A DNA stretch of 64,000 nucleotides from Rhodocyclaceae bacterium. GTDB taxonomy: Bacteria; Pseudomonadota; Gammaproteobacteria; Burkholderiales; Rhodocyclaceae. The notes beneath the pieces are model-generated. The model saw nothing but the letters and a program-made list of their open reading frames with translations. It made no database searches and was not told the origin of the DNA. Both the position numbers and the translations under genes were made by a program. Positions within the stretch are counted from its first letter, which is position 1. Every line of letters starts with the position of its first letter. The DNA lies in contig RXJP01000016.1 of assembly GCA_003963315.1 (NCBI GenBank), forward strand, positions 62,001-126,000. The letters are read 5' to 3'. Below are positions 1-64,000 of this stretch, piece by piece.

Positions 1-262
1 ACCCGCCACGGTGAACGATGTGCCGATGCGGGTGCTGATCCCGGCCTTCGTTACCTCGGAGCTGAAGACAGCCTTCCAGATCGGCTTCATCGTCTTCATT
101 CCCTTCCTCATCATCGACATGGTGGTGGCCTCGGTGCTGATGTCCATGGGCATGATGATGATGTCCCCGGTGATCGTGGCGCTGCCCTTCAAGCTGATGC
201 TGTTCGTGCTGGTGGACGGATGGAATTTGTTGATCGCCTCTCTGGTCCAGAGCTTCGGGTGA
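1..262 (+). CDS. fliP: FliP, flagellar export gate protein (C-terminal part, cut by window edge)
   Basis: The reading frame is already open at base 2 and ends at 262, so only the last 87 or so residues of FliP are present. FliP forms the core of the inner-membrane export gate with FliQ and FliR. The visible part has the family's C-terminal pattern: [21 protein letters not shown], a hydrophobic segment, a Met-rich stretch ([10 protein letters not shown]) and a last membrane segment ending [10 protein letters not shown]. fliQ starts 4 bp after the stop, so the two are cotranscribed. The identification is firm even though the N-terminus is missing. Confidence 0.97.
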
Positions 263-266
263 CCCC

Positions 267-536
267 ATGACTCCCACTACCGTCATCGACATCGGCCGCC
301 ACGCCGTGGAAATCACCCTGCTGATTTCCGCACCGCTGTTCATCGCTGCCCTGGTCACCGGCCTCATCATCAGCATCTTCCAGGCGGCTACCCAGATCAA
401 CGAATCCACCCTGTCCTTCGTGCCCAAGTTGATTGTGGTCTTCGTCACCCTTTTGCTGGCCGGCCCCTGGATGATCACGGTACTGACGGACTACATCCGC
501 CGCCTCTACGAAGCCATTCCCAGCCTCATCGGCTAA
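267..536 (+). CDS. fliQ: FliQ, flagellar export gate protein
   Basis: This 89-residue protein has two long hydrophobic segments (about residues 15-37 and 50-75) and the family core GLIISIFQAATQINESTLSF. Its length matches the family exactly. FliQ assembles with FliP and FliR into the helical export gate through which rod, hook and filament subunits leave the cell. The ATG lies 4 bp after the fliP stop. The next gene, fliR, does not follow directly: an inverted-repeat-bounded segment of about 165 bp separates them, which is unusual for this gene pair. Confidence 0.97.
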   Translation: MTPTTVIDIGRHAVEITLLISAPLFIAALVTGLIISIFQAATQINESTLSFVPKLIVVFVTLLLAGPWMITVLTDYIRRLYEAIPSLIG

Positions 537-699
537 AGCCCGGATATTCCACCAGACCGGCCCGTATACGTCGACATGCCGCAGCCAATGAGGAATGAGA
601 TGATTTCACCGGCCATCAGACTTGTGCCACCGGCCTTCGCGGTTGCTGGCGGCCGATACGCGGCGCCTTCACGCCACGATCCGGTGGAATATCCGGGCT
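537..699. repeat. MITE-like segment bounded by perfect 17-bp inverted repeats between fliQ and fliR
   Basis: Bases 537-553 (AGCCCGGATATTCCACC) are the exact reverse complement of 683-699, with 129 bp between them. The segment fills the whole fliQ-fliR gap, starting one base after the fliQ stop codon and ending 4 bp before the fliR ATG. I see no convincing gene inside and no clear target-site duplication. It could be a non-autonomous mobile element or a structured RNA within the fliPQR transcript. I cannot assign it to a family. Confidence 0.7.
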
Positions 700-703
700 A
701 GCC

Positions 704-1513
704 ATGATCAGCATCAGCTCCGCTCAGCTCAACGCCTGGATCGCGCTGTTCATATTCCCCTTGGCCCGCATCATGGCGCTGCTGGCCACGGCGCCCATTT
801 TCAGCAACGCCACCCTGCCCCACCGCAGCCGCATCATCCTCGGTCTGGTGATCGCCTATGCCCTGGCGCCGGTGCTGCCGCCCATGCCCGCCGTACCGGC
901 CGGGTCCTGGGTGGGCCTGGCCATCCTGGCGGAGCAGGTCCTGATCGGGCTCATCATGGGCATGACCCTGCGCATCATCTTCGCCGCCATCGACTTGGCG
1001 GGAGAACTGATCGGCCTCCAGATGGGCCTGTCCTTCGCGGTGTTCTACGATCCGCAAAGCAGCGGCCAGACGCCGGTGGTGACGGAATTCCTCACCCTCT
1101 TCGCGTCGCTGATCTTTTTGGCCATGGATGGGCACCTGATGTCCCTCGCCGCCCTGGCGGAAAGCTTCCAGATGTTGCCGGTCACCCTTGAACCGTTTTC
1201 CGTCAAGGGTATCGCCGCCTTGCTATCCAAGGCCGGCGCATTGTTTTCCGCAGGGATCATGCTGTCCCTGCCCCTGGTCGCAGCCCTGCTCATCGCCAAC
1301 CTGGCGCTGGGGGTGCTCACCCGCATGGCGCCGACATTGAACTTGTTCGCCATCGGCTTTCCGGTGACCCTGGCGGCAGGCTTCCTGGTGCTGCTGCTGT
1401 CCCTGCCTTACATGGCCGCCGCCCTGGAACGATTCTATGGCGAGGGATTCAATGCCCTGGAAATCGTGCTGCGGGCCTCAATGCCAAAGCCCGGAAACCT
1501 GGGGCCGCAATAG
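704..1513 (+). CDS. fliR: FliR, flagellar export gate protein
   Basis: The 269-residue protein begins MISISSAQLNAWIALFIFPL and has about six hydrophobic segments. It carries the FliR pattern GMTLRIIFAAIDLAGELIG and a typical C-terminal region (NLFAIGFPVTLAAGFLVLLL). The length is normal for FliR. It is the third gate component with FliP and FliQ. Its distance from fliQ, about 165 bp filled by an inverted-repeat element, raises the question whether its translation is still coupled to fliQ. It converges with the minus-strand flg block, with 8 bp between its stop and the stop of the neighbouring lipoprotein gene. Confidence 0.96.
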   Translation: MISISSAQLNAWIALFIFPLARIMALLATAPIFSNATLPHRSRIILGLVIAYALAPVLPPMPAVPAGSWVGLAILAEQVLIGLIMGMTLRIIFAAIDLAGELIGLQMGLSFAVFYDPQSSGQTPVVTEFLTLFASLIFLAMDGHLMSLAALAESFQMLPVTLEPFSVKGIAALLSKAGALFSAGIMLSLPLVAALLIANLALGVLTRMAPTLNLFAIGFPVTLAAGFLVLLLSLPYMAAALERFYGEGFNALEIVLRASMPKPGNLGPQ

Positions 1514-1521
1514 ACAGAAGA

Positions 1522-2028
1522 TCAACCGCCCGCCGGTTTCCCCTGGGGGGTGCCCGCCAGGCCGGTCAGCACGATCACGCCCTCTGAAGTGCGCTGCGAG
1601 CCGATGGCGTTGGATTCCAGGCCTTCGCTGTATTCCAATATCTTGAAATCCGAAAACCCCCCGGCATTGGCCAATTCCTTGGCCCGCCGGTTGAACACCA
1701 CGCGCGCCTCGCCGGCGCCGCCGGCGTAATAGCGCTTCATCTTGAGGGACAGCATGTAGTGGTTGTCCGCGAACTTGGCTTCCCGGATTTGCCAATTGGG
1801 CGCCAGGGGATCCACCACGTAATAGGCGATGGCGCCCACACCGCCCCAGTACAAAAGTTTTTCCAGGCTTACGGTGTAGGTGGGTGTCAGGGCGATATTC
1901 GTGGCCGGCACGATGGCGCCGCCCTTGGGGTAGGTTCCCGCTGCATTGGTGGAGCTGGTGAGGCTTCCCAGACTTTCGCAACCGGCCAGCAGCGCGGCAC
2001 CGAGCAGGAGGACGAGGCGCAGCTTCAT
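1522..2028 (-). CDS. Small lipoprotein coupled to flgL, function unknown
   Basis: The start ATG at 2028 lies one base beyond the flgL stop (TGA-T-ATG), so this is the last cistron of the flgKL transcript and is probably translationally coupled. The 168-residue product has a signal peptide ending in the lipobox LLAGC (Cys at about residue 17). The mature part contains the hydrophobic patch LYWGGVGAIAYYVVDPLAPNW, followed by a soluble domain. I do not recognise a named family. Its position suggests an envelope role linked to the flagellum, but nothing in the sequence defines it. A longer frame starting at 2070 would put the signal peptide inside the protein, so I reject it. Confidence 0.8.
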   Translation of the reverse strand: MKLRLVLLLGAALLAGCESLGSLTSSTNAAGTYPKGGAIVPATNIALTPTYTVSLEKLLYWGGVGAIAYYVVDPLAPNWQIREAKFADNHYMLSLKMKRYYAGGAGEARVVFNRRAKELANAGGFSDFKILEYSEGLESNAIGSQRTSEGVIVLTGLAGTPQGKPAGG

Positions 2029-2029
2029 A

Positions 2030-4912
2030 TCAGAGATAGTTGAACAGGTTGAGATTGGATATTTTGGCAAAGGACTGCTGCGCCGCCTGCAATTCAGTCT
2101 GCTGCCGCATCAGGTCGGTAATGGCCTTGGAGTAATCCAGATCCTGAATACCGGACAAGGCCTGCTGGTATTGCAAGTCGAGATTGGAGCCGACGCTGTC
2201 CAGGCTGTCCAGTTCGTTCAGGGCCGAACCCACCGATGCCCGGGTCTTGCTCACATTATCCTGGGCCTGGCCCAGGTTGGTCAGGGCCTGGCCCGTCATA
2301 TTGGTCAGATAGTTGTTGCCCGTGGTGCCGATGGGTTTCGGATCTTCCAGGGCGGTGACCAGATTGGCGATGGTGTCGAAAACGCTTTGCGTGGTGGACG
2401 GCTTGATGGTGAACACATCGCCGCTGGCGGGCGGGCCATCGATCTTCACGGAAAAGCCGAGGTCGGTCACCGTGGTGGGCGGCGATCCCGCCACCGGGAT
2501 GTTGAGGCCAGAGAAGTTGATGGTGTCCCCGGGGCTGAATTTATGGGTGTAGGTCGTACCTGCCCCGCCGGCCACGGAAGTGCTGTTGGTGAACAGGGAC
2601 TTCTCCGTGGTGACATCCACCAGATCGTAGTACATCTGGTTCGGCGTAGTGCTGGTGTCATTCCAGAACCGCACTTCCAGATTGCGGGAGTTGGCGGGAT
2701 TGTTCCACTTGGACACATCCAGCACCTCTCCCGTGCCGACGATGGCGCTGCCGGTATTCACCGCGGCGGCGGTTTTATCCCCGGTCAGGAAATAGCCGTT
2801 GCCCAAGCCGTCGGTGCTTGCCTTGATGGTGAAGGCGTCGCCGGTCACCGGCGTACCGCTCACCGTCACCAGGGCGCCGAAATTGAAGGCGGCTTCAGCG
2901 GGAGACCCCTGCCCGCCGGCGCTGGCGATGTTGATGGCCTGGCCCGGTACATAGACGTGGTTGAAGGTATTGCCGGCGCCGCCGGCGGCGGAGGCATTGC
3001 CGTTGAAGAGGGAATGGCCGGTCGTCGCATCCACCAGATCGTAGAAGGTCGTTCCCGGCGCTGCGGTGACGCCAGCCGTGGCGGCAGGCGTGCCGAACAG
3101 GGTGGCCAGGCCGGTGTTGCCGCCCACGGCGGTGAGGTTCACGCTGGAGCCGAAACCCGCGGCGCTGGAAGTCACGACCAAGTGGTTGGATGCATCCAGG
3201 CTGACGGTGGCCCCCGCCGGCAGCACGCCCTGGATGGCCGTTACCAGGGAAGCGGCCGTGGTATAGGTGCCTGTGGGAACCGTCACGGTGGTGGCGGGAT
3301 TGGCGCCATCGAGGGAAATATTGAACTGGTTGTTGGCGGCGGTGAGCGTCAGCGGCGTCGCGGGGGCGGGCGGTGTGGCGGCGGCGGGAATGGGAACGGC
3401 CGTTCCTACCGACTGTCCTTGGGTCGTGGTGCCGCCGACGGTATCCACCCAGAAACGCACTTCCAGATTGCCGCTGTTGGCGGACTGCTGCCAGGCGGCG
3501 GGGTTGTTCACCAAGCCCTTGTCGATGGTGGCGTCGGCGTGCCAGGCGGCCACCGTCTTGGGCGTCACGGCGATCTGGCCGTTCTGCGGCCGGGCGATGC
3601 TGAACACGTCGCCGGATGCGGGGACGCCGGTAAAGGTCATGGTGGCGCCGAAACCCGTTGCGCCGCTGCCGGTGGTGTAGGCGGCGTTGAACCCGGACAG
3701 GCTGATGGGAACGCCGCTGGCATAGGCATGGGTGAAGGTGTTGCCCGCGCCGCCGGCCGTGGAGGCCGAGTTGGAGAACAGGGAATTGCCGGTGGTGGTA
3801 TCCACCAGGTCGTAGAACACGCTGCCGGGGGCGCTGGTGCTGCCCTGGGCATAGGAAGGCGTGCCCGCCAGGGCGGCATAGCCGGTGTTGCCGGACACGG
3901 CGCCCAGTTGGATGCTGGAGCCATTGCCTGCGGTGTTCGACGTGACGACCAATTGGTTGTTGCCATTCAGGCTCGCCGTCACCCCGGCTGGCAAAGCCCC
4001 TTGGATCGCGGTCAACAAGGCACCCGCCGAGTTGTAGGTGGCGGCGGGTATGGTCACGGTTTGCGCCGCACCGCCGTTCACCCGCAAGGTGAACTGGTCG
4101 TTGCTGCCGCCGGTGATGGTCAATCCCGGGCCGGCTGTCGCCGCCGCCAGATCCACGCTGCCGGCGCCGACGCCGTTGGTCACGACGCTGCCGCCGGCGG
4201 TGTCGGTCCAGAAGCGAGCCTCCAGGGCGCCGCTGTTCACCGGGTCGTTCCAGTCCGCCGCGGTGGTGACGGCAGCCGACGCCAGGCTGACGGCGACGGT
4301 ATTCGCCGTCTTGGCCGTTTGCATCCCGGTCTGGAACGTGCCGTTGCCGTTGCGAATCTTCATGAAGATATCGTCACCGGGAGCGCTGATGCCCAATTGC
4401 CGGGACGAGGACACTTGCAATTGGCGGATGCCGCTGTCGCCGCCGTACAGCACGCCGTTCTCGACGCTACCGCCGAAGGGACGGCTGCTGTCCTGGAAAC
4501 CCGCGAACAGGTAGCGGCCCGAACCGTCGGTGCTGTTGGCCAGGCCCACCAGTTCGGAGAAGCGGGCGCGCAGCTCGGTGGCGATACTCTTCTTGTCCAA
4601 ATCCGAAAGCGCCGCATCCCCGGCCTGGACCGCCAGTTCCTTGACCCGGGTCAGTAGGTCGGTCACCGACCCCAACTGGTTATCCACCAGTCCCAGGGCG
4701 CTCTTGGCATCAGTACGGGTAGACGCCTGGCTGCTGTTGATGTTCTGGGCCTGGCTCAAATCCAGCGCCCGGGCGGCACCGACCGGATCATCCGAGGGCG
4801 TGAGGATGCGACGCCCACTGGAGAGCTGCTGCTGGGTACGCAGCAAGTCGGAGGTACGGTTCTGGATGCCCCCCGACCCGGCGTTAAAAATCATCCCTGT
4901 ACTGACGCGCAT
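2030..4912 (-). CDS. flgL: FlgL, hook-filament junction protein, greatly enlarged by internal repeats
   Basis: The N-terminus (MRVSTGMIFNAGSGGIQNRT) and the C-terminus (DLDYSKAITDLMRQQTELQAAQQSF) are standard FlgL/flagellin-type helices. The protein has 960 residues against roughly 300-420 in most species. The extra length is a surface-domain insertion made of related units starting near W221, W474 and W736. Each opens with a W-x5-NS-x-x-LE-x-RFW motif, and each includes FYDLVD/YYDLVD, an AGGAGNT segment and a GD-x-F-x-I element. The first two units also contain a flagellin-IN-like module (NQFxISLDG...VTAIQG). The third unit is shorter and lacks it. FlgL connects FlgK to the filament outside the cell. 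The gene is 24 bp downstream of flgK. Confidence 0.95.
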   Translation of the reverse strand: MRVSTGMIFNAGSGGIQNRTSDLLRTQQQLSSGRRILTPSDDPVGAARALDLSQAQNINSSQASTRTDAKSALGLVDNQLGSVTDLLTRVKELAVQAGDAALSDLDKKSIATELRARFSELVGLANSTDGSGRYLFAGFQDSSRPFGGSVENGVLYGGDSGIRQLQVSSSRQLGISAPGDDIFMKIRNGNGTFQTGMQTAKTANTVAVSLASAAVTTAADWNDPVNSGALEARFWTDTAGGSVVTNGVGAGSVDLAAATAGPGLTITGGSNDQFTLRVNGGAAQTVTIPAATYNSAGALLTAIQGALPAGVTASLNGNNQLVVTSNTAGNGSSIQLGAVSGNTGYAALAGTPSYAQGSTSAPGSVFYDLVDTTTGNSLFSNSASTAGGAGNTFTHAYASGVPISLSGFNAAYTTGSGATGFGATMTFTGVPASGDVFSIARPQNGQIAVTPKTVAAWHADATIDKGLVNNPAAWQQSANSGNLEVRFWVDTVGGTTTQGQSVGTAVPIPAAATPPAPATPLTLTAANNQFNISLDGANPATTVTVPTGTYTTAASLVTAIQGVLPAGATVSLDASNHLVVTSSAAGFGSSVNLTAVGGNTGLATLFGTPAATAGVTAAPGTTFYDLVDATTGHSLFNGNASAAGGAGNTFNHVYVPGQAINIASAGGQGSPAEAAFNFGALVTVSGTPVTGDAFTIKASTDGLGNGYFLTGDKTAAAVNTGSAIVGTGEVLDVSKWNNPANSRNLEVRFWNDTSTTPNQMYYDLVDVTTEKSLFTNSTSVAGGAGTTYTHKFSPGDTINFSGLNIPVAGSPPTTVTDLGFSVKIDGPPASGDVFTIKPSTTQSVFDTIANLVTALEDPKPIGTTGNNYLTNMTGQALTNLGQAQDNVSKTRASVGSALNELDSLDSVGSNLDLQYQQALSGIQDLDYSKAITDLMRQQTELQAAQQSFAKISNLNLFNYL

Positions 4913-4936
4913 GATGTGGTGCTCCTAGATGTCGAC

Positions 4937-7753
4937 TCAGTGACCCAAACTGGTCAGCAGGTCGAACAGCTTGCTGGATATATCGACAATCTTGGCCGAG
5001 GCTTGATAGGCCTGCTGATAGCGGATCAGGTTGGCTGCCTCCTCGTCCAGGTTCACCCCGGAGAGCGATTGCACGGCGGTTTCCCCCTGGGTGACGAGAT
5101 TTTCCTGGGCGGTTTGGGTAACAGACAGTTCCCGGGCCTTGTTGCCCACCTGGCTGACGATCTGCGAATAAGCCGACTGGTAGCTGGCCGTCCCCCCCAG
5201 CAGGGTATTGGCGGTTTGCAAGCCGCCCATCGCCAGCAGGTTGCGGTTATCACCCGAGGCCGAAGGATTGGGGCTCACGGTGAAGGTATCGCCATCCACG
5301 GGGGCGCCACCGATCTGGAAGCTGAGCCCGTTGAAGGACACCGTCGCCCCCGCTGTGTAGGGCACGTAGTCGGCGCCGGCCACGGTGGGATCCATGGGGT
5401 AGGTCTTCATGCTGCCGTCGGCCTGGGTCACGGTGACCGTGGTACCCACCGGGAATCCGGTCAAGCGGTCCGGCAAGCCGCTGGCAGCGCTGCCCTGCTT
5501 GAAGGTGAGGGGAATATCCGCTGTCGGTAGGCTGGAAGGTGTCTTGACGAAAAAAGACAGGGGCGTGATCTGCTGGTTGTTGGCCAATTGCCCGCTGACC
5601 CGCACAGTCACCCCGTTGTAATTCACGGCGACGCCAGTAGTGGGCAGGGTCACGGGGGGTTGCGGCACCTGGGTCGTGCCGTTGACGATCACCACACTCG
5701 CCAATACGTTGGGCGGCGTGGCGAGATCGGTCAGCGTCACCGTAGCGCCGGCGGGGAAGCCGCTCAGGGTCTGGGTGGCGGCACTGTAGGTCAGGGTATT
5801 GGCGGCGGAAGCGTTACCCGGGCTGTATTCCGCCTTGACCATGGGGTTGGTGCTGTTCCCGGTAATGACCTGGTTCGGGCCGACGACGAAGGTATCCCCA
5901 TTGGCGGGCGTATTGGCGATCTGGAAACTGGTGCCCTGAACGCTGATGATCGCCCCGGCCTGGAAAGGGATGCGCTGGGTGGCGCTGCTCACGTCGAACA
6001 CAGTGCTGCCCACCTGCACCCGGGCGCCGATGGGGAAGCCCACCAGGGCATTGGCGGCGGCATCGTAGGTGAGTTTGAAATTGGCGGTCAGCCCGATGGT
6101 GCTGCTGTCCACGCTGCCGGTGCTGATGGTTCCCGTGCCGCTGTTGGCGGAACCCACCGAGGTGCGGATAGGGACCGCGGCGGCAATGTTGTTCACATCG
6201 TTGATGGCCACGGCCATTTGTTTGGCGGCATCCCGGGTGGGACGAATCAGGAAGCTGTCGCCAGGATTGGCCGCCCCATTGATGTTGAGGGTGAACCCCT
6301 GGGGTCCCGCCGCCACCATCAAGGATTGCAAGGCCTGGGCCTGGGTGCCGCCCGAGGCGGTCCAGGTCACGTTGTCGGACAACCGGGTCAGGGTCACGCC
6401 GCCATTGGTGAAGGTGAGACGGTAATCGCTATCGGTCAGGGATTGCAGATTCGACGCGGAGGAATCCAGTATCGCATTGCCGGTGTTGGTGCCATAGGTG
6501 GAAATCCGTTTGCCTGCGGTATTCGCCGGCTGGACCAGGAAAGTATCCCCCACCGACGGCTGGCCGGAGGTGAGGGAAATCTTGACGCCGTCCAGGGTCT
6601 GGGGCAATTGGGAAAAGGTGCCCAGATTGGTGTTGTCGGACAGGCGCGTCACGGAGTAGCCGCTGCTGCCGTACACGACCTTGTAGTCGCTGACGGTAAT
6701 GTTGGCCGAAATCGCGCCGGTGCCCGTATTGGTGGCGGCGCCGACCACCGTGGACGTCACCGGCTTGAAGAAATCCCCGCCCATGGCCCCGGTCAGATCC
6801 TCCCCCAGGTGATGCTGGGCATTGAAGGTGGTGGCGAACGTCAGGGCGATACGGCCCAGGGCATTCTGGGCGCTGTTCAGGGTTTCGCTACGGAACTGGA
6901 GCAGGCCGCTGAGATTGCCGCCGGCAATCAGGCTCTCGGGCAGTTGGATGGTTTGTCCGCTGGGGGAGGTCAGGGCGATACCCAATTCGCTCATGTCTTC
7001 CGGCGACGGTACCGCCTTGAGCTGGTAGGTTTGCGAGCCGGCTACCAGGGGCTGGCCGTTGCCGAAGAAAACGCTGTAGGTGCCGTCCGACTCCAGTTGT
7101 GTGCTGATGCGCACTTCCTTGTTGAGCTGGCTGAGCAGGTTGTCCCGTTGGTCGAGCAGGTCGTTGGCAGGCTGGCTGTCGCCGGCGGCCTGGGCCAGGA
7201 CGATGCGCTGGTTGATGTCCGCCACCTGCTTGACCAGGGAATTGATGGTGCCGACTTCGGTGGTGATCTGGGTATTGACCCCTTCGCGCAAGCCGCTGAG
7301 CTGCTGGTCCAGGGACTGGAACCGGGCCACCAGGGCCTGGGCCGAGGACAGTACGGCTTGGCGCGCAGGCACCGAAGAAGGCGTGGAACCCAGGGTCTGC
7401 AAGGACGAGAAGAAGCTGTCCATACCCGGGCTGAGGCCGGCGGAAGCATCGGCCAACAGGTTGTCGATCTGGCTGATCTGGTCGGAATAGGTCTGCAACT
7501 GGGCGACGTTGGTCTGGGCCGTCAGCACCTGGTTGTTGAGGAAGGAACTGTAAATCCGTTTGACGGTATCGACGTTCGTCCCGCTGCCGAGAAAGCCGCT
7601 CCCGGAAAAGAAGGGCGTGTTGGTGGTCTGGACGATGGTCTGCCGGTTGTAGCCCGGCGTGGACGCGTTGGAAATATTGTGGCTGGCCGTCTGGATGCCC
7701 ACTTGCGCGGCATTCAATCCCGATACGGCAATATTGAGAACGCTGGATCCCAT
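4937..7753 (-). CDS. flgK: FlgK, hook-filament junction protein, enlarged
   Basis: The N-terminus (SSVLNIAVSGLNAAQVGIQTAS) and C-terminus (GVNLDEEAANLIRYQQAYQASA) are classical FlgK. The length of 938 residues is well above the usual 450-680. The middle contains four copies of a GD-[TS]-F-x-[VI]-x-P motif (near residues 402, 498, 619 and 821). At least two larger related blocks (about 563-626 and 763-828) carry GFPxGxxVxV...AGAxxSxxGxxFQI. The same GDxF element recurs in FlgL. FlgK sits at the hook tip and joins hook to filament. A sigma-54 promoter lies about 65-80 bp upstream, so flgK, flgL and the lipoprotein can be made apart from the flgB operon. Confidence 0.96.
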   Translation of the reverse strand: MGSSVLNIAVSGLNAAQVGIQTASHNISNASTPGYNRQTIVQTTNTPFFSGSGFLGSGTNVDTVKRIYSSFLNNQVLTAQTNVAQLQTYSDQISQIDNLLADASAGLSPGMDSFFSSLQTLGSTPSSVPARQAVLSSAQALVARFQSLDQQLSGLREGVNTQITTEVGTINSLVKQVADINQRIVLAQAAGDSQPANDLLDQRDNLLSQLNKEVRISTQLESDGTYSVFFGNGQPLVAGSQTYQLKAVPSPEDMSELGIALTSPSGQTIQLPESLIAGGNLSGLLQFRSETLNSAQNALGRIALTFATTFNAQHHLGEDLTGAMGGDFFKPVTSTVVGAATNTGTGAISANITVSDYKVVYGSSGYSVTRLSDNTNLGTFSQLPQTLDGVKISLTSGQPSVGDTFLVQPANTAGKRISTYGTNTGNAILDSSASNLQSLTDSDYRLTFTNGGVTLTRLSDNVTWTASGGTQAQALQSLMVAAGPQGFTLNINGAANPGDSFLIRPTRDAAKQMAVAINDVNNIAAAVPIRTSVGSANSGTGTISTGSVDSSTIGLTANFKLTYDAAANALVGFPIGARVQVGSTVFDVSSATQRIPFQAGAIISVQGTSFQIANTPANGDTFVVGPNQVITGNSTNPMVKAEYSPGNASAANTLTYSAATQTLSGFPAGATVTLTDLATPPNVLASVVIVNGTTQVPQPPVTLPTTGVAVNYNGVTVRVSGQLANNQQITPLSFFVKTPSSLPTADIPLTFKQGSAASGLPDRLTGFPVGTTVTVTQADGSMKTYPMDPTVAGADYVPYTAGATVSFNGLSFQIGGAPVDGDTFTVSPNPSASGDNRNLLAMGGLQTANTLLGGTASYQSAYSQIVSQVGNKARELSVTQTAQENLVTQGETAVQSLSGVNLDEEAANLIRYQQAYQASAKIVDISSKLFDLLTSLGH

Positions 7754-7776
7754 GTCTGTTTCCCTGGCCGGTTCAA

Positions 7777-7791
7777 CGGCAACAATTGCCG
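7777..7791. promoter_or_regulatory. Perfect inverted repeat CGGCAA-N3-TTGCCG in the flgK leader
   Basis: CGGCAA at 7777-7782 and TTGCCG at 7786-7791 are separated by CAA. Identical arms with the same 3-bp spacer length occur upstream of flhB (26143) and between flgB and flgA (16432). Here the site is just downstream of the expected start of the sigma-54 transcript and 24 bp before the flgK ATG. A binding site for a flagellar regulator is the likeliest reading. Confidence 0.7.
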
Positions 7792-7815
7792 GAAGTTAAG
7801 GTCATGCCTTGCTTC

Positions 7816-7831
7816 AGCAACTGGCATGCCA
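7816..7831 (-). promoter_or_regulatory. Sigma-54 promoter of flgK
   Basis: Read on the minus strand the element is TGGCATGCCAGTTGCT. This matches the -24/-12 consensus (TGGCACG-N4-TTGCW) with one mismatch and has the required 10 bp between GG and GC. The predicted start is about 12 nt further on, leaving a leader of roughly 50 nt before flgK. Confidence 0.85.
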
Positions 7832-7903
7832 TAGCCGGGAATAAAAGGGAAAAATCCGCTTAATCCGTCACAGGTGGACGGGGAGTGACAACGCTATTCC
7901 GGA

Positions 7904-8839
7904 TCAGCCCTGCAACGAGGCGCGTAATGTCGTGCCGCCGATGATGCGCTCCAGCTTGGCGGCATAGGACGGGTCCGTGGCGTAGCCCGCCTGCTGCAAA
8001 CCCCGGGCGAAGGTGCCGCCGTCCCGGGCGCCCAGCACCCCCGCATAGCGCGGGTTGCCCGCCAACAGCCGGGCGTAATCCTGGAAGGACTCGGCGTAGG
8101 AGTTGTAGGCACGGAAGCGATCCACCTGCCGTTGCGGCTGGCCGTCCACGTATTCGGTGGTGGCAGCCTCCACCGCGGCGCCCGACCAACTGCGTCCGGC
8201 CTTGACGCCAAATAGGTTGTAGCTGGGCCGCCCGTCGCCATGGCGCGGCTCGGCGCGGCCCCAACCGGTTTCCAGGGCGGCGTGGGCCACCAGGAATTGG
8301 GCCGGGATGCCTGTACTGCGGCTGGCCTCCTGGGCATGGGGCCAGACCCGGGCGACGAATTCCTTCGCCCCCGCAGGCAGATCGCCGCTGCCGGAACCGC
8401 CGTTGTAGTCGTTCAGGGACGTGGGCGCCAAAGGTGAAGTTTGATCCAGGGGCCAGGCGCCACTGCCTTTCTCTAGGGGGATACCCTTGAGGATGGGATT
8501 GAGCAGCGGTGCGGACTCGGGTGCCTTAGGGTCCAAGGTCGTCATTCGCGACAATTGCTTTTCAATCAGGGCGGCAAGGCCGGTACCGTTGCCCTTGCTG
8601 GACATCACCTGGGCCAATTGCTGATCCAGCAACGACTCGTACATGCGGGTCTGGTCGCTGTCCATGAGCTCATCCTTGGGCGTCGCGTCCCGCATGGACT
8701 TGAGCACCATCTGCAGGAACATGGCCTCAAACTGGCGGGCAGCGGATTTCAGCGCCTGGGGATCGTTGCTCTTGGAAAGACGCTTGATGTCCGCCAGGCC
8801 GCGCTGGTCGAAAATATTGGCGTCGACAGGAACGGTCAT
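7904..8839 (-). CDS. flgJ: FlgJ, rod-cap protein and peptidoglycan hydrolase
   Basis: This is a two-domain FlgJ of 311 residues. The N-terminal rod-binding domain (about 25-105) contains SAARQFEAMFLQMVLKSMRDA. The C-terminal glucosaminidase domain (about 155-311) contains AHAALETGWGRAEPRH with the putative catalytic Glu at 190, and ends GYATDPSYAAKLERII. FlgJ caps the growing rod in the periplasm and opens the peptidoglycan. It follows flgI with 63 bp between them. The order flgH-I-J-K-L is standard. Confidence 0.96.
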   Translation of the reverse strand: MTVPVDANIFDQRGLADIKRLSKSNDPQALKSAARQFEAMFLQMVLKSMRDATPKDELMDSDQTRMYESLLDQQLAQVMSSKGNGTGLAALIEKQLSRMTTLDPKAPESAPLLNPILKGIPLEKGSGAWPLDQTSPLAPTSLNDYNGGSGSGDLPAGAKEFVARVWPHAQEASRSTGIPAQFLVAHAALETGWGRAEPRHGDGRPSYNLFGVKAGRSWSGAAVEAATTEYVDGQPQRQVDRFRAYNSYAESFQDYARLLAGNPRYAGVLGARDGGTFARGLQQAGYATDPSYAAKLERIIGGTTLRASLQG

Positions 8840-8902
8840 AGCCGCAAGGGTGTCACCAAAAGCCGCGGGGCGATCCCCGGATAAAACGGCAAAAATCAGC
8901 CG

Positions 8903-10015
8903 TCAGATAATTTCCAGTTCGGCCCGCAGGGCGCCCGCCGCCTTCATGGCCTGGAGGATCGCGATCAGATCCTGGGGATTGGCGCCCAGGGCATTCAGGG
9001 CCTTGACCACCTCCGCCAGGTTGACCCCGGGCTTGACGTTCATCAGGGCGCCACCTTCCTGCTTGATGCTGATATCGGCATTGGTGACGGCGGCGGTCTG
9101 CCCGCCGGACAGGGCGCCGGGCTGGCTGACGCTGTTATCCGCATTCACCGACACCGACAGATTGCCGTGGGCCACGGCGCAACGGTCCAGGGTCACCGCC
9201 TGGTTCATGACGATGGAACCGGAGCGGGAATTCACGATCACCTTGGCAACCCCCTGGGCGGCCTGGAGTTCGATGTTTTCCATGCGGCCGATGAAGCTCA
9301 CCCTGTCGTCGGCATTGGTCGGCGCCCGCACCCGTATCTGGCGACCGTCGGCAGCCGAGGCAGCGCCGGGCATGATGCGGTTGATGGCTTCCACCATGCG
9401 CTGGGCGGTGCCGAAATCGGTGGTGTTCAAATCCAGGTAGACGAATTCGCCTTGCCCCAAGGGAGTGGCGACTTCCCGTTCCACCGTGGCGCCGCCGGAG
9501 ACGCGGCCGACGGAAAGGTGGTTGATGGTGACCTTGGAGCCGCCGCCGGAAGCCCCGGCGCCGTTCACCACGACATTGCCCTGGGCCATGGCGTAGATCT
9601 GGCCGTCGGCGCCCTTCAGGGGCGTCAACACCAGCGTGCCGCCCTTGAGGCTTTTGGCATTGCCGATGGAAGATACGGTGATGTCGATCTGCTGCCCGCT
9701 GCGGGCGAAGGGCGGCAGGTTGGCGGTGACCATCACCGCGGCGACATTCTTCAACTGGAGGCTGGTGCCCGGCGGCATGGTGACGCCAAGGTTGGACAGC
9801 ATGTTCACGATGCTCTGCACGGTGAAGGGCGTCTGGGTAGTTTGGTCACCGCTGCCGTCCAGGCCCACGACCAAACCGTAACCCACCAATTGGTTGTTGC
9901 GCACCCCGGCGATGGACGCCAGATCCTTGACCCGTTCCGCCCGGGCAGCGTCCGCCACCAGCAGGCTAGCGAACAACCACATCAGGCCGATCAGGATTTT
10001 GTGGGTGAGGCTCAT
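8903..10015 (-). CDS. flgI: FlgI, flagellar P-ring protein
   Basis: The 370-residue protein starts with a Sec signal peptide (MSLTHKILIGLMWLFASLLV, cleavage after ADAARA). It continues with the FlgI hallmarks RVKDLASIAGVRNNQLVGYG and GLDGSGDQT, and ends with the conserved LNALGANPQDLIAILQAMKAAG. FlgI polymerises in the periplasm around the rod to form the P ring. Length and composition are normal for the family. It is preceded by a 172-bp gap after flgH that is rich in hairpins. Confidence 0.97.
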   Translation of the reverse strand: MSLTHKILIGLMWLFASLLVADAARAERVKDLASIAGVRNNQLVGYGLVVGLDGSGDQTTQTPFTVQSIVNMLSNLGVTMPPGTSLQLKNVAAVMVTANLPPFARSGQQIDITVSSIGNAKSLKGGTLVLTPLKGADGQIYAMAQGNVVVNGAGASGGGSKVTINHLSVGRVSGGATVEREVATPLGQGEFVYLDLNTTDFGTAQRMVEAINRIMPGAASAADGRQIRVRAPTNADDRVSFIGRMENIELQAAQGVAKVIVNSRSGSIVMNQAVTLDRCAVAHGNLSVSVNADNSVSQPGALSGGQTAAVTNADISIKQEGGALMNVKPGVNLAEVVKALNALGANPQDLIAILQAMKAAGALRAELEII

Positions 10016-10187
10016 GACAGTTCCTTTGTCAAAACTCCGGCCGCAACGCGGCCGCTAACTCCGTCCCCCCCTCCCTCGGGGCGGGGGCCGGGGGGAAGGC
10101 AAACACCTTCAGCCAGAGCGCTTGCGCTCCAGGCTGGGTTGGTTTTTCCTGAATGCATCGATGGACCACGGGAAACCTCGTCGATCA
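10016..10187. repeat. Hairpin-rich flgH-flgI intergenic segment (REP-like)
   Basis: Within 172 bp there are several strong stems: GGCCGC-AAC-GCGGCC near 10040-10054, a C-rich/G-rich pair (CCCCCC...GGGGGG) near 10065-10100, and AGCC-AGAGCGC-TT-GCGCTC-C-AGGCT near 10111-10137. Most flgH-flgI junctions are much shorter. The block resembles short palindromic intergenic repeats, but no second copy is visible in this window. It may affect processing or attenuation of the flg transcript. Confidence 0.5.
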
Positions 10188-10856
10188 TCACAAGGGCAGG
10201 AAGCTCAGGAAAAACTTGCCCAGCCATCCCATCACCTGGGTGTCGTTGATGAAGCCGTTGGCCTTGTATTCGATGCGCGCATCCGCCACTTGGGTGGATT
10301 GAACCGTGTTCGCAGTGGTGATGGTGTTGGGGTTCACCACGCCGGAGAAGCGCACGAACTCTTCGCCCTCCTTGAGGCCGATCTGCTTTTCCCCCGAGAC
10401 CAGCAGGTTGCCGTTGGGCAACACCTCGATCACCGTCACCGTGATGGTGGAGGTGAAGTCTGCCGTGGAGGAATTGGAACCCTTGCCGTCGAACTTGCTG
10501 GTGTCGTTGGCCGATACGCTCAGATTGGAAAGCCCCTTGAACGGAACACCGTCAAGGGTAGGCACGCCGGCATCCACGGTGTGGCTGCGGTTGGCGATAT
10601 TCTCCGATTGCTTGGAAGCCTGGACTTTTTCCGCGATATTGATGGTGATGATGTCGCCCAGGAAGCGGGCGCGACGATCCTCAAACAAAGGGCGAGCACT
10701 GGCGGTGTTGTAGATAGAACCGTTGCTGCCGATCAAGGCTTCCCGCGGCTGGGGACGCATGGTCATGGGTTGGTGCACAGCGGTGGGAGGCACCGTGGCA
10801 ACGCAGCCGCTGAGGGCTGCCATGGTGAAACCGAGGGAGATCAATTTGCGCATCAT
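10188..10856 (-). CDS. flgH: FlgH, flagellar L-ring lipoprotein
   Basis: The 222-residue protein has a lipoprotein signal peptide with the lipobox ALSGC. It also has the FlgH signatures GSIYNTASARPLFEDRRAR, GDIITINIAEK and GVVNPNTITTANTVQSTQVADARIEY. FlgH forms the L ring in the outer membrane around the rod. Two adjacent ATG codons (10856 and 10853) are equally usable. It follows flgG with a 19-bp gap. Confidence 0.97.
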   Translation of the reverse strand: MMRKLISLGFTMAALSGCVATVPPTAVHQPMTMRPQPREALIGSNGSIYNTASARPLFEDRRARFLGDIITINIAEKVQASKQSENIANRSHTVDAGVPTLDGVPFKGLSNLSVSANDTSKFDGKGSNSSTADFTSTITVTVIEVLPNGNLLVSGEKQIGLKEGEEFVRFSGVVNPNTITTANTVQSTQVADARIEYKANGFINDTQVMGWLGKFFLSFLPL

Positions 10857-10875
10857 GACGTCACCCTCCTTTCAA

Positions 10876-11658
10876 TCAAAGTTGAGTCAGGCGGGCCAGC
10901 ATCTGGTCCGACGTGGAAATGGCCTTGGAATTCATTTCATAGGCACGCTGGGTTTGGATCATGCTCACCAACTCTTCCGCCACATTGACGTTGGAGGTTT
11001 CCACATAGGTCTGGTTGAGCAGGCCGGCGCCGTTGAGGCCCGGCGTGTTGGGCGTCGGCGTACCGGAGGAAGCCGTTTCCACGAACAGATTCTCCCCCAC
11101 GCTCTGTAAGCCACCGTTATTCACGAACGTCGCCAATTGGATAGTGCCCAACTGGGTGGCTGCAGCGGTGCCAGGCTGGGTGATGGACACGATGCCGTCG
11201 CGGCTAACGGTAACGGTCAGCGCGTTGGAAGGAATGGTGATCGGCGGCGACAAGGGATAGCCGCTGGAGGTCACCACCTGCCCGGTGCTGTCCTTCTGGA
11301 AGGAACCGTCGCGGGTGTAGGCCAGGGTGCCATCGGGCATCTGGATCTGGAAGAAGCCTTGGCCGTTGATGGCCAAGTCAAGGGCATTGCCGGTCTGTTG
11401 CAGATTGCCCTGGGTGAAGATGTGCTCGGTGGACACGGGACGCACACCGGTGCCCAGCATCATGCCGGAGGGGATGGTGGTCTGCTGGGACGACAGGGCG
11501 CCGGGCTGGCGCATGGTCTGGTAGAGCAGATCCTCGAACACAGCCCGGGAGCGCTTGAAACCATTGGTGCTGACGTTGGCCAGGTTGTTGGAGATGACAT
11601 CCAGATTGGTTTGCTGGGCATCCAGGCCGGTTTTGGCGATCCACAGGGAACGAATCAT
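10876..11658 (-). CDS. flgG: FlgG, distal rod protein
   Basis: The 260-residue protein has the N-terminal rod/hook motif ([21 protein letters not shown]), the central [18 protein letters not shown] and the C-terminal [30 protein letters not shown]. These are diagnostic of FlgG, and the length is the family standard. It forms the distal rod between the proximal rod and the hook. It lies 9 bp after flgF. Confidence 0.98.
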
Positions 11659-11667
11659 GATTCAGTC

Positions 11668-12429
11668 CTAACGGGCGTTGATTACTTGCGTGGCGGAACG
11701 GTCGTTCTGGTCCGCGGTGGAAATCATCTTCATCTGCATCTCGAACTGGCGGGCCAGGGAAATCATGCTCACCATCTGCTCCACCGGATTGACGTTGCTG
11801 TTCTCGATATATCCGTCAGCGACGGATACCTTGTCGTCCACCGGGGGAACGCTGCCGTCGTTGGTGCGAAACAGGCCGTCTTCCCCCCGTTTCAAGGTTT
11901 CTTCGGGCGGATTGACCAGCTTGATGCGGCCGATGGAGTTCACCGAATTCTGCGCACCGGTTTCCGGCACGATGGATACGGTGCCGTCCTTGCCGATGGC
12001 GATCTTGGAATCCGGCGGCACGGTAATCGGTCCGCCATCGCCCAACACCGGAATGCCACTACGGGTTTGCAACACGCCGTTGGCGCTGAGTTCCAGGCTG
12101 CCGTCCCGGGTATAGGCCTCGGAGCCATCGGGCATGGATAGGGAAATCCAGCCCTTGCTGGTCACGGCCACATCCAGGTTGCGCCCGGTTTGCAGCATGG
12201 GGCCTTGGGAAAAATCCGTATGGGTGCTGGCATCCACGGCAAAGGCGCGGGTCGGCAAAGCGGCGCCGATGCCGGGCTGGGTTTTGCTCAGGACTTGTAC
12301 GGCCCGCAGGCGATGTTCTTCCGAGCGGTAACCGGTGGTGGTCACGTTCGCCAGATTGTGGGACACCGCCGCCTGGCGATTCAGGGTCTGGGAAGCCCCG
12401 GACATGGCGGTGTAGATCAGGCGATCCAT
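11668..12429 (-). CDS. flgF: FlgF, proximal rod protein
   Basis: The 253-residue protein starts MDRLIYTAMSGASQTLNRQA, the usual FlgF N-terminus. It carries QTGRNLDVAVTSKGWISLSM in the middle and ENSNVNPVEQMVSMISLARQFE near its C-terminus. It builds the proximal rod with FlgB and FlgC. It is located between flgE (26 bp upstream) and flgG, as in most flg operons. Confidence 0.97.
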   Translation of the reverse strand: MDRLIYTAMSGASQTLNRQAAVSHNLANVTTTGYRSEEHRLRAVQVLSKTQPGIGAALPTRAFAVDASTHTDFSQGPMLQTGRNLDVAVTSKGWISLSMPDGSEAYTRDGSLELSANGVLQTRSGIPVLGDGGPITVPPDSKIAIGKDGTVSIVPETGAQNSVNSIGRIKLVNPPEETLKRGEDGLFRTNDGSVPPVDDKVSVADGYIENSNVNPVEQMVSMISLARQFEMQMKMISTADQNDRSATQVINAR

Positions 12430-12455
12430 TCAGCGGCTCCCTTTGTCTATGACGT

Positions 12456-14765
12456 TTAGCGCAGGTTCACCAAAGTCTGGAGCACTTGGTCCAGGGTTTT
12501 GATGGTCTGGGCATTAGCCTGGTAAGCCCGTTGCTGGGTGATCATGTTCACCAGTTCGGCGGTCAGGTCCACGTTGGACTCTTCCACCGCCGCGGCCTGG
12601 AGCACGCCCAGGCTGCCTTGCCCCGGCGTACCGGGAATCGGCTGGCCGGACTCGGCGGTTTCCGCCCACTGGTTGCCACCCAGGGATTGCAGTCCGTTGT
12701 TGTTGTTGAATTTCACCAACACCAACTGCCCCATGTTGCGGGATTTGCCGTTGGAATAACGGCCAAGGATGGTGCCGTCGGAGGACACTGAAATCGCCGA
12801 GAGCCGACCCGAGGTGAAACCATCCTGCAGGAGCTGGTTCACCCCGAACACCACGCCGTACTGGGTGGATCCGGTGAAATCCAGGGAGAAGGCCAGGGGG
12901 GAGGTCGCGCCGTTGTTTAGGGTATAGCTCTGGGTCAGCGGCATTGCCGTGGTCAACACGCCGGAGGTGTTGAACTGAAGCGCAATGGGGCCCGTTTGCC
13001 CGTTGCCGTCCAGGGTCGTGTAAGCCTGCCAACGATTACCCTCGGACGTCTTGACGAAATAGATGTTGAGGTTGTGGGGGTTGCCCAGGGAGTCGTACAC
13101 CGTCTGGGACGTGGACGAGGTGTAGCTCAAGGTATTGGTGGGGCTGAAATTGTCGCCACCGCTGGTATAGGTCGGGCCCGTACCAGCGGTAACCACCGGG
13201 GTTGCGCCAAGCAAGGCGGTGGCGGCCGTACCGCCAGCCAAAGTGACGGATGATCCTGTACCGGCGCTACCGCTGGAGGTGATCACCAAGTTGCCGGTGC
13301 CGTTGGTGCCGACAGTGACGCTCTTGCCGGAAGTGCCCAGGGCGGTATTGATGGCAGTCTGAATAACACCGACCACCGGCGGCACGGCAGCGGGATTGCC
13401 TGCGAGTTGGGCAGCGGTGTAATTACCGGCAGGAATGGTGACATTGGCGGTCACGCCATCCACAACCACCTGGAAAGTGTCATTCACCCCCTGGGTAATG
13501 GTGGTGGCGGCCAGCACATTGGACCCTGTCAAGCTGGCGGCAGTGGAGGAGGTCGGCCCGGTGGCGCCGGCCACCACGGAAGGCGCGGCGCTGAACAGCG
13601 AAGCTGCCGCCGAACCGCCCAAGGTATTGACGCTGGAGGAAACGCCCGTGGAATTGGAAGTGATCTGGAGTTGATTACCGGCGGCCACGGAAACCGTCAC
13701 CTGACCGGCCTGGGAGGCCGCGATCAAGGCGGTATTGATGGCATTCTGGATGCTGGTGGCCAAGGCCTGGATGGTGCCGTAGGTTTGGGTGCCCAAGCTG
13801 GCGGTGGTGACCGTCGCACCACCATCCACTTTCAAAGACAGCACATCGTTGGTTCCCGAGGTGATGGTCATCGGGAACGACAGGGAGGTACCGACACCGG
13901 TCAATGTGCCGTGGGTTGCGGAGCTCAGGATAGTCGGCACGGAGCTGCCGCCATTGAGCACCACGGACGATCCGGAACCCTGGCTGCCGACGGTGCCGAC
14001 GCTATCGGACTGGATCTTCAGTTGCCCGGCAGTATCCACCGACACCGTCACGGCGGCGCCAGAACTACCCAGGGCGGAATTGATCAGGGACTGGACGGTG
14101 GTGGCCAGGTTGCCCTGGGTGTAGGCGCCAGGGGGAATGGTGATGTTGGCGGTAATACCGTCGACGGCGAGTTGCAGGATGTCGTTGACGCCGGTGGTGA
14201 TGGTGGTCGTCCCCCCCAACACGAGGTTGCCGCTCAATGTCCCCGGGGTCAAGGCGGTAGGCGGTGTCGCCCGGGAATCCAGGTTGAACTGAATCTGGCT
14301 CGCGGTGGTGACTTGCGGGGCGATGTTGCTGTTGTTGACCTGGAGATCGACGATATTGCCGGGAACGATGTTGCCGGTGGCATCCGCCGTGTATCCCGTT
14401 ACATGCAGCCCGCTGGCATTGACAATGAAGCCGTTCTTATCCAACTGGAACTGGCCGTTCCGGGTGTAGCTGATGATGCCGTTGTTGGACAGGCGGAACA
14501 TACCCGCGCCGTTGATGGCCATGTCCAGGGGATTGCTGGTGGACGTGATATTGCCCTGGGTGAATTGCTGGGCCACCGTGGACAAGGAAGCGCCGATACC
14601 GATCTGGCTGCCGCCGCCGCCCGCCAAGGAGGAGGCGAAAACGTCGGCGAACTCCGCGTTGGCCGCCTTGAAACCCACAGTACCGGAGTTGGCCACGTTA
14701 TTGCCGATGGCTTCAAGCGCTTTTGAGGAGGCGGCGAGACCGCTTAACCCTTGTTGAAAACCCAT
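12456..14765 (-). CDS. flgE: FlgE, hook protein with three inserted flagellin-IN-like repeats
   Basis: The N-terminus (MGFQQGLSGLAASSKALEAI) and the C-terminus (AVEESNVDLTAELVNMITQQ) are those of FlgE. The length is 769 residues against about 400 in enteric bacteria. The insertion (about residues 175-530) consists of three related modules near 178-285, 286-405 and 406-530. Each runs through a G-[VT]-ND-x-[LF]-x-[LV]-x-VDG strand, a helix like LATSIQNAINTAL, and a QLxITS strand, as in the flagellin hook IN motif. The ordinary hook D2 region (TVYDSLGNPHNLNIYFVKT) follows. The hook is the extracellular universal joint, so such insertions should lie on its surface. Very few lysines or cysteines occur in the repeats. 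Confidence 0.96.
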   Translation of the reverse strand: MGFQQGLSGLAASSKALEAIGNNVANSGTVGFKAANAEFADVFASSLAGGGGSQIGIGASLSTVAQQFTQGNITSTSNPLDMAINGAGMFRLSNNGIISYTRNGQFQLDKNGFIVNASGLHVTGYTADATGNIVPGNIVDLQVNNSNIAPQVTTASQIQFNLDSRATPPTALTPGTLSGNLVLGGTTTITTGVNDILQLAVDGITANITIPPGAYTQGNLATTVQSLINSALGSSGAAVTVSVDTAGQLKIQSDSVGTVGSQGSGSSVVLNGGSSVPTILSSATHGTLTGVGTSLSFPMTITSGTNDVLSLKVDGGATVTTASLGTQTYGTIQALATSIQNAINTALIAASQAGQVTVSVAAGNQLQITSNSTGVSSSVNTLGGSAAASLFSAAPSVVAGATGPTSSTAASLTGSNVLAATTITQGVNDTFQVVVDGVTANVTIPAGNYTAAQLAGNPAAVPPVVGVIQTAINTALGTSGKSVTVGTNGTGNLVITSSGSAGTGSSVTLAGGTAATALLGATPVVTAGTGPTYTSGGDNFSPTNTLSYTSSTSQTVYDSLGNPHNLNIYFVKTSEGNRWQAYTTLDGNGQTGPIALQFNTSGVLTTAMPLTQSYTLNNGATSPLAFSLDFTGSTQYGVVFGVNQLLQDGFTSGRLSAISVSSDGTILGRYSNGKSRNMGQLVLVKFNNNNGLQSLGGNQWAETAESGQPIPGTPGQGSLGVLQAAAVEESNVDLTAELVNMITQQRAYQANAQTIKTLDQVLQTLVNLR

Positions 14766-14777
14766 GATTCAGCCCCC

Positions 14778-15452
14778 TTAGAAAATCTGTTGTATTTCAG
14801 ACAGCTTGAAAGATCCACGGCCATTGACATTCACCGTCAGGCCGTCGCTGCCGTTGGTCACGCTGGAAACAATGCCCAGGGTCAGCGCATTTGCGGTCAC
14901 ATTGCTTCCCCCCTGGGTCGCCTCGATGGAGAAGGTGTAGTTGCCGTCAGCCGCCGTAGCGCCCGAATCGGCCTTGCCGTCCCAGCTGAAGGAGTTGATG
15001 CCGGCCTTGCCCGCGCCCAGGCTCATGGTACGGATGGCGAGGCCGTTGGCGTCCTTGATGGTCAGCTTCACGTTGTCGGCGGCGCTGTTCAAGGTATAGC
15101 CGCCGACGGCTGCGCCGCTGGCCAAGGCCATTGTAGAACCGGGAACCAAGACGCCGTGGTTGACCATGGAAGCGGCCTGCATGGTTTGCGAACCGTTCAT
15201 GGAGGCCAGCAGCGTCTGCATGGTGGTGTTCATCTTGTTGATGCCGTCCACCATGTTCAGCTGTGCGATCTGGGACGTCATCTGGGCGTTGTCCATGGGA
15301 TTCAACGGGTCCTGATTCTGCAACTGGGTGGTGAGCAACTTGAGGAAGCGGCTTTGCGCATCGGCAGTGCTGGAAGTGCTGGTGGAGGTGCTCGTCCCGT
15401 TCAAGGATGTGAAGTCGAAGGCAGAGCTGGTATCGACGCTGGTAGTGGCCAT
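14778..15452 (-). CDS. flgD: FlgD, hook-cap protein
   Basis: The 224-residue protein carries the N-terminal FlgD core RFLKLLTTQLQNQDPLNPMD followed by AQMTSQIAQLNMVDGINKMN. The C-terminal half has the FlgD Ig/tudor-like part (FSWDGKADSGATAADGNYTF). FlgD caps the growing hook and is lost when the hook is complete. It lies directly before flgE (12 bp), as expected. Confidence 0.96.
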   Translation of the reverse strand: MATTSVDTSSAFDFTSLNGTSTSTSTSSTADAQSRFLKLLTTQLQNQDPLNPMDNAQMTSQIAQLNMVDGINKMNTTMQTLLASMNGSQTMQAASMVNHGVLVPGSTMALASGAAVGGYTLNSAADNVKLTIKDANGLAIRTMSLGAGKAGINSFSWDGKADSGATAADGNYTFSIEATQGGSNVTANALTLGIVSSVTNGSDGLTVNVNGRGSFKLSEIQQIF

Positions 15453-15474
15453 GATGTATCTCCTCGAATCTTTC

Positions 15475-15873
15475 TTACTGGCCCAGGGCCAGCGTCTTCA
15501 GCATGAGCGACTTGGCCGAGCTCATGACTTCGGCATTGGTTTGGTAGGCCCGGGAGGCGGAGATCATGTTCACCATCTCCTCCACCACGTTCACATTGGG
15601 CATCGCCACATAGCCGTCGGCATTGGCCGCCGGATTGGTCGGTTCGTAAGTCATGCGCAGCGGTGCGGCACTGTCCACCACCTGGGTGACGCGCACGCCG
15701 GTGCCGCCTTCGTTGCCCATGGGCGTGGCCTGGAACACCACTTGTTTCGCCCGGTAGGGTTTGCCATCGGCCCCGGCGACACTGTCGGCGTTGGCCAGAT
15801 TGCTGGCCACGGCATTGAGTCGGGCGGACTGGGCGGTCAGGGCGGAACCGGCGATGGAGAAGATATTGAACAT
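15475..15873 (-). CDS. flgC: FlgC, proximal rod protein
   Basis: The 132-residue protein begins [20 protein letters not shown] and contains NLANADS near residue 27. It ends with the FlgC signature [20 protein letters not shown]. Length is typical. It follows flgB with 8 bp between, forming the start of the flgBCDEFGHIJ transcript. Confidence 0.97.
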
Positions 15874-15881
15874 GGCTTACC

Positions 15882-16286
15882 TCACTGCCCGACGATCGCT
15901 GTTTGCATGTCCTTGAATTGACCCCGCATGAAAGTCAGCAGGGCCTCCATTTGGACTGCGTTCTCGGTGAAAGCGCCCCGCTCCACGTCGATATTCACGG
16001 TGTTGCCGTCCACGGCGCCCTGGTACTCGGTGCGGTACTTGGCTTGGCTTTCGAAACGACCGGTGCCAGTGCCGGGAAGATGACCCGGGGCGGTGGTAGC
16101 CAAGGTGACGCCCTGATTACGGCCCGACAGTGCATTCGCGAAGGCCGACTTGAAATCCACGTCCTTGGCCTTGTAGTGCGGGGTATCGGCGTTGGCGATA
16201 TTGGAAGCCAGCAGCTCCTGACGATAGGCGCGCAGGTTCAACGCAGTTTGCGTGGCGTTGAGTTCGCGATCCAGTCGATCGATCAT
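15882..16286 (-). CDS. flgB: FlgB, proximal rod protein
   Basis: The 134-residue protein has the FlgB features LRAYRQELLASNIANADTPH and YKAKDVDF near the N-terminus, and the C-terminal helix VQMEALLTFMRGQFKDMQTA. It is the first gene of the rod-hook operon and the base of the rod. The sigma-54 promoter at 16322-16337 ends 36 bp from the ATG, giving a leader of about 25 nt. Confidence 0.97.
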   Translation of the reverse strand: MIDRLDRELNATQTALNLRAYRQELLASNIANADTPHYKAKDVDFKSAFANALSGRNQGVTLATTAPGHLPGTGTGRFESQAKYRTEYQGAVDGNTVNIDVERGAFTENAVQMEALLTFMRGQFKDMQTAIVGQ

Positions 16287-16295
16287 GGCGTGGCC

Positions 16296-16322
16296 TAAAG
16301 AATTTCAGATAGCTGCCGAAAT
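16296..16322 (+). promoter_or_regulatory. Sigma-28-like promoter facing flgA
   Basis: CTAAAG begins at 16295, then TAAA(16296)-N15-GCCGAAAT(16315-16322). Spacing is exact and 6 of 8 bases match the -10 GCCGATAA. The leader to flgA would be about 200 nt, and the site overlaps the opposite-strand sigma-54 promoter at its last base, so it is less certain than the flgM site. Confidence 0.45.
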
Positions 16323-16337
16323 GCAGAAACCATGCCA
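16322..16337 (-). promoter_or_regulatory. Sigma-54 promoter of the flgB operon
   Basis: On the minus strand the element reads TGGCATGGTTTCTGCA, with GG and GC 10 bp apart, against the consensus TGGCACG-N4-TTGCW (two mismatches). The predicted start is near 16311, which is 25 nt before flgB. The CGGCAA-N3-TTGCCG site at 16432-16446 lies about 128 bp upstream of that start, a normal distance for an enhancer. Confidence 0.85.
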
Positions 16338-16431
16338 CCAAACCAGACCGCATGGTTAAGCCAAACCACCCCGGCAGCTATGCCACCAACCCCGCCAACT
16401 GCCACCGCTGTTGCCGTTCCCAGGCGGCCAT

Positions 16432-16446
16432 CGGCAAAAGTTGCCG
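16432..16446. promoter_or_regulatory. Perfect inverted repeat CGGCAA-N3-TTGCCG between flgB and flgA
   Basis: CGGCAA (16432-16437), spacer AAG, TTGCCG (16441-16446). It is one of three identical-arm sites in flagellar control regions. It sits 80 bp before flgA and about 128 bp upstream of the predicted flgB start, so it could serve both divergent units. Confidence 0.7.
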
Positions 16447-16525
16447 GTGCCTCCTTCCCGGCAAACCCAGGATTTCCTCGGTGTTCGGACCATCAACCCG
16501 CTCATGACTGTGTTTAGATACGGGC

Positions 16526-17209
16526 ATGCGCATGAAGACCTTGCTTTGGGCTGCGCTGTCCTTCGTGGCAGTCGCTGCCTTCGCCTACCAGGATCCCCTG
16601 CCTGTCAAACAGGCGGTGGAAGATTATCTGCGCATCCAAACCCGCGGCATGTCGGGCAAGACGAGCTACTCGGTGGGGAGCATCGATCCGACCAATCAGT
16701 TGCCCCCCTGCGCAGCCTTCCAGGTTCGCCAGGAAAACGGGGCCCGGCTCTGGGGGAGAACCACCGTTACCGTGCAATGCCAGGCCGGCGCCAATTGGTC
16801 GCTCTTCGTCCCGGTACAGATCAAGGTACAGGGCCATTACTTGGTCGCCAGAAAAAACCTGGGCAGCGGACAAACCCTTGCCGAAGGCGACGTGGACGTT
16901 CGCCAGGGCGATCTCACCGAATTCCCCGCTAATTTGCTGGAAGCGCCGGAGCAAACCTATGGCAAGACGCTGGGGGTATCCCTTGCGGCCGGTCAGCCCA
17001 TACGCAGCGACGCCCTCCGTCTCCCCCTGGTCATCCAGCAAGGGCAGCGGGTAGCGGTGGTGGGAAAAGGTAGCGGGTTCGAAGTATCCAGCGAAGGCCA
17101 GGCCCTGAATGCCGCGACGGAAGGTCAAGTCGTGCGGGTCAGATTAGCCAATGGGCAAATCATCAATGGATTGGCGAAACCCGGCGGATTTGTTGAAATA
17201 AGCTACTGA
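16526..17209 (+). CDS. flgA: FlgA, P-ring assembly chaperone
   Basis: The 227-residue protein has a signal peptide (RMKTLLWAALSFVAVAAFA, cleaved before YQDP) and a SAF-like domain (HYLVARKNLGSGQTLAEGDV). Its C-terminus GQIINGLAKPGGFVEISY is typical for FlgA. It is a periplasmic chaperone for FlgI polymerisation. It is divergent from flgB and leads the flgA-flgM-flgN group. An alternative ATG two codons in (16532) would also give a good signal peptide. Confidence 0.95.
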   Translation: MRMKTLLWAALSFVAVAAFAYQDPLPVKQAVEDYLRIQTRGMSGKTSYSVGSIDPTNQLPPCAAFQVRQENGARLWGRTTVTVQCQAGANWSLFVPVQIKVQGHYLVARKNLGSGQTLAEGDVDVRQGDLTEFPANLLEAPEQTYGKTLGVSLAAGQPIRSDALRLPLVIQQGQRVAVVGKGSGFEVSSEGQALNAATEGQVVRVRLANGQIINGLAKPGGFVEISY

Positions 17210-17224
17210 TTCAACGTAAAATCA

Positions 17225-17249
17225 GACGCATATTCCAAACAGATGCGTC
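17225..17249. repeat. Inverted repeat just upstream of the flgM promoter
   Basis: GACGCAT (17225-17231) pairs with ATGCGTC (17243-17249) across 11 bp. It lies 16 bp after the flgA stop and directly abuts the sigma-28 -35 element of flgM. There is no T-tract, so an operator or a weak structured end of the flgA transcript are both possible. Confidence 0.45.
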
Positions 17250-17251
17250 GC

Positions 17252-17278
17252 TAAAGTTTTACGGAATGCAGCCGTTAA
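17252..17278 (+). promoter_or_regulatory. Sigma-28 (FliA) promoter of flgM
   Basis: CTAAAGTTTT is followed after the correct spacing by GCCGTTAA. TAAA at 17252-17255, 15-bp spacer, -10 at 17271-17278 with 7 of 8 consensus bases. This matches the long form of the FliA consensus (TAAAGTTT-N11-GCCGATAA). It drives flgM and flgN, giving the usual FliA/FlgM feedback loop. Confidence 0.88.
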
Positions 17279-17314
17279 TCTGTTCAGAACGCCCTGAGTG
17301 GAAAGGAAACCTTC

Positions 17315-17614
17315 GTGAAAATCACCAATTCGACACCCAATCCGGGCCTGCAAGGCGCAGGAACGGTCCAGCCCAGGACCGCTCCCGCTCAGCCGACCTC
17401 CGGCAGCGTGGCGGAGGTCCAGGTTTCCACATCCACACCGGGCATCCAGGAATTGCAGCACGCCCTGGCCAATGCGCCCGTGGTGAATACCGACCGGGTC
17501 AAGGAAATCAAGCAAGCCATTGCCGAGGGACGTTTCCGTGTCGATCCGGAGAAAATCGCCGATGGCTTGATCGACAACGTCAAACAGATGTTGCGTGACC
17601 GCCGCCAGGCCTGA
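17315..17614 (+). CDS. flgM: FlgM, anti-sigma-28 factor
   Basis: The 99-residue protein has the FlgM C-terminal sigma-28-binding region (DRVKEIKQAIAEGRFRVDPE, then KIADGLIDNVKQML) and a flexible Pro/Ser/Thr-rich N-terminus. The start is a GTG preceded by GGAAAGGAAAC. FlgM holds FliA inactive until it is exported through the completed hook. It sits behind a strong sigma-28 promoter and before flgN. Confidence 0.95.
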   Translation: MKITNSTPNPGLQGAGTVQPRTAPAQPTSGSVAEVQVSTSTPGIQELQHALANAPVVNTDRVKEIKQAIAEGRFRVDPEKIADGLIDNVKQMLRDRRQA

Positions 17615-17633
17615 TACCGAAACGAGTGGCTCA

Positions 17634-18110
17634 GTGACCGTAGCCAACCCCCTCGCTTTGCTCGTCAAAGCTTTGGATGAGGAAAAGCAGGTACTGCTGA
17701 AGTTTGTGGCGATCCTCGAAGAAGAACAAAAAATTCTGATCCAGGGCGGCAAAGATGAGTTACCGCCGATCACCAAGACAAAAACCCAACTGACTGACTC
17801 GCTCACAAGCGCGGGGGAGAGCCGCGCTGCCGCCTTTGCAGCGGCTGGTGTCCCGGTGGATAAGGAAGGGTTTTCCACTTGGTTGCAAAAAGCCCCGGTC
17901 AAGTTCCGCGAACAATGGGCGGCTTTCATCGCACTGGCCGGTACGGCAAAAAACCTGAATGATATCAATGGCCGCTTGGTGGCGGAGCGCCTGAGCAACA
18001 ACCAGCAGGCGATCCAAGTGCTGATGGCGGCGGCCAATCGCCCTGCCACTTATGGTCCCGACGGCCAAACCAACGCCCTCGGCAGCGGCCGGACGCTGGG
18101 CAGCGCCTAG
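17634..18110 (+). CDS. flgN: FlgN, export chaperone for FlgK and FlgL
   Basis: The product is a helical protein of 158 residues from the GTG at 17634 (MTVANPLALLVKALDEEKQV). It has the FlgN coiled-coil pattern LLKFVAILEEEQKILIQGG and a conserved NNQQAIQVLMAA near the C-terminus. An upstream in-frame GTG at 17595 would add 13 residues and overlap flgM; the family N-terminus favours 17634. FlgN escorts the junction proteins FlgK and FlgL. Here those clients are about twice normal size, while FlgN itself is of normal length. Confidence 0.88.
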   Translation: MTVANPLALLVKALDEEKQVLLKFVAILEEEQKILIQGGKDELPPITKTKTQLTDSLTSAGESRAAAFAAAGVPVDKEGFSTWLQKAPVKFREQWAAFIALAGTAKNLNDINGRLVAERLSNNQQAIQVLMAAANRPATYGPDGQTNALGSGRTLGSA

Positions 18111-18209
18111 TCCTCAAGTAACCGCCCAGTCCCGGGTTCCCAAACCCAATTCACGCCAAGCCCTTGTCACCCCGGAAACCCCGGGCGCGGGACCCATTTG
18201 CCCCGGGGC

Positions 18210-18989
18210 CTACTGGCCCACGTTCACCTCTACCGGATTATCCGGATTCTGGGATTCAATCGTGATGGCGACACGGCGATTGCGCTGGCGTCCATCGGGG
18301 GTCGCGTTGTCCGCCACCGGACGCTGGTCGGCATAACCCGTGGCCGTCAGGCGGCGCGGATCGACGCCGTTATCGATGAACAACCGTACCACGCTGGAGG
18401 CCCGTACGCCGGAAAGCTCCCAGTTCGAGGGGAACTGGGGCGTACTGATGGGGGTATTGTCGGTATGCCCCTCCACTGTGATGGGGAAGGTGGACGGCGC
18501 AATGATCTGGGCGACTGCCGTCAGCGCCTTGACCGCCACCAGATCAAGGCGGGCATCCCCCGGTGCGAATAGCACGCTGGCGTTGATTTCCACCGTGATG
18601 CCCCGCGCGCCCTCCGTGACCCTCACTTTGCCTTCCTGAACCAGGGGGGCCAAGGCGGTGTTGATTTCCTTGGCCATGGTGCGCACTTTTTCCCGATTCA
18701 CGCGGGTGGTCTCGTCGGTCTTTAGCCCTGGCTGCTGGCGCCGCAACGGAATCGCCAAGGGCATCGGCGCATCAGGATTGATGGCGACCTGGGCGCCGCC
18801 CGTGGTGCCGGGGATACTGCGGAAGGCCGAATTGATGGCGTCGGACAAGACCCGGTATTTCCCCTCGTTCACCGATGAGATGGCGTACATCACCACGAAA
18901 AAGGCGAACAGCAGGGTAATGAAGTCGGCATAGGACACCAGCCAACGTTCGTGGTTCTCGTGTTCTTCCTCTTGTTTGCGCCGGGCCAT
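18210..18989 (-). CDS. motD: MotD, MotB-type stator protein
   Basis: The 259-residue protein has a single N-terminal membrane segment with the proton-binding Asp at residue 22 (SYADFITLLFAFFVVMYAIS). A plug/linker follows, then a C-terminal OmpA-like peptidoglycan-binding domain (ITVEGHTDNTPI...NWELSGVRASSVVRLF). Together with MotC it forms a stator of the MotCD type, as in polarly flagellated bacteria. It is 6 bp after motC and is the last gene of the flhB-fliA-mot transcript. It converges with flgN. Confidence 0.93.
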   Translation of the reverse strand: MARRKQEEEHENHERWLVSYADFITLLFAFFVVMYAISSVNEGKYRVLSDAINSAFRSIPGTTGGAQVAINPDAPMPLAIPLRRQQPGLKTDETTRVNREKVRTMAKEINTALAPLVQEGKVRVTEGARGITVEINASVLFAPGDARLDLVAVKALTAVAQIIAPSTFPITVEGHTDNTPISTPQFPSNWELSGVRASSVVRLFIDNGVDPRRLTATGYADQRPVADNATPDGRQRNRRVAITIESQNPDNPVEVNVGQ

Positions 18990-18995
18990 GGTCGG

Positions 18996-19736
18996 TCAGA
19001 CGATATAACCTTGCAAACGGCTTTCGATAATGCGGGGATTGTCGCCGTTGGCGATGCCCACCAGGCCGTCCACATACATTTCCTTGATGGCGACCGTCCG
19101 GGCGATATTCGACATCAGCTTCTTCGCCATGGGCAGGAAGATCAGGTTGGCGGCACCGACACCGTAGATGGTAGCAACGAAAGCCACGGCGATGCCGGCG
19201 CCCAGCTTGGACGGATCGGACAGGTTTTCCATGACATGGATCAGGCCCATCACGGCCCCCAGGATGCCGATGGTAGGCGAGTAGCCGCCGGCCGATTCCC
19301 ATATCTTGGCCGCCTGCTTCATTTCAGACTCATAGGTGGAAATTTCCACTTCCATGACTTCGCGCAGGCGCTCCGGTTCAGCGCCATCTACCAGGAGCTG
19401 GAGCCCCTTGCTCAAGAAAGGGTCGTCCAGGCTTTCCGTCTGCGCCTCCAGGGAAAGCAAGCCCTCCTTGCGGGCCAGGTGGCTCCAGTGGGCCAATTGC
19501 TCAATCAGGCCAAGGGGATCCAGTATCGGCGGACGGAACACCCAGGATGCCATTTTCATGCCCTTCTGCACGGTGCGCAGGGGACTTTGCAACAGCACGG
19601 CCCCCAGGGTACCGCCGATGACGATGAGGAATGCGGTAGGCTGAACCAGGGAATCCACATGCCCGCCTTCCAGCAACTGGCCGCCGATAATGGCAACCAC
19701 GCTGAGCACCAGGCCGAATATGCTGACGAGATCCAT
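18996..19736 (-). CDS. motC: MotC, MotA-type stator protein
   Basis: The 246-residue protein has four hydrophobic segments and the MotA/TolQ/ExbB pattern (DPFLSKGLQLLVDG, AAKIWESAGGYSPTIGILGAVMGLI, then GIAVAFVATIYGVGAANLIFLP). MotC surrounds MotD and couples ion flow to torque. It lies 12 bp after fliA. The order fliA-motC-motD matches pseudomonad-like loci and supports the MotCD naming over MotAB. Confidence 0.93.
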   Translation of the reverse strand: MDLVSIFGLVLSVVAIIGGQLLEGGHVDSLVQPTAFLIVIGGTLGAVLLQSPLRTVQKGMKMASWVFRPPILDPLGLIEQLAHWSHLARKEGLLSLEAQTESLDDPFLSKGLQLLVDGAEPERLREVMEVEISTYESEMKQAAKIWESAGGYSPTIGILGAVMGLIHVMENLSDPSKLGAGIAVAFVATIYGVGAANLIFLPMAKKLMSNIARTVAIKEMYVDGLVGIANGDNPRIIESRLQGYIV

Positions 19737-19748
19737 AGGCTCCTTTCC

Positions 19749-20519
19749 TTAGGCGGCTTTGGGCTTGCGCCCGCGCCGGGCTTTTGCCAGGGGCTTGTCC
19801 TGCTGCCCACCCACGCCGACGATGGTGGCCCGCAAGCGGGCGACAGCCTGACTGTGCAACTGACAGACGCGGGATTCGGTAACACCCATCACTTCACCAA
19901 TTTCCCGCAGGTTCAGGTCCTGCTCGTAGTAAAGCGCCATCATCAACTTCTCGCGTTCGGGCAAGGCCGCGATGGCTTGCACCAGCGCCGCCTTCATCCC
20001 CGCATCTTCCAATACCGCCAGGGGGTCCGGATTGGCGCTGGACAGGCTGCGATCCAGGTAGTCGTCCCCGTCCTCGCCGGAAAGGTCTTCCAGGTAAACC
20101 AGTTGGTGGCCCCGGGCCTCCAGCAACAATTTCTGGTATTCGTCCAGGCTCATGCCCAGGCAGGAAGACAGCTCGGTTTCCGAAGGCTGCCGTCCGTGTT
20201 CGTGCTCGAGCTTCTGGATCGCCGCCTCGACCCGGCGCATCTCCCGTCGCACGCCCCGCGGCAGCCAATCGTTTTCCCGCAGGCCATCGAGCATGGCGCC
20301 TCGAATCCGCTGCACGGCATAGGTTTCGAATTGGGCACCCAAGCCTTCTTCATAACGGCCCATGGCATCCAACAGCCCCAGCATGCCGTTCTGGATCAGG
20401 TCGTCCACCTGCACACTGGCCGGCAGCTTCGCCATCAGATGGAAGGCGATGCGTTTCACCAGGGGGGCATATTGAGTTACGAGCTGACTGCGGTCCAGCG
20501 CGCCTTGGGCGGTATACAT
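19749..20519 (-). CDS. fliA: FliA, flagellar sigma factor (sigma-28)
   Basis: From the ATG at 20519 the product has 256 residues with all sigma-70-family regions: region 2 (VDDLIQNGMLGLLDAMGRYEE...FETYAVQRIRGAMLDGLR), region 3 (LGMSLDEYQKLLLEARG) and region 4 (LNLREIGEVMGVTESRVCQLHSQA). A TTG one codon upstream is less likely to be used. The C-terminal tail (KARRGRKPKAA) is basic and longer than usual. FliA transcribes late genes; three candidate sites are visible in this window (16296, 17252, 34574). Confidence 0.96.
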   Translation of the reverse strand: MYTAQGALDRSQLVTQYAPLVKRIAFHLMAKLPASVQVDDLIQNGMLGLLDAMGRYEEGLGAQFETYAVQRIRGAMLDGLRENDWLPRGVRREMRRVEAAIQKLEHEHGRQPSETELSSCLGMSLDEYQKLLLEARGHQLVYLEDLSGEDGDDYLDRSLSSANPDPLAVLEDAGMKAALVQAIAALPEREKLMMALYYEQDLNLREIGEVMGVTESRVCQLHSQAVARLRATIVGVGGQQDKPLAKARRGRKPKAA

Positions 20520-20560
20520 CAATCAGATGGTTGAGCTGTGAGTACGGGGATTCCGCTTGA

Positions 20561-21379
20561 CTATACCACCGATTCAAACAGTCCCGAGGCGCCGAAAAGC
20601 GCCCGCAGCGCGACCACATTGCTTCGTCCCCCGGGGCCTGTTTTGGCGCCGGGCAAACGGGACAGCAACCCTTGCACCAAATCGTCCACCTGACTGGAAG
20701 ACAGGGTGGCGAGATGGGACAACTCCACAGACAGATGCTTGCGGGCGGTGGACCTCAGGTTATCCAGCGCGGTACGAACGTCCTCGGCGTTTGGGGCCGG
20801 GTCCACCAGGACGACTTGAAAGTCATTGCGCCCTGCGAACAGATGTTGCCGTTTCAGCAAGGCATAAGTATCGGTGACGCTGCGACCACCGCTACCCAAC
20901 ACAACGGCGAGATGCAGGGCAGCGGCAGCCAATGGGGAAATATCCCCCTGACGACAAACGCCATCCACCAGGACGTAGCCGGCGTCGTTGCCCGCTTCCG
21001 CCAGACAGGCGGCCATGCGCTCGGCGATATCCACTTCGCCATGGGCGAACTCCCGCGCCGCCCGGGCAGCAGGAATCACGGTGATGCCCGGCGCCGCCTG
21101 GATACGGATGTCGGCCAGGGTGCAGTCGCCGACGAAGACATCGAAAAGGTCAAGGCGCGGCGTCTGCCCGGTGATGGCAGTCACGCTACCCGGCCCGGCA
21201 TGTTCGTCCACGATCACCACCCGCCGTCCCTCGCTCGCCAGGGTGCTGGCGGTGCGGGCCAGGCGCATGGCCCAGGCGGCATCGCGACGGGCCTGGACGA
21301 AGGCCACGCTGCAGGCGCCACGGTTGCCGAACAGGCGGCGCAATCCGGCCGCTTGGTCGATCACGCCCAATTCAGCCAA
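20561..21379 (-). CDS. flhG: FlhG/FleN-like protein with a lost ATP-binding site
   Basis: Position directly after flhF (8-bp overlap) and before fliA identifies this as FlhG, the MinD-like regulator of flagellar number. The N-terminal IDQAAGLRRLF matches the DQAxxLR motif that stimulates the FlhF GTPase. The Walker A loop, which should read like SGKGGVGKT after the first strand, is replaced by QARRDAAWAMRLART. The second acidic strand is VVIVDEHAGPG instead of the usual D-A-D. The rest keeps the MinD-like outline (YVLVDGV, VVLVDP). The length is 272 residues from a TTG at 21379, or 267 from the GTG at 21364. It is probably a pseudo-ATPase that keeps the FlhF-activating helix. Confidence 0.82.
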   Translation of the reverse strand: MAELGVIDQAAGLRRLFGNRGACSVAFVQARRDAAWAMRLARTASTLASEGRRVVIVDEHAGPGSVTAITGQTPRLDLFDVFVGDCTLADIRIQAAPGITVIPAARAAREFAHGEVDIAERMAACLAEAGNDAGYVLVDGVCRQGDISPLAAAALHLAVVLGSGGRSVTDTYALLKRQHLFAGRNDFQVVLVDPAPNAEDVRTALDNLRSTARKHLSVELSHLATLSSSQVDDLVQGLLSRLPGAKTGPGGRSNVVALRALFGASGLFESVV

Positions 21380-22880
21380 GATGCGAACCCTTGACGCCCT
21401 TGGTCGGCATCACGCCGGGGCCGCCCTGCCGGGACAGGACCATGCCGACTTCGTTTTCCCGCAGGCGATGGGGGGACCCGGCAATCGGCTGCTTGAAGGC
21501 ACGATGCAGCAGGTAGTTGCGATTGGGCAGATGCATGTCTTCCGGCACCCGCTGGCCATTGGCGAGATAGGTCAACAGCAGGCCATGGCGCACGATGGCA
21601 TCCACTGCCGGGGCGAGGGCTACGGTCTCGTCGGTCTTGGTGATGATGCAACCCGCCAGATCCTCGCCGGCGTAGGCGCGGATCACATCGTCCAAGGTGT
21701 CGCCGCGGCTGCCGGCGTTGAGCAGCAGGAGTCGATTCACTTCCCCGGCCCGCATCAACATGGCGGCCTGCTCCGCCACCATGCGGTCGCGCTGGCTCAT
21801 GCCGACAGTGTCGATCAACACCATGTGCTTGTCCTTGAGGTCGGCCAGCGTATGACGCAGGTCGTCGCCATCGCGCACCACATGCACCGGCACGCCGAGG
21901 ATGCGACCATAGATGCGCAGTTGCTCATGGGCGCCGATACGGTAGCTGTCCGTGGTGAGCAGCGCCACCTTGTCGGCGCCGTAACGCACGACACAGCGGG
22001 CCGCCAGCTTGGCGGTGGTGGTGGTCTTGCCCACGCCGGTGGGGCCCACCAGGGCATAGACGCCGCCGCGATCGATCAGGTCGCCTTCGTTGCCCAAGGT
22101 GCGCAGGCGGCGATTCAGGGCGGCCATGAGGGATTTGCGCCCCTCTTCCAAGCCGATGTCCGCAGGCAACTCGGAGGTCATGCGCCGGGCCAACTGACCC
22201 GAGAAGCCGGCTTCCAGCATTTCCGACAACAACAGGGCGCGCACCGGTGCGCTCTTGGACATTTCGCCCCAGGCGAAGCCCGCCAACTGCTGTTCCAACA
22301 TGCCCTTGATGGCCTGCATCTCCACCAGCAGCTCATTAACGCGGCCATCATTCCCCGGCTTCGCGGCAACGCGCTCCCCTTCTTCGAGGGAGGACTTGAG
22401 CGTAGCGGCCACCTGGGCAGGGCTGGGAATGGCATCCGCCGCTTGGCGCATCTTGGGCGGCAAGGGACGCAAGCCGGCGGCCCCGCCCGCTCCAGTCCCC
22501 TGGGCCTTGTCCTGGGCATTCCTGGCCGCTTCAACGGCGGGCTGCCAGGGCTTGAATGCCGGCTGCTTGCGGGCCTGGGCGGACAGACTGACCGTGTAGT
22601 CGTCCGCGCCCGCAGCCGCACCGGCCAGCGGCGCCGACGCAAAAGGGGACCGGGGCGGTGACGCCGGCCGGGGGGCGCCGTTGGCCACCGCCGCCGAGAC
22701 CGCGGTATCCACATTGGCCTGGCGCGACAGCGCCTCCAGACTGTCGGCGGACATGGCGGTGATTTCCACGCCGCCTTCCACTGCTCGGTTGGAAACGACA
22801 ATGGCATCAGGCCCCAGCTCTTCCTTCACCCGGCGCAGGCATTCCCGCGCGGTCTCGGCATAGAAGCGTTTGACTGTCAT
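21372..22880 (-). CDS. flhF: FlhF, SRP-like GTPase for polar flagellum placement
   Basis: The 502-residue protein begins MTVKRFYAETARECLRRVKE, the standard FlhF B domain. A long Ala/Pro-rich linker (about 60-175) follows, then the helical N domain and the GTPase domain. The G1 loop is GPTGVGKTTTTAKLAA (about 279-294), with TTDSYRIGAHEQL, then VLIDTVGMSQRD (G3) and ITKTDE (G4). FlhF recruits early flagellar components to the cell pole. Its ATG overlaps the flhA stop (ATGA), and its end overlaps flhG, so translation of all three is coupled. Confidence 0.96.
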   Translation of the reverse strand: MTVKRFYAETARECLRRVKEELGPDAIVVSNRAVEGGVEITAMSADSLEALSRQANVDTAVSAAVANGAPRPASPPRSPFASAPLAGAAAGADDYTVSLSAQARKQPAFKPWQPAVEAARNAQDKAQGTGAGGAAGLRPLPPKMRQAADAIPSPAQVAATLKSSLEEGERVAAKPGNDGRVNELLVEMQAIKGMLEQQLAGFAWGEMSKSAPVRALLLSEMLEAGFSGQLARRMTSELPADIGLEEGRKSLMAALNRRLRTLGNEGDLIDRGGVYALVGPTGVGKTTTTAKLAARCVVRYGADKVALLTTDSYRIGAHEQLRIYGRILGVPVHVVRDGDDLRHTLADLKDKHMVLIDTVGMSQRDRMVAEQAAMLMRAGEVNRLLLLNAGSRGDTLDDVIRAYAGEDLAGCIITKTDETVALAPAVDAIVRHGLLLTYLANGQRVPEDMHLPNRNYLLHRAFKQPIAGSPHRLRENEVGMVLSRQGGPGVMPTKGVKGSHLG

Positions 22881-24976
22881 TTGTTGGCTCCAATAATCGT
22901 CGTCACCTTGATGGTGCGGGAATCAGGCACTTCGCCATTGGCGATGACCTTGAGTTGGGGAACTGCACGGCGCAGGAATCGGGACAGCAGCCAGCGCAGG
23001 GAACCCGGCACCAGCAGCACCGGGGGCAAGCCCAGGTCTTCCTGGCGTTGGGCGGAAGCCGCGGTTTCGCGCAGCAGGGTATCGGCCAGCCCCGGCTCGA
23101 TGGCGCTGGCATCGCCGCCGGCACCCAGCGCCTGGGACAGGATGCGTTCCAGCCCCGGCTCCAGGGCCATGACCTGGAGCTCGCTGTTGCCCGGGAAAAT
23201 CTGCTGCACGATGGCCCGGCCCAGGGCGATGCGTACCAGGGCGGTGAGTTCCATGGGGTCCTGGATGCGGGTAGTGTGTTCGGCCAGGGTTTCGACGATG
23301 GTGCGCATGTCGCGGATGGGCACCCCCTCCTCCAGCAGGTTCTGCAGCACCCGCTGCACCACGGAGAGGGACACCTGTTTCGGCACCAGGTCTTCCACCA
23401 GTTTGGGCGCGTCCTTGGCAATGTGGTCCAGCAGGGCCTGTGTTTCCTGCCGGCCCAGCAATTCGGCCGCATTGGACAGGATCAGATGGTTGAGATGGGT
23501 AGCCACCACCGTGCTCGGGTCCACCACGGTATAGCCCAACATGCCCGCCTGGTCCTTGAGATGGGGCTCGATCCAAACGGCGGGTAAATTGAAGGCCGGA
23601 TCGCGGGTTTCCAGTCCGGAAAGGGGGCCGCTCACCCGTCCCGGATTGATGGCCAGGAACATGCCGCTGTGGGCTTCCCCGGAGCCTATCTCCACGCCCT
23701 TCATGGTGATGCGGTAGCCGATGGGCTTGAGTTCCAGGTTGTCGCGGATGTGCACCGGCGCGGCCAGGAACCCCACTTCCTGGGCGAACTTCTTGCGCAG
23801 GCCGCGAATGCGTTTCAACAAATCGCCATCCTGGGCCTGATCCACCAAGGGGATCAACCGATAACCCACCTCCAGGCCCAGCACGTCCACCGGCGCCACA
23901 TCCGTCCAACTGGCTTCCAGGGATTCGGTCTTGGGTTCTTCTTTCTTTTCGGCTTCGGCTTCGGCGGCAGCGCTTTGCTCCGACTGTTCCTGCAACTTCC
24001 AATAGGCCAAGGCCCCCACCACCACGGCCAACAGCAGGAACACCAGATGGGGCATGCCGGGAATGATGCCGAGGATGCCGAGGATGGCGGCGGTGAGCAC
24101 CAGCACCGCCGGATTGCCGAAGATCTGGCCGATGAATTGTTGGCCGATATCGGTGTCGTCGTCGCCCACCCGGGTCACCACCAAACCCGCGGCGGTGGAA
24201 ATGATCAGCGCCGGCAACTGGGCCACCAAACCGTCGCCAATGGTGAGCAAGGTGTAGGTCTTCGCCGCCAGGGCGGCATCCATATCGTGCTGGATGACGC
24301 CGACAATGAGGCCGCCGATGACGTTGATGAACAGGATCAGGATGCCGGCCACGGCATCGCCACGGACGAATTTCGATGCACCGTCCATGGAACCGTAGAA
24401 GTCGGCCTCGGCCGCCACTTCCTTGCGTCGCTTGCGCGCGTCATCCTCGCCGATGAGGCCGGCGTTGAGATCGGCGTCGATGGCCATCTGCTTGCCGGGC
24501 ATGGCATCCAGGGTGAAGCGGGCGCCCACTTCAGCGATCCGCCCGGCGCCCTTGGTAATGACCACGAAATTGATCACCGTGAGGATGATGAACACCACGA
24601 TGCCCACGGTGTAGTTGCCCCCCACCAGGAAGTGGCCGAAGGCTTCGATCACTTTGCCCGCGGCGTCTGGGCCGGTATGGCCCTGGAGCAGGACGATACG
24701 GGTAGAGGCGACGTTGAGGGACAGACGCAGCAAGGTCGTCACCAGCAGCACGGTGGGGAACACGGAGAAATCCAGGGGCCTGACCGTGTACATCGCCACC
24801 AGCAGCACCATCACCGACAGGGCGATATTGAAGGTGAAGAACAAGTCCAAGGCGAAGGACGGCAGGGGCAACACCATCATGGACAACACCATGATGATCA
24901 AGGCCGGCGCCGCCAGGGCCTTCAGGTTGGCTTTGCCGAATATCTGGTTGAAGGCGAGGACCAGGGTCTGGTTCAT
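22877..24976 (-). CDS. flhA: FlhA, flagellar export gate protein
   Basis: The 699-residue protein has eight hydrophobic segments in the first 310 residues and the FlhA/FHIPEP signature (GAGRIAEVGARFTLDAMPGK followed by QMAIDADLNAGLI). A cytoplasmic C-terminal domain (about 360-699) follows an acidic Glu-rich linker (EAEAEKKEEPKTESLE). FlhA forms the nonameric ring that receives export substrates. Its start overlaps the flhB stop as ATGA, and its stop overlaps the flhF start. Confidence 0.98.
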   Translation of the reverse strand: MNQTLVLAFNQIFGKANLKALAAPALIIMVLSMMVLPLPSFALDLFFTFNIALSVMVLLVAMYTVRPLDFSVFPTVLLVTTLLRLSLNVASTRIVLLQGHTGPDAAGKVIEAFGHFLVGGNYTVGIVVFIILTVINFVVITKGAGRIAEVGARFTLDAMPGKQMAIDADLNAGLIGEDDARKRRKEVAAEADFYGSMDGASKFVRGDAVAGILILFINVIGGLIVGVIQHDMDAALAAKTYTLLTIGDGLVAQLPALIISTAAGLVVTRVGDDDTDIGQQFIGQIFGNPAVLVLTAAILGILGIIPGMPHLVFLLLAVVVGALAYWKLQEQSEQSAAAEAEAEKKEEPKTESLEASWTDVAPVDVLGLEVGYRLIPLVDQAQDGDLLKRIRGLRKKFAQEVGFLAAPVHIRDNLELKPIGYRITMKGVEIGSGEAHSGMFLAINPGRVSGPLSGLETRDPAFNLPAVWIEPHLKDQAGMLGYTVVDPSTVVATHLNHLILSNAAELLGRQETQALLDHIAKDAPKLVEDLVPKQVSLSVVQRVLQNLLEEGVPIRDMRTIVETLAEHTTRIQDPMELTALVRIALGRAIVQQIFPGNSELQVMALEPGLERILSQALGAGGDASAIEPGLADTLLRETAASAQRQEDLGLPPVLLVPGSLRWLLSRFLRRAVPQLKVIANGEVPDSRTIKVTTIIGANK

Positions 24977-26124
24977 GCGTCAGCCACTCCCGGGTCCAGA
25001 TCGGCGGGTACCGACAGCGCCTTGGGCATGACAGGAGCGATCAAGGTGCGGCCACCATCGGCGATGAACTGGTTGAGCTGGTACACATAGGCCATCACTT
25101 CCGCCACGGCGGTGTAAAGGGCCGAAGGAATCTGGTCGCCGATTTCGGTGTGGCGATACAGCGCCCGGGCCAAGGGAGGCGCTTCCAGCACCGGCACATT
25201 GGCTTCCGCGGCCAACTCGCGGATTTTCAGCGCCACGGCGTTCACGCCCTTGGCCACGACTACCGGCGCGCCCATGGCGCCGCTGTCGTATTTCAAGGCC
25301 ACGGAGAAGTGGGTCGGGTTGGTCACCACCACGTCGGCCTTGGGTACTTCGGCCATCATCCGGTTGCGGGCCATCTCCCGCTGCTGGGCGCGGATCTTGG
25401 CCTTGAGGTGGGGATCGCCTTCCTGCTCCTTGTGCTCCTGCTTCAGCTCTTCCTTGGTCATGCGCAGCCGAGAATAGTATTGCCAGAGCTGGAAGGGCAC
25501 ATCCAGGGCGACGATCAATGCCACCCCCACCAACAACACCATGCCGGCCTTGAACAGGATGTGGAAAAAGGAATTGATACCTTCGTCCACCGGCTGGCCC
25601 AGGAGGGAAAACAGACTCTCGCCATCGTGACGGATCATCCACCACACCACGCCGCCGATAAGCAGGGACTTGAGGATGGCCTTCACCAGTTCGCCCAAGC
25701 CGTGCATGGAAACCACCCGCTTCATGCCCGACACCGGATCGATACGGCTGAAATTCAGGGCCAGGGCCTTGGGGGAGAACACCAGGCCGCCGATCATGGC
25801 CGGTGCCAGAATCGCCCCGACGATGGAAAGCAGAAAAATCGGCGCCGCCAGCAAGAGGGCTTCGCCACTCAAGGTCACCACGCTGAGCTGCATGGCCTTG
25901 CTGCTGAAAGCGGCCTCCCGGTCGAAGGTCAAGCCGTGGCGCATGATGGTTTCGGCGTGCTTGCCTATCCAGTCGGACATGGTCCACATGCCGCCCACGG
26001 TAGCCAGCAGGACCATGAACGCCAGCAGCTCGCGGGACTGGGGGACCTGTCCCTCCTCGCGAGCTTGCTCCAGCCGTCGACTTGACGCTGGTTCCGTACG
26101 TTCGAGATCGCTGTCTTCAGCCAT
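24973..26124 (-). CDS. flhB: FlhB, export-gate switch protein
   Basis: From the ATG at 26124 (MAEDSDLERTEPASSRRLEQ) the protein has 383 residues with four membrane segments and a C-terminal cytoplasmic domain. The autocleavage motif NPTH is at residues 269-272, the same position as in enteric FlhB. A start 8 codons upstream is possible, but the MAEDSD start matches the family. FlhB switches export from rod/hook to filament substrates. It is the first gene of the flhBA-flhFG-fliA-motCD transcript, and its control region contains several ordered repeats (26143-26219). Confidence 0.96.
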   Translation of the reverse strand: MAEDSDLERTEPASSRRLEQAREEGQVPQSRELLAFMVLLATVGGMWTMSDWIGKHAETIMRHGLTFDREAAFSSKAMQLSVVTLSGEALLLAAPIFLLSIVGAILAPAMIGGLVFSPKALALNFSRIDPVSGMKRVVSMHGLGELVKAILKSLLIGGVVWWMIRHDGESLFSLLGQPVDEGINSFFHILFKAGMVLLVGVALIVALDVPFQLWQYYSRLRMTKEELKQEHKEQEGDPHLKAKIRAQQREMARNRMMAEVPKADVVVTNPTHFSVALKYDSGAMGAPVVVAKGVNAVALKIRELAAEANVPVLEAPPLARALYRHTEIGDQIPSALYTAVAEVMAYVYQLNQFIADGGRTLIAPVMPKALSVPADLDPGVADA

Positions 26125-26142
26125 AGACCCACTTTTCCATGC

Positions 26143-26157
26143 CGGCAATTATTGCCG
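26143..26157. promoter_or_regulatory. Perfect inverted repeat CGGCAA-N3-TTGCCG upstream of flhB
   Basis: CGGCAA (26143-26148), spacer TTA, TTGCCG (26152-26157). It is located 19 bp before the flhB ATG, matching the position of the copy in front of flgK (24 bp before its ATG). Its centre lies about 21.5 bp from the nearest of three 22-bp-spaced direct repeats. Confidence 0.7.
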
Positions 26158-26167
26158 CCGGGGTCCG

Positions 26168-26219
26168 CCGTTAACCTGAGGAATAGCCTCCGTTACCCGG
26201 GTCTATTCAAGCCGTTAAC
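26168..26219. promoter_or_regulatory. Three direct repeats with exact 22-bp spacing upstream of flhB
   Basis: CCGTTAAC occurs at 26168-26175 and 26212-26219, and CCGTTACC at 26190-26197. The starts are exactly 22 bp apart, about two helical turns, so a protein bound to each would face the same side of the DNA. With the inverted repeat at 26143-26157 they form an evenly phased array in front of flhB. I find no clear sigma-54 or sigma-28 promoter here, so this array may mark the master-regulator input to the flhB operon. Confidence 0.6.
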
Positions 26220-26227
26220 AATTGATG

Positions 26228-26258
26228 GAAAAAGAAAAGGCCCGCACAAGCGGGCCTT
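26228..26258 (-). terminator. Rho-independent terminator of the small EF-hand protein gene
   Basis: On the minus strand AAGGCCCGC-TTGT-GCGGGCCTT forms a 9-bp stem followed by TTCTTTTTCC. It begins 22 bp after the stop of the gene at 26281 and separates it from the flhB control region. Confidence 0.85.
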
Positions 26259-26280
26259 GGTGGCTGCATGCGGGACAACA

Positions 26281-26661
26281 TCAATTGCGGTGGCGTCGCT
26301 CCATGCGGGGATGATCCACCTTGCCATCGTGATTGAAGTCGTGCTGGCGATCGTGTTTTTCCCGGCGAATCGCCCGGCTCTCGCGGTTTTCCATGTGTTC
26401 CATGCGCATCCGTTCCCGCGGGGTGACCTTGCCGTCCGCCTTCATGCGGTCTTCGGCCCGGTCCATATGGGCTTCGCCCTTTTCCAGGCGATTGGCTTCC
26501 CGGGGCGTCAGGGCGCCGGAACGCTCGCCCTGGTCGATGCGGCGTTGCTGGTTGGCTTCACGGGCGTCAATGTTGGGCGTATTGGTGGATTGGGCGAATA
26601 CGGGCAGGGCCAGTGCGGAAACGGCAAGGGCCAGCGTCAGTCGGGCGTGCAGTGTCTTCAT
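26281..26661 (-). CDS. Small secreted protein with an EF-hand-like calcium motif
   Basis: The 126-residue product has a signal peptide (MKTLHARLTLALAVSALALP, cleaved after VFA). The mature part is highly charged, rich in Arg, Glu and Met, with two similar helical segments: IDQGERSGALTPREANRLEK and RMKADGKVTPRERMRMEHME. Near the C-terminus DFNHDGKVDH fits the EF-hand loop DxNxDGxxD. Similar small exported proteins of unknown role are common in betaproteobacteria. It is a single gene closed by its own terminator. Calcium binding is inferred, not shown. Confidence 0.75.
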   Translation of the reverse strand: MKTLHARLTLALAVSALALPVFAQSTNTPNIDAREANQQRRIDQGERSGALTPREANRLEKGEAHMDRAEDRMKADGKVTPRERMRMEHMENRESRAIRREKHDRQHDFNHDGKVDHPRMERRHRN

Positions 26662-26772
26662 GATGATCTCCTTGGCGGATGACATGGGCGATTCCCATGG
26701 CGCTATTAAGGCACAAGCGCACAGCCCCCGACATCGCGCTGTGTAAGGGGCCGTAAGCCGGCGGCGACTTAT

Positions 26773-28083
26773 TTACCGGACATTTACAGAACCGCCGACA
26801 GCGCCACCGTTGGCCTGCCGCATGGCATTGTCCAGTACCTCCTTGGCCGGTTTTTCATCCCGCCATAAAGCATCGGTTTCCTCGGTAAGAATGGTGCGCA
26901 GACGCTCCAGGCTGCCGCCGCTCTTGACCCGGGCCACTTTGGGATCGGACAAGCGCCGGGCAGCGGCATCCAGCAAGTCGGCGGGGCCACCTGACTCCTT
27001 GAGGGCCGCCACCGCCTGCGCCGTCATGGGCAGATAGCCCGTGGCGCGTACCCAGTCCCGCTGATTTTCAGGGCGCATCAGGAAGGCGACGAACTGGGCC
27101 ATGGCCTGGTACTCGGCCTTTTTGTAGCCCGCCAGGAACCACAGTCCGGCGCCGTCGGGCACCACATTGCGCGGCGTCACGCCATAGACGTCATCGTAAT
27201 AGGGCATGGCGGAAACCCCCACCGGCAGATGGCAGGCGACCGCTTCGGCATAGAGGCTGGATTCGCTGGTCAGCATGCCGCATTCGCCATTCAAGAAATG
27301 CTGATCGCCTTCGGCGCGGGGACCGTAGTAACGAAAGTAGAGACTCTTGTGCCAGCTCTCCAGCAAGGCCAGATGCTTGACGTTGATCAGGCTGTTGAGG
27401 ACCACGCGATTGGGGCGCTGGATCATGGGCTCGTTATGCTGGGCGGACACATTCTCTAATTGCGTCCAAGTGAACCGGGAGGTGGTAAACGGGCAATGGC
27501 TGTTGTTATCGAACAACTTGCCGGCGGCGTTCTGTACCTCCCACCAGGTCTTGGGCGGTTTTTCCGGATCAAGGCCGGCCTTGCGGAACAACTCCTTGTT
27601 CCAGAACAGCACCGGCAACGAAAGACCGATGGGCAGGGCCTGTAGCCGTCCGGCGCTGTCGTCCACCGCATCGGCCACCAAGGGATAGAACTGCTTGGCA
27701 TCCAGCTTGACGCCTCCGTCCGCCATCACCTGGTACAGGGGTCGGAAACGGGGCAGGGTCTCGAAGAAATTCAGGCTATCGTCGGTGTGCAGCACGGCCA
27801 TATGGGGCAGGCGGCGACGCTCCTCCGCCCCGGCAAGGCCACCTAAGCCCTGCAGGACCACCCTTACCTTACCTTTCTGGGTCTCGTTGAACTTGAGCGC
27901 CAGGGTGGCCAGGGTGTCCAGGGCCCGTCCCTCCAAACCGTGCCGCAGCAGGATTTCCTCGGCCTTTGGGGGCTCGGCGACCTGCTTTTCGGCAGCCTTC
28001 TTCGGCGGCGTCTTGGCGTCCGCCGGCAGATGAAGAAGGAGTGCCGCCAGCCCGGTAGCGGTGATCAACAACAGCTTTCGCAT
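26773..28083 (-). CDS. Orphan periplasmic sugar/glycerol-phosphate-type ABC binding protein
   Basis: The 436-residue protein has a signal peptide (MRKLLLITATGLAALLLHLP, cleavage after ADA) and the fold pattern of extracellular solute-binding protein family 1. Visible elements are GLSLPVLFWNKELFRKAGLDPEKPPKTWWE, VVPDGAGLWFLAGYKKAEYQA and FVAFLMRPENQRDWVRATGYLPMT. The last segments resemble the glycerol-3-phosphate binder UgpB, but specificity cannot be read. No permease or ATPase gene is next to it, so it must use a transporter encoded elsewhere or have another role. The N-terminus after the signal is Lys/Ala/Pro-rich. Confidence 0.8.
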   Translation of the reverse strand: MRKLLLITATGLAALLLHLPADAKTPPKKAAEKQVAEPPKAEEILLRHGLEGRALDTLATLALKFNETQKGKVRVVLQGLGGLAGAEERRRLPHMAVLHTDDSLNFFETLPRFRPLYQVMADGGVKLDAKQFYPLVADAVDDSAGRLQALPIGLSLPVLFWNKELFRKAGLDPEKPPKTWWEVQNAAGKLFDNNSHCPFTTSRFTWTQLENVSAQHNEPMIQRPNRVVLNSLINVKHLALLESWHKSLYFRYYGPRAEGDQHFLNGECGMLTSESSLYAEAVACHLPVGVSAMPYYDDVYGVTPRNVVPDGAGLWFLAGYKKAEYQAMAQFVAFLMRPENQRDWVRATGYLPMTAQAVAALKESGGPADLLDAAARRLSDPKVARVKSGGSLERLRTILTEETDALWRDEKPAKEVLDNAMRQANGGAVGGSVNVR

Positions 28084-28224
28084 AACGACTTCCTGTTCGG
28101 ATCCATCGAAAAGGGCGCAAGTTTAACGGAGCACCCGATAGCCAGGGCATCCTCTCCCTACTCGCCATTGCGGCCCTGGGTAAAGTCGTCTAGGCTTCGG
28201 CCAGTTCATTTACGCCCACCCTCC

Positions 28225-28800
28225 ATGAACCGTCGACAATGGATCGCCCTGGCAGTCACCCTGGCCAACTTGGCCTTGGTACTGATCTTTCCCCCCTTCG
28301 ACTACCTCTCCCTGCAACGGGGCAACGTGCCCACCTTCAGCGGCTTCCATTTTGTTTTTGCAGCCCAGCCCAACCGGGTGCTGAACCAGGATTTCCTCAC
28401 CCTGGAAGTGCTGGTCATTCTCATCAATGCCAGCATTGCCTGGCTGTTGTTGCGGGACAAACCCATTAAAAAGACCGAACGCAAGGTCGCCCGTTACCAG
28501 CAAGGCCTGCTTGCCGTGGTGGCGGTTAATCTGGTGGTCATGCTGCTTTTCCCGCCCTTCGAGAATTACATGGCCATCAGCAAGGCGGCCCTGCCCACCT
28601 TCGAAGGCTTCTATTTCGTCTTCGGCGACAACAGCCAGCGCCAAATCGTCACCACCCTGCTTTATCTCGAGGTGGCCCTGGTCCTCATCAACGGCGGCTT
28701 GCTCTGGCTGTTCCTGCGCAGCAAGGGCGAAGAACAACTCACCCCGGAACAGATCAAGGCCTTGGCCCAACGCCTGCGCCAGGAGCAGGGCGGCCGCTGA
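28225..28800 (+). CDS. Membrane protein made of two tandem copies of one domain, function unknown
   Basis: The 191-residue protein has four hydrophobic segments. Residues about 14-79 and 98-165 are clearly related. Both run NL-x2-[VM]-L-[IL]-FPPF-[DE], then PTF-x-GF-x-FVF, then LEV-x-[VL]-[IV]-LIN-x4-WL-x-LR-[DS]-K. It ends with a short charged tail (LTPEQIKALAQRLRQEQGG). I do not recognise a named family. It is divergent from the binding-protein gene at 26773 and precedes the aminobenzoate operon by about 130 bp. An earlier in-frame start at 27940 overlaps the neighbouring gene and is rejected. Confidence 0.78.
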   Translation: MNRRQWIALAVTLANLALVLIFPPFDYLSLQRGNVPTFSGFHFVFAAQPNRVLNQDFLTLEVLVILINASIAWLLLRDKPIKKTERKVARYQQGLLAVVAVNLVVMLLFPPFENYMAISKAALPTFEGFYFVFGDNSQRQIVTTLLYLEVALVLINGGLLWLFLRSKGEEQLTPEQIKALAQRLRQEQGGR

Positions 28801-28838
28801 TTTCCCGGTTGCGAAACAGGTTTTTCGCCATTCCCATC

Positions 28839-28862
28839 ATTTTGTGCTGCAAAGCACAAAAT
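28839..28862. promoter_or_regulatory. Perfect palindrome upstream of the aminobenzoate operon, likely MarR operator
   Basis: ATTTTGTGCT (28839-28848), GCAA, AGCACAAAAT (28853-28862). The 10-bp arms are perfect and AT-rich at the ends. No T-tract follows on the plus strand. It lies 72 bp before the first gene of an operon that encodes its own MarR regulator, which is the usual arrangement for an autoregulatory operator. A terminator for the upstream gene is a weaker alternative. Confidence 0.55.
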
Positions 28863-28933
28863 AGACATGCACTGCGTCTATTGATGCCTTAAACTTCTCA
28901 AGTCGCCCATTTCAGGGCAATTTGATTGAGTCC

Positions 28934-31192
28934 ATGCGCATTGTCTGCCTGGGGGGAGGCCCCGCAGGCCTTTACTTCGCCACGCTGATAAAGCGGGTCG
29001 ACCCAAGCCATGAGGTCGTCGTCATCGAGCGTAACCCGCCCGACGACACCTACGGTTGGGGCGTCGTCTTTTCCGACCGCACCCTGGACGGCCTGGAAGC
29101 CGCCGATCCCGTCACCTATCGGGCCATCAATGAATCCCTGGTGCGCTGGGACGACATCGACATCCACTTCCGCGACACCTGCATCCGTTCCCGCGGCCAC
29201 GGCTTTGCCGGCATCGGCCGCGCCCGCCTGCTGCATATCCTCCAGGAAAGGGCGCAGGAACTGGGCGTGACGCTGCGTTTCGGCACCCCGGCGCAACACC
29301 TCGAACACTACGCCGACGCCGACCTGATCGTCGCGGCGGACGGCATCAACAGCAGCCTGCGCAACGCCCACCCGGATATTTTCCAGCCCGAGGCCCGGGA
29401 AGGGGAGTGCCGCTATCTTTGGCTCGGCTGCGACCGGCCACTGGACGCCTTCACCTTCGACTTCCGCGAAACGGAATGGGGCTGGTTCACCCTCCACGCC
29501 TACCGCTACGACCAAGGCAATTCCACCTTCATCGTCGAGACACCGCAATCCGTATGGCAAGCCGCGGGGCTGGACAAAGCCGACAGCGCGGCCTCCCTGA
29601 CTTTTTGCGAGCGCTTGTTTGCCGATCGCCTCCAGGGAGCCCGTTTGCAGTTGCGTACCTGCCATGCCCGGGGAGGCGCCTGGCTGCGTTTCAACCGACT
29701 GGTATGTCGCCGCTGGTACCACGGCAAGATCGTCCTGCTCGGCGATGCGGCCCATACCGCCCATTTCTCCATCGGTTCCGGTACCAAGTTGGCCATGGAG
29801 GATGCTATCGCCCTGGCTGCCGCCCTCCAGGCGGAAGCGGATGTGCCCGCCGCCTTGGTCCGCTACCAACAGGAACGGGAGCCCGCCGTGTTGCGCCTGC
29901 AAAGCGCCGCACGCAACCGCCAGGAGTGGTTCGAAAACGTGGCCCGCTACACGGGCTTCGATCCCTTGCAGTTCAGCTATACCCTGCTCACCGGCAGTCA
30001 GCGCCTGGGTCACGCCAGCCTGAAGGAACGGGATCCCGCCTACATCTCCCAGGTGGAGGCCGACCTGTCCCGCCGTTGCGGCCTGGACCAAACCGCGCCG
30101 CCCATGTTCACCCCCTTCGTCCTGCGTGGTGTGACGCTACGCAACCGCGTCACGGTCGCGCCCATGGCCACCTATTCCGCAATGGATGGCATCCCCGGCG
30201 ACTTCCACTTGACCCACCTGGGCAACCGCGCCCTGGGCGGCGCCGGCCTGGTGGTGACGGAAATGACCGCGCCCTGCGCCGATGGCCGCATCACGCCCCA
30301 CTGCACAGGACTCTGGAACGACGCCCAGCAGCAGGGATGGCAACGCATCGTGGATTTCGTGCATGCCAATAGCCCGGCCAAGATCGGTCTGCAACTGGGG
30401 CACGCCGGCGCCAAGGGTTCTACCCGGGCGCCCTGGGAAGGAACCGACCTTCCCCTGGAACAAGGCAATTGGCCCCTGCTCGCCGCCTCGGCCCTGCCCT
30501 GGCGCCCCCACAGCGCCACGCCCAAGGCCATGGACAAAACCGACATGGCACAACTGCGCGCCGATTTCGTGGCCACCGCCAAGCGCGCATTGGAGGTCGG
30601 CTTCGACTTACTGGAACTGCATTGCGCCCATGGCTATTTGCTGTCCGGCTTCCTCTCGCCGCTCTTCAACCAGCGCACGGACGAATACGGCGGCTCCCTG
30701 GAAAACCGCCTACGCTTCCCCCTGGAGGTTTTTTCCGCCCTCCGCGCATGCTGGCCCAAACCGCTGCTGGTGCGCATCTCCGCCCATGACTGGATGCCCG
30801 GCGGCAACACGGGCGACGATGGCGTCGCCATCGCCCGCGCCTTCAAGGCCGCCGGCGCCGACATGATCGATGTCTCCAGCGGCCAGACCCACCCCGAGGC
30901 CCGGCCGGTGTATGGCCGCATGTACCAGACGCCCTTCGCCGACCGCATTCGCAACGAAGCCGGCATTCCGACCATTGCCGTGGGCAACATCACCACAGCC
31001 GACCAGGTGAACACCATCATCGCCGCTGGCCGCGCCGACCTGTGCGCCCTGGGCCGTCCCCATCTCGGCGACCCCATGTGGACCCTGCGCGCCGCCGCCG
31101 AACAGGGCTATCGGGATACGGGCTGGTCGCCGCGATACTTCCCCGGTCGGGACCAGATGCAGCGACTGATGCACGCGGAGACCACGCAATGA
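28934..31192 (+). CDS. 2-aminobenzoyl-CoA (or salicylyl-CoA) monooxygenase/reductase, two-domain flavoenzyme
   Basis: Residues 1-385 form a class A flavin monooxygenase: GGGPAG near the N-terminus, LIVAADGINSSLR, and GDAAHTAHFSIGSGTKLAME (about 270-289). Residues about 391-752 form an old-yellow-enzyme-type reductase (FTPFVLRGVTLRNRV, LQLGHAGAKG, then LELHCAHGYLLSGFLSPLFN and RTDEYGGS). This architecture is known from the Azoarcus 2-aminobenzoyl-CoA monooxygenase/reductase and from salicylyl-CoA 5-hydroxylases. Those enzymes hydroxylate, and in the first case reduce, the CoA-bound ring. The ATG at 28934 is chosen over a TTG four codons earlier. The stop overlaps the SDR start (ATGA). The aminobenzoate assignment leans on the neighbouring ligase. 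Confidence 0.88.
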   Translation: MRIVCLGGGPAGLYFATLIKRVDPSHEVVVIERNPPDDTYGWGVVFSDRTLDGLEAADPVTYRAINESLVRWDDIDIHFRDTCIRSRGHGFAGIGRARLLHILQERAQELGVTLRFGTPAQHLEHYADADLIVAADGINSSLRNAHPDIFQPEAREGECRYLWLGCDRPLDAFTFDFRETEWGWFTLHAYRYDQGNSTFIVETPQSVWQAAGLDKADSAASLTFCERLFADRLQGARLQLRTCHARGGAWLRFNRLVCRRWYHGKIVLLGDAAHTAHFSIGSGTKLAMEDAIALAAALQAEADVPAALVRYQQEREPAVLRLQSAARNRQEWFENVARYTGFDPLQFSYTLLTGSQRLGHASLKERDPAYISQVEADLSRRCGLDQTAPPMFTPFVLRGVTLRNRVTVAPMATYSAMDGIPGDFHLTHLGNRALGGAGLVVTEMTAPCADGRITPHCTGLWNDAQQQGWQRIVDFVHANSPAKIGLQLGHAGAKGSTRAPWEGTDLPLEQGNWPLLAASALPWRPHSATPKAMDKTDMAQLRADFVATAKRALEVGFDLLELHCAHGYLLSGFLSPLFNQRTDEYGGSLENRLRFPLEVFSALRACWPKPLLVRISAHDWMPGGNTGDDGVAIARAFKAAGADMIDVSSGQTHPEARPVYGRMYQTPFADRIRNEAGIPTIAVGNITTADQVNTIIAAGRADLCALGRPHLGDPMWTLRAAAEQGYRDTGWSPRYFPGRDQMQRLMHAETTQ

Positions 31193-31938
31193 GCATGCCT
31201 TTGCAAGGACGCCACGCCCTGGTCACCGGCGCCTCCCGCGGCATCGGCGCCGCCATCGCCACCGCCCTGGAGCAGGCCGGCGCCCAGGTCAGCCGCCTCG
31301 CCCGCAGCAGCGGGCCGAACATCATTGCCTGCGATGTTACCGAGGCAGCCGCGGTGGCTGCGGCGTTTACCCAAGCCAGGCAACAGCACGGCCCGATCCA
31401 CATCCTCATCAACAATGCCGGCCAGGTCGAAAGTGCCTCCTTCGCCAAGAGCGGTACGGACCTGCTGCAACGCATGCTGGATGCCAATCTGAAAAGCGCC
31501 TGGCTGTGCAGCCAGGCCGCCCTGGCGGATTTGACGGCCGCCGGCAAGGATGGGCAAGGCGGGCGCATCGTGAACATCGCCTCCGTCGCCGGGCAAAAAG
31601 GCTATGCCTACGTCAGCGCCTATTGTGCCGCCAAGCATGGTCTGGTGGGGCTGACCCGGGCCTTGGCGGCGGAACTGGCCACGGCCAACGTCACCGTGAA
31701 CGCCCTCTGCCCAGGCTATACCGATACCGACCTGGTGCAGGATGCCGCGCGCAACATCGCCGCCAAAACCGGGTGCAGCGAAGCAGATGCCCTGGCCAAG
31801 CTGGCGGCCACCAATCCCCAGGGACGTTTGATTCGTCCCGCAGAAGTCGCAGCAGCCGCCCTCTGGCTGTGCAGTCCCGAAGCAGCGGCCGTCACTGGCC
31901 AATCCCTTTCAATATCCGGTGGAGAAATCATGTCATGA
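31189..31938 (+). CDS. Short-chain dehydrogenase/reductase of the aminobenzoate operon
   Basis: The 249-residue protein carries the Rossmann motif TGASRGIG, NNAG, the catalytic Ser region (NIASVAGQKG) and Y-x3-K (YCAAKHG). It ends with the SDR C-terminal SLSISGGEIMS. It overlaps both neighbours (ATGA at each end), so it is tightly coupled to the hydroxylase and the MarR gene. In this pathway an SDR could reduce or oxidise the ring ketone or alcohol made by the hydroxylase/reductase; the actual step is inferred. Glu/Asp at the end of beta-2 is missing, which hints at NADP, but this is weak. Confidence 0.88.
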   Translation: MSMPLQGRHALVTGASRGIGAAIATALEQAGAQVSRLARSSGPNIIACDVTEAAAVAAAFTQARQQHGPIHILINNAGQVESASFAKSGTDLLQRMLDANLKSAWLCSQAALADLTAAGKDGQGGRIVNIASVAGQKGYAYVSAYCAAKHGLVGLTRALAAELATANVTVNALCPGYTDTDLVQDAARNIAAKTGCSEADALAKLAATNPQGRLIRPAEVAAAALWLCSPEAAAVTGQSLSISGGEIMS

Positions 31939-32438
31939 GCAAGAACAAAACAACCGTGGCGGCAACCGTCGCCGATACCGAAACCCGTGCCACCCGCGAC
32001 GACCATCAGTCCCTGCGGCTCTGGCTGCGCCTCTTGGCCTGCACCAACCTGATCGAAGGCCAGATCCGCAGCCGTCTGCGCATCCAGTTCGACACCACCC
32101 TGCCCCGCTTCGACCTGATGGCGCAACTGGAGCGTTCGCCCGAAGGCCTCAAGATGGGCGAGCTGTCCAAGCGCATGATGGTCACCGGCGGCAACGTCAC
32201 CGGCATCACCGACCAGTTGGTGGCGGAAGGCCTGGTGGTACGGGAAGACAATCCCGCCGACCGCCGCGCCTACATCGTCAAGCTCACGCCCGACGGCAAG
32301 AAGCAATTCAAGAAGATGGCCGAGGCCCATGAGAAGTGGATCCTCGAGCTGTTCTCCGGCCTCAAGGAAACGGAAAAGAACCAGCTTCACAATCTGCTCG
32401 CCGTACTCAAGACCCACGTCTCCGGCGTCCAGCGCTGA
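31935..32438 (+). CDS. MarR-family regulator of the aminobenzoate operon
   Basis: The 167-residue protein has a MarR winged helix: FDLMAQLERSPEGLKMGELS, the recognition helix KRMMVTGGNVTGITDQLV and the wing VREDNPADRRAYIVKLT. It starts inside the SDR stop codon (ATGA). Such regulators in aromatic operons usually repress until the CoA-thioester is present. The palindrome at 28839-28862 is its likely target. The N-terminal 25 residues are polar and probably flexible. Confidence 0.88.
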   Translation: MSKNKTTVAATVADTETRATRDDHQSLRLWLRLLACTNLIEGQIRSRLRIQFDTTLPRFDLMAQLERSPEGLKMGELSKRMMVTGGNVTGITDQLVAEGLVVREDNPADRRAYIVKLTPDGKKQFKKMAEAHEKWILELFSGLKETEKNQLHNLLAVLKTHVSGVQR

Positions 32439-32475
32439 GTTTCAGGATATCCCCGCAACACTGTAATCGAGCACC

Positions 32476-34554
32476 ATGACCCCCAGCGCCCATCAGGACA
32501 CCTTCGCCCGCAACCACCTGCCGCCGCCCAAGTTGTGGCCGGAGCTGCTTTTCGAACTGCCGGAACTCCAATATCCGCAGCGCCTCAATTGCGCCGCGGA
32601 AATCCTGGACAAGGCGGTGACGGAAAAAGGTTGGGGCGAAAGGATCGCCCTGCGCGGACCGATGGGCACTTTCAGCTACCGGGAATTGCTGGCCCAGGCC
32701 AACCGCATTGCCCGGGTGTTGACGGAAGACATGGGACTGGTGCCGGGCAATCGGGTATTGCTGCATTCGCCCAATGCGCCCTTGATGGTGGCCTGCTGGC
32801 TCGCCATCCAGAAGGCCGGGGGCATTGCCGTGTCCACCATGCCGCTACTGCGGGCCAAGGAGCTTGGGGAGATCATCGCCAAGGCGCAGATCAGCCATGC
32901 CCTCTACGACCACAGCCTCACCGGCGAGCTGGAACTGGCCCGCAGCCACCAGCCGGTCATCACCCGCGCCCTACACTTCCAGGGACCGCAAGGCAGCGGG
33001 CTCGAGGCGCTGATGCAAGGCAAGGCCGACGACTTCGACAACGTGGACACCGCCGCTGATGACGTGGCCATGATCGCCTTCACCTCCGGCACCACCGGCA
33101 AGCCCAAGGGAACCATGCATTTCCACCGGGATGTCATGGCCATCTGCGACTGCTTCCCCCGTTCCACTTTGAAACCGGAGCCGGATGACATCTTCTGCGG
33201 CGCGGCGCCCCTGGCCTTCACCTTTGGTCTTGGTGGCCTGGTGCTGTTCCCCCTGCGCTACGGCGCCTCCTCGGTAATTGGCGTCAAGCCCGGCCCGGAA
33301 GCCCTGCTCCAGGCCATCCAGGATTACCGGGTGACCATCGGCTTTTCCGTTCCCACCGGCTACCGCCTGGCGCTGCCCATGCTGCCGCGCTTCGATATCG
33401 CTTCCCTGAAAAAATGCGTATCGGCAGGAGAGGCCCTGCCCGTCGCCACCCGGGAAGCCTGGCTGAAGGCCACCGGCATCAAGCTCATCGACGGCATCGG
33501 CTCCACCGAGATGCTGCACATCTTCATTTCTGCGGCGGGAGACGATATCCGCCCGGGCGCCATCGGCAAACCCATTCCCGGGTATCGCGCCACCATCCTC
33601 GACGAAGCGGGGAACCCCCTTCCCCCGAGGAAGATCGGCCGCCTGGGGGTGAAGGGCCCCACCGGCTGCCGCTACCTGGACGACTCGCGCCAGCACGACT
33701 ACGTGGTGAACGGCTGGAACGTCACCGGCGACACCTTCTTCAAGGATGAGGACGGCTACTTTTTCTACCAGTCCCGCAACGACGACATGATCATCACCGC
33801 CGGCAACAACATCGGCGGACCGGAAGTGGAAGACGCGCTGCTCAAACACCCGGCGGTATCCGAGTGCGCCGTGGTGGGCACGCCCGACGACGAGCGGGGC
33901 CAAGTAGTGAAGGCCTTCGTCGTCCTCAACTCGGGCCATGAAGCCTCCGACGAGCTCAAGACCGAACTGCAAAACCACGTCAAACAACTGCTGGCGCCGT
34001 TCAAGTACCCTCGCATCATCGAGTTCCGCCACGTCTTGCCCCGCACGGAAACCGGCAAGCTGCAGCGCTTCAAGTTGCGGGAGGAAGCATTGCGTGCGCA
34101 GGCGGAAGCCGAGAAAACGCCCACGCCCCAAGCGGCGATGAAGCCCCATAACTCCCCCCACGAGATCATCCAGCCGGAACACTGGGCACGGCCCCGGGGG
34201 TTTTCCAACGGCATCAAGGCCCGCGGCAGCTATGTCAGCATCGCCGGCCAGGTGGGCTGGGACGCCCAACGCCGCTTCGTCAGCAGCAACTTCACCGCCC
34301 AGTCGAAACAAGCCTTGCAGAACGTGGTGGAAGTGGTGCGCGCCGCCGGCGGCAAGCCGGAGCACATCGTGCGCTTGACCTGGTACGTGACCGACAAGCG
34401 GGAATATCTGGCCCAAGCCCGGGAACTGGGCCTGGCCTACCTGGAGATCATGGGCCGCTTCTACCCCCCCATGTCCGTGGTGGAAATCGCCGAGCTGGTG
34501 GAAGATGCCGCCAAGGTGGAAATCGAAGCCACCGCCATCATCCCCGACGAATGA
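32476..34554 (+). CDS. 2-aminobenzoate/benzoate-type CoA ligase fused to a RidA-like domain
   Basis: One open frame of 692 codons. Residues 1 to about 540 are an adenylate-forming aryl-CoA ligase: IAFTSGTTGKPKGTMH (about 200-215), DGIGSTEMLHIF, NGWNVTGDTFFKDEDGYF and the catalytic-Lys region LPRTETGKLQRFKLRE. From M555 (base 34138) the chain continues as a complete Rid/YjgF domain (YVSIAGQVGWDAQRR, VVEVVRAAGGKPEHIVRLTW and VVEIAELVEDAAKVEIEATA). Related pathways encode ligase and Rid protein as separate genes, as far as I know. The Arg needed for imine deamination in canonical RidA (in the PARS segment) is Met here (PPMSVVEI). The gene lies 37 bp after the MarR gene. Confidence 0.88.
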   Translation: MTPSAHQDTFARNHLPPPKLWPELLFELPELQYPQRLNCAAEILDKAVTEKGWGERIALRGPMGTFSYRELLAQANRIARVLTEDMGLVPGNRVLLHSPNAPLMVACWLAIQKAGGIAVSTMPLLRAKELGEIIAKAQISHALYDHSLTGELELARSHQPVITRALHFQGPQGSGLEALMQGKADDFDNVDTAADDVAMIAFTSGTTGKPKGTMHFHRDVMAICDCFPRSTLKPEPDDIFCGAAPLAFTFGLGGLVLFPLRYGASSVIGVKPGPEALLQAIQDYRVTIGFSVPTGYRLALPMLPRFDIASLKKCVSAGEALPVATREAWLKATGIKLIDGIGSTEMLHIFISAAGDDIRPGAIGKPIPGYRATILDEAGNPLPPRKIGRLGVKGPTGCRYLDDSRQHDYVVNGWNVTGDTFFKDEDGYFFYQSRNDDMIITAGNNIGGPEVEDALLKHPAVSECAVVGTPDDERGQVVKAFVVLNSGHEASDELKTELQNHVKQLLAPFKYPRIIEFRHVLPRTETGKLQRFKLREEALRAQAEAEKTPTPQAAMKPHNSPHEIIQPEHWARPRGFSNGIKARGSYVSIAGQVGWDAQRRFVSSNFTAQSKQALQNVVEVVRAAGGKPEHIVRLTWYVTDKREYLAQARELGLAYLEIMGRFYPPMSVVEIAELVEDAAKVEIEATAIIPDE

Positions 34555-34573
34555 GCCTGTCAGCGGTAAATGC

Positions 34574-34600
34574 TAAAGAAGCGTCCATCACTGCCGTAAA
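34574..34600 (+). promoter_or_regulatory. Sigma-28-like promoter upstream of an orphan lipoprotein gene
   Basis: CTAAAG starts at 34573; TAAA (34574-34577), a 15-bp spacer, then GCCGTAAA (34593-34600), with 6 of 8 bases matching the -10. The pattern CTAAAG-N14-GCCG is shared with the flgM promoter (17251) and the site facing flgA (16295). A start near 34608 would leave a 40-nt leader to the gene at 34648. Confidence 0.55.
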
Positions 34601-34647
34601 CTGACGTTAGCCCCATAAGGAACCCTGCCCCTAGGAAACCCCGCCTC

Positions 34648-35133
34648 TTGAACGCCCCCGCCCGACTCCTACTTGCCGGATTGTTCGCCCTGCCCCTCCT
34701 GGCAGGCTGCGATCAATTGGGTATCGAAACGCCAGCCCAGACCCAGGCTCGGCAGGATGCGGAAGGCAAGGCCATCGGTAGCGCCTGCCGCCAATCGGGG
34801 CGGGCCCTGGAAGATTGTTATGACCGGGCGCAAAAGGACAAGAAGAACCGCGCCTTCAGCAAGGCCTCCATCTTTGCCGGCTGGAAGGAAATGGACGCCT
34901 ATATGCGGGAGAACAATTTGGCCGTCGTACCACCGGCGCCGGCGGAAAGCGAAGCCACACCAACCGCCGCTGCGGAGATCACGCCGCCGGCCACCGAGCA
35001 GAAGACCAGCGAGAAGACGGTAGAAAACAAAACGCCCGCCGCCGAAACGCAGAAGGCCGAGCCGGCTGGGGACAAGAAACCCAAAAACAGCGGCAAGGTT
35101 TCGGCGCGCCTGGGCACACCGGGCTACGCCTGA
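34648..35133 (+). CDS. Predicted lipoprotein, possible flagellar-regulon member
   Basis: From a TTG start the 161-residue protein has a lipoprotein signal peptide ending LLAGC (Cys about residue 21). A small helical domain follows (QDAEGKAIGSACRQSGRALE DCYDRAQKD, interrupted here for length), containing two Cys that could pair. The long C-terminal half is rich in Ala, Pro, Thr, Glu and Lys and is probably disordered, ending KVSARLGTPGYA. I do not recognise the family. A sigma-28-like promoter 50-75 bp upstream suggests expression with late flagellar genes. TTG as start is the weak point, but no ATG or GTG fits the signal peptide. Confidence 0.68.
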   Translation: MNAPARLLLAGLFALPLLAGCDQLGIETPAQTQARQDAEGKAIGSACRQSGRALEDCYDRAQKDKKNRAFSKASIFAGWKEMDAYMRENNLAVVPPAPAESEATPTAAAEITPPATEQKTSEKTVENKTPAAETQKAEPAGDKKPKNSGKVSARLGTPGYA

Positions 35134-35154
35134 CCGCAACGCACTGCTTGCGCC

Positions 35155-36192
35155 TCAAGGCGCGGGGTCGGGGTATTCCCGATAAATGCGGCCGATGGCG
35201 TCTAGCACTTCCTGGGACAGTGTCACTTCCGCGGCCGCCAGGTTTTCCTTGAGTTGCGCCATGGACGTAGCGCCGATGATGGTGCTGCCGACGCACCAAC
35301 GCTGATAGACAAAGGCCAAGGCCAGTTGGGTCGGCGTCAATCCATGGGACCGGGCCAACTCGACGTAGGCCGCCACGGCCTTGGCCACCGTGGGCCGGGC
35401 ATAACGCCCGGCAAAACCCTTGAACAGATTCGCCCGCCCCTGGGCATTGGGGTCGGCCAGGTATTTGCCGCTGAGAAAACCGAATCCCAGGGGTGAATAC
35501 GCCAATAGGCTCACCTGTTCGCGAAAACCGATTTCGGACAGTCCCTGCTCCCAGGTCCGGTTGAGCAGGCTGTAGGCGTTCTGCACCGACACCGGTCGCG
35601 GCAGCCCCAATTCGTCGGCCAGGCGCAGATAGCTCATCAATCCCCAGGGGGTCTCATTGGACGGCCCCCAGTGCCGCACCTTGCCCGCCTTGATGAGATC
35701 GGCCAAAGTCTCCAGGGTTTCCCGCAAGGGCACGGTCTCCCGCTCCAAATCCGGGTTGAAGGGCGTGTTGCCGAAGATCGGCGCGTTGCGATCCGGCCAG
35801 TGCAATTGGTACAGGTCGATATAGTCCGTTTGCAGACGCTTGAGGGAGCCGTTCACCGCATCGATCAGGCAATCCCGGGAAAAATTCAGTTTGCCGTCGC
35901 GCATCCAGGGTTGGTTGCGGCCGGGGCCCGCGGCCTTGGTGGCCACCACCACCTGGTCCCGGGCCTGCCCCTTCAACCAGGTGCCCACGTATTCCTCCGT
36001 CCTGCCTGTGGTTTCCGCCCGGGTCGGCACCGGATACATCTCGGCGGCATCGATGAAATTGATGCCCTGGCCGAAGGCGTAATCCAGTTGCGCGTGGGCT
36101 TCGGCTTCGGTGTTCTGCTGGCCGAAGGTCATGGTGCCGAGGCAGATGTTGGAGACTTGCAGGGTGCTGTTGCCAAGATTGACGGTTTTCAT
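35155..36192 (-). CDS. tas: Tas-type aldo/keto reductase
   Basis: The 345-residue protein starts MKTVNLGNSTLQVSNICLGT and follows E. coli Tas closely (TMTFGQQNTEAEAHAQLDYA, FIDAAEMYPVP, LKRLQTDYIDLYQLHWPDR, YSLLNRTWEQGL). The catalytic tetrad is visible: Asp in FIDAAEMY, the following Tyr, Lys in VVATKA and His in QLHWP. It is an NADPH-dependent carbonyl reductase of unknown natural substrate. It is monocistronic, converges with the lipoprotein gene and is divergent from rhlE. A 40-codon upstream extension lacks family similarity and is rejected. Confidence 0.9.
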   Translation of the reverse strand: MKTVNLGNSTLQVSNICLGTMTFGQQNTEAEAHAQLDYAFGQGINFIDAAEMYPVPTRAETTGRTEEYVGTWLKGQARDQVVVATKAAGPGRNQPWMRDGKLNFSRDCLIDAVNGSLKRLQTDYIDLYQLHWPDRNAPIFGNTPFNPDLERETVPLRETLETLADLIKAGKVRHWGPSNETPWGLMSYLRLADELGLPRPVSVQNAYSLLNRTWEQGLSEIGFREQVSLLAYSPLGFGFLSGKYLADPNAQGRANLFKGFAGRYARPTVAKAVAAYVELARSHGLTPTQLALAFVYQRWCVGSTIIGATSMAQLKENLAAAEVTLSQEVLDAIGRIYREYPDPAP

Positions 36193-36458
36193 GGTCTTTT
36201 CTCTTTGGGGAAGATGGCATTCTAGGACGTGTTCCCATCCCCATGGGTCGCCCCGCGGGCGAATGTCCGCAGCATCGCGCCATGCAGGGAGCGGGACGGG
36301 GATCAGGTACAATGCGGCAGTTTCGCGCCCTGCCGGTTGGCGCGTGCTTTTCGGCCAAGGACGTTTCGTCCCGCTTTCCCAGGCCGCTCAACCCCCAATG
36401 TGTTTCCGCCTGAACCGGACCTTGCCTGATTGGCAAGCGGGCCGATTCAGGAGTTTCC

Positions 36459-37937
36459 ATGACCACGACCAACCCCGACGCCCCCGCCGACATCCAGGCA
36501 GGCGTCGACGATAAGCCCAAGTTCTCCGACCTGGGCCTGATGCCCGAATTGCTCCGGGCCATCGCCGATACCGGTTACACCCATCCGACGCCGATCCAGG
36601 CCCAGGCCATTCCCATCGTGCTGCAAGGCCACGATGTCATGGGCGGCGCCCAGACCGGCACCGGCAAGACCGCCGGCTTCACCCTGCCCCTACTGCAACG
36701 CCTGGCGCGCCACGCCACCAGTTCCCCCTCCCCGGCCAAACACCCGGTGCGGGCGCTGATCCTGGCGCCGACGCGGGAGCTGGCGATGCAGGTGCACGAA
36801 AGCGTCAAGACCTACAGCAAACACATTCCCCTGCGTTCCGTCTGCATCTATGGCGGCGTGGATATCCGCCCGCAAATCGCCGAACTGCGCGAAGGCCGCG
36901 AAATCGTCGTCGCCACGCCAGGCCGTCTGCTTGACCATGTGGAGCAAAAAAGCGTCAGCTTCAACCAGGTGGAAGTGCTGGTCCTGGACGAAGCCGACCG
37001 CATGCTGGACATGGGCTTCATTCCCGACATCAAGCGCATCCTCTCCCTGCTGCCGGCCAATCGCCAAAGTCTGCTGTTCTCCGCCACCTTCTCCAACGAG
37101 ATCAAAAAGCTGGCCGACACCATGCTCAAGGCCCCGAAGCTGATCGAGGTGGCCCGCCGCAACCAGGTGAACGACACCATCACCCACCGCATGCACCCGG
37201 TCTCCGCCGATAACAAGCGCCATCTGCTGCTGCATATGCTGAAGGAATCGGACCTGAAGCAGGTGCTGATTTTCGTCGGCACCAAGTTCGGCACCAGCCG
37301 GCTGGCCACCTGGTTGGATCGGCAGGGCATCAAGGCCGACGCCATCCACGGCGACAAGAGCCAGCAACAGCGTACCGACGCCCTGGAAGCCTTCAAGGCG
37401 GGCACCGTGCAGGTGTTGGTGGCCACCGACGTGGCCGCCCGCGGCCTGGACATCGACGACCTGCCCCATGTGGTGAACTACGAACTGCCCCACACCGCCG
37501 AGGACTATGTGCACCGCATCGGCCGCACCGGCCGCGCCGGCAAGAAAGGCAACGCCATCTCCCTGGTGGCGCCGGAAGAAAAGGGGCGTCTCGACGACAT
37601 CGAGAAGCTGATCAAATTCAAGATCGAGCAAGTGGTGGTGCCCGGCTTCGAGCCAGGTGCACCGGCGATCCGCGAAGACCGCCCGCGCCACGGCCATCTG
37701 AAGGAACGGGAAGAACGCCGCCCCCACGGCCCCCGTGGCGCGGTGAAGCTGCCCTCGAGCAGCGCCCACCTGCCCAAGGTGGCGGCCGACGGCTTCGATT
37801 TCAGCAAGCCCTACGAATCCAAAACCGCCCCTGCCGCGGAGACACAGGAGGGCGGCAAATCGAACCCCATGCCGCGCCGCCCGTTGCGTCCTGTCGCCGC
37901 GCTGCTGGGCGGCTTGATGAAACCGGACAAAAGCTGA
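36459..37937 (+). CDS. rhlE: RhlE-type DEAD-box RNA helicase
   Basis: The 492-residue protein has every DEAD-box motif in order: the Q motif (PTPIQAQAIP), AQTGTGKT, PTRELAMQV, TPGRLLDH, DEADRMLDMGF, SATFS, then VATDVAARGLDI and HRIGRTGRAGK. A basic, low-complexity tail (about 400-492) follows, as in RhlE. It unwinds RNA duplexes in ribosome assembly and mRNA turnover, often at low temperature. The ATG follows GGAGTTTCC. A TACAAT box at 36308-36313 would give a leader of about 140 nt, a length common for cold-regulated helicase mRNAs; the -35 is poor. Confidence 0.93.
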   Translation: MTTTNPDAPADIQAGVDDKPKFSDLGLMPELLRAIADTGYTHPTPIQAQAIPIVLQGHDVMGGAQTGTGKTAGFTLPLLQRLARHATSSPSPAKHPVRALILAPTRELAMQVHESVKTYSKHIPLRSVCIYGGVDIRPQIAELREGREIVVATPGRLLDHVEQKSVSFNQVEVLVLDEADRMLDMGFIPDIKRILSLLPANRQSLLFSATFSNEIKKLADTMLKAPKLIEVARRNQVNDTITHRMHPVSADNKRHLLLHMLKESDLKQVLIFVGTKFGTSRLATWLDRQGIKADAIHGDKSQQQRTDALEAFKAGTVQVLVATDVAARGLDIDDLPHVVNYELPHTAEDYVHRIGRTGRAGKKGNAISLVAPEEKGRLDDIEKLIKFKIEQVVVPGFEPGAPAIREDRPRHGHLKEREERRPHGPRGAVKLPSSSAHLPKVAADGFDFSKPYESKTAPAAETQEGGKSNPMPRRPLRPVAALLGGLMKPDKS

Positions 37938-37989
37938 AGGGCGGTAAGGTCATACCCGGCTGTCCCAGGCAGCCCGCAACGACCAGCGC

Positions 37990-38922
37990 CTAGCCGCCAA
38001 TATTAGCCAGGGGAATCTCCTTCTGCAGGAAGTCGATGAGCAAGCGGACCCGGTACAAGACGCGGCGGTTGGGATAGGTGATCCACAACCCGGGCAACTC
38101 CCCGTTGGAATACACGCACTGGTAATCCGGCAGCACCTGCACTAGCCGTCCGGCGGACAAGTCACTGGCCAGCGTGTCCTCCCGTACCCGGGCGATGCCC
38201 AGGCCCTGACGGGCCATTTCCCGGATCATCAGGAAATTGTCGGACTCGACCCGCGCCTTGACGGCCTGGGTGATGAGTTTTCCATCCTTGCGGAAAAACC
38301 AGTTGGTCGGCTCGTTCACCGAGTGCACCAAACAGCCATGGCTGGCCAGATCCTCCAGGCTCATGGGCATGCCGTAACGCTCGATATAACTGGGCGCGGC
38401 GCAGAGTATCCGGTGGAACTCCACCACCCTGACCCCGATCACGCTGCTGTCCGGAATACGCCCGGTATGGATCACCAGGTCGAACTCGTTGTCGATCTGA
38501 TTCACCAACGCGTCGGTAGTGACGATGCTGATGGTGATGTCCGGATAGCTGGCGCAAAACCTGGCCAGCAAAGCCGGCATCAGGATATTGGCCGCATAGT
38601 GGTTCACCGCGATGCGGATGCGGCCTGCCGGCTTTTCCGCCATGGAAGCCAAATCGTCGAAAGCCACTTCAAAAGCGTCCAGGGTTTTGCGGGCGCAATC
38701 CAAGGCCACGGCGCCGGCTTCCGACAACTTCATGCTGCGGGTGGTGCGCTGAAAGAGCCTGACCCCCAACACCTGTTCCAGGGAGGACAGCTTGCGCGTC
38801 GCCATGGAAGGCGAAATCCCCAACTCCCGTGCAGCGGCGGCAATACTGCCCCGACCGGCAACCCGCTCGAAGAGTTTGATGGTTTCAAGGTTAATACGGG
38901 ACAAATCCTCAATCAGCTTCAT
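37990..38922 (-). CDS. LysR-family regulator of the TRAP cluster
   Basis: The 310-residue protein has an N-terminal winged helix (VAGRGSIAAAARELGISPSM and ATRKLSSLEQVLGVRLFQRT) and a LysR effector domain (GRIRIAVNHYAANILMPALL onward). The start MKLIEDLSRINLET at 38922 is better than a frame start five codons earlier. It is transcribed divergently from dctP with 192 bp between, the classic LysR arrangement. It therefore probably controls the TRAP operon in response to its substrate or a metabolite. Confidence 0.9.
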   Translation of the reverse strand: MKLIEDLSRINLETIKLFERVAGRGSIAAAARELGISPSMATRKLSSLEQVLGVRLFQRTTRSMKLSEAGAVALDCARKTLDAFEVAFDDLASMAEKPAGRIRIAVNHYAANILMPALLARFCASYPDITISIVTTDALVNQIDNEFDLVIHTGRIPDSSVIGVRVVEFHRILCAAPSYIERYGMPMSLEDLASHGCLVHSVNEPTNWFFRKDGKLITQAVKARVESDNFLMIREMARQGLGIARVREDTLASDLSAGRLVQVLPDYQCVYSNGELPGLWITYPNRRVLYRVRLLIDFLQKEIPLANIGG

Positions 38923-38963
38923 ATTCAATAAAAACAAACAATTAAAGCAAACCCGGAACAGTC

Positions 38964-38991
38964 GTTCAGCAAATTATTGCATTTTATGAAC
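38964..38991. promoter_or_regulatory. Possible LysR binding site in the lysR-dctP gap
   Basis: GTTCA (38964-38968) and TGAAC (38987-38991) form a dyad around an AT-rich core. A second dyad, ATTCAATA near 38923 and TATTGAAT near 38992, lies around it. The gap (38923-39114) is far more AT-rich than the surrounding genes. Dyads of this kind between a lysR and its divergent target usually hold the regulator, but the exact limits are uncertain. Confidence 0.4.
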
Positions 38992-39114
38992 TATTGAATG
39001 TATCGAGAATGTATTTTTTTACATCATTTAATCCTGCACTATCCGCCAGTACCAAACCATCAATCCCGCGTTTTTGTTCAAAACCTGATTCGCATAAATC
39101 ACAGGAGGAACGCC

Positions 39115-40104
39115 ATGAATCGTCTTTTATCCGCCGTCCTTGCCCTTGGACTGGGATTCACCCTTGCAACATCCCATGCCGCCGATGTCACCTTCAAGCT
39201 CGGTCACGGCGTCTTCGAAACCCACCCCTACCATGACGCCGCCGTCCGCTTCAAGGAAGCCGTGGAAAAGGCCTCCAAGGGCAGCATCAAGATCCAGATC
39301 TATCCCGCCCGCCAGTTGGGTGATGTGAAGGAACTGATGGAAGGCGTGCAACTGGGTACCGTGGATATGACCATGAACCCCACCTCCGCCATGGCCACTT
39401 CGGTGCCCGCCATGGATGCCTTCCAATTGCCCGGCGTGATCAAGGACTACCGCCACTTCGTCAAGATGGCCAAATCTCCCCAGGCCCGCATCATTCTCGA
39501 TACGCTGAAACCCAAGGGCATCATCGCCCTCGGCCTCTACGATGGCGGTCAGCGCCACTTCCTCAGCACCAAGAAGCTGGTCACCAAGATGGAAGACTTC
39601 AAGGGCTTGAAGACCCGCGTCGCCCCGGCCCGCCTGTTCCTTGACACCTGGAAAGCCATCGGCACCAACCCCACCCCCATGGCCTATGGCGAGATCTATT
39701 CCGCCCTGGAAACCGGCACCCTGGACGCGGTGGAAATCAACCTGACTTCCATCGAGAGCGAAAAGATGTACGAAGTGGCGAAGAACGTGACCCTGACCGG
39801 CCACTACTTCTTCCCAGCCGCTCTTTACATGAACAAGGCCAAGTTCGATGCCCTGACGCCCGAGCAGCAGCAAATCATGCGCACCGCCGCCAACGACATC
39901 ATTGAGCCGCAAGTCATGGCCATCGATGCCCTCGACAAGAAGCTGGTCACCGCCTTCAAGGCCAAGGGCCTGAAAGTGGTGGAAGCCGACGCCAAGCTGG
40001 AACAAGGCATCAAGGCCGCCGTCAAGCCCGTGGTGGATTCCTACAAGGAGAAGGACCCCTACGTCGCCGCCTTCATCAAGGCTGCGGAAGAGTCCGCCAA
40101 GTAA
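39115..40104 (+). CDS. dctP: TRAP transporter substrate-binding protein (DctP)
   Basis: The ATG at 39115 is preceded by a strong ribosome site (AGGAGGAACGCC). The 329-residue product has a signal peptide (NRLLSAVLALGLGFTLATSH, cleaved after AA) and the DctP fold: FKLGHGVFETHPYHDAAVRF, IQIYPARQLGDVKELMEGVQ, the Arg of LKTRVAPARLF and YGEIYSALETGTLDAVE. The conserved Arg usually binds a substrate carboxylate, so an organic acid is the likely cargo. It is the first gene of the TRAP operon and is followed by dctQ after 71 bp. Confidence 0.94.
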   Translation: MNRLLSAVLALGLGFTLATSHAADVTFKLGHGVFETHPYHDAAVRFKEAVEKASKGSIKIQIYPARQLGDVKELMEGVQLGTVDMTMNPTSAMATSVPAMDAFQLPGVIKDYRHFVKMAKSPQARIILDTLKPKGIIALGLYDGGQRHFLSTKKLVTKMEDFKGLKTRVAPARLFLDTWKAIGTNPTPMAYGEIYSALETGTLDAVEINLTSIESEKMYEVAKNVTLTGHYFFPAALYMNKAKFDALTPEQQQIMRTAANDIIEPQVMAIDALDKKLVTAFKAKGLKVVEADAKLEQGIKAAVKPVVDSYKEKDPYVAAFIKAAEESAK

Positions 40105-40175
40105 TTGGCTTCGAGGCGCGCGGCCGGAGCGGCGGCGCGCCTTCCCGAACACATAAAACATAAGAGCCCGGAGCC

Positions 40176-40712
40176 ATGAACAACACATCATCTCCCCACG
40201 GCGGAAAGACGCAGCCGCGCTGGGTCCGCTGGTACCTCGGCACCGTGGAGTGGACCGCCATCCTCGCCACCGCCGTTCTCCTGATCGTCGCCGTCACCCA
40301 AGTCTTCTTCCGCTTCGTATTGGACAACTCCCTGTCCTGGACCGAGGAGCTGATGCGCTATCTGATGGCCTGGACCGCCTTCATCGGCTGTGGCGTCGCT
40401 TACTCCCGCGGGGAAATGCTGGGCATGCGCTTCATCATCGATGCCGCGCCCAAGCCGGTGCGCACAGTGGTGGACATCACCAGCCGCCTCGCCATCATCG
40501 GCTTCCTCAGTGTTACCGCCTGGTACGGCGCCCAATTCGCCTTACGTACCGCCGACGACCAGGCCATCGCCCTGGAGATCTCCATGGTCTGGATCCACAG
40601 CGCCGTCGCGGTCGGCTCCCTCCTGCTGGCTTTCCATGTGCTGTTCCACCGCCTTTTCCATGTTGCGACCCAGCCTGAGGGACACGCGCAACTGCAGGAG
40701 CCTTCGCTATGA
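40176..40712 (+). CDS. dctQ: TRAP transporter small membrane subunit (DctQ)
   Basis: The 178-residue protein has four hydrophobic segments and the DctQ motif SLSWTEELMRYLMAWTAFIG followed by YSRGEMLGMRFI. It links the binding protein to the DctM channel. Its stop overlaps the dctM start (ATGA), so the two are made together. Confidence 0.93.
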   Translation: MNNTSSPHGGKTQPRWVRWYLGTVEWTAILATAVLLIVAVTQVFFRFVLDNSLSWTEELMRYLMAWTAFIGCGVAYSRGEMLGMRFIIDAAPKPVRTVVDITSRLAIIGFLSVTAWYGAQFALRTADDQAIALEISMVWIHSAVAVGSLLLAFHVLFHRLFHVATQPEGHAQLQEPSL

Positions 40713-41986
40713 CCTGGCTGATCCTTACCTTCTTCATCACCTTGGCGGCGGGGATGCCCATTGTCTTCGTACTGGGCGTCAGCACCCTGGTGTATTTCCT
40801 CGGCACCGGCCAGACCCAGTTCCTCGTGGTGCTGCCCCAGCGCATGTTCTCCGGCATGGACCAGTTCGTCCTGCTGGCGATCCCCCTCTTCATCCTCGCC
40901 GGCAACCTGATGGATGTGGGCGGTCTCACCCGTCGCCTGCTGGACTTCGCCAATGTCTGGGTCGGCCGCTTCCGCGGCGGCGTTTCCCTCACCACCATCT
41001 GGGGCAGCTTCCTCTTCGGCGGCATCAGCGGCTCCGCCGCGGCCGATGCCGCAGCCCTGGGTTCGGTGCTGATCCCCGACATGAAACGCCAAGGCTATGA
41101 CGAGAACTACGCCGCGGCCCTGGTGGCCGTCAGTTCCCTGATGGCGCCCTTGGTCCCCCCCAGCATCGCCATGATCATCTATGGCGCCTTGAGCGGCACC
41201 TCCATTGCCAAGCTGCTGGTGGCGGGCATCGTTCCCGGCATCCTGCTGGCCGTCTTCCTCACCATCTATGCAGTCTGGATTGCCGGCAAACGCGGCTATC
41301 CGCGCAAGGCGCCGGCCGGCCTCAAGGAAATCTGGAAAACCACGGTGGCCGCAGGTCCGGTCATGCTGCTGCCCATCATCATCATCGGCGGCATACGCGG
41401 CGGCGTGTTCACCGCCACCGAAGCCGCCGCCATCGCGGTGGTGTACGCCCTGATCGCTTCCGGCGTGTTCTACCGCGCCCTGACCTTTGCCCATATCAAG
41501 CGCGCCCTGCGTGACACGGCCATCGTCAGCTCGGCGGTGTACATCCTGATCGCCATGGCCAACCTGTCGGCCTTCGTCTTTGCCCTGGAGCGGGTTCCCC
41601 AAGCCATCGTCAGCGGGCTTTTTTCCATTACCCAGAACAAGGTGTTGGTGCTGTTGATGGTCAACGTCGTCCTGCTCTTCCTCGGCATGTTCTTGGACGT
41701 AGTGGGCATCCTCATCCTCACCGTGCCGGCCCTGGTGGGCATCGGCCAGGCCCTGGGCATGGACTCGGTGCACCTGGGCGTGATGGTGGTGTTCAACGTG
41801 CTGATCGGCTTCGTCCATCCTCCCCTGGGCCTGTGCCTGTTCATCGTCGCCGGCATCACCAAGACGCCGATGGAAAAGATCGCCATGAAGGCGTTGCCCA
41901 TGATCGGCCTTGCCTTGATCGTGTTGATGCTGATCACCTTCGTGCCGGATCTGGTGTTGTTCCTGCCCCGCCTGATCGTCAACTGA
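40709..41986 (+). CDS. dctM: TRAP transporter large permease (DctM)
   Basis: The 425-residue protein has about 12 hydrophobic segments and typical DctM sequences (LLAIPLFILAGNLMDVGGLT, GGISGSAAADAAALGSVLIP, PLVPPSIAMIIYGALSGTSI and HPPLGLCLFIVAGITKTPME). It is a secondary, ion-driven importer working with DctP and DctQ. The next gene starts only 7 bp after its stop, tying transport to the catabolic enzymes. Confidence 0.95.
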   Translation: MTWLILTFFITLAAGMPIVFVLGVSTLVYFLGTGQTQFLVVLPQRMFSGMDQFVLLAIPLFILAGNLMDVGGLTRRLLDFANVWVGRFRGGVSLTTIWGSFLFGGISGSAAADAAALGSVLIPDMKRQGYDENYAAALVAVSSLMAPLVPPSIAMIIYGALSGTSIAKLLVAGIVPGILLAVFLTIYAVWIAGKRGYPRKAPAGLKEIWKTTVAAGPVMLLPIIIIGGIRGGVFTATEAAAIAVVYALIASGVFYRALTFAHIKRALRDTAIVSSAVYILIAMANLSAFVFALERVPQAIVSGLFSITQNKVLVLLMVNVVLLFLGMFLDVVGILILTVPALVGIGQALGMDSVHLGVMVVFNVLIGFVHPPLGLCLFIVAGITKTPMEKIAMKALPMIGLALIVLMLITFVPDLVLFLPRLIVN

Positions 41987-41993
41987 TAGCGCA

Positions 41994-43037
41994 ATGAACG
42001 ACCGCCTCCAAACCCGTATCGGGGGATTGACGTTGAAGAATCCCCTGATTGCCGGATCGGCAGACCACCTCATGGAAAGCGAGGGGATCATGGCATCCGT
42101 CAACGCCGGCGCGGGGGCGGTGGTGGTCAAGTCCTTCAGCGGCCAGGCCGGCAAGAAGCAAACTCGGGCCATAGCCGATTATCTGGCCCTGGACACCCAG
42201 TGGAACCCCGTGCCCTGGGGCTACGGGGCACCCGAGGACGTCACCATCGCCGCCCGGCCCAGCGAGACCGGACAAAGCTTCTCCCAATGGCTGGAGCAAT
42301 GTGCGCAAATGACGCGCTACGCCGGCCATCAGGATTGCCTGCTGGTGGCCAGCCTGGCGCAAGACGATCCGGCAAAAAACCGGAAGCTGGCCCAGCAACT
42401 GGCGGCGGCAGGCATACCGGCACTGGAACTGTCGATCAAGACTGGCGGTGACAACGATCCATCGTCGCTGGATAGGGTGGTCGCCGTTAAAACCGTACGC
42501 AACTTGGTTGCGGATTTGCGCGAAACGATCACCATCCCCCTCTGGGTCAAGCTATCCGCGCCGCAACTGCTCTCGCCCGCGTTGGCCGAAGCGGCGTTCG
42601 CCGCCGGCGCGGATGCCGTAACAGTAACGGAAAGCCACACCGGATTCATTCCCGACCTGGAAACTTTCGCCCCCCGCCTCGGCGGCAGCATCGGCGTCGG
42701 TGGTTTCTGGACACTGCCCCTGGCTTGCCAAGCGCTGGTGCAATGCCGCGCCACCGTCGGCCCGGAAAAATCGTTGATCGGCGCCGGCGGCGCCAGGAAT
42801 GGCGGCGACGTGGCCCGCATGCTGCTGGCCGGTGCCAGCGCAGTCGGCCTCGCCTCCTCCATCATCTTGCGCGGCTACCAGGTGATCCCGGCCGCCTTGC
42901 AACAACTGGAGGCCTATCTCAGCGCCCGCGACCTCAAAGTGGCCGATCTGATCGGCCGCGCGGCAGATAACGCCAAAGCCCCTCCCAAACCCCATAGCGA
43001 CGGCGACCACTGGCGGCAGTTCATGCCCTCGGTATAA
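41994..43037 (+). CDS. Dihydroorotate-dehydrogenase-like flavoprotein
   Basis: The 347-residue protein begins RIGGLTLKNPLIAGSADHLM, the N-terminal pattern of class 1 DHODH/PreA proteins. It has AGAGAVVVKSFS, ALELSIKTGG, IPLWVKLSAP, AGADAVTVTES, and the FMN-phosphate segments IGAGGARNGGDVARMLLAGA and SAVGLASSIILRG. The tail (SDGDHWRQFMPSV) is unlike DHODH. It is not the pyrimidine enzyme, given the catabolic neighbours, and probably oxidises or reduces an intermediate of the TRAP substrate. No iron-sulphur partner subunit is adjacent. Confidence 0.82.
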   Translation: MNDRLQTRIGGLTLKNPLIAGSADHLMESEGIMASVNAGAGAVVVKSFSGQAGKKQTRAIADYLALDTQWNPVPWGYGAPEDVTIAARPSETGQSFSQWLEQCAQMTRYAGHQDCLLVASLAQDDPAKNRKLAQQLAAAGIPALELSIKTGGDNDPSSLDRVVAVKTVRNLVADLRETITIPLWVKLSAPQLLSPALAEAAFAAGADAVTVTESHTGFIPDLETFAPRLGGSIGVGGFWTLPLACQALVQCRATVGPEKSLIGAGGARNGGDVARMLLAGASAVGLASSIILRGYQVIPAALQQLEAYLSARDLKVADLIGRAADNAKAPPKPHSDGDHWRQFMPSV

Positions 43038-43070
43038 GCCGCGCCGACACCCACCCCTACGGAGAGCAAC

Positions 43071-43823
43071 ATGACCATCCCCCTCCCACGCATGAAGACT
43101 GCAGGCTTGGTGAACGGCACGTTCATCAAGACGCCATCCCCCCATGTAGTGGAAATCCTAGGTCTCAGCGGCCTCGACTTCGCCGTGGTCGACATGGAGC
43201 ACGCCCCCTTCGATCGACTCACCCTGGACGGCATGATTTTCGCCTCCTGCGCAGTGCAACTGCCTCTGCTGGTGCGTATCCCGGAACCGACGCCGGTGGC
43301 CATCCTATCAACCCTGGACATGGGCGCCGCCGGCCTGCTGGTGCCCCATGTGGACACAGCGGAGCAAGCCAAGGCCATCTATGCGGCCACCCGCCACCGC
43401 AACGGCAGCCGGGGATTCTCCGGCTCCCCCCGCTTCGCCAGCTACGGCACCATGGACATGAAGCATTCCATGGATGCCGGGGAACACAGCTTCCTCATGT
43501 GCCAGATCGAAAGTGTCCAGGCCGTGGAAAACGCCGCCGACATCGCTACGGTGGACGGGGTGGACGGCCTCTTCATCGGCTACGCCGACCTGGCCCTGTC
43601 CATGGGCCTGGAAAGCCCCCAGGACGAGCAAGTGACCCGGGCCGCCCAGCGCGTCATTGAGATTGGACTCGCCGCCGGCAAGGTGGTGGGCATGTTCGTC
43701 GCCAACACCACCGAGCGCGACAAGTTCGCCGCCCTGGGCGTGACCTGTTTCGTCATCGGCTCCGACCAGTCCCTGCTGCGCAACGCTGCGAAGGCCCTGA
43801 CCGTCCCGGTGGCCAAGGCATAA
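43071..43823 (+). CDS. HpcH/HpaI-family aldolase or lyase
   Basis: The 250-residue protein shows the family pattern: LVNGTFIKTPSPHVVEI, the metal-site DMEHAPFD, LLVRIPEPTP, GAAGLLVPHVDTAEQAKAIY, the Glu in CQIESVQAVENA and Asp in GLFIGYADLALSMG. Such enzymes cleave 2-keto-4-hydroxy acids to pyruvate (or oxaloacetate) and an aldehyde, using a divalent metal. Here it is the probable C-C cleavage step of the TRAP-linked pathway. The citrate-lyase-type variants of the family are longer, so an HpaI-like lyase is preferred. A GGAGAGCAAC ribosome site precedes the ATG. Confidence 0.88.
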   Translation: MTIPLPRMKTAGLVNGTFIKTPSPHVVEILGLSGLDFAVVDMEHAPFDRLTLDGMIFASCAVQLPLLVRIPEPTPVAILSTLDMGAAGLLVPHVDTAEQAKAIYAATRHRNGSRGFSGSPRFASYGTMDMKHSMDAGEHSFLMCQIESVQAVENAADIATVDGVDGLFIGYADLALSMGLESPQDEQVTRAAQRVIEIGLAAGKVVGMFVANTTERDKFAALGVTCFVIGSDQSLLRNAAKALTVPVAKA

Positions 43824-43833
43824 GGAAACCATC

Positions 43834-44694
43834 ATGGCTGAAACCCTCTCCCCCCTGAACCCCTCCCTCGAGCCCTACTACGACATCGTGCCAACCCAGC
43901 GTGATGTGCTGGCCGACACCTGGATTTCCCGCGGCGGCAACTTCGTCATCGCCCTGTCCAAGGTCAAGGCCGGCGCTGTCCTGGCCCGCAACGACAATCC
44001 CGATGAATACATGGTGCTGCTGCACGATGTGGCCGCTACCATCGAGGCGGGCAAGGAAACCATCACGGCCGCCGCCGACACCCTGACCATCGTGCCCCCG
44101 GGCGCCAGCAAGGTGGTGGCCACTGGCGCCGGCACCATCGTCCGCATTTTCTCCGTGGAAGCCAAGGATCTGGTTGCTGTGTCCCACAACGCATCGCACT
44201 ATGCCGCGGGCGCTCCCCACGTCGCGCCGCTGGTGTCCTGGCCCGCGCCGCCGGACGGTTACCGCCTGCGTCATTACGTGTTGTCCGAGTACGTCAAGCC
44301 CGGCTCCAACATGCGCATCTTCCGCAGCCGGAACCTGATGGTGAACGTACTCACCTGCTGGGAAGCGCCGCGGGACATCCATAAGCTCAGCCCCCATTCC
44401 CACGAAGACTTCGAGCAAGGTTCCCTGGCCCTGGCGGGCAACTGGGTCCACCACCTGCGTTACCCCTGGACCCCGGACATGAGCCGCTGGCGCGACGACG
44501 AGCATGCGGCCATCGGCAGCCCTTCCCTCACCGTGATCCCGCCCACGGTGATCCACACCAGCCGCAACACCGACCCCAACGCCATCCTGGTGGATGTTTT
44601 CGCACCGCCCCGGGAAGACTTTTCCAACATGTCCGGCATGGTCCGCAACGAAGCGGAATACCCCATGCCCGGCAAACACAACGCCGCGTCCTGA
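43834..44694 (+). CDS. Cupin-like protein, function unknown
   Basis: The 286-residue protein shows two beta-rich halves. The second contains the cupin-type metal motif HKLSPHSHEDFEQGSLALAG, and later a His in PPTVIHTSRN. The first (SKVKAGAVLARNDNPDEYMV, then TLTIVPPGASKVVATGAGTI) has the same cupin rhythm without the histidines. A bicupin with one active metal site is the likeliest reading. It sits 10 bp after the aldolase and 26 bp before the amidohydrolase-like gene, so it is part of the same operon. Isomerase, dioxygenase or lyase roles are all possible. Confidence 0.7.
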   Translation: MAETLSPLNPSLEPYYDIVPTQRDVLADTWISRGGNFVIALSKVKAGAVLARNDNPDEYMVLLHDVAATIEAGKETITAAADTLTIVPPGASKVVATGAGTIVRIFSVEAKDLVAVSHNASHYAAGAPHVAPLVSWPAPPDGYRLRHYVLSEYVKPGSNMRIFRSRNLMVNVLTCWEAPRDIHKLSPHSHEDFEQGSLALAGNWVHHLRYPWTPDMSRWRDDEHAAIGSPSLTVIPPTVIHTSRNTDPNAILVDVFAPPREDFSNMSGMVRNEAEYPMPGKHNAAS

Positions 44695-44720
44695 GACGCT
44701 ATTTTCGATAAGGAAAAACC

Positions 44721-45671
44721 ATGGACCACGCCCCCGCAGCCCCCAGCGGCAAAACCTATCCCGCTCCCGACCCCGCCGTAGTCGACCGCCTGATGCGCGG
44801 TGCAGTGGACCTGCACTGCCATAGCGGCCCCTCGGTGATGCCCCGCTACTGCGACCACATCGAAGCCATGCACGAGGCTTCCGAGGCCGGCATCGGCGCC
44901 TTGCTGATCAAGGACCACTACTACTCCGCCACCCCCATCACCGAGATGCTCAACAAGCACTACGGCAAATTGGGCGTGACCCTGCTCTCCGGCGTTCCCC
45001 TCAACAACACCACCGGCGGCCTCAACATCTACGCCGTAGAGCACGGCATCAAGCTCGGCGCCCGCCTGGTGTGGATGCCCACTTTCTCCGCCAAGAACCA
45101 CCTGGACCACCATCGCAAGGAAAAGGAGGACTTCAAGTTCCCCAAGACCAAGATTGAAATGATCCAGCCTACCCCCCTAACGGTAGTGGATGAACAAGGC
45201 AAGCTGCGGGACGAGGTCATTCCCATTCTCGAGCTGATCGCCGAAGCCGACATCGTGCTTTCCGCCGGCCACCTCCATATTTCCGAAATCTGGCCCCTGT
45301 TCGAAGAAGCCATCAAGCGCGGCGTCAAGCGCCTGTTGGTGAACCACCCCACGTTTGTGGTGGATGCCAACCTGGACGACATCCGCAAGCTCACCGCCAT
45401 GGGCGCCTATGTGGAACACTCCATGTGCATGTTCGTACCTGATTCCAAATTCTATTTCTACACTCCGGAAATCCTGGCCGACTTGATCGAGGCCGCTGGT
45501 GTGGATAAGACCATCCTCGGCTCCGACCTGGGCCAGGTGGGCAATCCCAACATCACCGACGGCTTTCGCAACGTGGTGGAAACCTGCCTCGCCATCGGCC
45601 GCAGCGAGGATGAAGTGCGGAAGATGGTTTCCACCAATGCCCGCCAGCTGATCGGACTTCCCGCCCTGTAA
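44721..45671 (+). CDS. DUF6282-type amidohydrolase-like protein
   Basis: The 316-residue protein begins its fold with VDLHCHSGPSVMPRYCDHIE, a metal-binding HxH as in amidohydrolase/PHP TIM barrels. It continues LIKDHYYSATPITEML, VWMPTFSAKNHLDHHR, LSAGHLHISEI, LLVNHPTFVVDANLDD and the late Asp segment ILGSDLGQVGNPN. This His/Asp series suggests a binuclear or mononuclear metal hydrolase or decarboxylase. I recall the family being labelled DUF6282; no reaction is known to me. It belongs to the TRAP operon by spacing and strand. Confidence 0.75.
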   Translation: MDHAPAAPSGKTYPAPDPAVVDRLMRGAVDLHCHSGPSVMPRYCDHIEAMHEASEAGIGALLIKDHYYSATPITEMLNKHYGKLGVTLLSGVPLNNTTGGLNIYAVEHGIKLGARLVWMPTFSAKNHLDHHRKEKEDFKFPKTKIEMIQPTPLTVVDEQGKLRDEVIPILELIAEADIVLSAGHLHISEIWPLFEEAIKRGVKRLLVNHPTFVVDANLDDIRKLTAMGAYVEHSMCMFVPDSKFYFYTPEILADLIEAAGVDKTILGSDLGQVGNPNITDGFRNVVETCLAIGRSEDEVRKMVSTNARQLIGLPAL

Positions 45672-45786
45672 ACCTATGCCGGGCGTCCGCCAAGGCAGAC
45701 CCCTGACTTTTACCCCAGAGCGACAAGCCTTGGGGTACGTCCGGTCGAGTATCCTCACACCCACCCTTCCGAATTAAGGACCCATC

Positions 45787-47145
45787 GTGAGTAAAGTATT
45801 TCCCACCGCCGCCGCTGCCTTATCCGGCCTCCTGGCGGATCACCAGACCATTGCCGCCGGTGGTTTCGGCCTGTGCGGCATCCCCGAGAACCTGATCGTC
45901 GCCCTGCGCGACAGCGGAGTCTCGGGTCTCACCATCGTCGGCAACAACGCCGGCGTGGACGGCTTCGGCATGGGCATTCTGTTGACGACCCGCCAGGTTA
46001 AGAAGGTCGTCGCCTCCTATGTGGGCGAGAACAAGGAATTCGAACGCCAGGTCCTGGCGGGAGAACTGGAACTGGAACTCACCCCCCAAGGCACCCTGGC
46101 GGAGAAACTCCGCGCCGGCGGCGCCGGCATCCCCGGCTTCTACACCCGCACCGGCTACGGCACCCTGTTGGCCGAAGGCAAGGACCTGAAAAGCTTCGAC
46201 GGCCAGGAATACGTCCTGGAACCCGCCATTCGTGCCGACGTTTCCCTGGTCAAAGCCTGGAAGGGGGACAAAGCCGGCAATCTGGTCTATCGCAAGACCG
46301 CCCGCAATTTCAACCCCATGATCGCCACCTGCGGCAAGATCACCGTGGCCGAAGTGGAAGAGCTGGTGGAAGTGGGGGAACTGGACCCGGATGAAATCCA
46401 CACACCGGGCATCTACGTGGACCGCATCGTCCAAGGCAGCGGCTACGAAAAGCGCATCGAGTTCCGTACCGTCCAAGGCACCGCCGGTTCCAAGAAGGAA
46501 TCCCCCATCCGCAATCTGATGGCCCAGCGGGCCGCCCGGGAGTTGAAAGACGGCTATCACGTCAATCTGGGCATTGGCATCCCCACCCTGGTGGCCAATT
46601 TCATCCCCGAGGGCATCCAGGTCACCCTGCAATCGGAGAACGGTTTATTGGGGATTGGCCCCTTTCCCGCAGACGATGCCGTGGATCCCGATCTGATCAA
46701 CGCCGGCAAACAGACCATCACAACGATTCCGGGCAGCAGTTTCTTCTCTAGCGCCGACTCCTTCGCCATGATCCGGGGCGGACACATCGATTTGTCCATC
46801 CTGGGGGCCCTGGAAGTAAATGACCGGGGCGACATCGCCAACTGGATGGTGCCCGGCAAGATGGTCAAGGGCCCCGGCGGCGCCATGGACCTGGTTGCCG
46901 GGGTCAAGCGCGTGGTGGTGCTGATGGAGCACTGCGCCAAGGATGGCAGCCCGAAGATCCTGCCGGAATGCACCCTGCCCATCACGGGCAAAGGCTGCGT
47001 CAACCTCATCATCACCGACCTGTGTGTGTTCGAGGTGGTCCATGGCCAGGGGCTGGTGCTGACCGAGCTCCATCCCGGGGTCAGCCTGGAAGAGGTGAAG
47101 CTGAAAACTGGCGTGCCGTTCCTGATTGCAGAATCGGCTCAATAA
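45787..47145 (+). CDS. Single-chain acyl-CoA:3-oxoacid-type CoA transferase (alpha and beta fused)
   Basis: The 452-residue protein starts at a GTG. Residues 1 to about 225 match the alpha subunit (IAAGGFGLCGIPENLIVALR, GAGIPGFYTRTGYGTLLAEG). Residues about 240-452 match the beta subunit (YHVNLGIGIPTLVANFIPEG and the catalytic Glu at 284 in QSENGLLGIGP). Bacteria usually keep these as two genes; the one-chain form is typical of mitochondrial SCOT. The reaction moves CoA between succinyl- or acetyl-CoA and a carboxylic acid. A 115-bp gap with a CCCCA...TGGGG dyad separates it from the upstream gene, so it may have its own promoter. Confidence 0.9.
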   Translation: MSKVFPTAAAALSGLLADHQTIAAGGFGLCGIPENLIVALRDSGVSGLTIVGNNAGVDGFGMGILLTTRQVKKVVASYVGENKEFERQVLAGELELELTPQGTLAEKLRAGGAGIPGFYTRTGYGTLLAEGKDLKSFDGQEYVLEPAIRADVSLVKAWKGDKAGNLVYRKTARNFNPMIATCGKITVAEVEELVEVGELDPDEIHTPGIYVDRIVQGSGYEKRIEFRTVQGTAGSKKESPIRNLMAQRAARELKDGYHVNLGIGIPTLVANFIPEGIQVTLQSENGLLGIGPFPADDAVDPDLINAGKQTITTIPGSSFFSSADSFAMIRGGHIDLSILGALEVNDRGDIANWMVPGKMVKGPGGAMDLVAGVKRVVVLMEHCAKDGSPKILPECTLPITGKGCVNLIITDLCVFEVVHGQGLVLTELHPGVSLEEVKLKTGVPFLIAESAQ

Positions 47146-47284
47146 CATCCGTCTGCCTAGCTCATCCAGGCTCACAAAATGTTATTGGACCAGCACACTC
47201 CATAAGTGGGTCCATGAGGGAACGTCCATTACTGCCGCATCGCATTCAGGCGACCCCGACAAAGATAACTGGCATCGATTGGGA

Positions 47285-47306
47285 GGGGGCGTTATCGCCC
47301 TCTTTT
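47285..47306 (+). terminator. Likely terminator of the TRAP operon
   Basis: GGGGGCG-TTAT-CGCCCTC forms a 7-bp stem (one G-U pair) followed by TTTT, 140 bp after the CoA transferase stop. Confidence 0.6.
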
Positions 47307-47515
47307 CCCGCCAAAGACACCTGTCGTTTACTCTGGCTACTCTTTGGCGCTGACAGAGCCTTTGTGGAATGATCATGCAAAGCCACCAGGCGCTCGTGGC
47401 GTTCATGGCTTAAATACCCGACTTAAGCTTGACCCTTGGTACAAGCCATCTTTGAAAAGTGGGTTCCCGCTCCAAAGTAGAGGCCACCATTCCGCCCACC
47501 GTACCCTGCTGCAAC

Positions 47516-47570
47516 TAGGGCCTGTTCACACTATGTCGGCGGACCGTCGCCATAGTGTGAACAGGCCCTA
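47516..47570. repeat. MITE-like element with perfect 20-bp inverted repeats
   Basis: Bases 47516-47535 are the exact reverse complement of 47551-47570, with 15 bp between. The arm contains GGGCCTGTTCACAC, which looks like the end of an IS element. The outermost TA on each side could be a TA target duplication. There is no T-tract, so it is not a normal terminator. It may be the fused ends of a lost insertion sequence. Confidence 0.65.
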
Positions 47571-47762
47571 ACTGAGCAAGCGGCCCACATTGGAGCAAGT
47601 TGCCCACTCGCCATGTGTAAGAAACAAGACAACCTCCGGCTGCCCTTGTATCCTGAGACGAAGGAAAATCCCGGTCTTACCATGCCTTGTCAGGAGCACA
47701 GTCCACTTCCTGTGGATATTGCCGCCACTCAAGTTGCTATGGCATATAGCCTGCTTCCAGCA

Positions 47763-47790
47763 CTGGCTCGCCTAGAGCCAGCGTTTTTTT
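47763..47790 (+). terminator. Strong terminator without an obvious upstream gene
   Basis: CTGGCTC-GCCTA-GAGCCAG makes a 7-bp GC-rich stem followed by CG and seven T. The nearest plus-strand gene ends 618 bp earlier and already has a terminator. The 47570-47762 segment may therefore encode a small RNA, or a very small protein, ending here. Confidence 0.7.
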
Positions 47791-47871
47791 GTATCCTAGT
47801 CCGATTAAATTAATCATACGGGGCGGACTCGATTTGCCCCCGCATTCAAACTTTGTCCGTGGGAGGGCAGC

Positions 47872-49458
47872 ATGGCCTTAATCATTGGGGTGCCCCGGGA
47901 AACATTCGCCAACGAGAAACGTGTAGCGACAGTTCCCGAGGTAGTGGAAAAACTGATCAAGCTGGGTTTTGGCGTACTGGTGGAAACCAATGCCGGCGTT
48001 GGCGCCAATTGTGGCGACGATGCCTATGTGGCGGCAGGCGCCCAGATTGCGGCCAACGCAGCAGAGCTTTGGTCCAAGGCCGATGTGGTATTCAAGGTGC
48101 GGGCGCCGAGCACGGAGGAAATGGCTCTGATGCGGGAAGGCACAGCCCTGCTCAGCTTCGTCTGGCCGGCCCAGAACCCCGAATTAATGCAGCAATTGGC
48201 GGCCAAGAAGGCCACCGTGCTGGCCATTGACTGTTTGCCGCGCACCCTTTCCCGCGCCCAGAAGATGGATGCCCTGACTTCCCAAGCCGGGGTCGCCGGC
48301 TACCGGGCGGTCATCGAGGCGGCCAATGCCTTTGGCCGCTTCTTCAACGGCCAGATCACCGCCGCCGGAAAGGTGCCCCCCGCCAAGGTATTCATCGCCG
48401 GCGCCGGCGTGGCCGGCCTGGCTGCCATCGGCACGGCTGCCGGTCTGGGCGCCATCGTCCGCGCCAACGATACCCGGGCGGAAGTGGCTGACCAGGTGGT
48501 GTCCCTGGGCGGCGAGTTCGTCAAGGTCGATTATGAAGAGGAAGGTTCCGGCGGCGGCGGTTACGCCAAGGTGATGTCCGAAGGCTTCCAGCAGGCCCAG
48601 CGCGAGATGTACGCCAAGCAGGCCAAGGAATGCGACATCATCATCACCACCGCCCTGATCCCCGGCAAGCCGGCCCCGCGCCTGATCACCGCCGACATGG
48701 TGAAATCCATGAAACCCGGCAGCGTGATCGTGGACATGGCCGCCGAACAAGGGGGCAATTGCGAGCTGACCGAACCCGGCCAGACCGTGGTGAAGCACGG
48801 CGTCACCATCGTCGGTTATACCGACCTGACCTCCCGCCTGGCCAAGCAATCCTCGACCCTCTACGCCAACAACCTGCTGCGCCTAACGGAAGAACTGTGC
48901 AAGGCCAAGGACGGCAATCTCAACGTCAACATGGAAGACGACGCCATCCGCGGCCTGACCGTGGTCAAGGAAGGCGCCGTCACCTGGCCGGCACCGCCCC
49001 TCAAGGCGGCACCGGCGCCGGCCCCCAAAGCCGCGGCACCGGCCGCGGCGGCGGCGAAGAAGAGCAGCGGCCACGGCGCGCCCAGCGAACCCATGCCCGG
49101 CGGCAAATTGGCCGTTATGTTCGGCGTGATGGCCGTGCTGTTCTGGCTGGTGGGCGCCTTTGCGCCCCCGGCCTTCCTGGCCCACTTCACCGTATTTGTG
49201 CTGGCCTGCTTCGTCGGTTACATGGTGGTCTGGAACGTGACGCCTTCCCTGCACACGCCGCTGATGAGCGTGACCAATGCCATCAGCTCCATCATCGCCA
49301 TCGGCGCGTTGATCCAGATTGCACCGCCCCTCGCCGAGGGCACAGCGCAGAATGAATGGATCCGCTGGCTTGCCGTAGGCGGCGTGGTGCTCACCGCCGT
49401 CAATATGTTCGGCGGCTTCGCCGTGACCCAGCGCATGCTGGCCATGTTCCGCAAGTAA
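47872..49458 (+). CDS. pntA: NAD(P) transhydrogenase subunit alpha (PntA, alpha-1 and alpha-2 fused)
   Basis: The 528-residue protein contains the NAD(H)-binding domain I ([40 protein letters not shown], then [20 protein letters not shown]). A long Ala/Pro/Lys linker (about 370-405) follows, then four C-terminal membrane helices that are a separate gene (alpha-2) in some species. With PntB it couples proton entry to hydride transfer from NADH to NADP+. The ATG has the ribosome site GGGAGGGCAGC. A short GGGGC...GCCCC dyad lies in the leader near 47820-47842. Confidence 0.95.
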
Positions 49459-49472
49459 GGGAGACCCGTTTC

Positions 49473-50891
49473 ATGTCTGCAAATCTGGCTACCGTCTCCT
49501 ATATCGGAGCAACCATCCTCTTCATCCTCAGCCTGGGCGGCCTGTCCAACCAGGAATCCGCCCGCCGCGGCAACCTCTTCGGCATGATCGGCATGACCAT
49601 CGCCGTGGTGGCCACGGTGTTCGGCCCCCGGGTCACTGGTGCAGGCCTGCCCTGGATCATCGGCGCCATGGCCATCGGCGGCACCGTGGGCCTGGTCGCC
49701 GCACGCAAGGTGCAAATGACCCAGATGCCCGAACTCGTGGCGCTGATGCACAGCCTGGTGGGTCTGGCCGCGGCCCTGGTGGGCTTTGCCAGCTACATCG
49801 ACACGTCGTCACCCATGGTGGGTGCGGAAAAGACGATTCATGAGGTGGAAATCTACGTCGGTATCCTGATCGGCGTGGTCACCTTCTCCGGTTCGTTGAT
49901 CGCCTTCGGCAAGTTGGCCGGAAAAATAGGCGGCAAGCCCTTGTTGCTACCTGGCCGCCACTGGCTCAATCTGGCCGGGCTGTTGATCGTGATCTGGTTC
50001 GGCCGCGAGTTCCTCAACGCCCATACCGTCGCCGACGGCATGACGCCCCTCATCGTGCTGACCGTGATCTCCCTGCTCTTCGGGGTACACATGGTCATGG
50101 CCATCGGCGGCGCCGACATGCCCGTGGTGGTGTCCATGCTCAACAGCTACTCCGGCTGGGCTGCCGCCGCCACCGGCTTCATGCTTTCCAATGACCTGCT
50201 GATCGTGGTGGGCGCCTTGGTGGGTTCCTCCGGTGCGATCCTGTCCTACATCATGTGCCGGGCCATGAACCGCAACTTCGTCAGCGTGATCGCCGGCGGC
50301 TTCGGCAGCGGCGCCCCGGCGCCGAAGGGCGCGAAGGATGCCGCCAGTGCGGAACCGGCCGGCGAGGTCAGCCCGATCAATGCCGCCGAAACGGCCGAAC
50401 TGCTCCGCGAATCGAAGAACGTCATCATCGTTCCAGGCTATGGCATGGCCGTAGCCCAGGCCCAACACACGGTGTTTGAAATCACCAAGACCCTGCGCGA
50501 AAAAGGCGTAAACGTCCGCTTCGGCATCCACCCCGTTGCCGGCCGCATGCCCGGCCACATGAACGTGCTGCTGGCGGAAGCCAAGGTGCCCTACGACATC
50601 GTGATGGAAATGGACGAGATCAACGAGGACTTCCCGGACACTGATGTGGCCATGGTGATCGGCGCCAATGACATCGTGAACCCCAGCGCGGCGGAAGATC
50701 CCACCAGCCCCATCGCCGGCATGCCGGTGCTGGAGGTGTGGAAAGCCAAGACCACGGTGGTCATGAAGCGCTCCATGGCCTCCGGTTACGCGGGCGTGGA
50801 CAATCCGCTGTTCTACAAGGAGAACAACCGGATGCTCTTCGGCGATGCCAAGAAAATGCTGGACGAGGTGCTGATCGCCCTCCACGGCTAA
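49473..50891 (+). CDS. pntB: NAD(P) transhydrogenase subunit beta (PntB)
   Basis: The 472-residue protein has eight to nine N-terminal membrane helices and the NADP-binding domain III ([60 protein letters not shown] and [20 protein letters not shown]). It starts 14 bp after pntA. A perfect bidirectional terminator follows. Confidence 0.97.
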
Positions 50892-50909
50892 GCGTTCGCC
50901 ACCCCATAA

Positions 50910-50940
50910 GGCCGCAGCCCCATTGGGCTGCGGCCTTTTC
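50910..50940. terminator. Bidirectional terminator between pntB and the PP2C gene
   Basis: GGCCGCAGCCC (50910-50920), loop CATT, GGGCTGCGGCC (50925-50935), then TTTTCTTT. The 11-bp stem is perfect and sits between two convergent genes. Confidence 0.92.
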
Positions 50941-50966
50941 TTTGGCCCTATTCCGTTGCCCTGCCT

Positions 50967-51770
50967 TTAGGAAACAGTGGATTTTTTCGGCGCACCGGCT
51001 GCAAAGGGCTTTTTCTTCGGCGTCTCCACTTCCACCACCTTGATGATGGCCACGGAGCAATTGTCGCCCCGGCCCTTGGCCCTTTCCCGGGCCCTTTCGA
51101 TCAAGGTTTCCGCCGCCTGCCTAGGCGGCATGGCGTCCAGGATGCCGCCCATCTCATCGTTCTTGAAATAAGCCCAGATACCGTCGGAACACACCAGGAA
51201 GCAATCCCCGGCCTGCAAGCCCACCGCCTCGCCGAAATCGATCTCGGGCTTGGCCTCGTCCCCCAGGCAGGACACCAGGAGGTTCTTGTTGGGGTGCTGC
51301 TCCGCCTGCTCCTCGGTGATGTAGCCGGGGACGACCATCTTGCGCATGACGAGGGAATGGTCCACGGTGCGCGCCAGCAACTCCCCGTTGCGGAAGTGGT
51401 AGATACGGGAATCGCCACAATGGGCCCAGTCCACCCGTCCCGGCTGGAGCAGCAGGACGCAGGCGGTGCTGTGGGGCTCCAGGCCCGAGGTCATGGCCGC
51501 CAGGCGGATGCCCTCATGGCCGTCGTTGATGCAGTTGCCGAGCATCTCCTTCACATCGCCGCCAGGACCGAATCGGTCGAAGCTTTGCCGCGCAGATTGG
51601 ATGACCTGCTCCGCCGCCATGGAGCCGCCGCTCAATCCGCCCATGCCATCGGCCAAGGCCACCAGCATCGCCCCGGCGTACTTGGGATTGGGAAAAATGG
51701 CAACACGATCCTGCTGCTCCTCGCGGTCGCCGATATGCTGGGCTGCGCAGCTATCTATGGAAAGGGCCAT
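50967..51770 (-). CDS. PP2C-family Ser/Thr protein phosphatase
   Basis: The 267-residue protein has the bacterial PP2C metal motifs: an N-terminal Gly-Asp-Arg-Glu-Glu-Gln-Gln-Asp segment, ALADGMGGLSGG, WAHCGDSRIYHF, CSDGIWAYF and GDNCSVAII near the C-terminus. Its basic C-terminal tail (PKKKPFAAGAPKKS) is unusual. It lies 86 bp downstream of an HDOD gene on the same strand, so the two may form a small signalling operon. No Ser/Thr kinase is encoded nearby. Confidence 0.9.
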   Translation of the reverse strand: MALSIDSCAAQHIGDREEQQDRVAIFPNPKYAGAMLVALADGMGGLSGGSMAAEQVIQSARQSFDRFGPGGDVKEMLGNCINDGHEGIRLAAMTSGLEPHSTACVLLLQPGRVDWAHCGDSRIYHFRNGELLARTVDHSLVMRKMVVPGYITEEQAEQHPNKNLLVSCLGDEAKPEIDFGEAVGLQAGDCFLVCSDGIWAYFKNDEMGGILDAMPPRQAAETLIERARERAKGRGDNCSVAIIKVVEVETPKKKPFAAGAPKKSTVS

Positions 51771-51856
51771 GGGTCAGTTGCCATTCCTGGAAACAATGGG
51801 CTGCCGCCCATTCTGATCGCAGAGGGAATGCCGCCGCATCTGTCTTTGCAAATTCC

Positions 51857-52708
51857 TCATGCCTCGCCGTGGAAACGCTCTTCCATATCCTGGCGAAACT
51901 CTTTTTCCTCGTCGGGATGCAGCCCCAGTTCCGCCAGCACCTCCGCTTCCAAATCCTCCCAGCCCGGCGTCTCCACGTGCATCACGTGATTGCAGTAGTG
52001 CCTGGCCAGGTGCAGGATCGCCACCAGGGAACGGACAGCACCGAATTCCTCCCGGGGCATCTCTTCGTGGTACAGGATCGCCGTGGCCACGAAATCCGGC
52101 AACTTCCAATGGCGGGCCACCAGATAGCCGATGACGCAGTGGTCCACATTCAGTTTCGCGTCCTCGTCCTCCACATCCAGTTCACATTGCAAACGGTCGA
52201 AGGACACCTTCTTGCAGTAGTCGGGGAAACGTTGCATCAACACAGGGATTCCGCACTCGCGGAATATGCCCGCCATATAGGCCTGTTCAGGGAAGATATT
52301 GCACACCGATACCCTGTCGTCGGCGATCAGCGCCGCCATCTCGGCGATATCCGAAGAGCGCGTCCAGAAGGCATCGAAGGCCTTGCGCTTACCCTCGGAC
52401 AACGAGGTGGTCAGCGCCACGGCCTGGACCAGGCTGAGCAGCTGCTTGGTTCCAAGCATCATCAACACCTGATCGAGGCGATCCATGTTCTTTTTGCCCT
52501 TGGCAAAAAGGGGAGACTTGGCCACCTTGAATACCATGGCAGCCAGCCCCGGATCCTTACCGATGATCCGCGCCAGGGTATGGTTATCGTAATCCCCTTG
52601 CTCCAGCGATTGCTGCAACTCGGCCAACACCTTGGGCCAAGGAGGAATCTTCAAGCCCCGGCCTATGAGGTCCTTGAGGGCTTCTTCGTCGTTGATCGCC
52701 TGTTTCAT
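51857..52708 (-). CDS. HDOD-domain signalling protein
   Basis: The 283-residue protein shows the HDOD pattern: LKIPPWPKVLAELQQSLEQG, LARIIGKDPGLAAMVFKVAK SP (split here), MLGTKQLLSLVQAVALTTSL and a FWTRSSDIAEMAALIADDRV segment. It ends with an acidic tail. HDOD proteins are non-catalytic relatives of HD domains that work in signalling or regulation of motility and c-di-GMP circuits. Its neighbour is a PP2C phosphatase. The specific partner is unknown. Confidence 0.87.
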   Translation of the reverse strand: MKQAINDEEALKDLIGRGLKIPPWPKVLAELQQSLEQGDYDNHTLARIIGKDPGLAAMVFKVAKSPLFAKGKKNMDRLDQVLMMLGTKQLLSLVQAVALTTSLSEGKRKAFDAFWTRSSDIAEMAALIADDRVSVCNIFPEQAYMAGIFRECGIPVLMQRFPDYCKKVSFDRLQCELDVEDEDAKLNVDHCVIGYLVARHWKLPDFVATAILYHEEMPREEFGAVRSLVAILHLARHYCNHVMHVETPGWEDLEAEVLAELGLHPDEEKEFRQDMEERFHGEA

Positions 52709-52837
52709 AACGTACTTTCCGCAGCGTCGTCAGACGGCCGCCGCAGTCCTTGCTGTTGTTCGGTACGGGCTGCAAGGTTAGCATCGCCGGGACCGTCATG
52801 GGCGGCTTTGCGAACCGAAGTCGCCCGTATTGGCCTC

Positions 52838-52843
52838 TATAAT
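52838..52843 (+). promoter_or_regulatory. Consensus -10 box placed for a leaderless adenosyltransferase mRNA
   Basis: TATAAT ends 6 bp before the ATG at 52850, so transcription would start at or next to the A of the start codon. No Shine-Dalgarno sequence precedes the ATG (AATCCGCCCATG). The -35 region is poor. Confidence 0.45.
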
Positions 52844-52849
52844 CCGCCC

Positions 52850-53398
52850 ATGGGACACCGACTTTCGAAAATCTACACACGTACCGGCGACGGCGGCACC
52901 ACTGGTCTGGGCGATGGCAGCCGGATTAATAAGGACGCCCTGCGGGTAGCGGCCATGGGCGATATCGACGAACTCAACGCCAGCCTTGGGCTGCTCCTGT
53001 GCGAACCCTTGCCGGATGGCGTGCCGAGATTGCTCACGGCCATCCAGCATGATCTGTTCGACCTCGGCGGAGAGTTGTGCATCCCCGGTAGCCGCCTGCT
53101 TCCTGAAAGTGGAACAGAAGTGCTCGAAGAAGCCATCGACCACTACAACAGCGAGTTGGCTCCCCTCAAAGAATTCATCCTACCCGGCGGCTGCCGCGCC
53201 GCCGCCCTCGCCCACCAGTCACGCACCATCTGCCGCCGCGCTGAGCGCAATGTGGTAGCCCTGAGCAGGGACGAGGCCGTATCCGCAAACATACTCGGCT
53301 ATGTCAACCGCCTCTCCGACCTGCTCTTCGTCCTGGCGCGCTGGCTCAACCGCAATGCCGGATGCGGCGACGTGCTGTGGAATCGGCAACGGGGATGA
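52850..53398 (+). CDS. PduO-type cob(I)alamin adenosyltransferase
   Basis: The 182-residue protein starts MGHRLSKIYTRTGDGGTTGL, with the ATP-binding TRTGDGG-TTGLGDGSR pattern. It continues with AMGDIDELNASLGLLL, ELCIPGS, FILPGGCRAAALAHQSRTIC RRAERNVVAL (split here) and the final NRLSDLLFVLARWLN. It adds the adenosyl group to cob(I)alamin to make coenzyme B12. Upstream in-frame extension to 51869 overlaps the HDOD gene and is not real. It is monocistronic and closed by a strong terminator at 53415-53443. Confidence 0.93.
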   Translation: MGHRLSKIYTRTGDGGTTGLGDGSRINKDALRVAAMGDIDELNASLGLLLCEPLPDGVPRLLTAIQHDLFDLGGELCIPGSRLLPESGTEVLEEAIDHYNSELAPLKEFILPGGCRAAALAHQSRTICRRAERNVVALSRDEAVSANILGYVNRLSDLLFVLARWLNRNAGCGDVLWNRQRG

Positions 53399-53414
53399 GC
53401 TGACGGAGACCAAG

Positions 53415-53443
53415 AAAAACGCCAGGCAGTGCCTGGCGTTTTT
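53415..53443. terminator. Bidirectional terminator between the adenosyltransferase gene and the tRNA
   Basis: AAAAACGCCAGGCA and TGCCTGGCGTTTTT are perfect complements around one G, giving an effective loop of about 5-7 nt and T-tracts on both strands. It ends the plus-strand adenosyltransferase transcript and the minus-strand che/tRNA transcript. Confidence 0.93.
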
Positions 53444-53450
53444 CTTTGGA

Positions 53451-53526
<76 letters not shown>

Positions 53527-53539
53527 GTCAAAGCACTTC

Positions 53540-55438
53540 CTAAGCGGCGGCCACCGTCGGCGGCAGCAAGGCCGAACGGGGGATACCGCGCCCTTCGCCT
53601 AGGGCGACGAGCAGTTCCTTCATGTCCAGGATCAACACGATCTGACCATTGGAGAGCGTGGTGACGCCGGCGACGCCCTTGGGACGGAAATCATCCAGGG
53701 ATTTGATAACGGCGTCTTCCCGGCCCATGAACCCATCAATGGCCAGGATGAAGGTATGTTCGGCCGTCTGCATGAGCACGCCATAACCCGGCACGCGGCT
53801 GCTGCTCCACCCCAGGAGATAGGAAAGGGGATAGATGGGCATGACCTCGCCACGCACCACCATGGTGGCACGGCCACCCACTTCCTGGATGGCGCCCACT
53901 TCAATGGGCAGGATTTCGCGCACCATGGATAGGGGCACGGCGAAAGGTTGCTCTTCCAACTGCACTAACAGCACCGGCAGGATGGCGAGGGTCAGCGGCA
54001 GCGAAATGACGAAGGTGGTGCCCTTGCCCTGCTGCGACTTGATATCGATGGAACCGTTGAGCTTCTGGATGTTGGTCTTCACCACATCCATGCCGACACC
54101 GCGTCCGGATACGTCAGATGCCACATCCTTGGTGGAGAAGCCCGGCAGGAAGATCAGGTTGTAGCTTTGCCGCTCATCCATGGTGTTGGCCTCTTCATCG
54201 GTGATGAGGCCTTTCTCCAAGGCTTTGGCGCGCAACCTTTCCGCATTCATGCCGCGTCCATCGTCAGCGACGATAAGGACGATGTGATCGCCTTCCTGCC
54301 GCGCTTCGAGCCGCACCTGGGACTTCGGCGTCTTGCCTACGGCGATACGATCTTCGGTGGGTTCGATGCCGTGATCCACGGCATTGCGAATCAAGTGGAT
54401 GATGGGATCCGAGAGATCCTCGATCATGGTCTTGTCAATTTCGGTGTCTTCGCCCACCAATTGCAGCTCGACGTCCTTACCCAGGGAGCGGGCCAAGTCA
54501 CGGGCAATACGGGGATACTTCTGGAACAGGCGGCCAATGGGCTGCATGCGGGTCTTCATCACCGCGTTTTGCAGGTCGGACACCAGCAAGTCCAGTTGGC
54601 TCACGGCCTGGTCGAGGGCGTGCAGGGTATCGGTATCGTTGCGGCCGTTGAGAATATCGGAACGCAACGAGTTGAGCCGGTTTTTGGTCAGTCCGATTTC
54701 GCCGGACAGGTTGAGTACCTGGTCCAGGCGGGTGGTATCCACGCGGATGGAATTGTCGCGGCTCTTCTCGGTCTCACGGCGTCCGCCCACCACCTGGGCG
54801 CCGGGTTTGTCGGTAGTGCGGCGGCCGATGGCGGCATGGATGATCTGTTCCGGGGTTTCACCCGCAACATCATGGTGCAGAACCACGGGCGCGGGTACGG
54901 AAGCAGTGGCAGCGGGCGCGGGCGCTGCCACTGCGCCGGCCACAGCGGAAAACATCTGATTCCAGTCGGGATTGGCGCCGGCGGGGGCCGACACAGCCAC
55001 CGGCGCTATGGGCGCCGCCGGAGCCGCAACGGCGGCTTTGCCCAATTCCCCAGCAATGGCGGCCTTGAGACGGGCGATCAGCGAGGGATCGGCGGGTGCA
55101 GGCTGAACGCCACCCTCCAGGGCACCGAACATATCCCTGACCGAACCGGTAGCGTCGAGGATGACATCCATCATATTGGGCGTCACATCCATCTCGCCGT
55201 TACGCAACAAGTCGAACAGGTTCTCCGTCAGATGGCACAAGGTAACCAGTTCAGTGGCGGCGAGGAAGCCTGCTCCCCCCTTGATGGTGTGGAAGCCGCG
55301 AAAGATATCGTTGAGAAGTTTCTTGTCCTGGGGATTCTGTTCCAGGTCCACCAACTTGTTGTCCACCCCGGACAGCAGGTCAGCCGCCTCCACCAGGAAA
55401 TCCTGGAGAAGGTCTTCCATTCCTTGAAAGTCGCTCAT
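53540..55438 (-). CDS. cheA: CheA, chemotaxis histidine kinase
   Basis: From the ATG at 55438 (MSDFQGMEDLLQDFLVEAAD) the protein has 632 residues. The HPt domain carries the phosphorylated His at 50 (FRGFHTIKGGAGF). A long Ala/Pro-rich linker (about 125-240) stands where the CheY-binding P2 domain would be; P2 is not evident. Dimerisation, ATPase (HLIRNAVDHGIEP, ADDGRGMN, SGRGVGMDVVKTN) and CheW-like domains follow. It phosphorylates CheY and CheB. It is the last protein gene of the operon, 13 nt before tRNA-Ala. Confidence 0.96.
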   Translation of the reverse strand: MSDFQGMEDLLQDFLVEAADLLSGVDNKLVDLEQNPQDKKLLNDIFRGFHTIKGGAGFLAATELVTLCHLTENLFDLLRNGEMDVTPNMMDVILDATGSVRDMFGALEGGVQPAPADPSLIARLKAAIAGELGKAAVAAPAAPIAPVAVSAPAGANPDWNQMFSAVAGAVAAPAPAATASVPAPVVLHHDVAGETPEQIIHAAIGRRTTDKPGAQVVGGRRETEKSRDNSIRVDTTRLDQVLNLSGEIGLTKNRLNSLRSDILNGRNDTDTLHALDQAVSQLDLLVSDLQNAVMKTRMQPIGRLFQKYPRIARDLARSLGKDVELQLVGEDTEIDKTMIEDLSDPIIHLIRNAVDHGIEPTEDRIAVGKTPKSQVRLEARQEGDHIVLIVADDGRGMNAERLRAKALEKGLITDEEANTMDERQSYNLIFLPGFSTKDVASDVSGRGVGMDVVKTNIQKLNGSIDIKSQQGKGTTFVISLPLTLAILPVLLVQLEEQPFAVPLSMVREILPIEVGAIQEVGGRATMVVRGEVMPIYPLSYLLGWSSSRVPGYGVLMQTAEHTFILAIDGFMGREDAVIKSLDDFRPKGVAGVTTLSNGQIVLILDMKELLVALGEGRGIPRSALLPPTVAAA

Positions 55439-55469
55439 TTTGTGTTCTCCTGTCCGGATGGCGCAGGGC

Positions 55470-56285
55470 TTAGAAGCCCAGGCTCTCCAGCAACTCGTCC
55501 ACCTGGGCCTGGGTGGTGACCACATCACTGCGGCCAGCGGCATTCACCACCGGACCGTTCAGCAATCCGTCCGGCGTCTCCGCCTTCTTTTCCTGGGGCA
55601 TGGCTTCTATCAATACGGACAACAGTTGGCCTTCAAGGCCCTGGGCCATTTCGACCACTTTCTTGATCACCTGCCCGGTCAAATCCTGGAAATCCTGGGC
55701 CATCACAATTTCCATCATCTGGGCATTGACCGCCTTGATCTTGCCACTGCCGCCATGGAAAAAACTGCGGGTATCGGCAGCCAGGGCCTTGAATTCATCC
55801 ACCGACAGTTGGTTGGCGAACATGCGATCCCAACGGGCACCCAGGGACTCTGTGCCCGCCAGAAGATCGTCCTGTATCGGTTTCACGATATCAGCGGCAT
55901 TGAGTACGCGGCTTGCCGCCTGTTCGGTCATCTGCGCAATGTAAGTCAGCCGCTGGCGGGCATCCGGCATTTGCTTGGCGGTGTCCTCCAGCATTTTGTC
56001 GTAACCCAATTCCCGCAGACTGTCATGGAGTTGGCGGGCCAAATGGCCCAACCGATTGAACACCACGTCATCCTTGCTCTCGGGTTCGGCAGGGGCCGAG
56101 TCGGGCAGCGCGATTTCCGATGCGACACTATCGAACAAAGCCTGAAGATCATCGGAATCCCCAGATGCATCCGGTTCCGCTACCGGCGCCGCAGGCAGTT
56201 TGGCCGATGTGTTGGCGATAGTATCGAACAGCGCTTGCAGATCGTCTGAATCGCCGGATTCGTTCAGCTGGACGGGATTTGACAT
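55470..56285 (-). CDS. cheZ: CheZ, CheY-P phosphatase, with a duplicated N-terminal motif
   Basis: The 271-residue protein has the CheZ catalytic region MAQDFQDLTGQVIKKVV (about 195-210) with the inserted Gln. Its C-terminal CheY-binding helix is QVDELLESLGF (261-271). The N-terminus is odd: SGDSDDLQALFD occurs twice, at residues 10-21 and 41-52, separated by Ala/Pro-rich linkers. CheZ removes the phosphoryl group from CheY. It lies between cheY (10 bp) and cheA (31 bp). Confidence 0.93.
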   Translation of the reverse strand: MSNPVQLNESGDSDDLQALFDTIANTSAKLPAAPVAEPDASGDSDDLQALFDSVASEIALPDSAPAEPESKDDVVFNRLGHLARQLHDSLRELGYDKMLEDTAKQMPDARQRLTYIAQMTEQAASRVLNAADIVKPIQDDLLAGTESLGARWDRMFANQLSVDEFKALAADTRSFFHGGSGKIKAVNAQMMEIVMAQDFQDLTGQVIKKVVEMAQGLEGQLLSVLIEAMPQEKKAETPDGLLNGPVVNAAGRSDVVTTQAQVDELLESLGF

Positions 56286-56295
56286 GATGCGCCCC

Positions 56296-56691
56296 TTACA
56301 TTCCCAGCTTTTCGAAGATCTTGCCCATCTTCTCGTTAAGGGTTGCTGCGGTAAACGGCTTGACGATATAGCCCGATGCACCCGCCTGGGCGGCCGCGAT
56401 AATGTTTTCCTTCTTCGCTTCGGCGGTGATCATGAGCACCGGCAGGTGCTTTAAAGCGGCATCGGCACGGATAGTCTGCAACAGGGTCAGGCCATCCATA
56501 TTGGGCATGTTCCAGTCGGTCACGACGAAATCGAAACTGGCGGCCCTGAGCTTCTGCAAAGCGACAACACCGTCTTCCGCCTCGTCCACATTGGTGAAAC
56601 CGAGTTCCTTGAGAAGGTTACGGACGATGCGGCGCATGGTAGAAAAATCATCCACCACCAAAAACTTGATCTTGCTGGGATCCGCAGGCAT
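56296..56691 (-). CDS. cheY: CheY, chemotaxis response regulator
   Basis: This single receiver domain of 131 residues shows [20 protein letters not shown] (acidic pair), the phospho-acceptor Asp in [24 protein letters not shown] (Thr) and the Lys in GYIVKPFT. It binds FliM when phosphorylated and reverses the motor. The gene is immediately followed by cheZ, its phosphatase. Confidence 0.97.
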
Positions 56692-56705
56692 TACTCTCTC
56701 CAGGT

Positions 56706-57671
56706 TCAGTCTCTTTGGGATTTCAACAACAGCGGACGCAGGGTATCAGCCAGCGCGTCTGCATCAAACTTTGCCACATATTGATCCACGCCCACACTCT
56801 TGCCCATGGCCCGATTCGCCTCGGAAGACAGGGAAGAGTGCATCACAACGGGAATACCGTTGAAGCGGGCGTCGGACTTGATGTTCTTGGTCAGCACATA
56901 CCCGTCCATCTCCGGCATTTCGGCATCGACCAGGATCAGATTCAATTCATCCAGCAGATCCCGTCCCGATTGCTGGGCGGCAGCGGCCATACCCACCAAA
57001 CGGGTCCATGCCTCCATGCCATTCTGGGCATGTTTGTGCTTCACCCCCAGCTTGTCCAGCACCTCGGCGATCTTCTTCCGGGCCACGGCCGAATCATCCA
57101 CGAAGAACACGTTCAGATCATGGGCGTCGCGGATGGGCTCGATCTGACCAACCAGGGCCTCGCCAAAGGTGTTGGCCATGATCTGCTCCACGTCGACGAT
57201 GGAGACCAGTTTGCCGTCCGGCAATTCGGTGATGGCGGTGATGTAGGCATGGGCGCCGCTGGTAACGGCCTCGGGCGCCCGTACCTTGTCCCAGTCCACA
57301 CGGATGATGCGGTCTACGCCATGGACCAGGAAGCCCAGAGTGCGCTTGCTGTATTCGGTCACCATCATGGACTGTCCGAGCCCGGCGGGGGCGTCGCCCA
57401 ATCCCATGGCGCGGGACAGGGAAACCACCGGGATCACGTTGCCGCGCAGGCTGATCAAGCCTTCCACACCGGCGGGCATATTGGGTGTCTTGGTGATGAC
57501 GGGGGTCTTGCTGACCTCGCGTACTTTGAATACGTTGATACCGAAGGTTTCGTGGGTGCCCAACTCGAACAGCAGAATCTCCATTCGATTGGAACCCGCC
57601 AACTTGGTACGGGCATCCACGGTGTCCAGCAAGGAATTGTTCGCGGGATTGGCGATGGCATTGGTGTTCAT
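56706..57671 (-). CDS. cheV: CheV, CheW-receiver coupling protein (first in coordinate order)
   Basis: The 321-residue protein joins an N-terminal CheW domain ([40 protein letters not shown]) to a C-terminal receiver ([20 protein letters not shown], the Asp in [20 protein letters not shown]). It couples receptors to CheA and may buffer phosphoryl groups. It is the second of two tandem cheV genes, 12 bp after the other; the pair is about half identical by eye, so it arose by duplication. Confidence 0.94.
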
Positions 57672-57683
57672 GTCAATCTCCGG

Positions 57684-58655
57684 TCAAGCGGTTGCGGCGC
57701 TGGCGGCAGCGCTTTGGCGCAGAATGCGCGCCAAGGTATCGGCCAGGCGCTGCGGCTCGAACTTGGAAACATATTCGTCCACCCCCACCGAAATCCCCAA
57801 TTGCTGGTTGGACATGGAGGACAGGGACGAGTGCATGAGCACAGGAATACCGGCAAAGCGCGGGTCGGACTTGACGTGCTTGGTCAGGATATAGCCGTCC
57901 ATTTCCGGCATTTCCACATCGGTCAGGATAAGGTGCACCAAGTCCCTGACCCGCTTCCCCGCCGCGTCTGCGCTATTGGCGATCTTCTGCAACTCGTCCC
58001 AGGCGGCGCGTCCGTTGATGGCGCCAATGAACTTGACGCCCAGGGCGTTCAAGGTCCGCTCAATTTGGTTGCGTGCCACTGAAGAATCGTCGGCGAACAC
58101 CACGGTGAAATTGTTCTGGCCCAGGGGGGTAATGCTGGTGAACAGGAATTCGTCGTCGTACTTGGTGGTTTCGGCCAGGACCCGTTCCACGTCCAGCATC
58201 ATCACCAAGCGGTTGTCCTGCAATTCGGTAACGGCCGTTACCAAGCCCCCCAGGTTGGAAGTGAGCATTTCGGGAGGTACACGCATTTGCGCCCAGTCGA
58301 GGCGGAGGATGGTGTCCACCGATTCCACCAGGAAGCCCTGGGTATGGCCTGCATATTCAGTGACGATCATGATGTCCCGGGGCGTACCGGAATCCATGCC
58401 CACATACTGGGCAAGATCCACTACCGGGACCAGGGCGCCACGCAGGCTGACCATACCCTTGACGGAACTGGGCATGTCCGGAGCGGCGGTCACCTGGGGC
58501 GTACGCATCACCTCCCGCACCTTGAACACGTTGATGCCGAAAGTTTCCCGCCGTCCCGTGCGCTGATCCACGCCCAGGGAAAAAAGCAGGATTTCCAGCT
58601 TGTTGGTGCCAGCCAGACGGGTTCGCGCATCAATATTTTTCAGCAATTCAGACAT
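57684..58655 (-). CDS. cheV: CheV, CheW-receiver coupling protein (second in coordinate order)
   Basis: The 323-residue protein has the same layout: CheW part (EILLFSLGVDQRTGRRETFG, GMVSLRGALVPVVDLAQYVG) and receiver (VVFADDSSVARNQIERTLNA, Asp in [20 protein letters not shown]). It differs from its twin by the insertion QRTGRRE in the first CheW strand and an Ala/Ser-rich C-terminus. A 179-bp gap with an AAGCCG...CGGCTT hairpin (58674-58691) precedes it, which may hold a promoter for cheVV-YZA. Confidence 0.94.
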   Translation of the reverse strand: MSELLKNIDARTRLAGTNKLEILLFSLGVDQRTGRRETFGINVFKVREVMRTPQVTAAPDMPSSVKGMVSLRGALVPVVDLAQYVGMDSGTPRDIMIVTEYAGHTQGFLVESVDTILRLDWAQMRVPPEMLTSNLGGLVTAVTELQDNRLVMMLDVERVLAETTKYDDEFLFTSITPLGQNNFTVVFADDSSVARNQIERTLNALGVKFIGAINGRAAWDELQKIANSADAAGKRVRDLVHLILTDVEMPEMDGYILTKHVKSDPRFAGIPVLMHSSLSSMSNQQLGISVGVDEYVSKFEPQRLADTLARILRQSAAASAATA

Positions 58656-58834
58656 TTCTCAGCCTTTCAACGAAAGCCGAAGGGGCGGCTTGTCGTACTC
58701 CCGAACAATCTTACGCGATTTTTATAAATTTCATCCCTGGGAGCGGCCCTGGCACCGGGATTGGGGGAATACCGTCAGGATATTGCGCCGCACACAACAC
58801 ACCGGTATCAGGCCGATTTATCCCATGGGTCCGG

Positions 58835-60487
58835 CTAACACAGACTCAATTCCACCCGGAGCTGATTGCCCTGGGTATTGAACTCCACCCGTCGTGCCAT
58901 GGATAGCACTAGGGAGAGCCCCCTGCCATAGGGGAGCGGCTCGTCGTCCTTGGCTGATGGGGTTCGATTCAAGATGTCGGAATAGTCGAACCCCTTGCCG
59001 CTATCCCGGCAAACAATGACCACCCCCGCTCCCTCCGGCCCCTGTTCTAGCACCAGAGAAAGCTCGATCTGCGCGGACACCAAACCGGCCAGGCGCTTCG
59101 CTCGCTCGTCGAGATAGGTTTCCATGCCTTGCTCGCCGAGTTTGAGGGAGGAGTCGAGACCCAATACCCCATGATCCAGGGCATTGTTGTATAGCTCGGA
59201 TAACACGACGAACAACACCCCGCCCATATCCTTCACCGCCTCGAATTGGGCTATGGCGCTGAGCATCAGGGGCACCACATCCACTGACCGCATTTCATCC
59301 GGCCCCACGGACAGGGACAATTTCCATTGACCAACGGAAGAGGCGCCCTCCACCGCGCGTTCCCGATCCTGGCGCGACGTCTGATCGCGGTGGCAACTGA
59401 CCACGATCAAGGACATATCGTCCCGGGCGATCAACCCCCCTCCGCTTTGCATTGACGGGGCCTCCGGCAGCGCATGTTGCAGATTGCCATAGCCCTCCAA
59501 CCAGCCCCGGAAGGCCTGCAAGGCACCAGCCCGGTCCGCCCCCGGGGCGAGTTGCCGCAACAATCCGCCAGACCCTAAGGCCAGCATTTCCTTGTCACGG
59601 AAGGTCCAAACATCCGTCTCCACATGGAAGGCAGCGGGCGGCAAGCTGCCCAGGGGAGCGTGTGGTGTAGCCTCGGCTGATTCGTTGTGTTGCCGGGACA
59701 ACAAAATCGGCGCCGGCGTCCCGCCGTTCCAGACATGGATGACGCCGTCGGCGAAATCCACCGAGACCAAGGTGGCGTGCACCGGGCATCCTTCCGGATA
59801 AAAACGAAAAATCCGAGAATTGGCCTCGCGTACGATGGCATCGATGCCAAAGCCTTTTTCCGTCATGCGGTAAAAGGGGGCGACCACGGGCAAGGTACTG
59901 ACCGCCGCCAACGTCCCTTTCTGCATGTCGTCCACCAGCATGATGTGCAGCGCCCCCGCCGGCGTCCGGGCCGCCAACAGCAGATCGCCGCTGAAAATGT
60001 CGGCGGGGCGGGTCCAGGATTGGATCGCCGGATCGCTCAGGGTCTCGTTGTGGACGAACTGTTCCAGCATGCGCCGCGCCTGCCGATGTTCGCCATCGAC
60101 CGCCACGCGCAGATGGTCCACTTGTTTGGTCAAGAGGGCATTGCGCTGCGCTTGTTGGGCGGAAACCTTCAGCAAGGCAAGAATGGCTTGCAGGGTTTCA
60201 ACCGTCGAGGAAGCGGACAAGGGGATGGGCATCGCATGGCCGGGAGACGCCAAGGGCGGTTTCCCGCCCATCCACAGGCAAGGCACCGCACTCAACCACT
60301 CTTTTTCCAAGCCTGGCGGCAACAGGCGGGCGCCGACATCCTCGGCGACGATCACCACATCGCACGCCTCAGGCACTTGCAGCAGCTTTTTATTGGCGGA
60401 ACCGGGACAATCGACTTCGTGGCCCAGATGCATCAATCCCTGAGCGATGGCAAGGGACGAGGCCTCCCCGAGAAAGAGAATCTTCAT
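58835..60487 (-). CDS. HsbR-like partner-switching protein: pseudo-receiver, degenerate SpoIIE phosphatase, HATPase
   Basis: The 550-residue protein has three parts. Residues 1 to about 115 look like a receiver (CDVVIVAED) but lack the usual acidic pair and phospho-Asp. Residues about 150-370 follow SpoIIE/RsbU phosphatases: IMLVDDMQKGTLAAV replaces the usual D-x-x-GHG, the S/T-D-G motif is LGSGGLL (Asp lost), while the late DD is kept (ARDDMSLIVV). Residues about 400-550 form an RsbW-like ATPase with an N box (ELYNNALDHG) and G box (CRDSGKGFDY). The STAS protein encoded just upstream is its likely partner. The fold order resembles Pseudomonas HsbR, but phosphatase activity is doubtful. Confidence 0.82.
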   Translation of the reverse strand: MKILFLGEASSLAIAQGLMHLGHEVDCPGSANKKLLQVPEACDVVIVAEDVGARLLPPGLEKEWLSAVPCLWMGGKPPLASPGHAMPIPLSASSTVETLQAILALLKVSAQQAQRNALLTKQVDHLRVAVDGEHRQARRMLEQFVHNETLSDPAIQSWTRPADIFSGDLLLAARTPAGALHIMLVDDMQKGTLAAVSTLPVVAPFYRMTEKGFGIDAIVREANSRIFRFYPEGCPVHATLVSVDFADGVIHVWNGGTPAPILLSRQHNESAEATPHAPLGSLPPAAFHVETDVWTFRDKEMLALGSGGLLRQLAPGADRAGALQAFRGWLEGYGNLQHALPEAPSMQSGGGLIARDDMSLIVVSCHRDQTSRQDRERAVEGASSVGQWKLSLSVGPDEMRSVDVVPLMLSAIAQFEAVKDMGGVLFVVLSELYNNALDHGVLGLDSSLKLGEQGMETYLDERAKRLAGLVSAQIELSLVLEQGPEGAGVVIVCRDSGKGFDYSDILNRTPSAKDDEPLPYGRGLSLVLSMARRVEFNTQGNQLRVELSLC

Positions 60488-60514
60488 TCCCGGCGCCCGA
60501 TCCCGGTTTGGGAC

Positions 60515-60820
60515 TTAGGAGATGGCGAAGAGCTTGCCGAAGTTAGCGATATCCAACACTTGCTTGACGGCGCCACGACAGTTGCTCAGGCTGACTTCCT
60601 TGTTGCAGCCCCTCGCCTTGTCCCGCAACATGAGCAGCATGCCCAGGGCGGAGCTGTCCAGGTAGTCCACGCCGCCGAGATCTACCACCACTTCCCGGAT
60701 CGCCCCTTGTTGCAACACCCCGTCCACACATTCGCGGAATTCCCGGTGGCTGTTGAAATCAAACCGGCCTTCCAGCTTGATGACGGCACGGGCATCGGTT
60801 GTTATGACTGTGGTTTGCAT
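60515..60820 (-). CDS. STAS-domain anti-sigma-factor antagonist (HsbA-like)
   Basis: The 101-residue protein is a single STAS domain. VIKLEGRFDFNSHREF is followed by the phosphorylation loop GGVDYLDSSALGMLLMLRD, where Ser 56 or 57 would be the target, and by VKQVLDIANFGKLF. It lies 27 bp upstream of the HATPase/SpoIIE-like gene in transcription order, the arrangement of an anti-anti-sigma factor with its kinase/phosphatase. It may also act directly in chemotaxis signalling, since it is inside the che operon. A longer frame back to 61045 overlaps cheB and is rejected. Confidence 0.9.
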   Translation of the reverse strand: MQTTVITTDARAVIKLEGRFDFNSHREFRECVDGVLQQGAIREVVVDLGGVDYLDSSALGMLLMLRDKARGCNKEVSLSNCRGAVKQVLDIANFGKLFAIS

Positions 60821-60866
60821 ATCTAGGTCCCTAAAGCGCGATAGATGGAAAGTATAGCCTGCCGCC

Positions 60867-61931
60867 TCAATGGCCACGCAAGCGTGCCACCAACCTTGCC
60901 GCAATCGATGACAAGGGGGCCACGTCATCCAGCGCATTGATTTCCGCCGCGGCCCGGGGCATGCCATAGACCACGCAGCTTTCCTTGTCCTGGCCGATAT
61001 TCCACGCGCCCGCCTGGTGCATCTCCAACATTCCCTGGGCGCCATCGCGGCCCATGCCGGTCAGTATGACCCCCAGGGCGTTGGCCCCCACCTCCGTGGC
61101 CACCGAGGAGAACAGCACGTCCACCGCGGGGCGGTGGCGATTCACCGGTTCCGTCGTCAACAATTCGGTAACGTAGCCGCCCCCCTTGCGTCGCACCCGC
61201 ATATGGGAGTGCCCGGGCGCCAGATAGGCGTATCCCGCTTGCAACAGCTCCCCGCCCCTGGCTTCCAGCACGGTCAGCTTGGACAGGGTATTCAGACGTT
61301 GGGCAAAGGACGGCGTGAATGTCTCGGGCATATGCTGGACCATCACAATGGGCGGCATCTCGGCCGGCAATGCCGACAGCACAGTCTTGATGGCTTCAGT
61401 CCCCCCGGTGGACGCGCCGATGGCGATCACTTTTTCAGCCAGGCAGCGGGCGGGCAGCATGCCCTCGACACTCGCCCCTTGGGTACCTTGCATAGCGGCT
61501 GCCGTCGCTCCGGGTTTAACACCGCGGGCCTTGCCGGAACCGTAGGCAGCGCGAATCTTGTCGCGAATTTCCTCGCCGTACCCCTGCAACTGGGCGCCGT
61601 TGCCTGCCTGCGGCTTGGCCACAAAATCCACCGCACCCAATTCCAGCGCCTGTAGGGTCACCTCCGAACCGCGCGCGGTCAGGGAGGAAATCATGATGAC
61701 CGGCATGGGCCGCAGCTTCATCAAACGGGAAAGGAACTCCAACCCATCCATTTTCGGCATTTCCACATCCAGGGTCAGCACGTCTGGATTCAACGCCTTG
61801 ATCATTTCCCGTGCGGCGATGGGATCGGGAGCAGTGCCCACCACGTCGATGTCCGGCGCCATGCCGATCACCTCGGAGAGCAGTCCGCGCATCAAGGCGG
61901 AGTCGTCGACAATCAATACCTTGATGGTCAT
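60867..61931 (-). CDS. cheB: CheB, chemoreceptor methylesterase/deamidase
   Basis: The 354-residue protein has an N-terminal receiver (IKVLIVDDSALMRGLLSEVI, Asp in DVLTLDVEMPKMDGLEFL). The C-terminal esterase domain carries the catalytic Ser in IGASTGGTEA, His in VQHMPETF and Asp in GMGRDGAQGM. Phosphorylation by CheA activates it to remove methyl groups from receptors. It lies 9 bp after cheD, the usual order R-D-B. Confidence 0.97.
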   Translation of the reverse strand: MTIKVLIVDDSALMRGLLSEVIGMAPDIDVVGTAPDPIAAREMIKALNPDVLTLDVEMPKMDGLEFLSRLMKLRPMPVIMISSLTARGSEVTLQALELGAVDFVAKPQAGNGAQLQGYGEEIRDKIRAAYGSGKARGVKPGATAAAMQGTQGASVEGMLPARCLAEKVIAIGASTGGTEAIKTVLSALPAEMPPIVMVQHMPETFTPSFAQRLNTLSKLTVLEARGGELLQAGYAYLAPGHSHMRVRRKGGGYVTELLTTEPVNRHRPAVDVLFSSVATEVGANALGVILTGMGRDGAQGMLEMHQAGAWNIGQDKESCVVYGMPRAAAEINALDDVAPLSSIAARLVARLRGH

Positions 61932-61940
61932 GCCGTCGCC

Positions 61941-62543
61941 TTAGGTAAACAACTCGATATCGCCCACCACCGGCACCTCCGAGAGGCGATTGGCGTATTC
62001 CTTCTCGCGCCGGGTCACCGTGTCGTTATGCAGGCGTGCCAACTTCTTCATCATCACCCGCCCGGTCACCGGGAAGAAATACACCTTGCGCGGATAAACG
62101 TCCAAGAGATCCTGGGACACCACGGGAATGCGCTCCGTCTGCAGGTAATTCAGGACGAAATCCGAATTGCGTTCGCCCACCATGGCACCGGACAGGCTGG
62201 CCATGACTCGTCCGCCGCCGAAGACCTTGGCCTCAAGACGATCACGCCTCGCACCCAGCTTGAGCAGATGATTGATCAGGATTTCCATGGCATAGCTGCC
62301 GTAACGGGCCGAGGCGGTCTGGTCGTCGCCGCCTTCCGCCAGCATGAAATGATTCATGCCGCCTATGCCCTTCTCCCGGTCGCGAATACAGGCGGCCACG
62401 CAGGAACCCAGAACGGTCACCACCACCATGTCGGTGGTGGTGACAAAGTATTCCCCCGGCAATACTTTCACCGCCTCGATTTCGAAGTTTCGATCGAAGT
62501 AGCGGTTCCTGGCCAGGTGTTCGGCAAACCCGATCTCGTCCAT
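61941..62543 (-). CDS. cheD: CheD, chemoreceptor glutamine deamidase
   Basis: The 200-residue protein has the CheD catalytic Cys and His (VTVLGSCVAACIRD and GGMNHFMLAEG), plus AKVFGGGRVM and the Thr/Asn region GERNSDFVLNYL. It deamidates receptor Gln residues and can modulate CheA. Its ATG overlaps the cheR stop (ATGA). Confidence 0.96.
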   Translation of the reverse strand: MDEIGFAEHLARNRYFDRNFEIEAVKVLPGEYFVTTTDMVVVTVLGSCVAACIRDREKGIGGMNHFMLAEGGDDQTASARYGSYAMEILINHLLKLGARRDRLEAKVFGGGRVMASLSGAMVGERNSDFVLNYLQTERIPVVSQDLLDVYPRKVYFFPVTGRVMMKKLARLHNDTVTRREKEYANRLSEVPVVGDIELFT

Positions 62544-63400
62544 CAGCCGGTATTCCTAGGCAAGTGAGGCTGCTCGGTGTGCTGGTACACCGTCTTGCCC
62601 AGGGAATGGAACAGGTCGGCCGCATGAAGGAAGCTCTCCGAATGTCCCGCGAACAGCAAACCGTCTGCTTTGAGTAGCGGCTTGAATTTGGTCAATATGG
62701 TGCGTTGGGTAGGCTTGTCAAAATAGATCATCACATTGCGGCAAAACAAGGCGTCGAACATGCCATCAACCCCCAGCCGCGCATCCAGCAAATTGATGCG
62801 CTGGTAGGTAATCAATGCCTGCAATTCGCTGCGCACCTTGACGAAGCCCGTCTTGCCGCCCGTGCCTTTCAGAAAAAACTGCTGCAGGCGCTGAGGGGAA
62901 AGCTTGTCTACCCGGTCATTGCCGTAGACCCCTTGCCGCGCGGTATTCAGCACGTTGGTATCGATGTCGCTGGCGATGATGGAGACCGGCGGCGTAAGCG
63001 TATTGAAGGCCTCGCAGGCCGTCATGGCCAGGGAATAGGGCTCCTCTCCGGTGGAAGCGGCTGAGCACCAAATGCGATAGGGGCGGCTGCGGCTGGCCTT
63101 CATGTGATTCGCCAGAATCGAAAAGTGATGGGCCTCGCGGAAGAAGTAGGTCAGATTGGTCGTCAGGGAGTTGACGAAGGTTTCCCACTCCGCCTCATCC
63201 CCCCGTTCCAACACCTGTAAATAATGGGCGAAGGAGCCCAAGCCCAGGGCCCGCAACCGCCGCACCAGGCGGCTATAGACCATGTCGCGCTTGATGGGGG
63301 CAAGGGCGATCCCGGCATGGTCGTAGATCAGCTTGCGCACCCGTTCGAAGTCACCATCGGTGAATTCGAACTCCCGTTCCGACCTATCGACAATACTCAC
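62543..63400 (-). CDS. cheR: CheR, chemoreceptor methyltransferase
   Basis: The 285-residue protein starts at GTG and has an N-terminal helical domain (FERVRKLIYDHAGIALAPIK). The SAM-binding domain contains TNLTYFFREAHHF, IWCSAASTGEEPYSLAM, SDIDTNVLNTARQGVY and DALFCRNVMIYFDKPTQR. It methylates receptor Glu residues. It lies 63 bp after the receptor gene and is coupled to cheD. No C-terminal receptor-tethering motif of the NWETF type is obvious at its end. Confidence 0.96.
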   Translation of the reverse strand: MSIVDRSEREFEFTDGDFERVRKLIYDHAGIALAPIKRDMVYSRLVRRLRALGLGSFAHYLQVLERGDEAEWETFVNSLTTNLTYFFREAHHFSILANHMKASRSRPYRIWCSAASTGEEPYSLAMTACEAFNTLTPPVSIIASDIDTNVLNTARQGVYGNDRVDKLSPQRLQQFFLKGTGGKTGFVKVRSELQALITYQRINLLDARLGVDGMFDALFCRNVMIYFDKPTQRTILTKFKPLLKADGLLFAGHSESFLHAADLFHSLGKTVYQHTEQPHLPRNTG

Positions 63401-63463
63401 CTGCGCATCCTTCCCACGACAACGACTTTGCGAGCCCTACCGGCCCAGGGACATCCGGAGGAA

Positions 63464-64000
63464 TCAGAATTCCTCCCACTCATCGTCCGTATCGGACAGG
63501 TGCGCGGGAATTTTTTTGATACTACCCTCCGCTTTGGGTTGCGCCTGATAGGAAGCCCCCTTGTTTGCACCTCCGGACAGGCTCATCTGCATTTGCCGAA
63601 TCGCCTTGATCGTCAGAGAGGACAGCGTTGAAAAATCCCCATACAACAGCGCGTTGGCGTTCTCCTTGGCGCCGCCGTCATTGCAGCGGATCACTTCGGC
63701 CGCACAACGATGGAAATCCGCATGGTTGCTACGCAAGCCCTGGTAGGCGGGAGCGCTGGCGTGACGATGGCCTGGGCCGTAGATCCATTTGCCCAAGGTG
63801 CACTTATCGTCGCAAGCCACCACCGCGGGGTCCAGCGCTTCACCTACACCGTCGATGTAGTTCCTCAACCGCAGCTTCCACTGATCGTGGGCGGCCACCA
63901 TGGCGTCAAAATCGGTGGCACTGCTGCCGGATATATCGCTAGTCAGCAAGGCGCCGTCCGCCAGTTTGAACATACTGACGGCCTGTACCAGGCCGCGGGC
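63464..64000 (-). CDS. Methyl-accepting chemotaxis protein, C-terminal part with a CZB zinc-binding domain (cut by window edge)
   Basis: The frame is open to base 64000, so the N-terminal part lies outside. The visible 178 residues start ARGLVQAVSMFKL, the typical end of an MCP signalling domain. A chemoreceptor zinc-binding (CZB) domain follows: a His in VAAHDQWKLRLRNYIDG, Cys in DKCTLGKWIYG, and His in HADFHRCAAEVI. CZB domains bind zinc and sense zinc or oxidants. A polar tail (KKIPAHLSDTDDEWEEF) ends the chain; it finishes in an acidic-aromatic peptide that could serve as a tether for CheR or CheD. It heads the visible che operon. Confidence 0.9.
   Translation of the reverse strand, partial: ARGLVQAVSMFKLADGALLTSDISGSSATDFDAMVAAHDQWKLRLRNYIDGVGEALDPAVVACDDKCTLGKWIYGPGHRHASAPAYQGLRSNHADFHRCAAEVIRCNDGGAKENANALLYGDFSTLSSLTIKAIRQMQMSLSGGANKGASYQAQPKAEGSIKKIPAHLSDTDDEWEEF

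Follow-up and report, generated by a model that had tools for sequence, protein, structure and literature searches.

The chemotaxis operon of this Rhodocyclaceae bacterium encodes a partner-switching pair, a small STAS protein and a large protein of the HsbR/CrsR type, and on balance the large protein, once a kinase that was also a receiver-gated phosphatase, has probably been reduced to phosphorylating and binding its STAS partner, while a phosphatase is provided in trans. At the level of sequence, a distinctive pattern of losses is evident: it is restricted to two of the three domains, both the kinase motifs and the STAS partner are kept, and a paralogue elsewhere in the genome has the mirror-image pattern.

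The locus and its gene order

The window (the whole stretch of 64,000 nucleotides that was analysed) comes from contig C149 of a genome that comprises 3.77 Mb in 168 contigs. This is the only genome of its genus in the collection compared, a singleton genus of the Rhodocyclaceae, and within the genus the losses described here are thus known from one genome. Relatives with a protein of this family in the named collection include Azospira, Zoogloea, Sulfurisoma, Propionivibrio, Uliginosibacterium and Rhodocyclaceae MAGs. The relevant features of the window are as follows.

53540-58655, minus strand: downstream che genes cheV, cheV, cheY, cheZ and cheA, in the same order in most Rhodocyclaceae relatives with the cluster on one contig
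58656-58834, no strand: gap at the position of the MCP genes of relatives, with no significant MCP remnant
58835-60487, minus strand: HsbR/CrsR-type protein of 550 aa (pseudo-receiver, dead-looking SpoIIE-type PP2C, HATPase), from the ORF, Pfam, AlphaFold and a PDB match
58841-59338, minus strand: residues 384-549, the HATPase (STAS kinase) domain with intact motifs, judged by conserved columns and distance ratio
59378-60010, minus strand: SpoIIE-type PP2C domain, residues 160-370, with a degenerate catalytic site (Pfam match to residues 177-364)
59564-59572, minus strand: SGG (residues 306-308) replacing the S/T-D-G motif, whose Asp is kept in all compared homologues
59912-59935, minus strand: first PP2C motif, VDDMQKGT (residues 185-192) replacing ADGxGHGL, from alignments
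60152-60487, minus strand: pseudo-receiver, residues 1-112, with no Response_reg match, aligned to the receivers of relatives and modelled without alpha-4
60515-60820, minus strand: STAS protein (HsbA/CrsA-like) of 101 aa, from Pfam STAS_2/STAS and identity to homologues
60653-60655, minus strand: codon of STAS Ser56, the predicted phosphosite, from conservation and HsbA Ser56 (PMC6482189)
60867-63400, minus strand: upstream che genes cheB, cheD and cheR, in the same order in many relatives

The gene order around the pair, cheR-cheD-cheB-STAS-HsbR followed by cheV-cheV-cheY-cheZ-cheA, is an arrangement common to many relatives. In most Rhodocyclaceae relatives HsbR and cheV are separated by one or two MCP genes, which are absent there from the window and from Azospira sp. 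I13 (L130); a candidate MCP remnant in the 180-bp gap was rejected, its match (E 0.6) being at chance level. A set of 80 related loci comes from an alignment-based search, the window protein as a single query having retrieved none. A maximum-likelihood tree of 81 rows places the window protein among the che-linked Rhodocyclaceae (a clade of 11 rows, 99/97), as the longest end branch of the family (2.01) and with its exact sister unsure. Both this tree and the conserved gene order indicate common descent with the che-linked HsbR clade. An HsbR/HsbA-type pair within the che operon, as the sequence-only reading had proposed, is upheld by the domain order, the adjacent STAS protein with its Ser56 and the conserved cluster.

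Two degenerate domains

The window protein has the order receiver-PP2C-HATPase, its receiver being recognisable by alignment and predicted fold only. Pfam gives no Response_reg match to it, whereas the receivers of three che-linked relatives score 62-86 bits. Among the residues of a phosphorylatable receiver (Asp, T/S and Lys), the T/S and the Lys are lost, along with helix alpha-4, and the phospho-Asp position is ambiguous: it is occupied by Ala48 in one alignment and by Asp50 in another, and one acid therefore still lies nearby. The earlier description of a receiver devoid of phosphorylation residues agrees with this, the Asp position being alignment-dependent.

The PP2C domain is also degraded, with a SpoIIE Pfam score of 61.2 bits as against 101-125 bits in three che-linked relatives. 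It reads V-D-D-M-Q-K-G where relatives carry A-D-G-x-G-H-G, and S306-G307-G308 where they carry S/T-D-G. The Asp at position 307 is kept by all the other proteins of an 83-row homologue alignment and by 80/80 relatives (78 SDG, 2 TDG) in a second set that shares some of its members. When a profile built from 16 PP2C domains of the family is aligned with SpoIIE, D186 of the window protein corresponds to SpoIIE D628, D187 to G629, Q189 to G631 and G307 to D746, and the 356-357 pair falls at D795. In SpoIIE, D628, D746 and D795 are putative metal-coordinating side chains, G629 is given as a ligand through its carbonyl, and G631 may also bind M2, as its RsbX counterpart does (PMC5468089). The metal site is consequently incomplete, D307G and G189Q having removed the equivalents of D746 and G631, and to judge by these alignments Asp307 and Gly189 are the weighty losses. 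The His of the first motif was considered as a catalytic loss and rejected: SpoIIE has Asn there, and sister lineages have Arg, Ser or Thr. The sequence-only reading, which had pointed to the absence of the Asp of S/T-D-G and of the Gly-His of the first motif, was correct as to the residues missing, but the His is not decisive.

Could the domain still work as a residual or altered phosphatase through a rearranged metal site? Asp168, Asp186, Asp356 and Asp357 all remain at that site, so weak activity is still compatible with the sequence. Nevertheless, the Asp that was lost is one that every homologue compared has kept and that in SpoIIE is a putative metal-coordinating side chain (PMC5468089), and Gly189 is lost too, which makes such activity very unlikely. 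More broadly, 10/37 conserved PP2C columns are lost, the highest fraction among the aligned homologues scored; a concentration of these losses in the catalytic motifs was not significant (Fisher p = 0.27).

An intact-looking kinase and its substrate

The third domain is quite different. Its HATPase_c_2 score of 32.8 bits is above the cut-off, three che-linked relatives scoring 26-32 bits, and the N, G1 and G2 boxes are all present, the motifs SELYNNALDHG, DSGKGF and GRGLSL being kept. This confirms, as far as sequence can, the earlier claim of an intact ATPase kinase site. With a lowered SpoIIE score, an absent receiver score and a normal HATPase score, it is the first two domains that are degraded and not the third.

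The STAS protein matches Pfam STAS_2 at 65.6 bits and is 50-72% identical to the HsbR-adjacent STAS proteins of relatives. Its Ser56, in YLDSSALGM, is invariant across 14 STAS homologues and has the same residue number as the phosphosite of Pseudomonas aeruginosa HsbA (PMC6482189); the phosphorylatable Ser that had been noted at the outset is therefore indeed retained.

The structure prediction proposed earlier, an AlphaFold model of the window protein (57 sequences; mean pLDDT 83.8, pTM 0.59), shows an N-terminus that resembles a receiver without alpha-4, then a long linker helix, followed by the PP2C fold and the HATPase. The best PDB matches found by Foldseek are P. aeruginosa RssB and Mycobacterium tuberculosis Rv1364c. 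Over its first two domains the protein matches RssB best in structure, and perhaps the dead PP2C and the pseudo-receiver have been kept as a scaffold or adaptor, for dimerisation or for binding the STAS protein, a sigma factor or chemotaxis proteins. RssB is without the active-site residues (PMC7226468) and is described as a pseudo-phosphatase that descends from an active enzyme (PMC12143880), and the window PP2C keeps the fold-core residues F205, G212, P231 and W253-G256. The protein is not of the RssB type in the strict sense (receiver plus PP2C fold without HATPase): the fold fits, but a HATPase is present. Furthermore, the 1.9-fold distance of its PP2C domain (see below) resembles relaxed constraint more than a conserved new interface. 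We regard this reading as unlikely in itself; it is compatible with a protein reduced to a STAS kinase and binder.

Loss by domain and in sister lineages

To express the divergence of each domain we used a distance ratio, which sets the mean distance between the window sequence and 11-14 che-linked Rhodocyclaceae relatives against the mean distance of these relatives from one another. This ratio is 2.64 for the receiver, 1.91 for the PP2C and 1.20 for the HATPase domain, compared with 0.99 for the STAS protein and 0.80-1.06 for CheA, CheB, CheD, CheR, CheV1, CheV2, CheY and CheZ. Similarly, 4/10 conserved columns are lost in the receiver and only 1/27 in the HATPase. Distance is thus raised only in the receiver and the PP2C and is normal in the HATPase, STAS and Che proteins, which argues for a domain-specific loss rather than decay of the whole gene.

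The rival view, that the protein as a whole is heading towards a pseudogene and the partner switch is being lost, would agree with the longest branch in the family and has apparent parallels among relatives. In genome G478 the HsbR protein (L134:3077-4654) has a broken C-terminus with neither DxGxG nor GRG (the MCP adjoining it is in pieces as well), and in genome G321 the che-linked STAS gene is kept (L291:8215-8520) while the adjacent HsbR gene has gone from the operon. It is nonetheless quite improbable for the window protein, given that HATPase and STAS are under normal constraint, the 550-codon frame is intact and its GC3 is like that of its neighbours. The retention of the STAS gene in G321 without an adjacent HsbR suggests that a che-linked STAS protein can apparently be served from elsewhere. 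The three-domain HsbR-like protein that G321 still has (L135) is kin of the C58 clade described below, and all three of its domains are recognisable.

Milder losses are found in other Rhodocyclaceae. The receiver phosphosite is also lost in Sulfurisoma sediminicola (L198), a Uliginosibacterium MAG (L217), L200 and L222; the first PP2C motif is altered in L195, L196, L200, L201, L210 and L222; and SGD is replaced in L196 (by SGA) and L222 (by GGN). Receiver and PP2C changes thus coincide in L200 and L222. The HATPase motifs are kept in all the Rhodocyclaceae with changes in the receiver or the first PP2C motif, and a STAS gene adjoins HsbR in each one checked. Judged from these alignments, the milder losses recur in sister lineages and the window protein is the furthest point reached with an intact-looking kinase. 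The HsbR receivers of L090, L091, L093 and L094, from a different family of the order (f13), have independently lost their acidic residues; these proteins have an intact PP2C and a variant N box, ELLANALDYG.

A mirror-image paralogue and other candidate phosphatases

The same genome encodes an unlinked three-part paralogue on contig C58 (L054:1434-3185), beside clpA/clpS. It scores 80.9 bits for Response_reg and 108.6 bits for SpoIIE, with GHG, SDG and DD intact; its HATPase region gives no Pfam match, and there ELLANALDYG is present and the GRG box absent. By far its closest match among the 200 family genomes searched is in genome G333 (L290:6202-7926), which has the same domain pattern and also lies near clpS-clpA; a che-linked HsbR was not found in G333, a genome 85% complete. 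The G333 orthologue implies that the paralogue predates the split of the two genomes and did not arise as a partner of the window protein. From its motifs in this one genome, the C58 paralogue possibly supplies the missing phosphatase in trans, and it is a better candidate than the PP2C at 50967 within the window. A more ambitious version, that the losses are complementary, the che-linked copy keeping the kinase and the C58 copy a receiver-gated phosphatase so that jointly they rebuild one HsbR function, is tentative and somewhat doubtful.

The sequence-only reading had suggested that the separate PP2C at 50967 might replace the lost activity. This Stp1-like protein is encoded only 7 kb from the HsbR gene of the window, but it is not of the SpoIIE type and its orthologues lie 107-126 kb off or on other contigs in relatives, being present and unlinked where the HsbR PP2C is intact or less degenerate; in three relatives no close orthologue was found. 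That it took over from the lost phosphatase is accordingly highly improbable, and the suggestion has not stood up.

Contig C106 carries the gene of a receiver-PAS-SpoIIE protein (L055:8073-9659) and, nearby, a small separate ORF for a HATPase; a search with the window STAS gave no match on that contig. A second stand-alone STAS protein of the genome, on contig C24 (L160:14178-14480), is 48% identical to the window STAS and is a possible alternative partner for the C58 protein.

A probably reduced protein and known partner switches

We infer the kinase activity, the absence of phosphatase activity and the rescue in trans from these sequence comparisons. Point changes and small deletions would have been the route of reduction. 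The HATPase domain would phosphorylate Ser56 of the STAS protein and would bind that protein and perhaps also a sigma factor or anti-sigma factor. The receiver would have lost its normal response to a phosphate signal, and the PP2C would no longer strip phosphate from the STAS protein, the two dead domains serving as a dimerisation or docking scaffold at most. With a dead PP2C, the STAS protein would stay phosphorylated unless another phosphatase acts; dephosphorylation would then be supplied in trans, the C58 paralogue being the best candidate. By homology with HsbR-HsbA (PMC6482189), the unphosphorylated STAS protein is expected to bind an anti-sigma factor, for example FlgM, and the phosphorylated form to stay with the kinase or other targets. 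An FlgM gene lies within the window (17417-17575), and the genome has an RpoS gene that seems to be divided between two contig ends (306.5 and 134.7 bits).

P. aeruginosa HsbR-HsbA resembles the present pair in its receiver-PP2C-HATPase protein, its STAS partner phosphorylated at Ser56 and the occurrence of FlgM. However, the HsbR receiver is fed by HptB and its phosphatase step is active (PMC6482189), whereas in the window both look dead, and the window pair is located in a che operon. As the sequence-only reading had anticipated, signal input and dephosphorylation must therefore be altered relative to HsbR, both the receiver and the PP2C being degenerate. For the che-operon location, the nearest precedent is one that the sequence-only reading left out, CrsR-CrsA of Shewanella oneidensis, a partner switch in the che1 locus together with cheR, cheD, cheB, cheY, cheA and MCPs (PMC9855816), and the source genome shares an RpoS gene with that system as well. 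Nevertheless, CrsR is described as dephosphorylating CrsA (PMC6482189), and the PP2C of the window protein has lost both D307 and G189. RssB (E. coli, P. aeruginosa) is likewise a receiver plus a PP2C-fold domain, and in E. coli it lost phosphatase activity and became an adaptor (PMC12143880); unlike the window protein, RssB is without a HATPase domain, and in E. coli its role is in the proteolysis of RpoS.

The part of the window protein that would stay active, a HATPase kinase of a STAS protein, would resemble the RsbW/SpoIIAB type, although here it is still fused to two degenerate domains. RsbW and SpoIIAB are stand-alone HATPase kinases of STAS proteins, the phosphatase being on another protein.

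A partner switch in a che operon (PMC9855816) and a PP2C-fold domain turned inactive adaptor (PMC12143880, PMC7226468) are already known. What appears to be new in the literature searched is a receiver-PP2C-HATPase protein reduced to a kinase, accompanied by intermediate stages in relatives and by a paralogue of the opposite kind in its own genome. That literature yielded no work on a che-linked STAS protein in Betaproteobacteria, and the present pair makes it possible to ask what this protein does there. If the complementary loss is real, the phosphatase signal would be uncoupled from the chemotaxis operon and one function would be spread across two loci. The window protein offers a natural case in which two of the three domains of a signalling protein have lost constraint while the third and its substrate have not, with sister lineages showing the intermediates, and it opens the question of how a bifunctional kinase-phosphatase is dismantled and whether the opposing activity moves to a paralogue.
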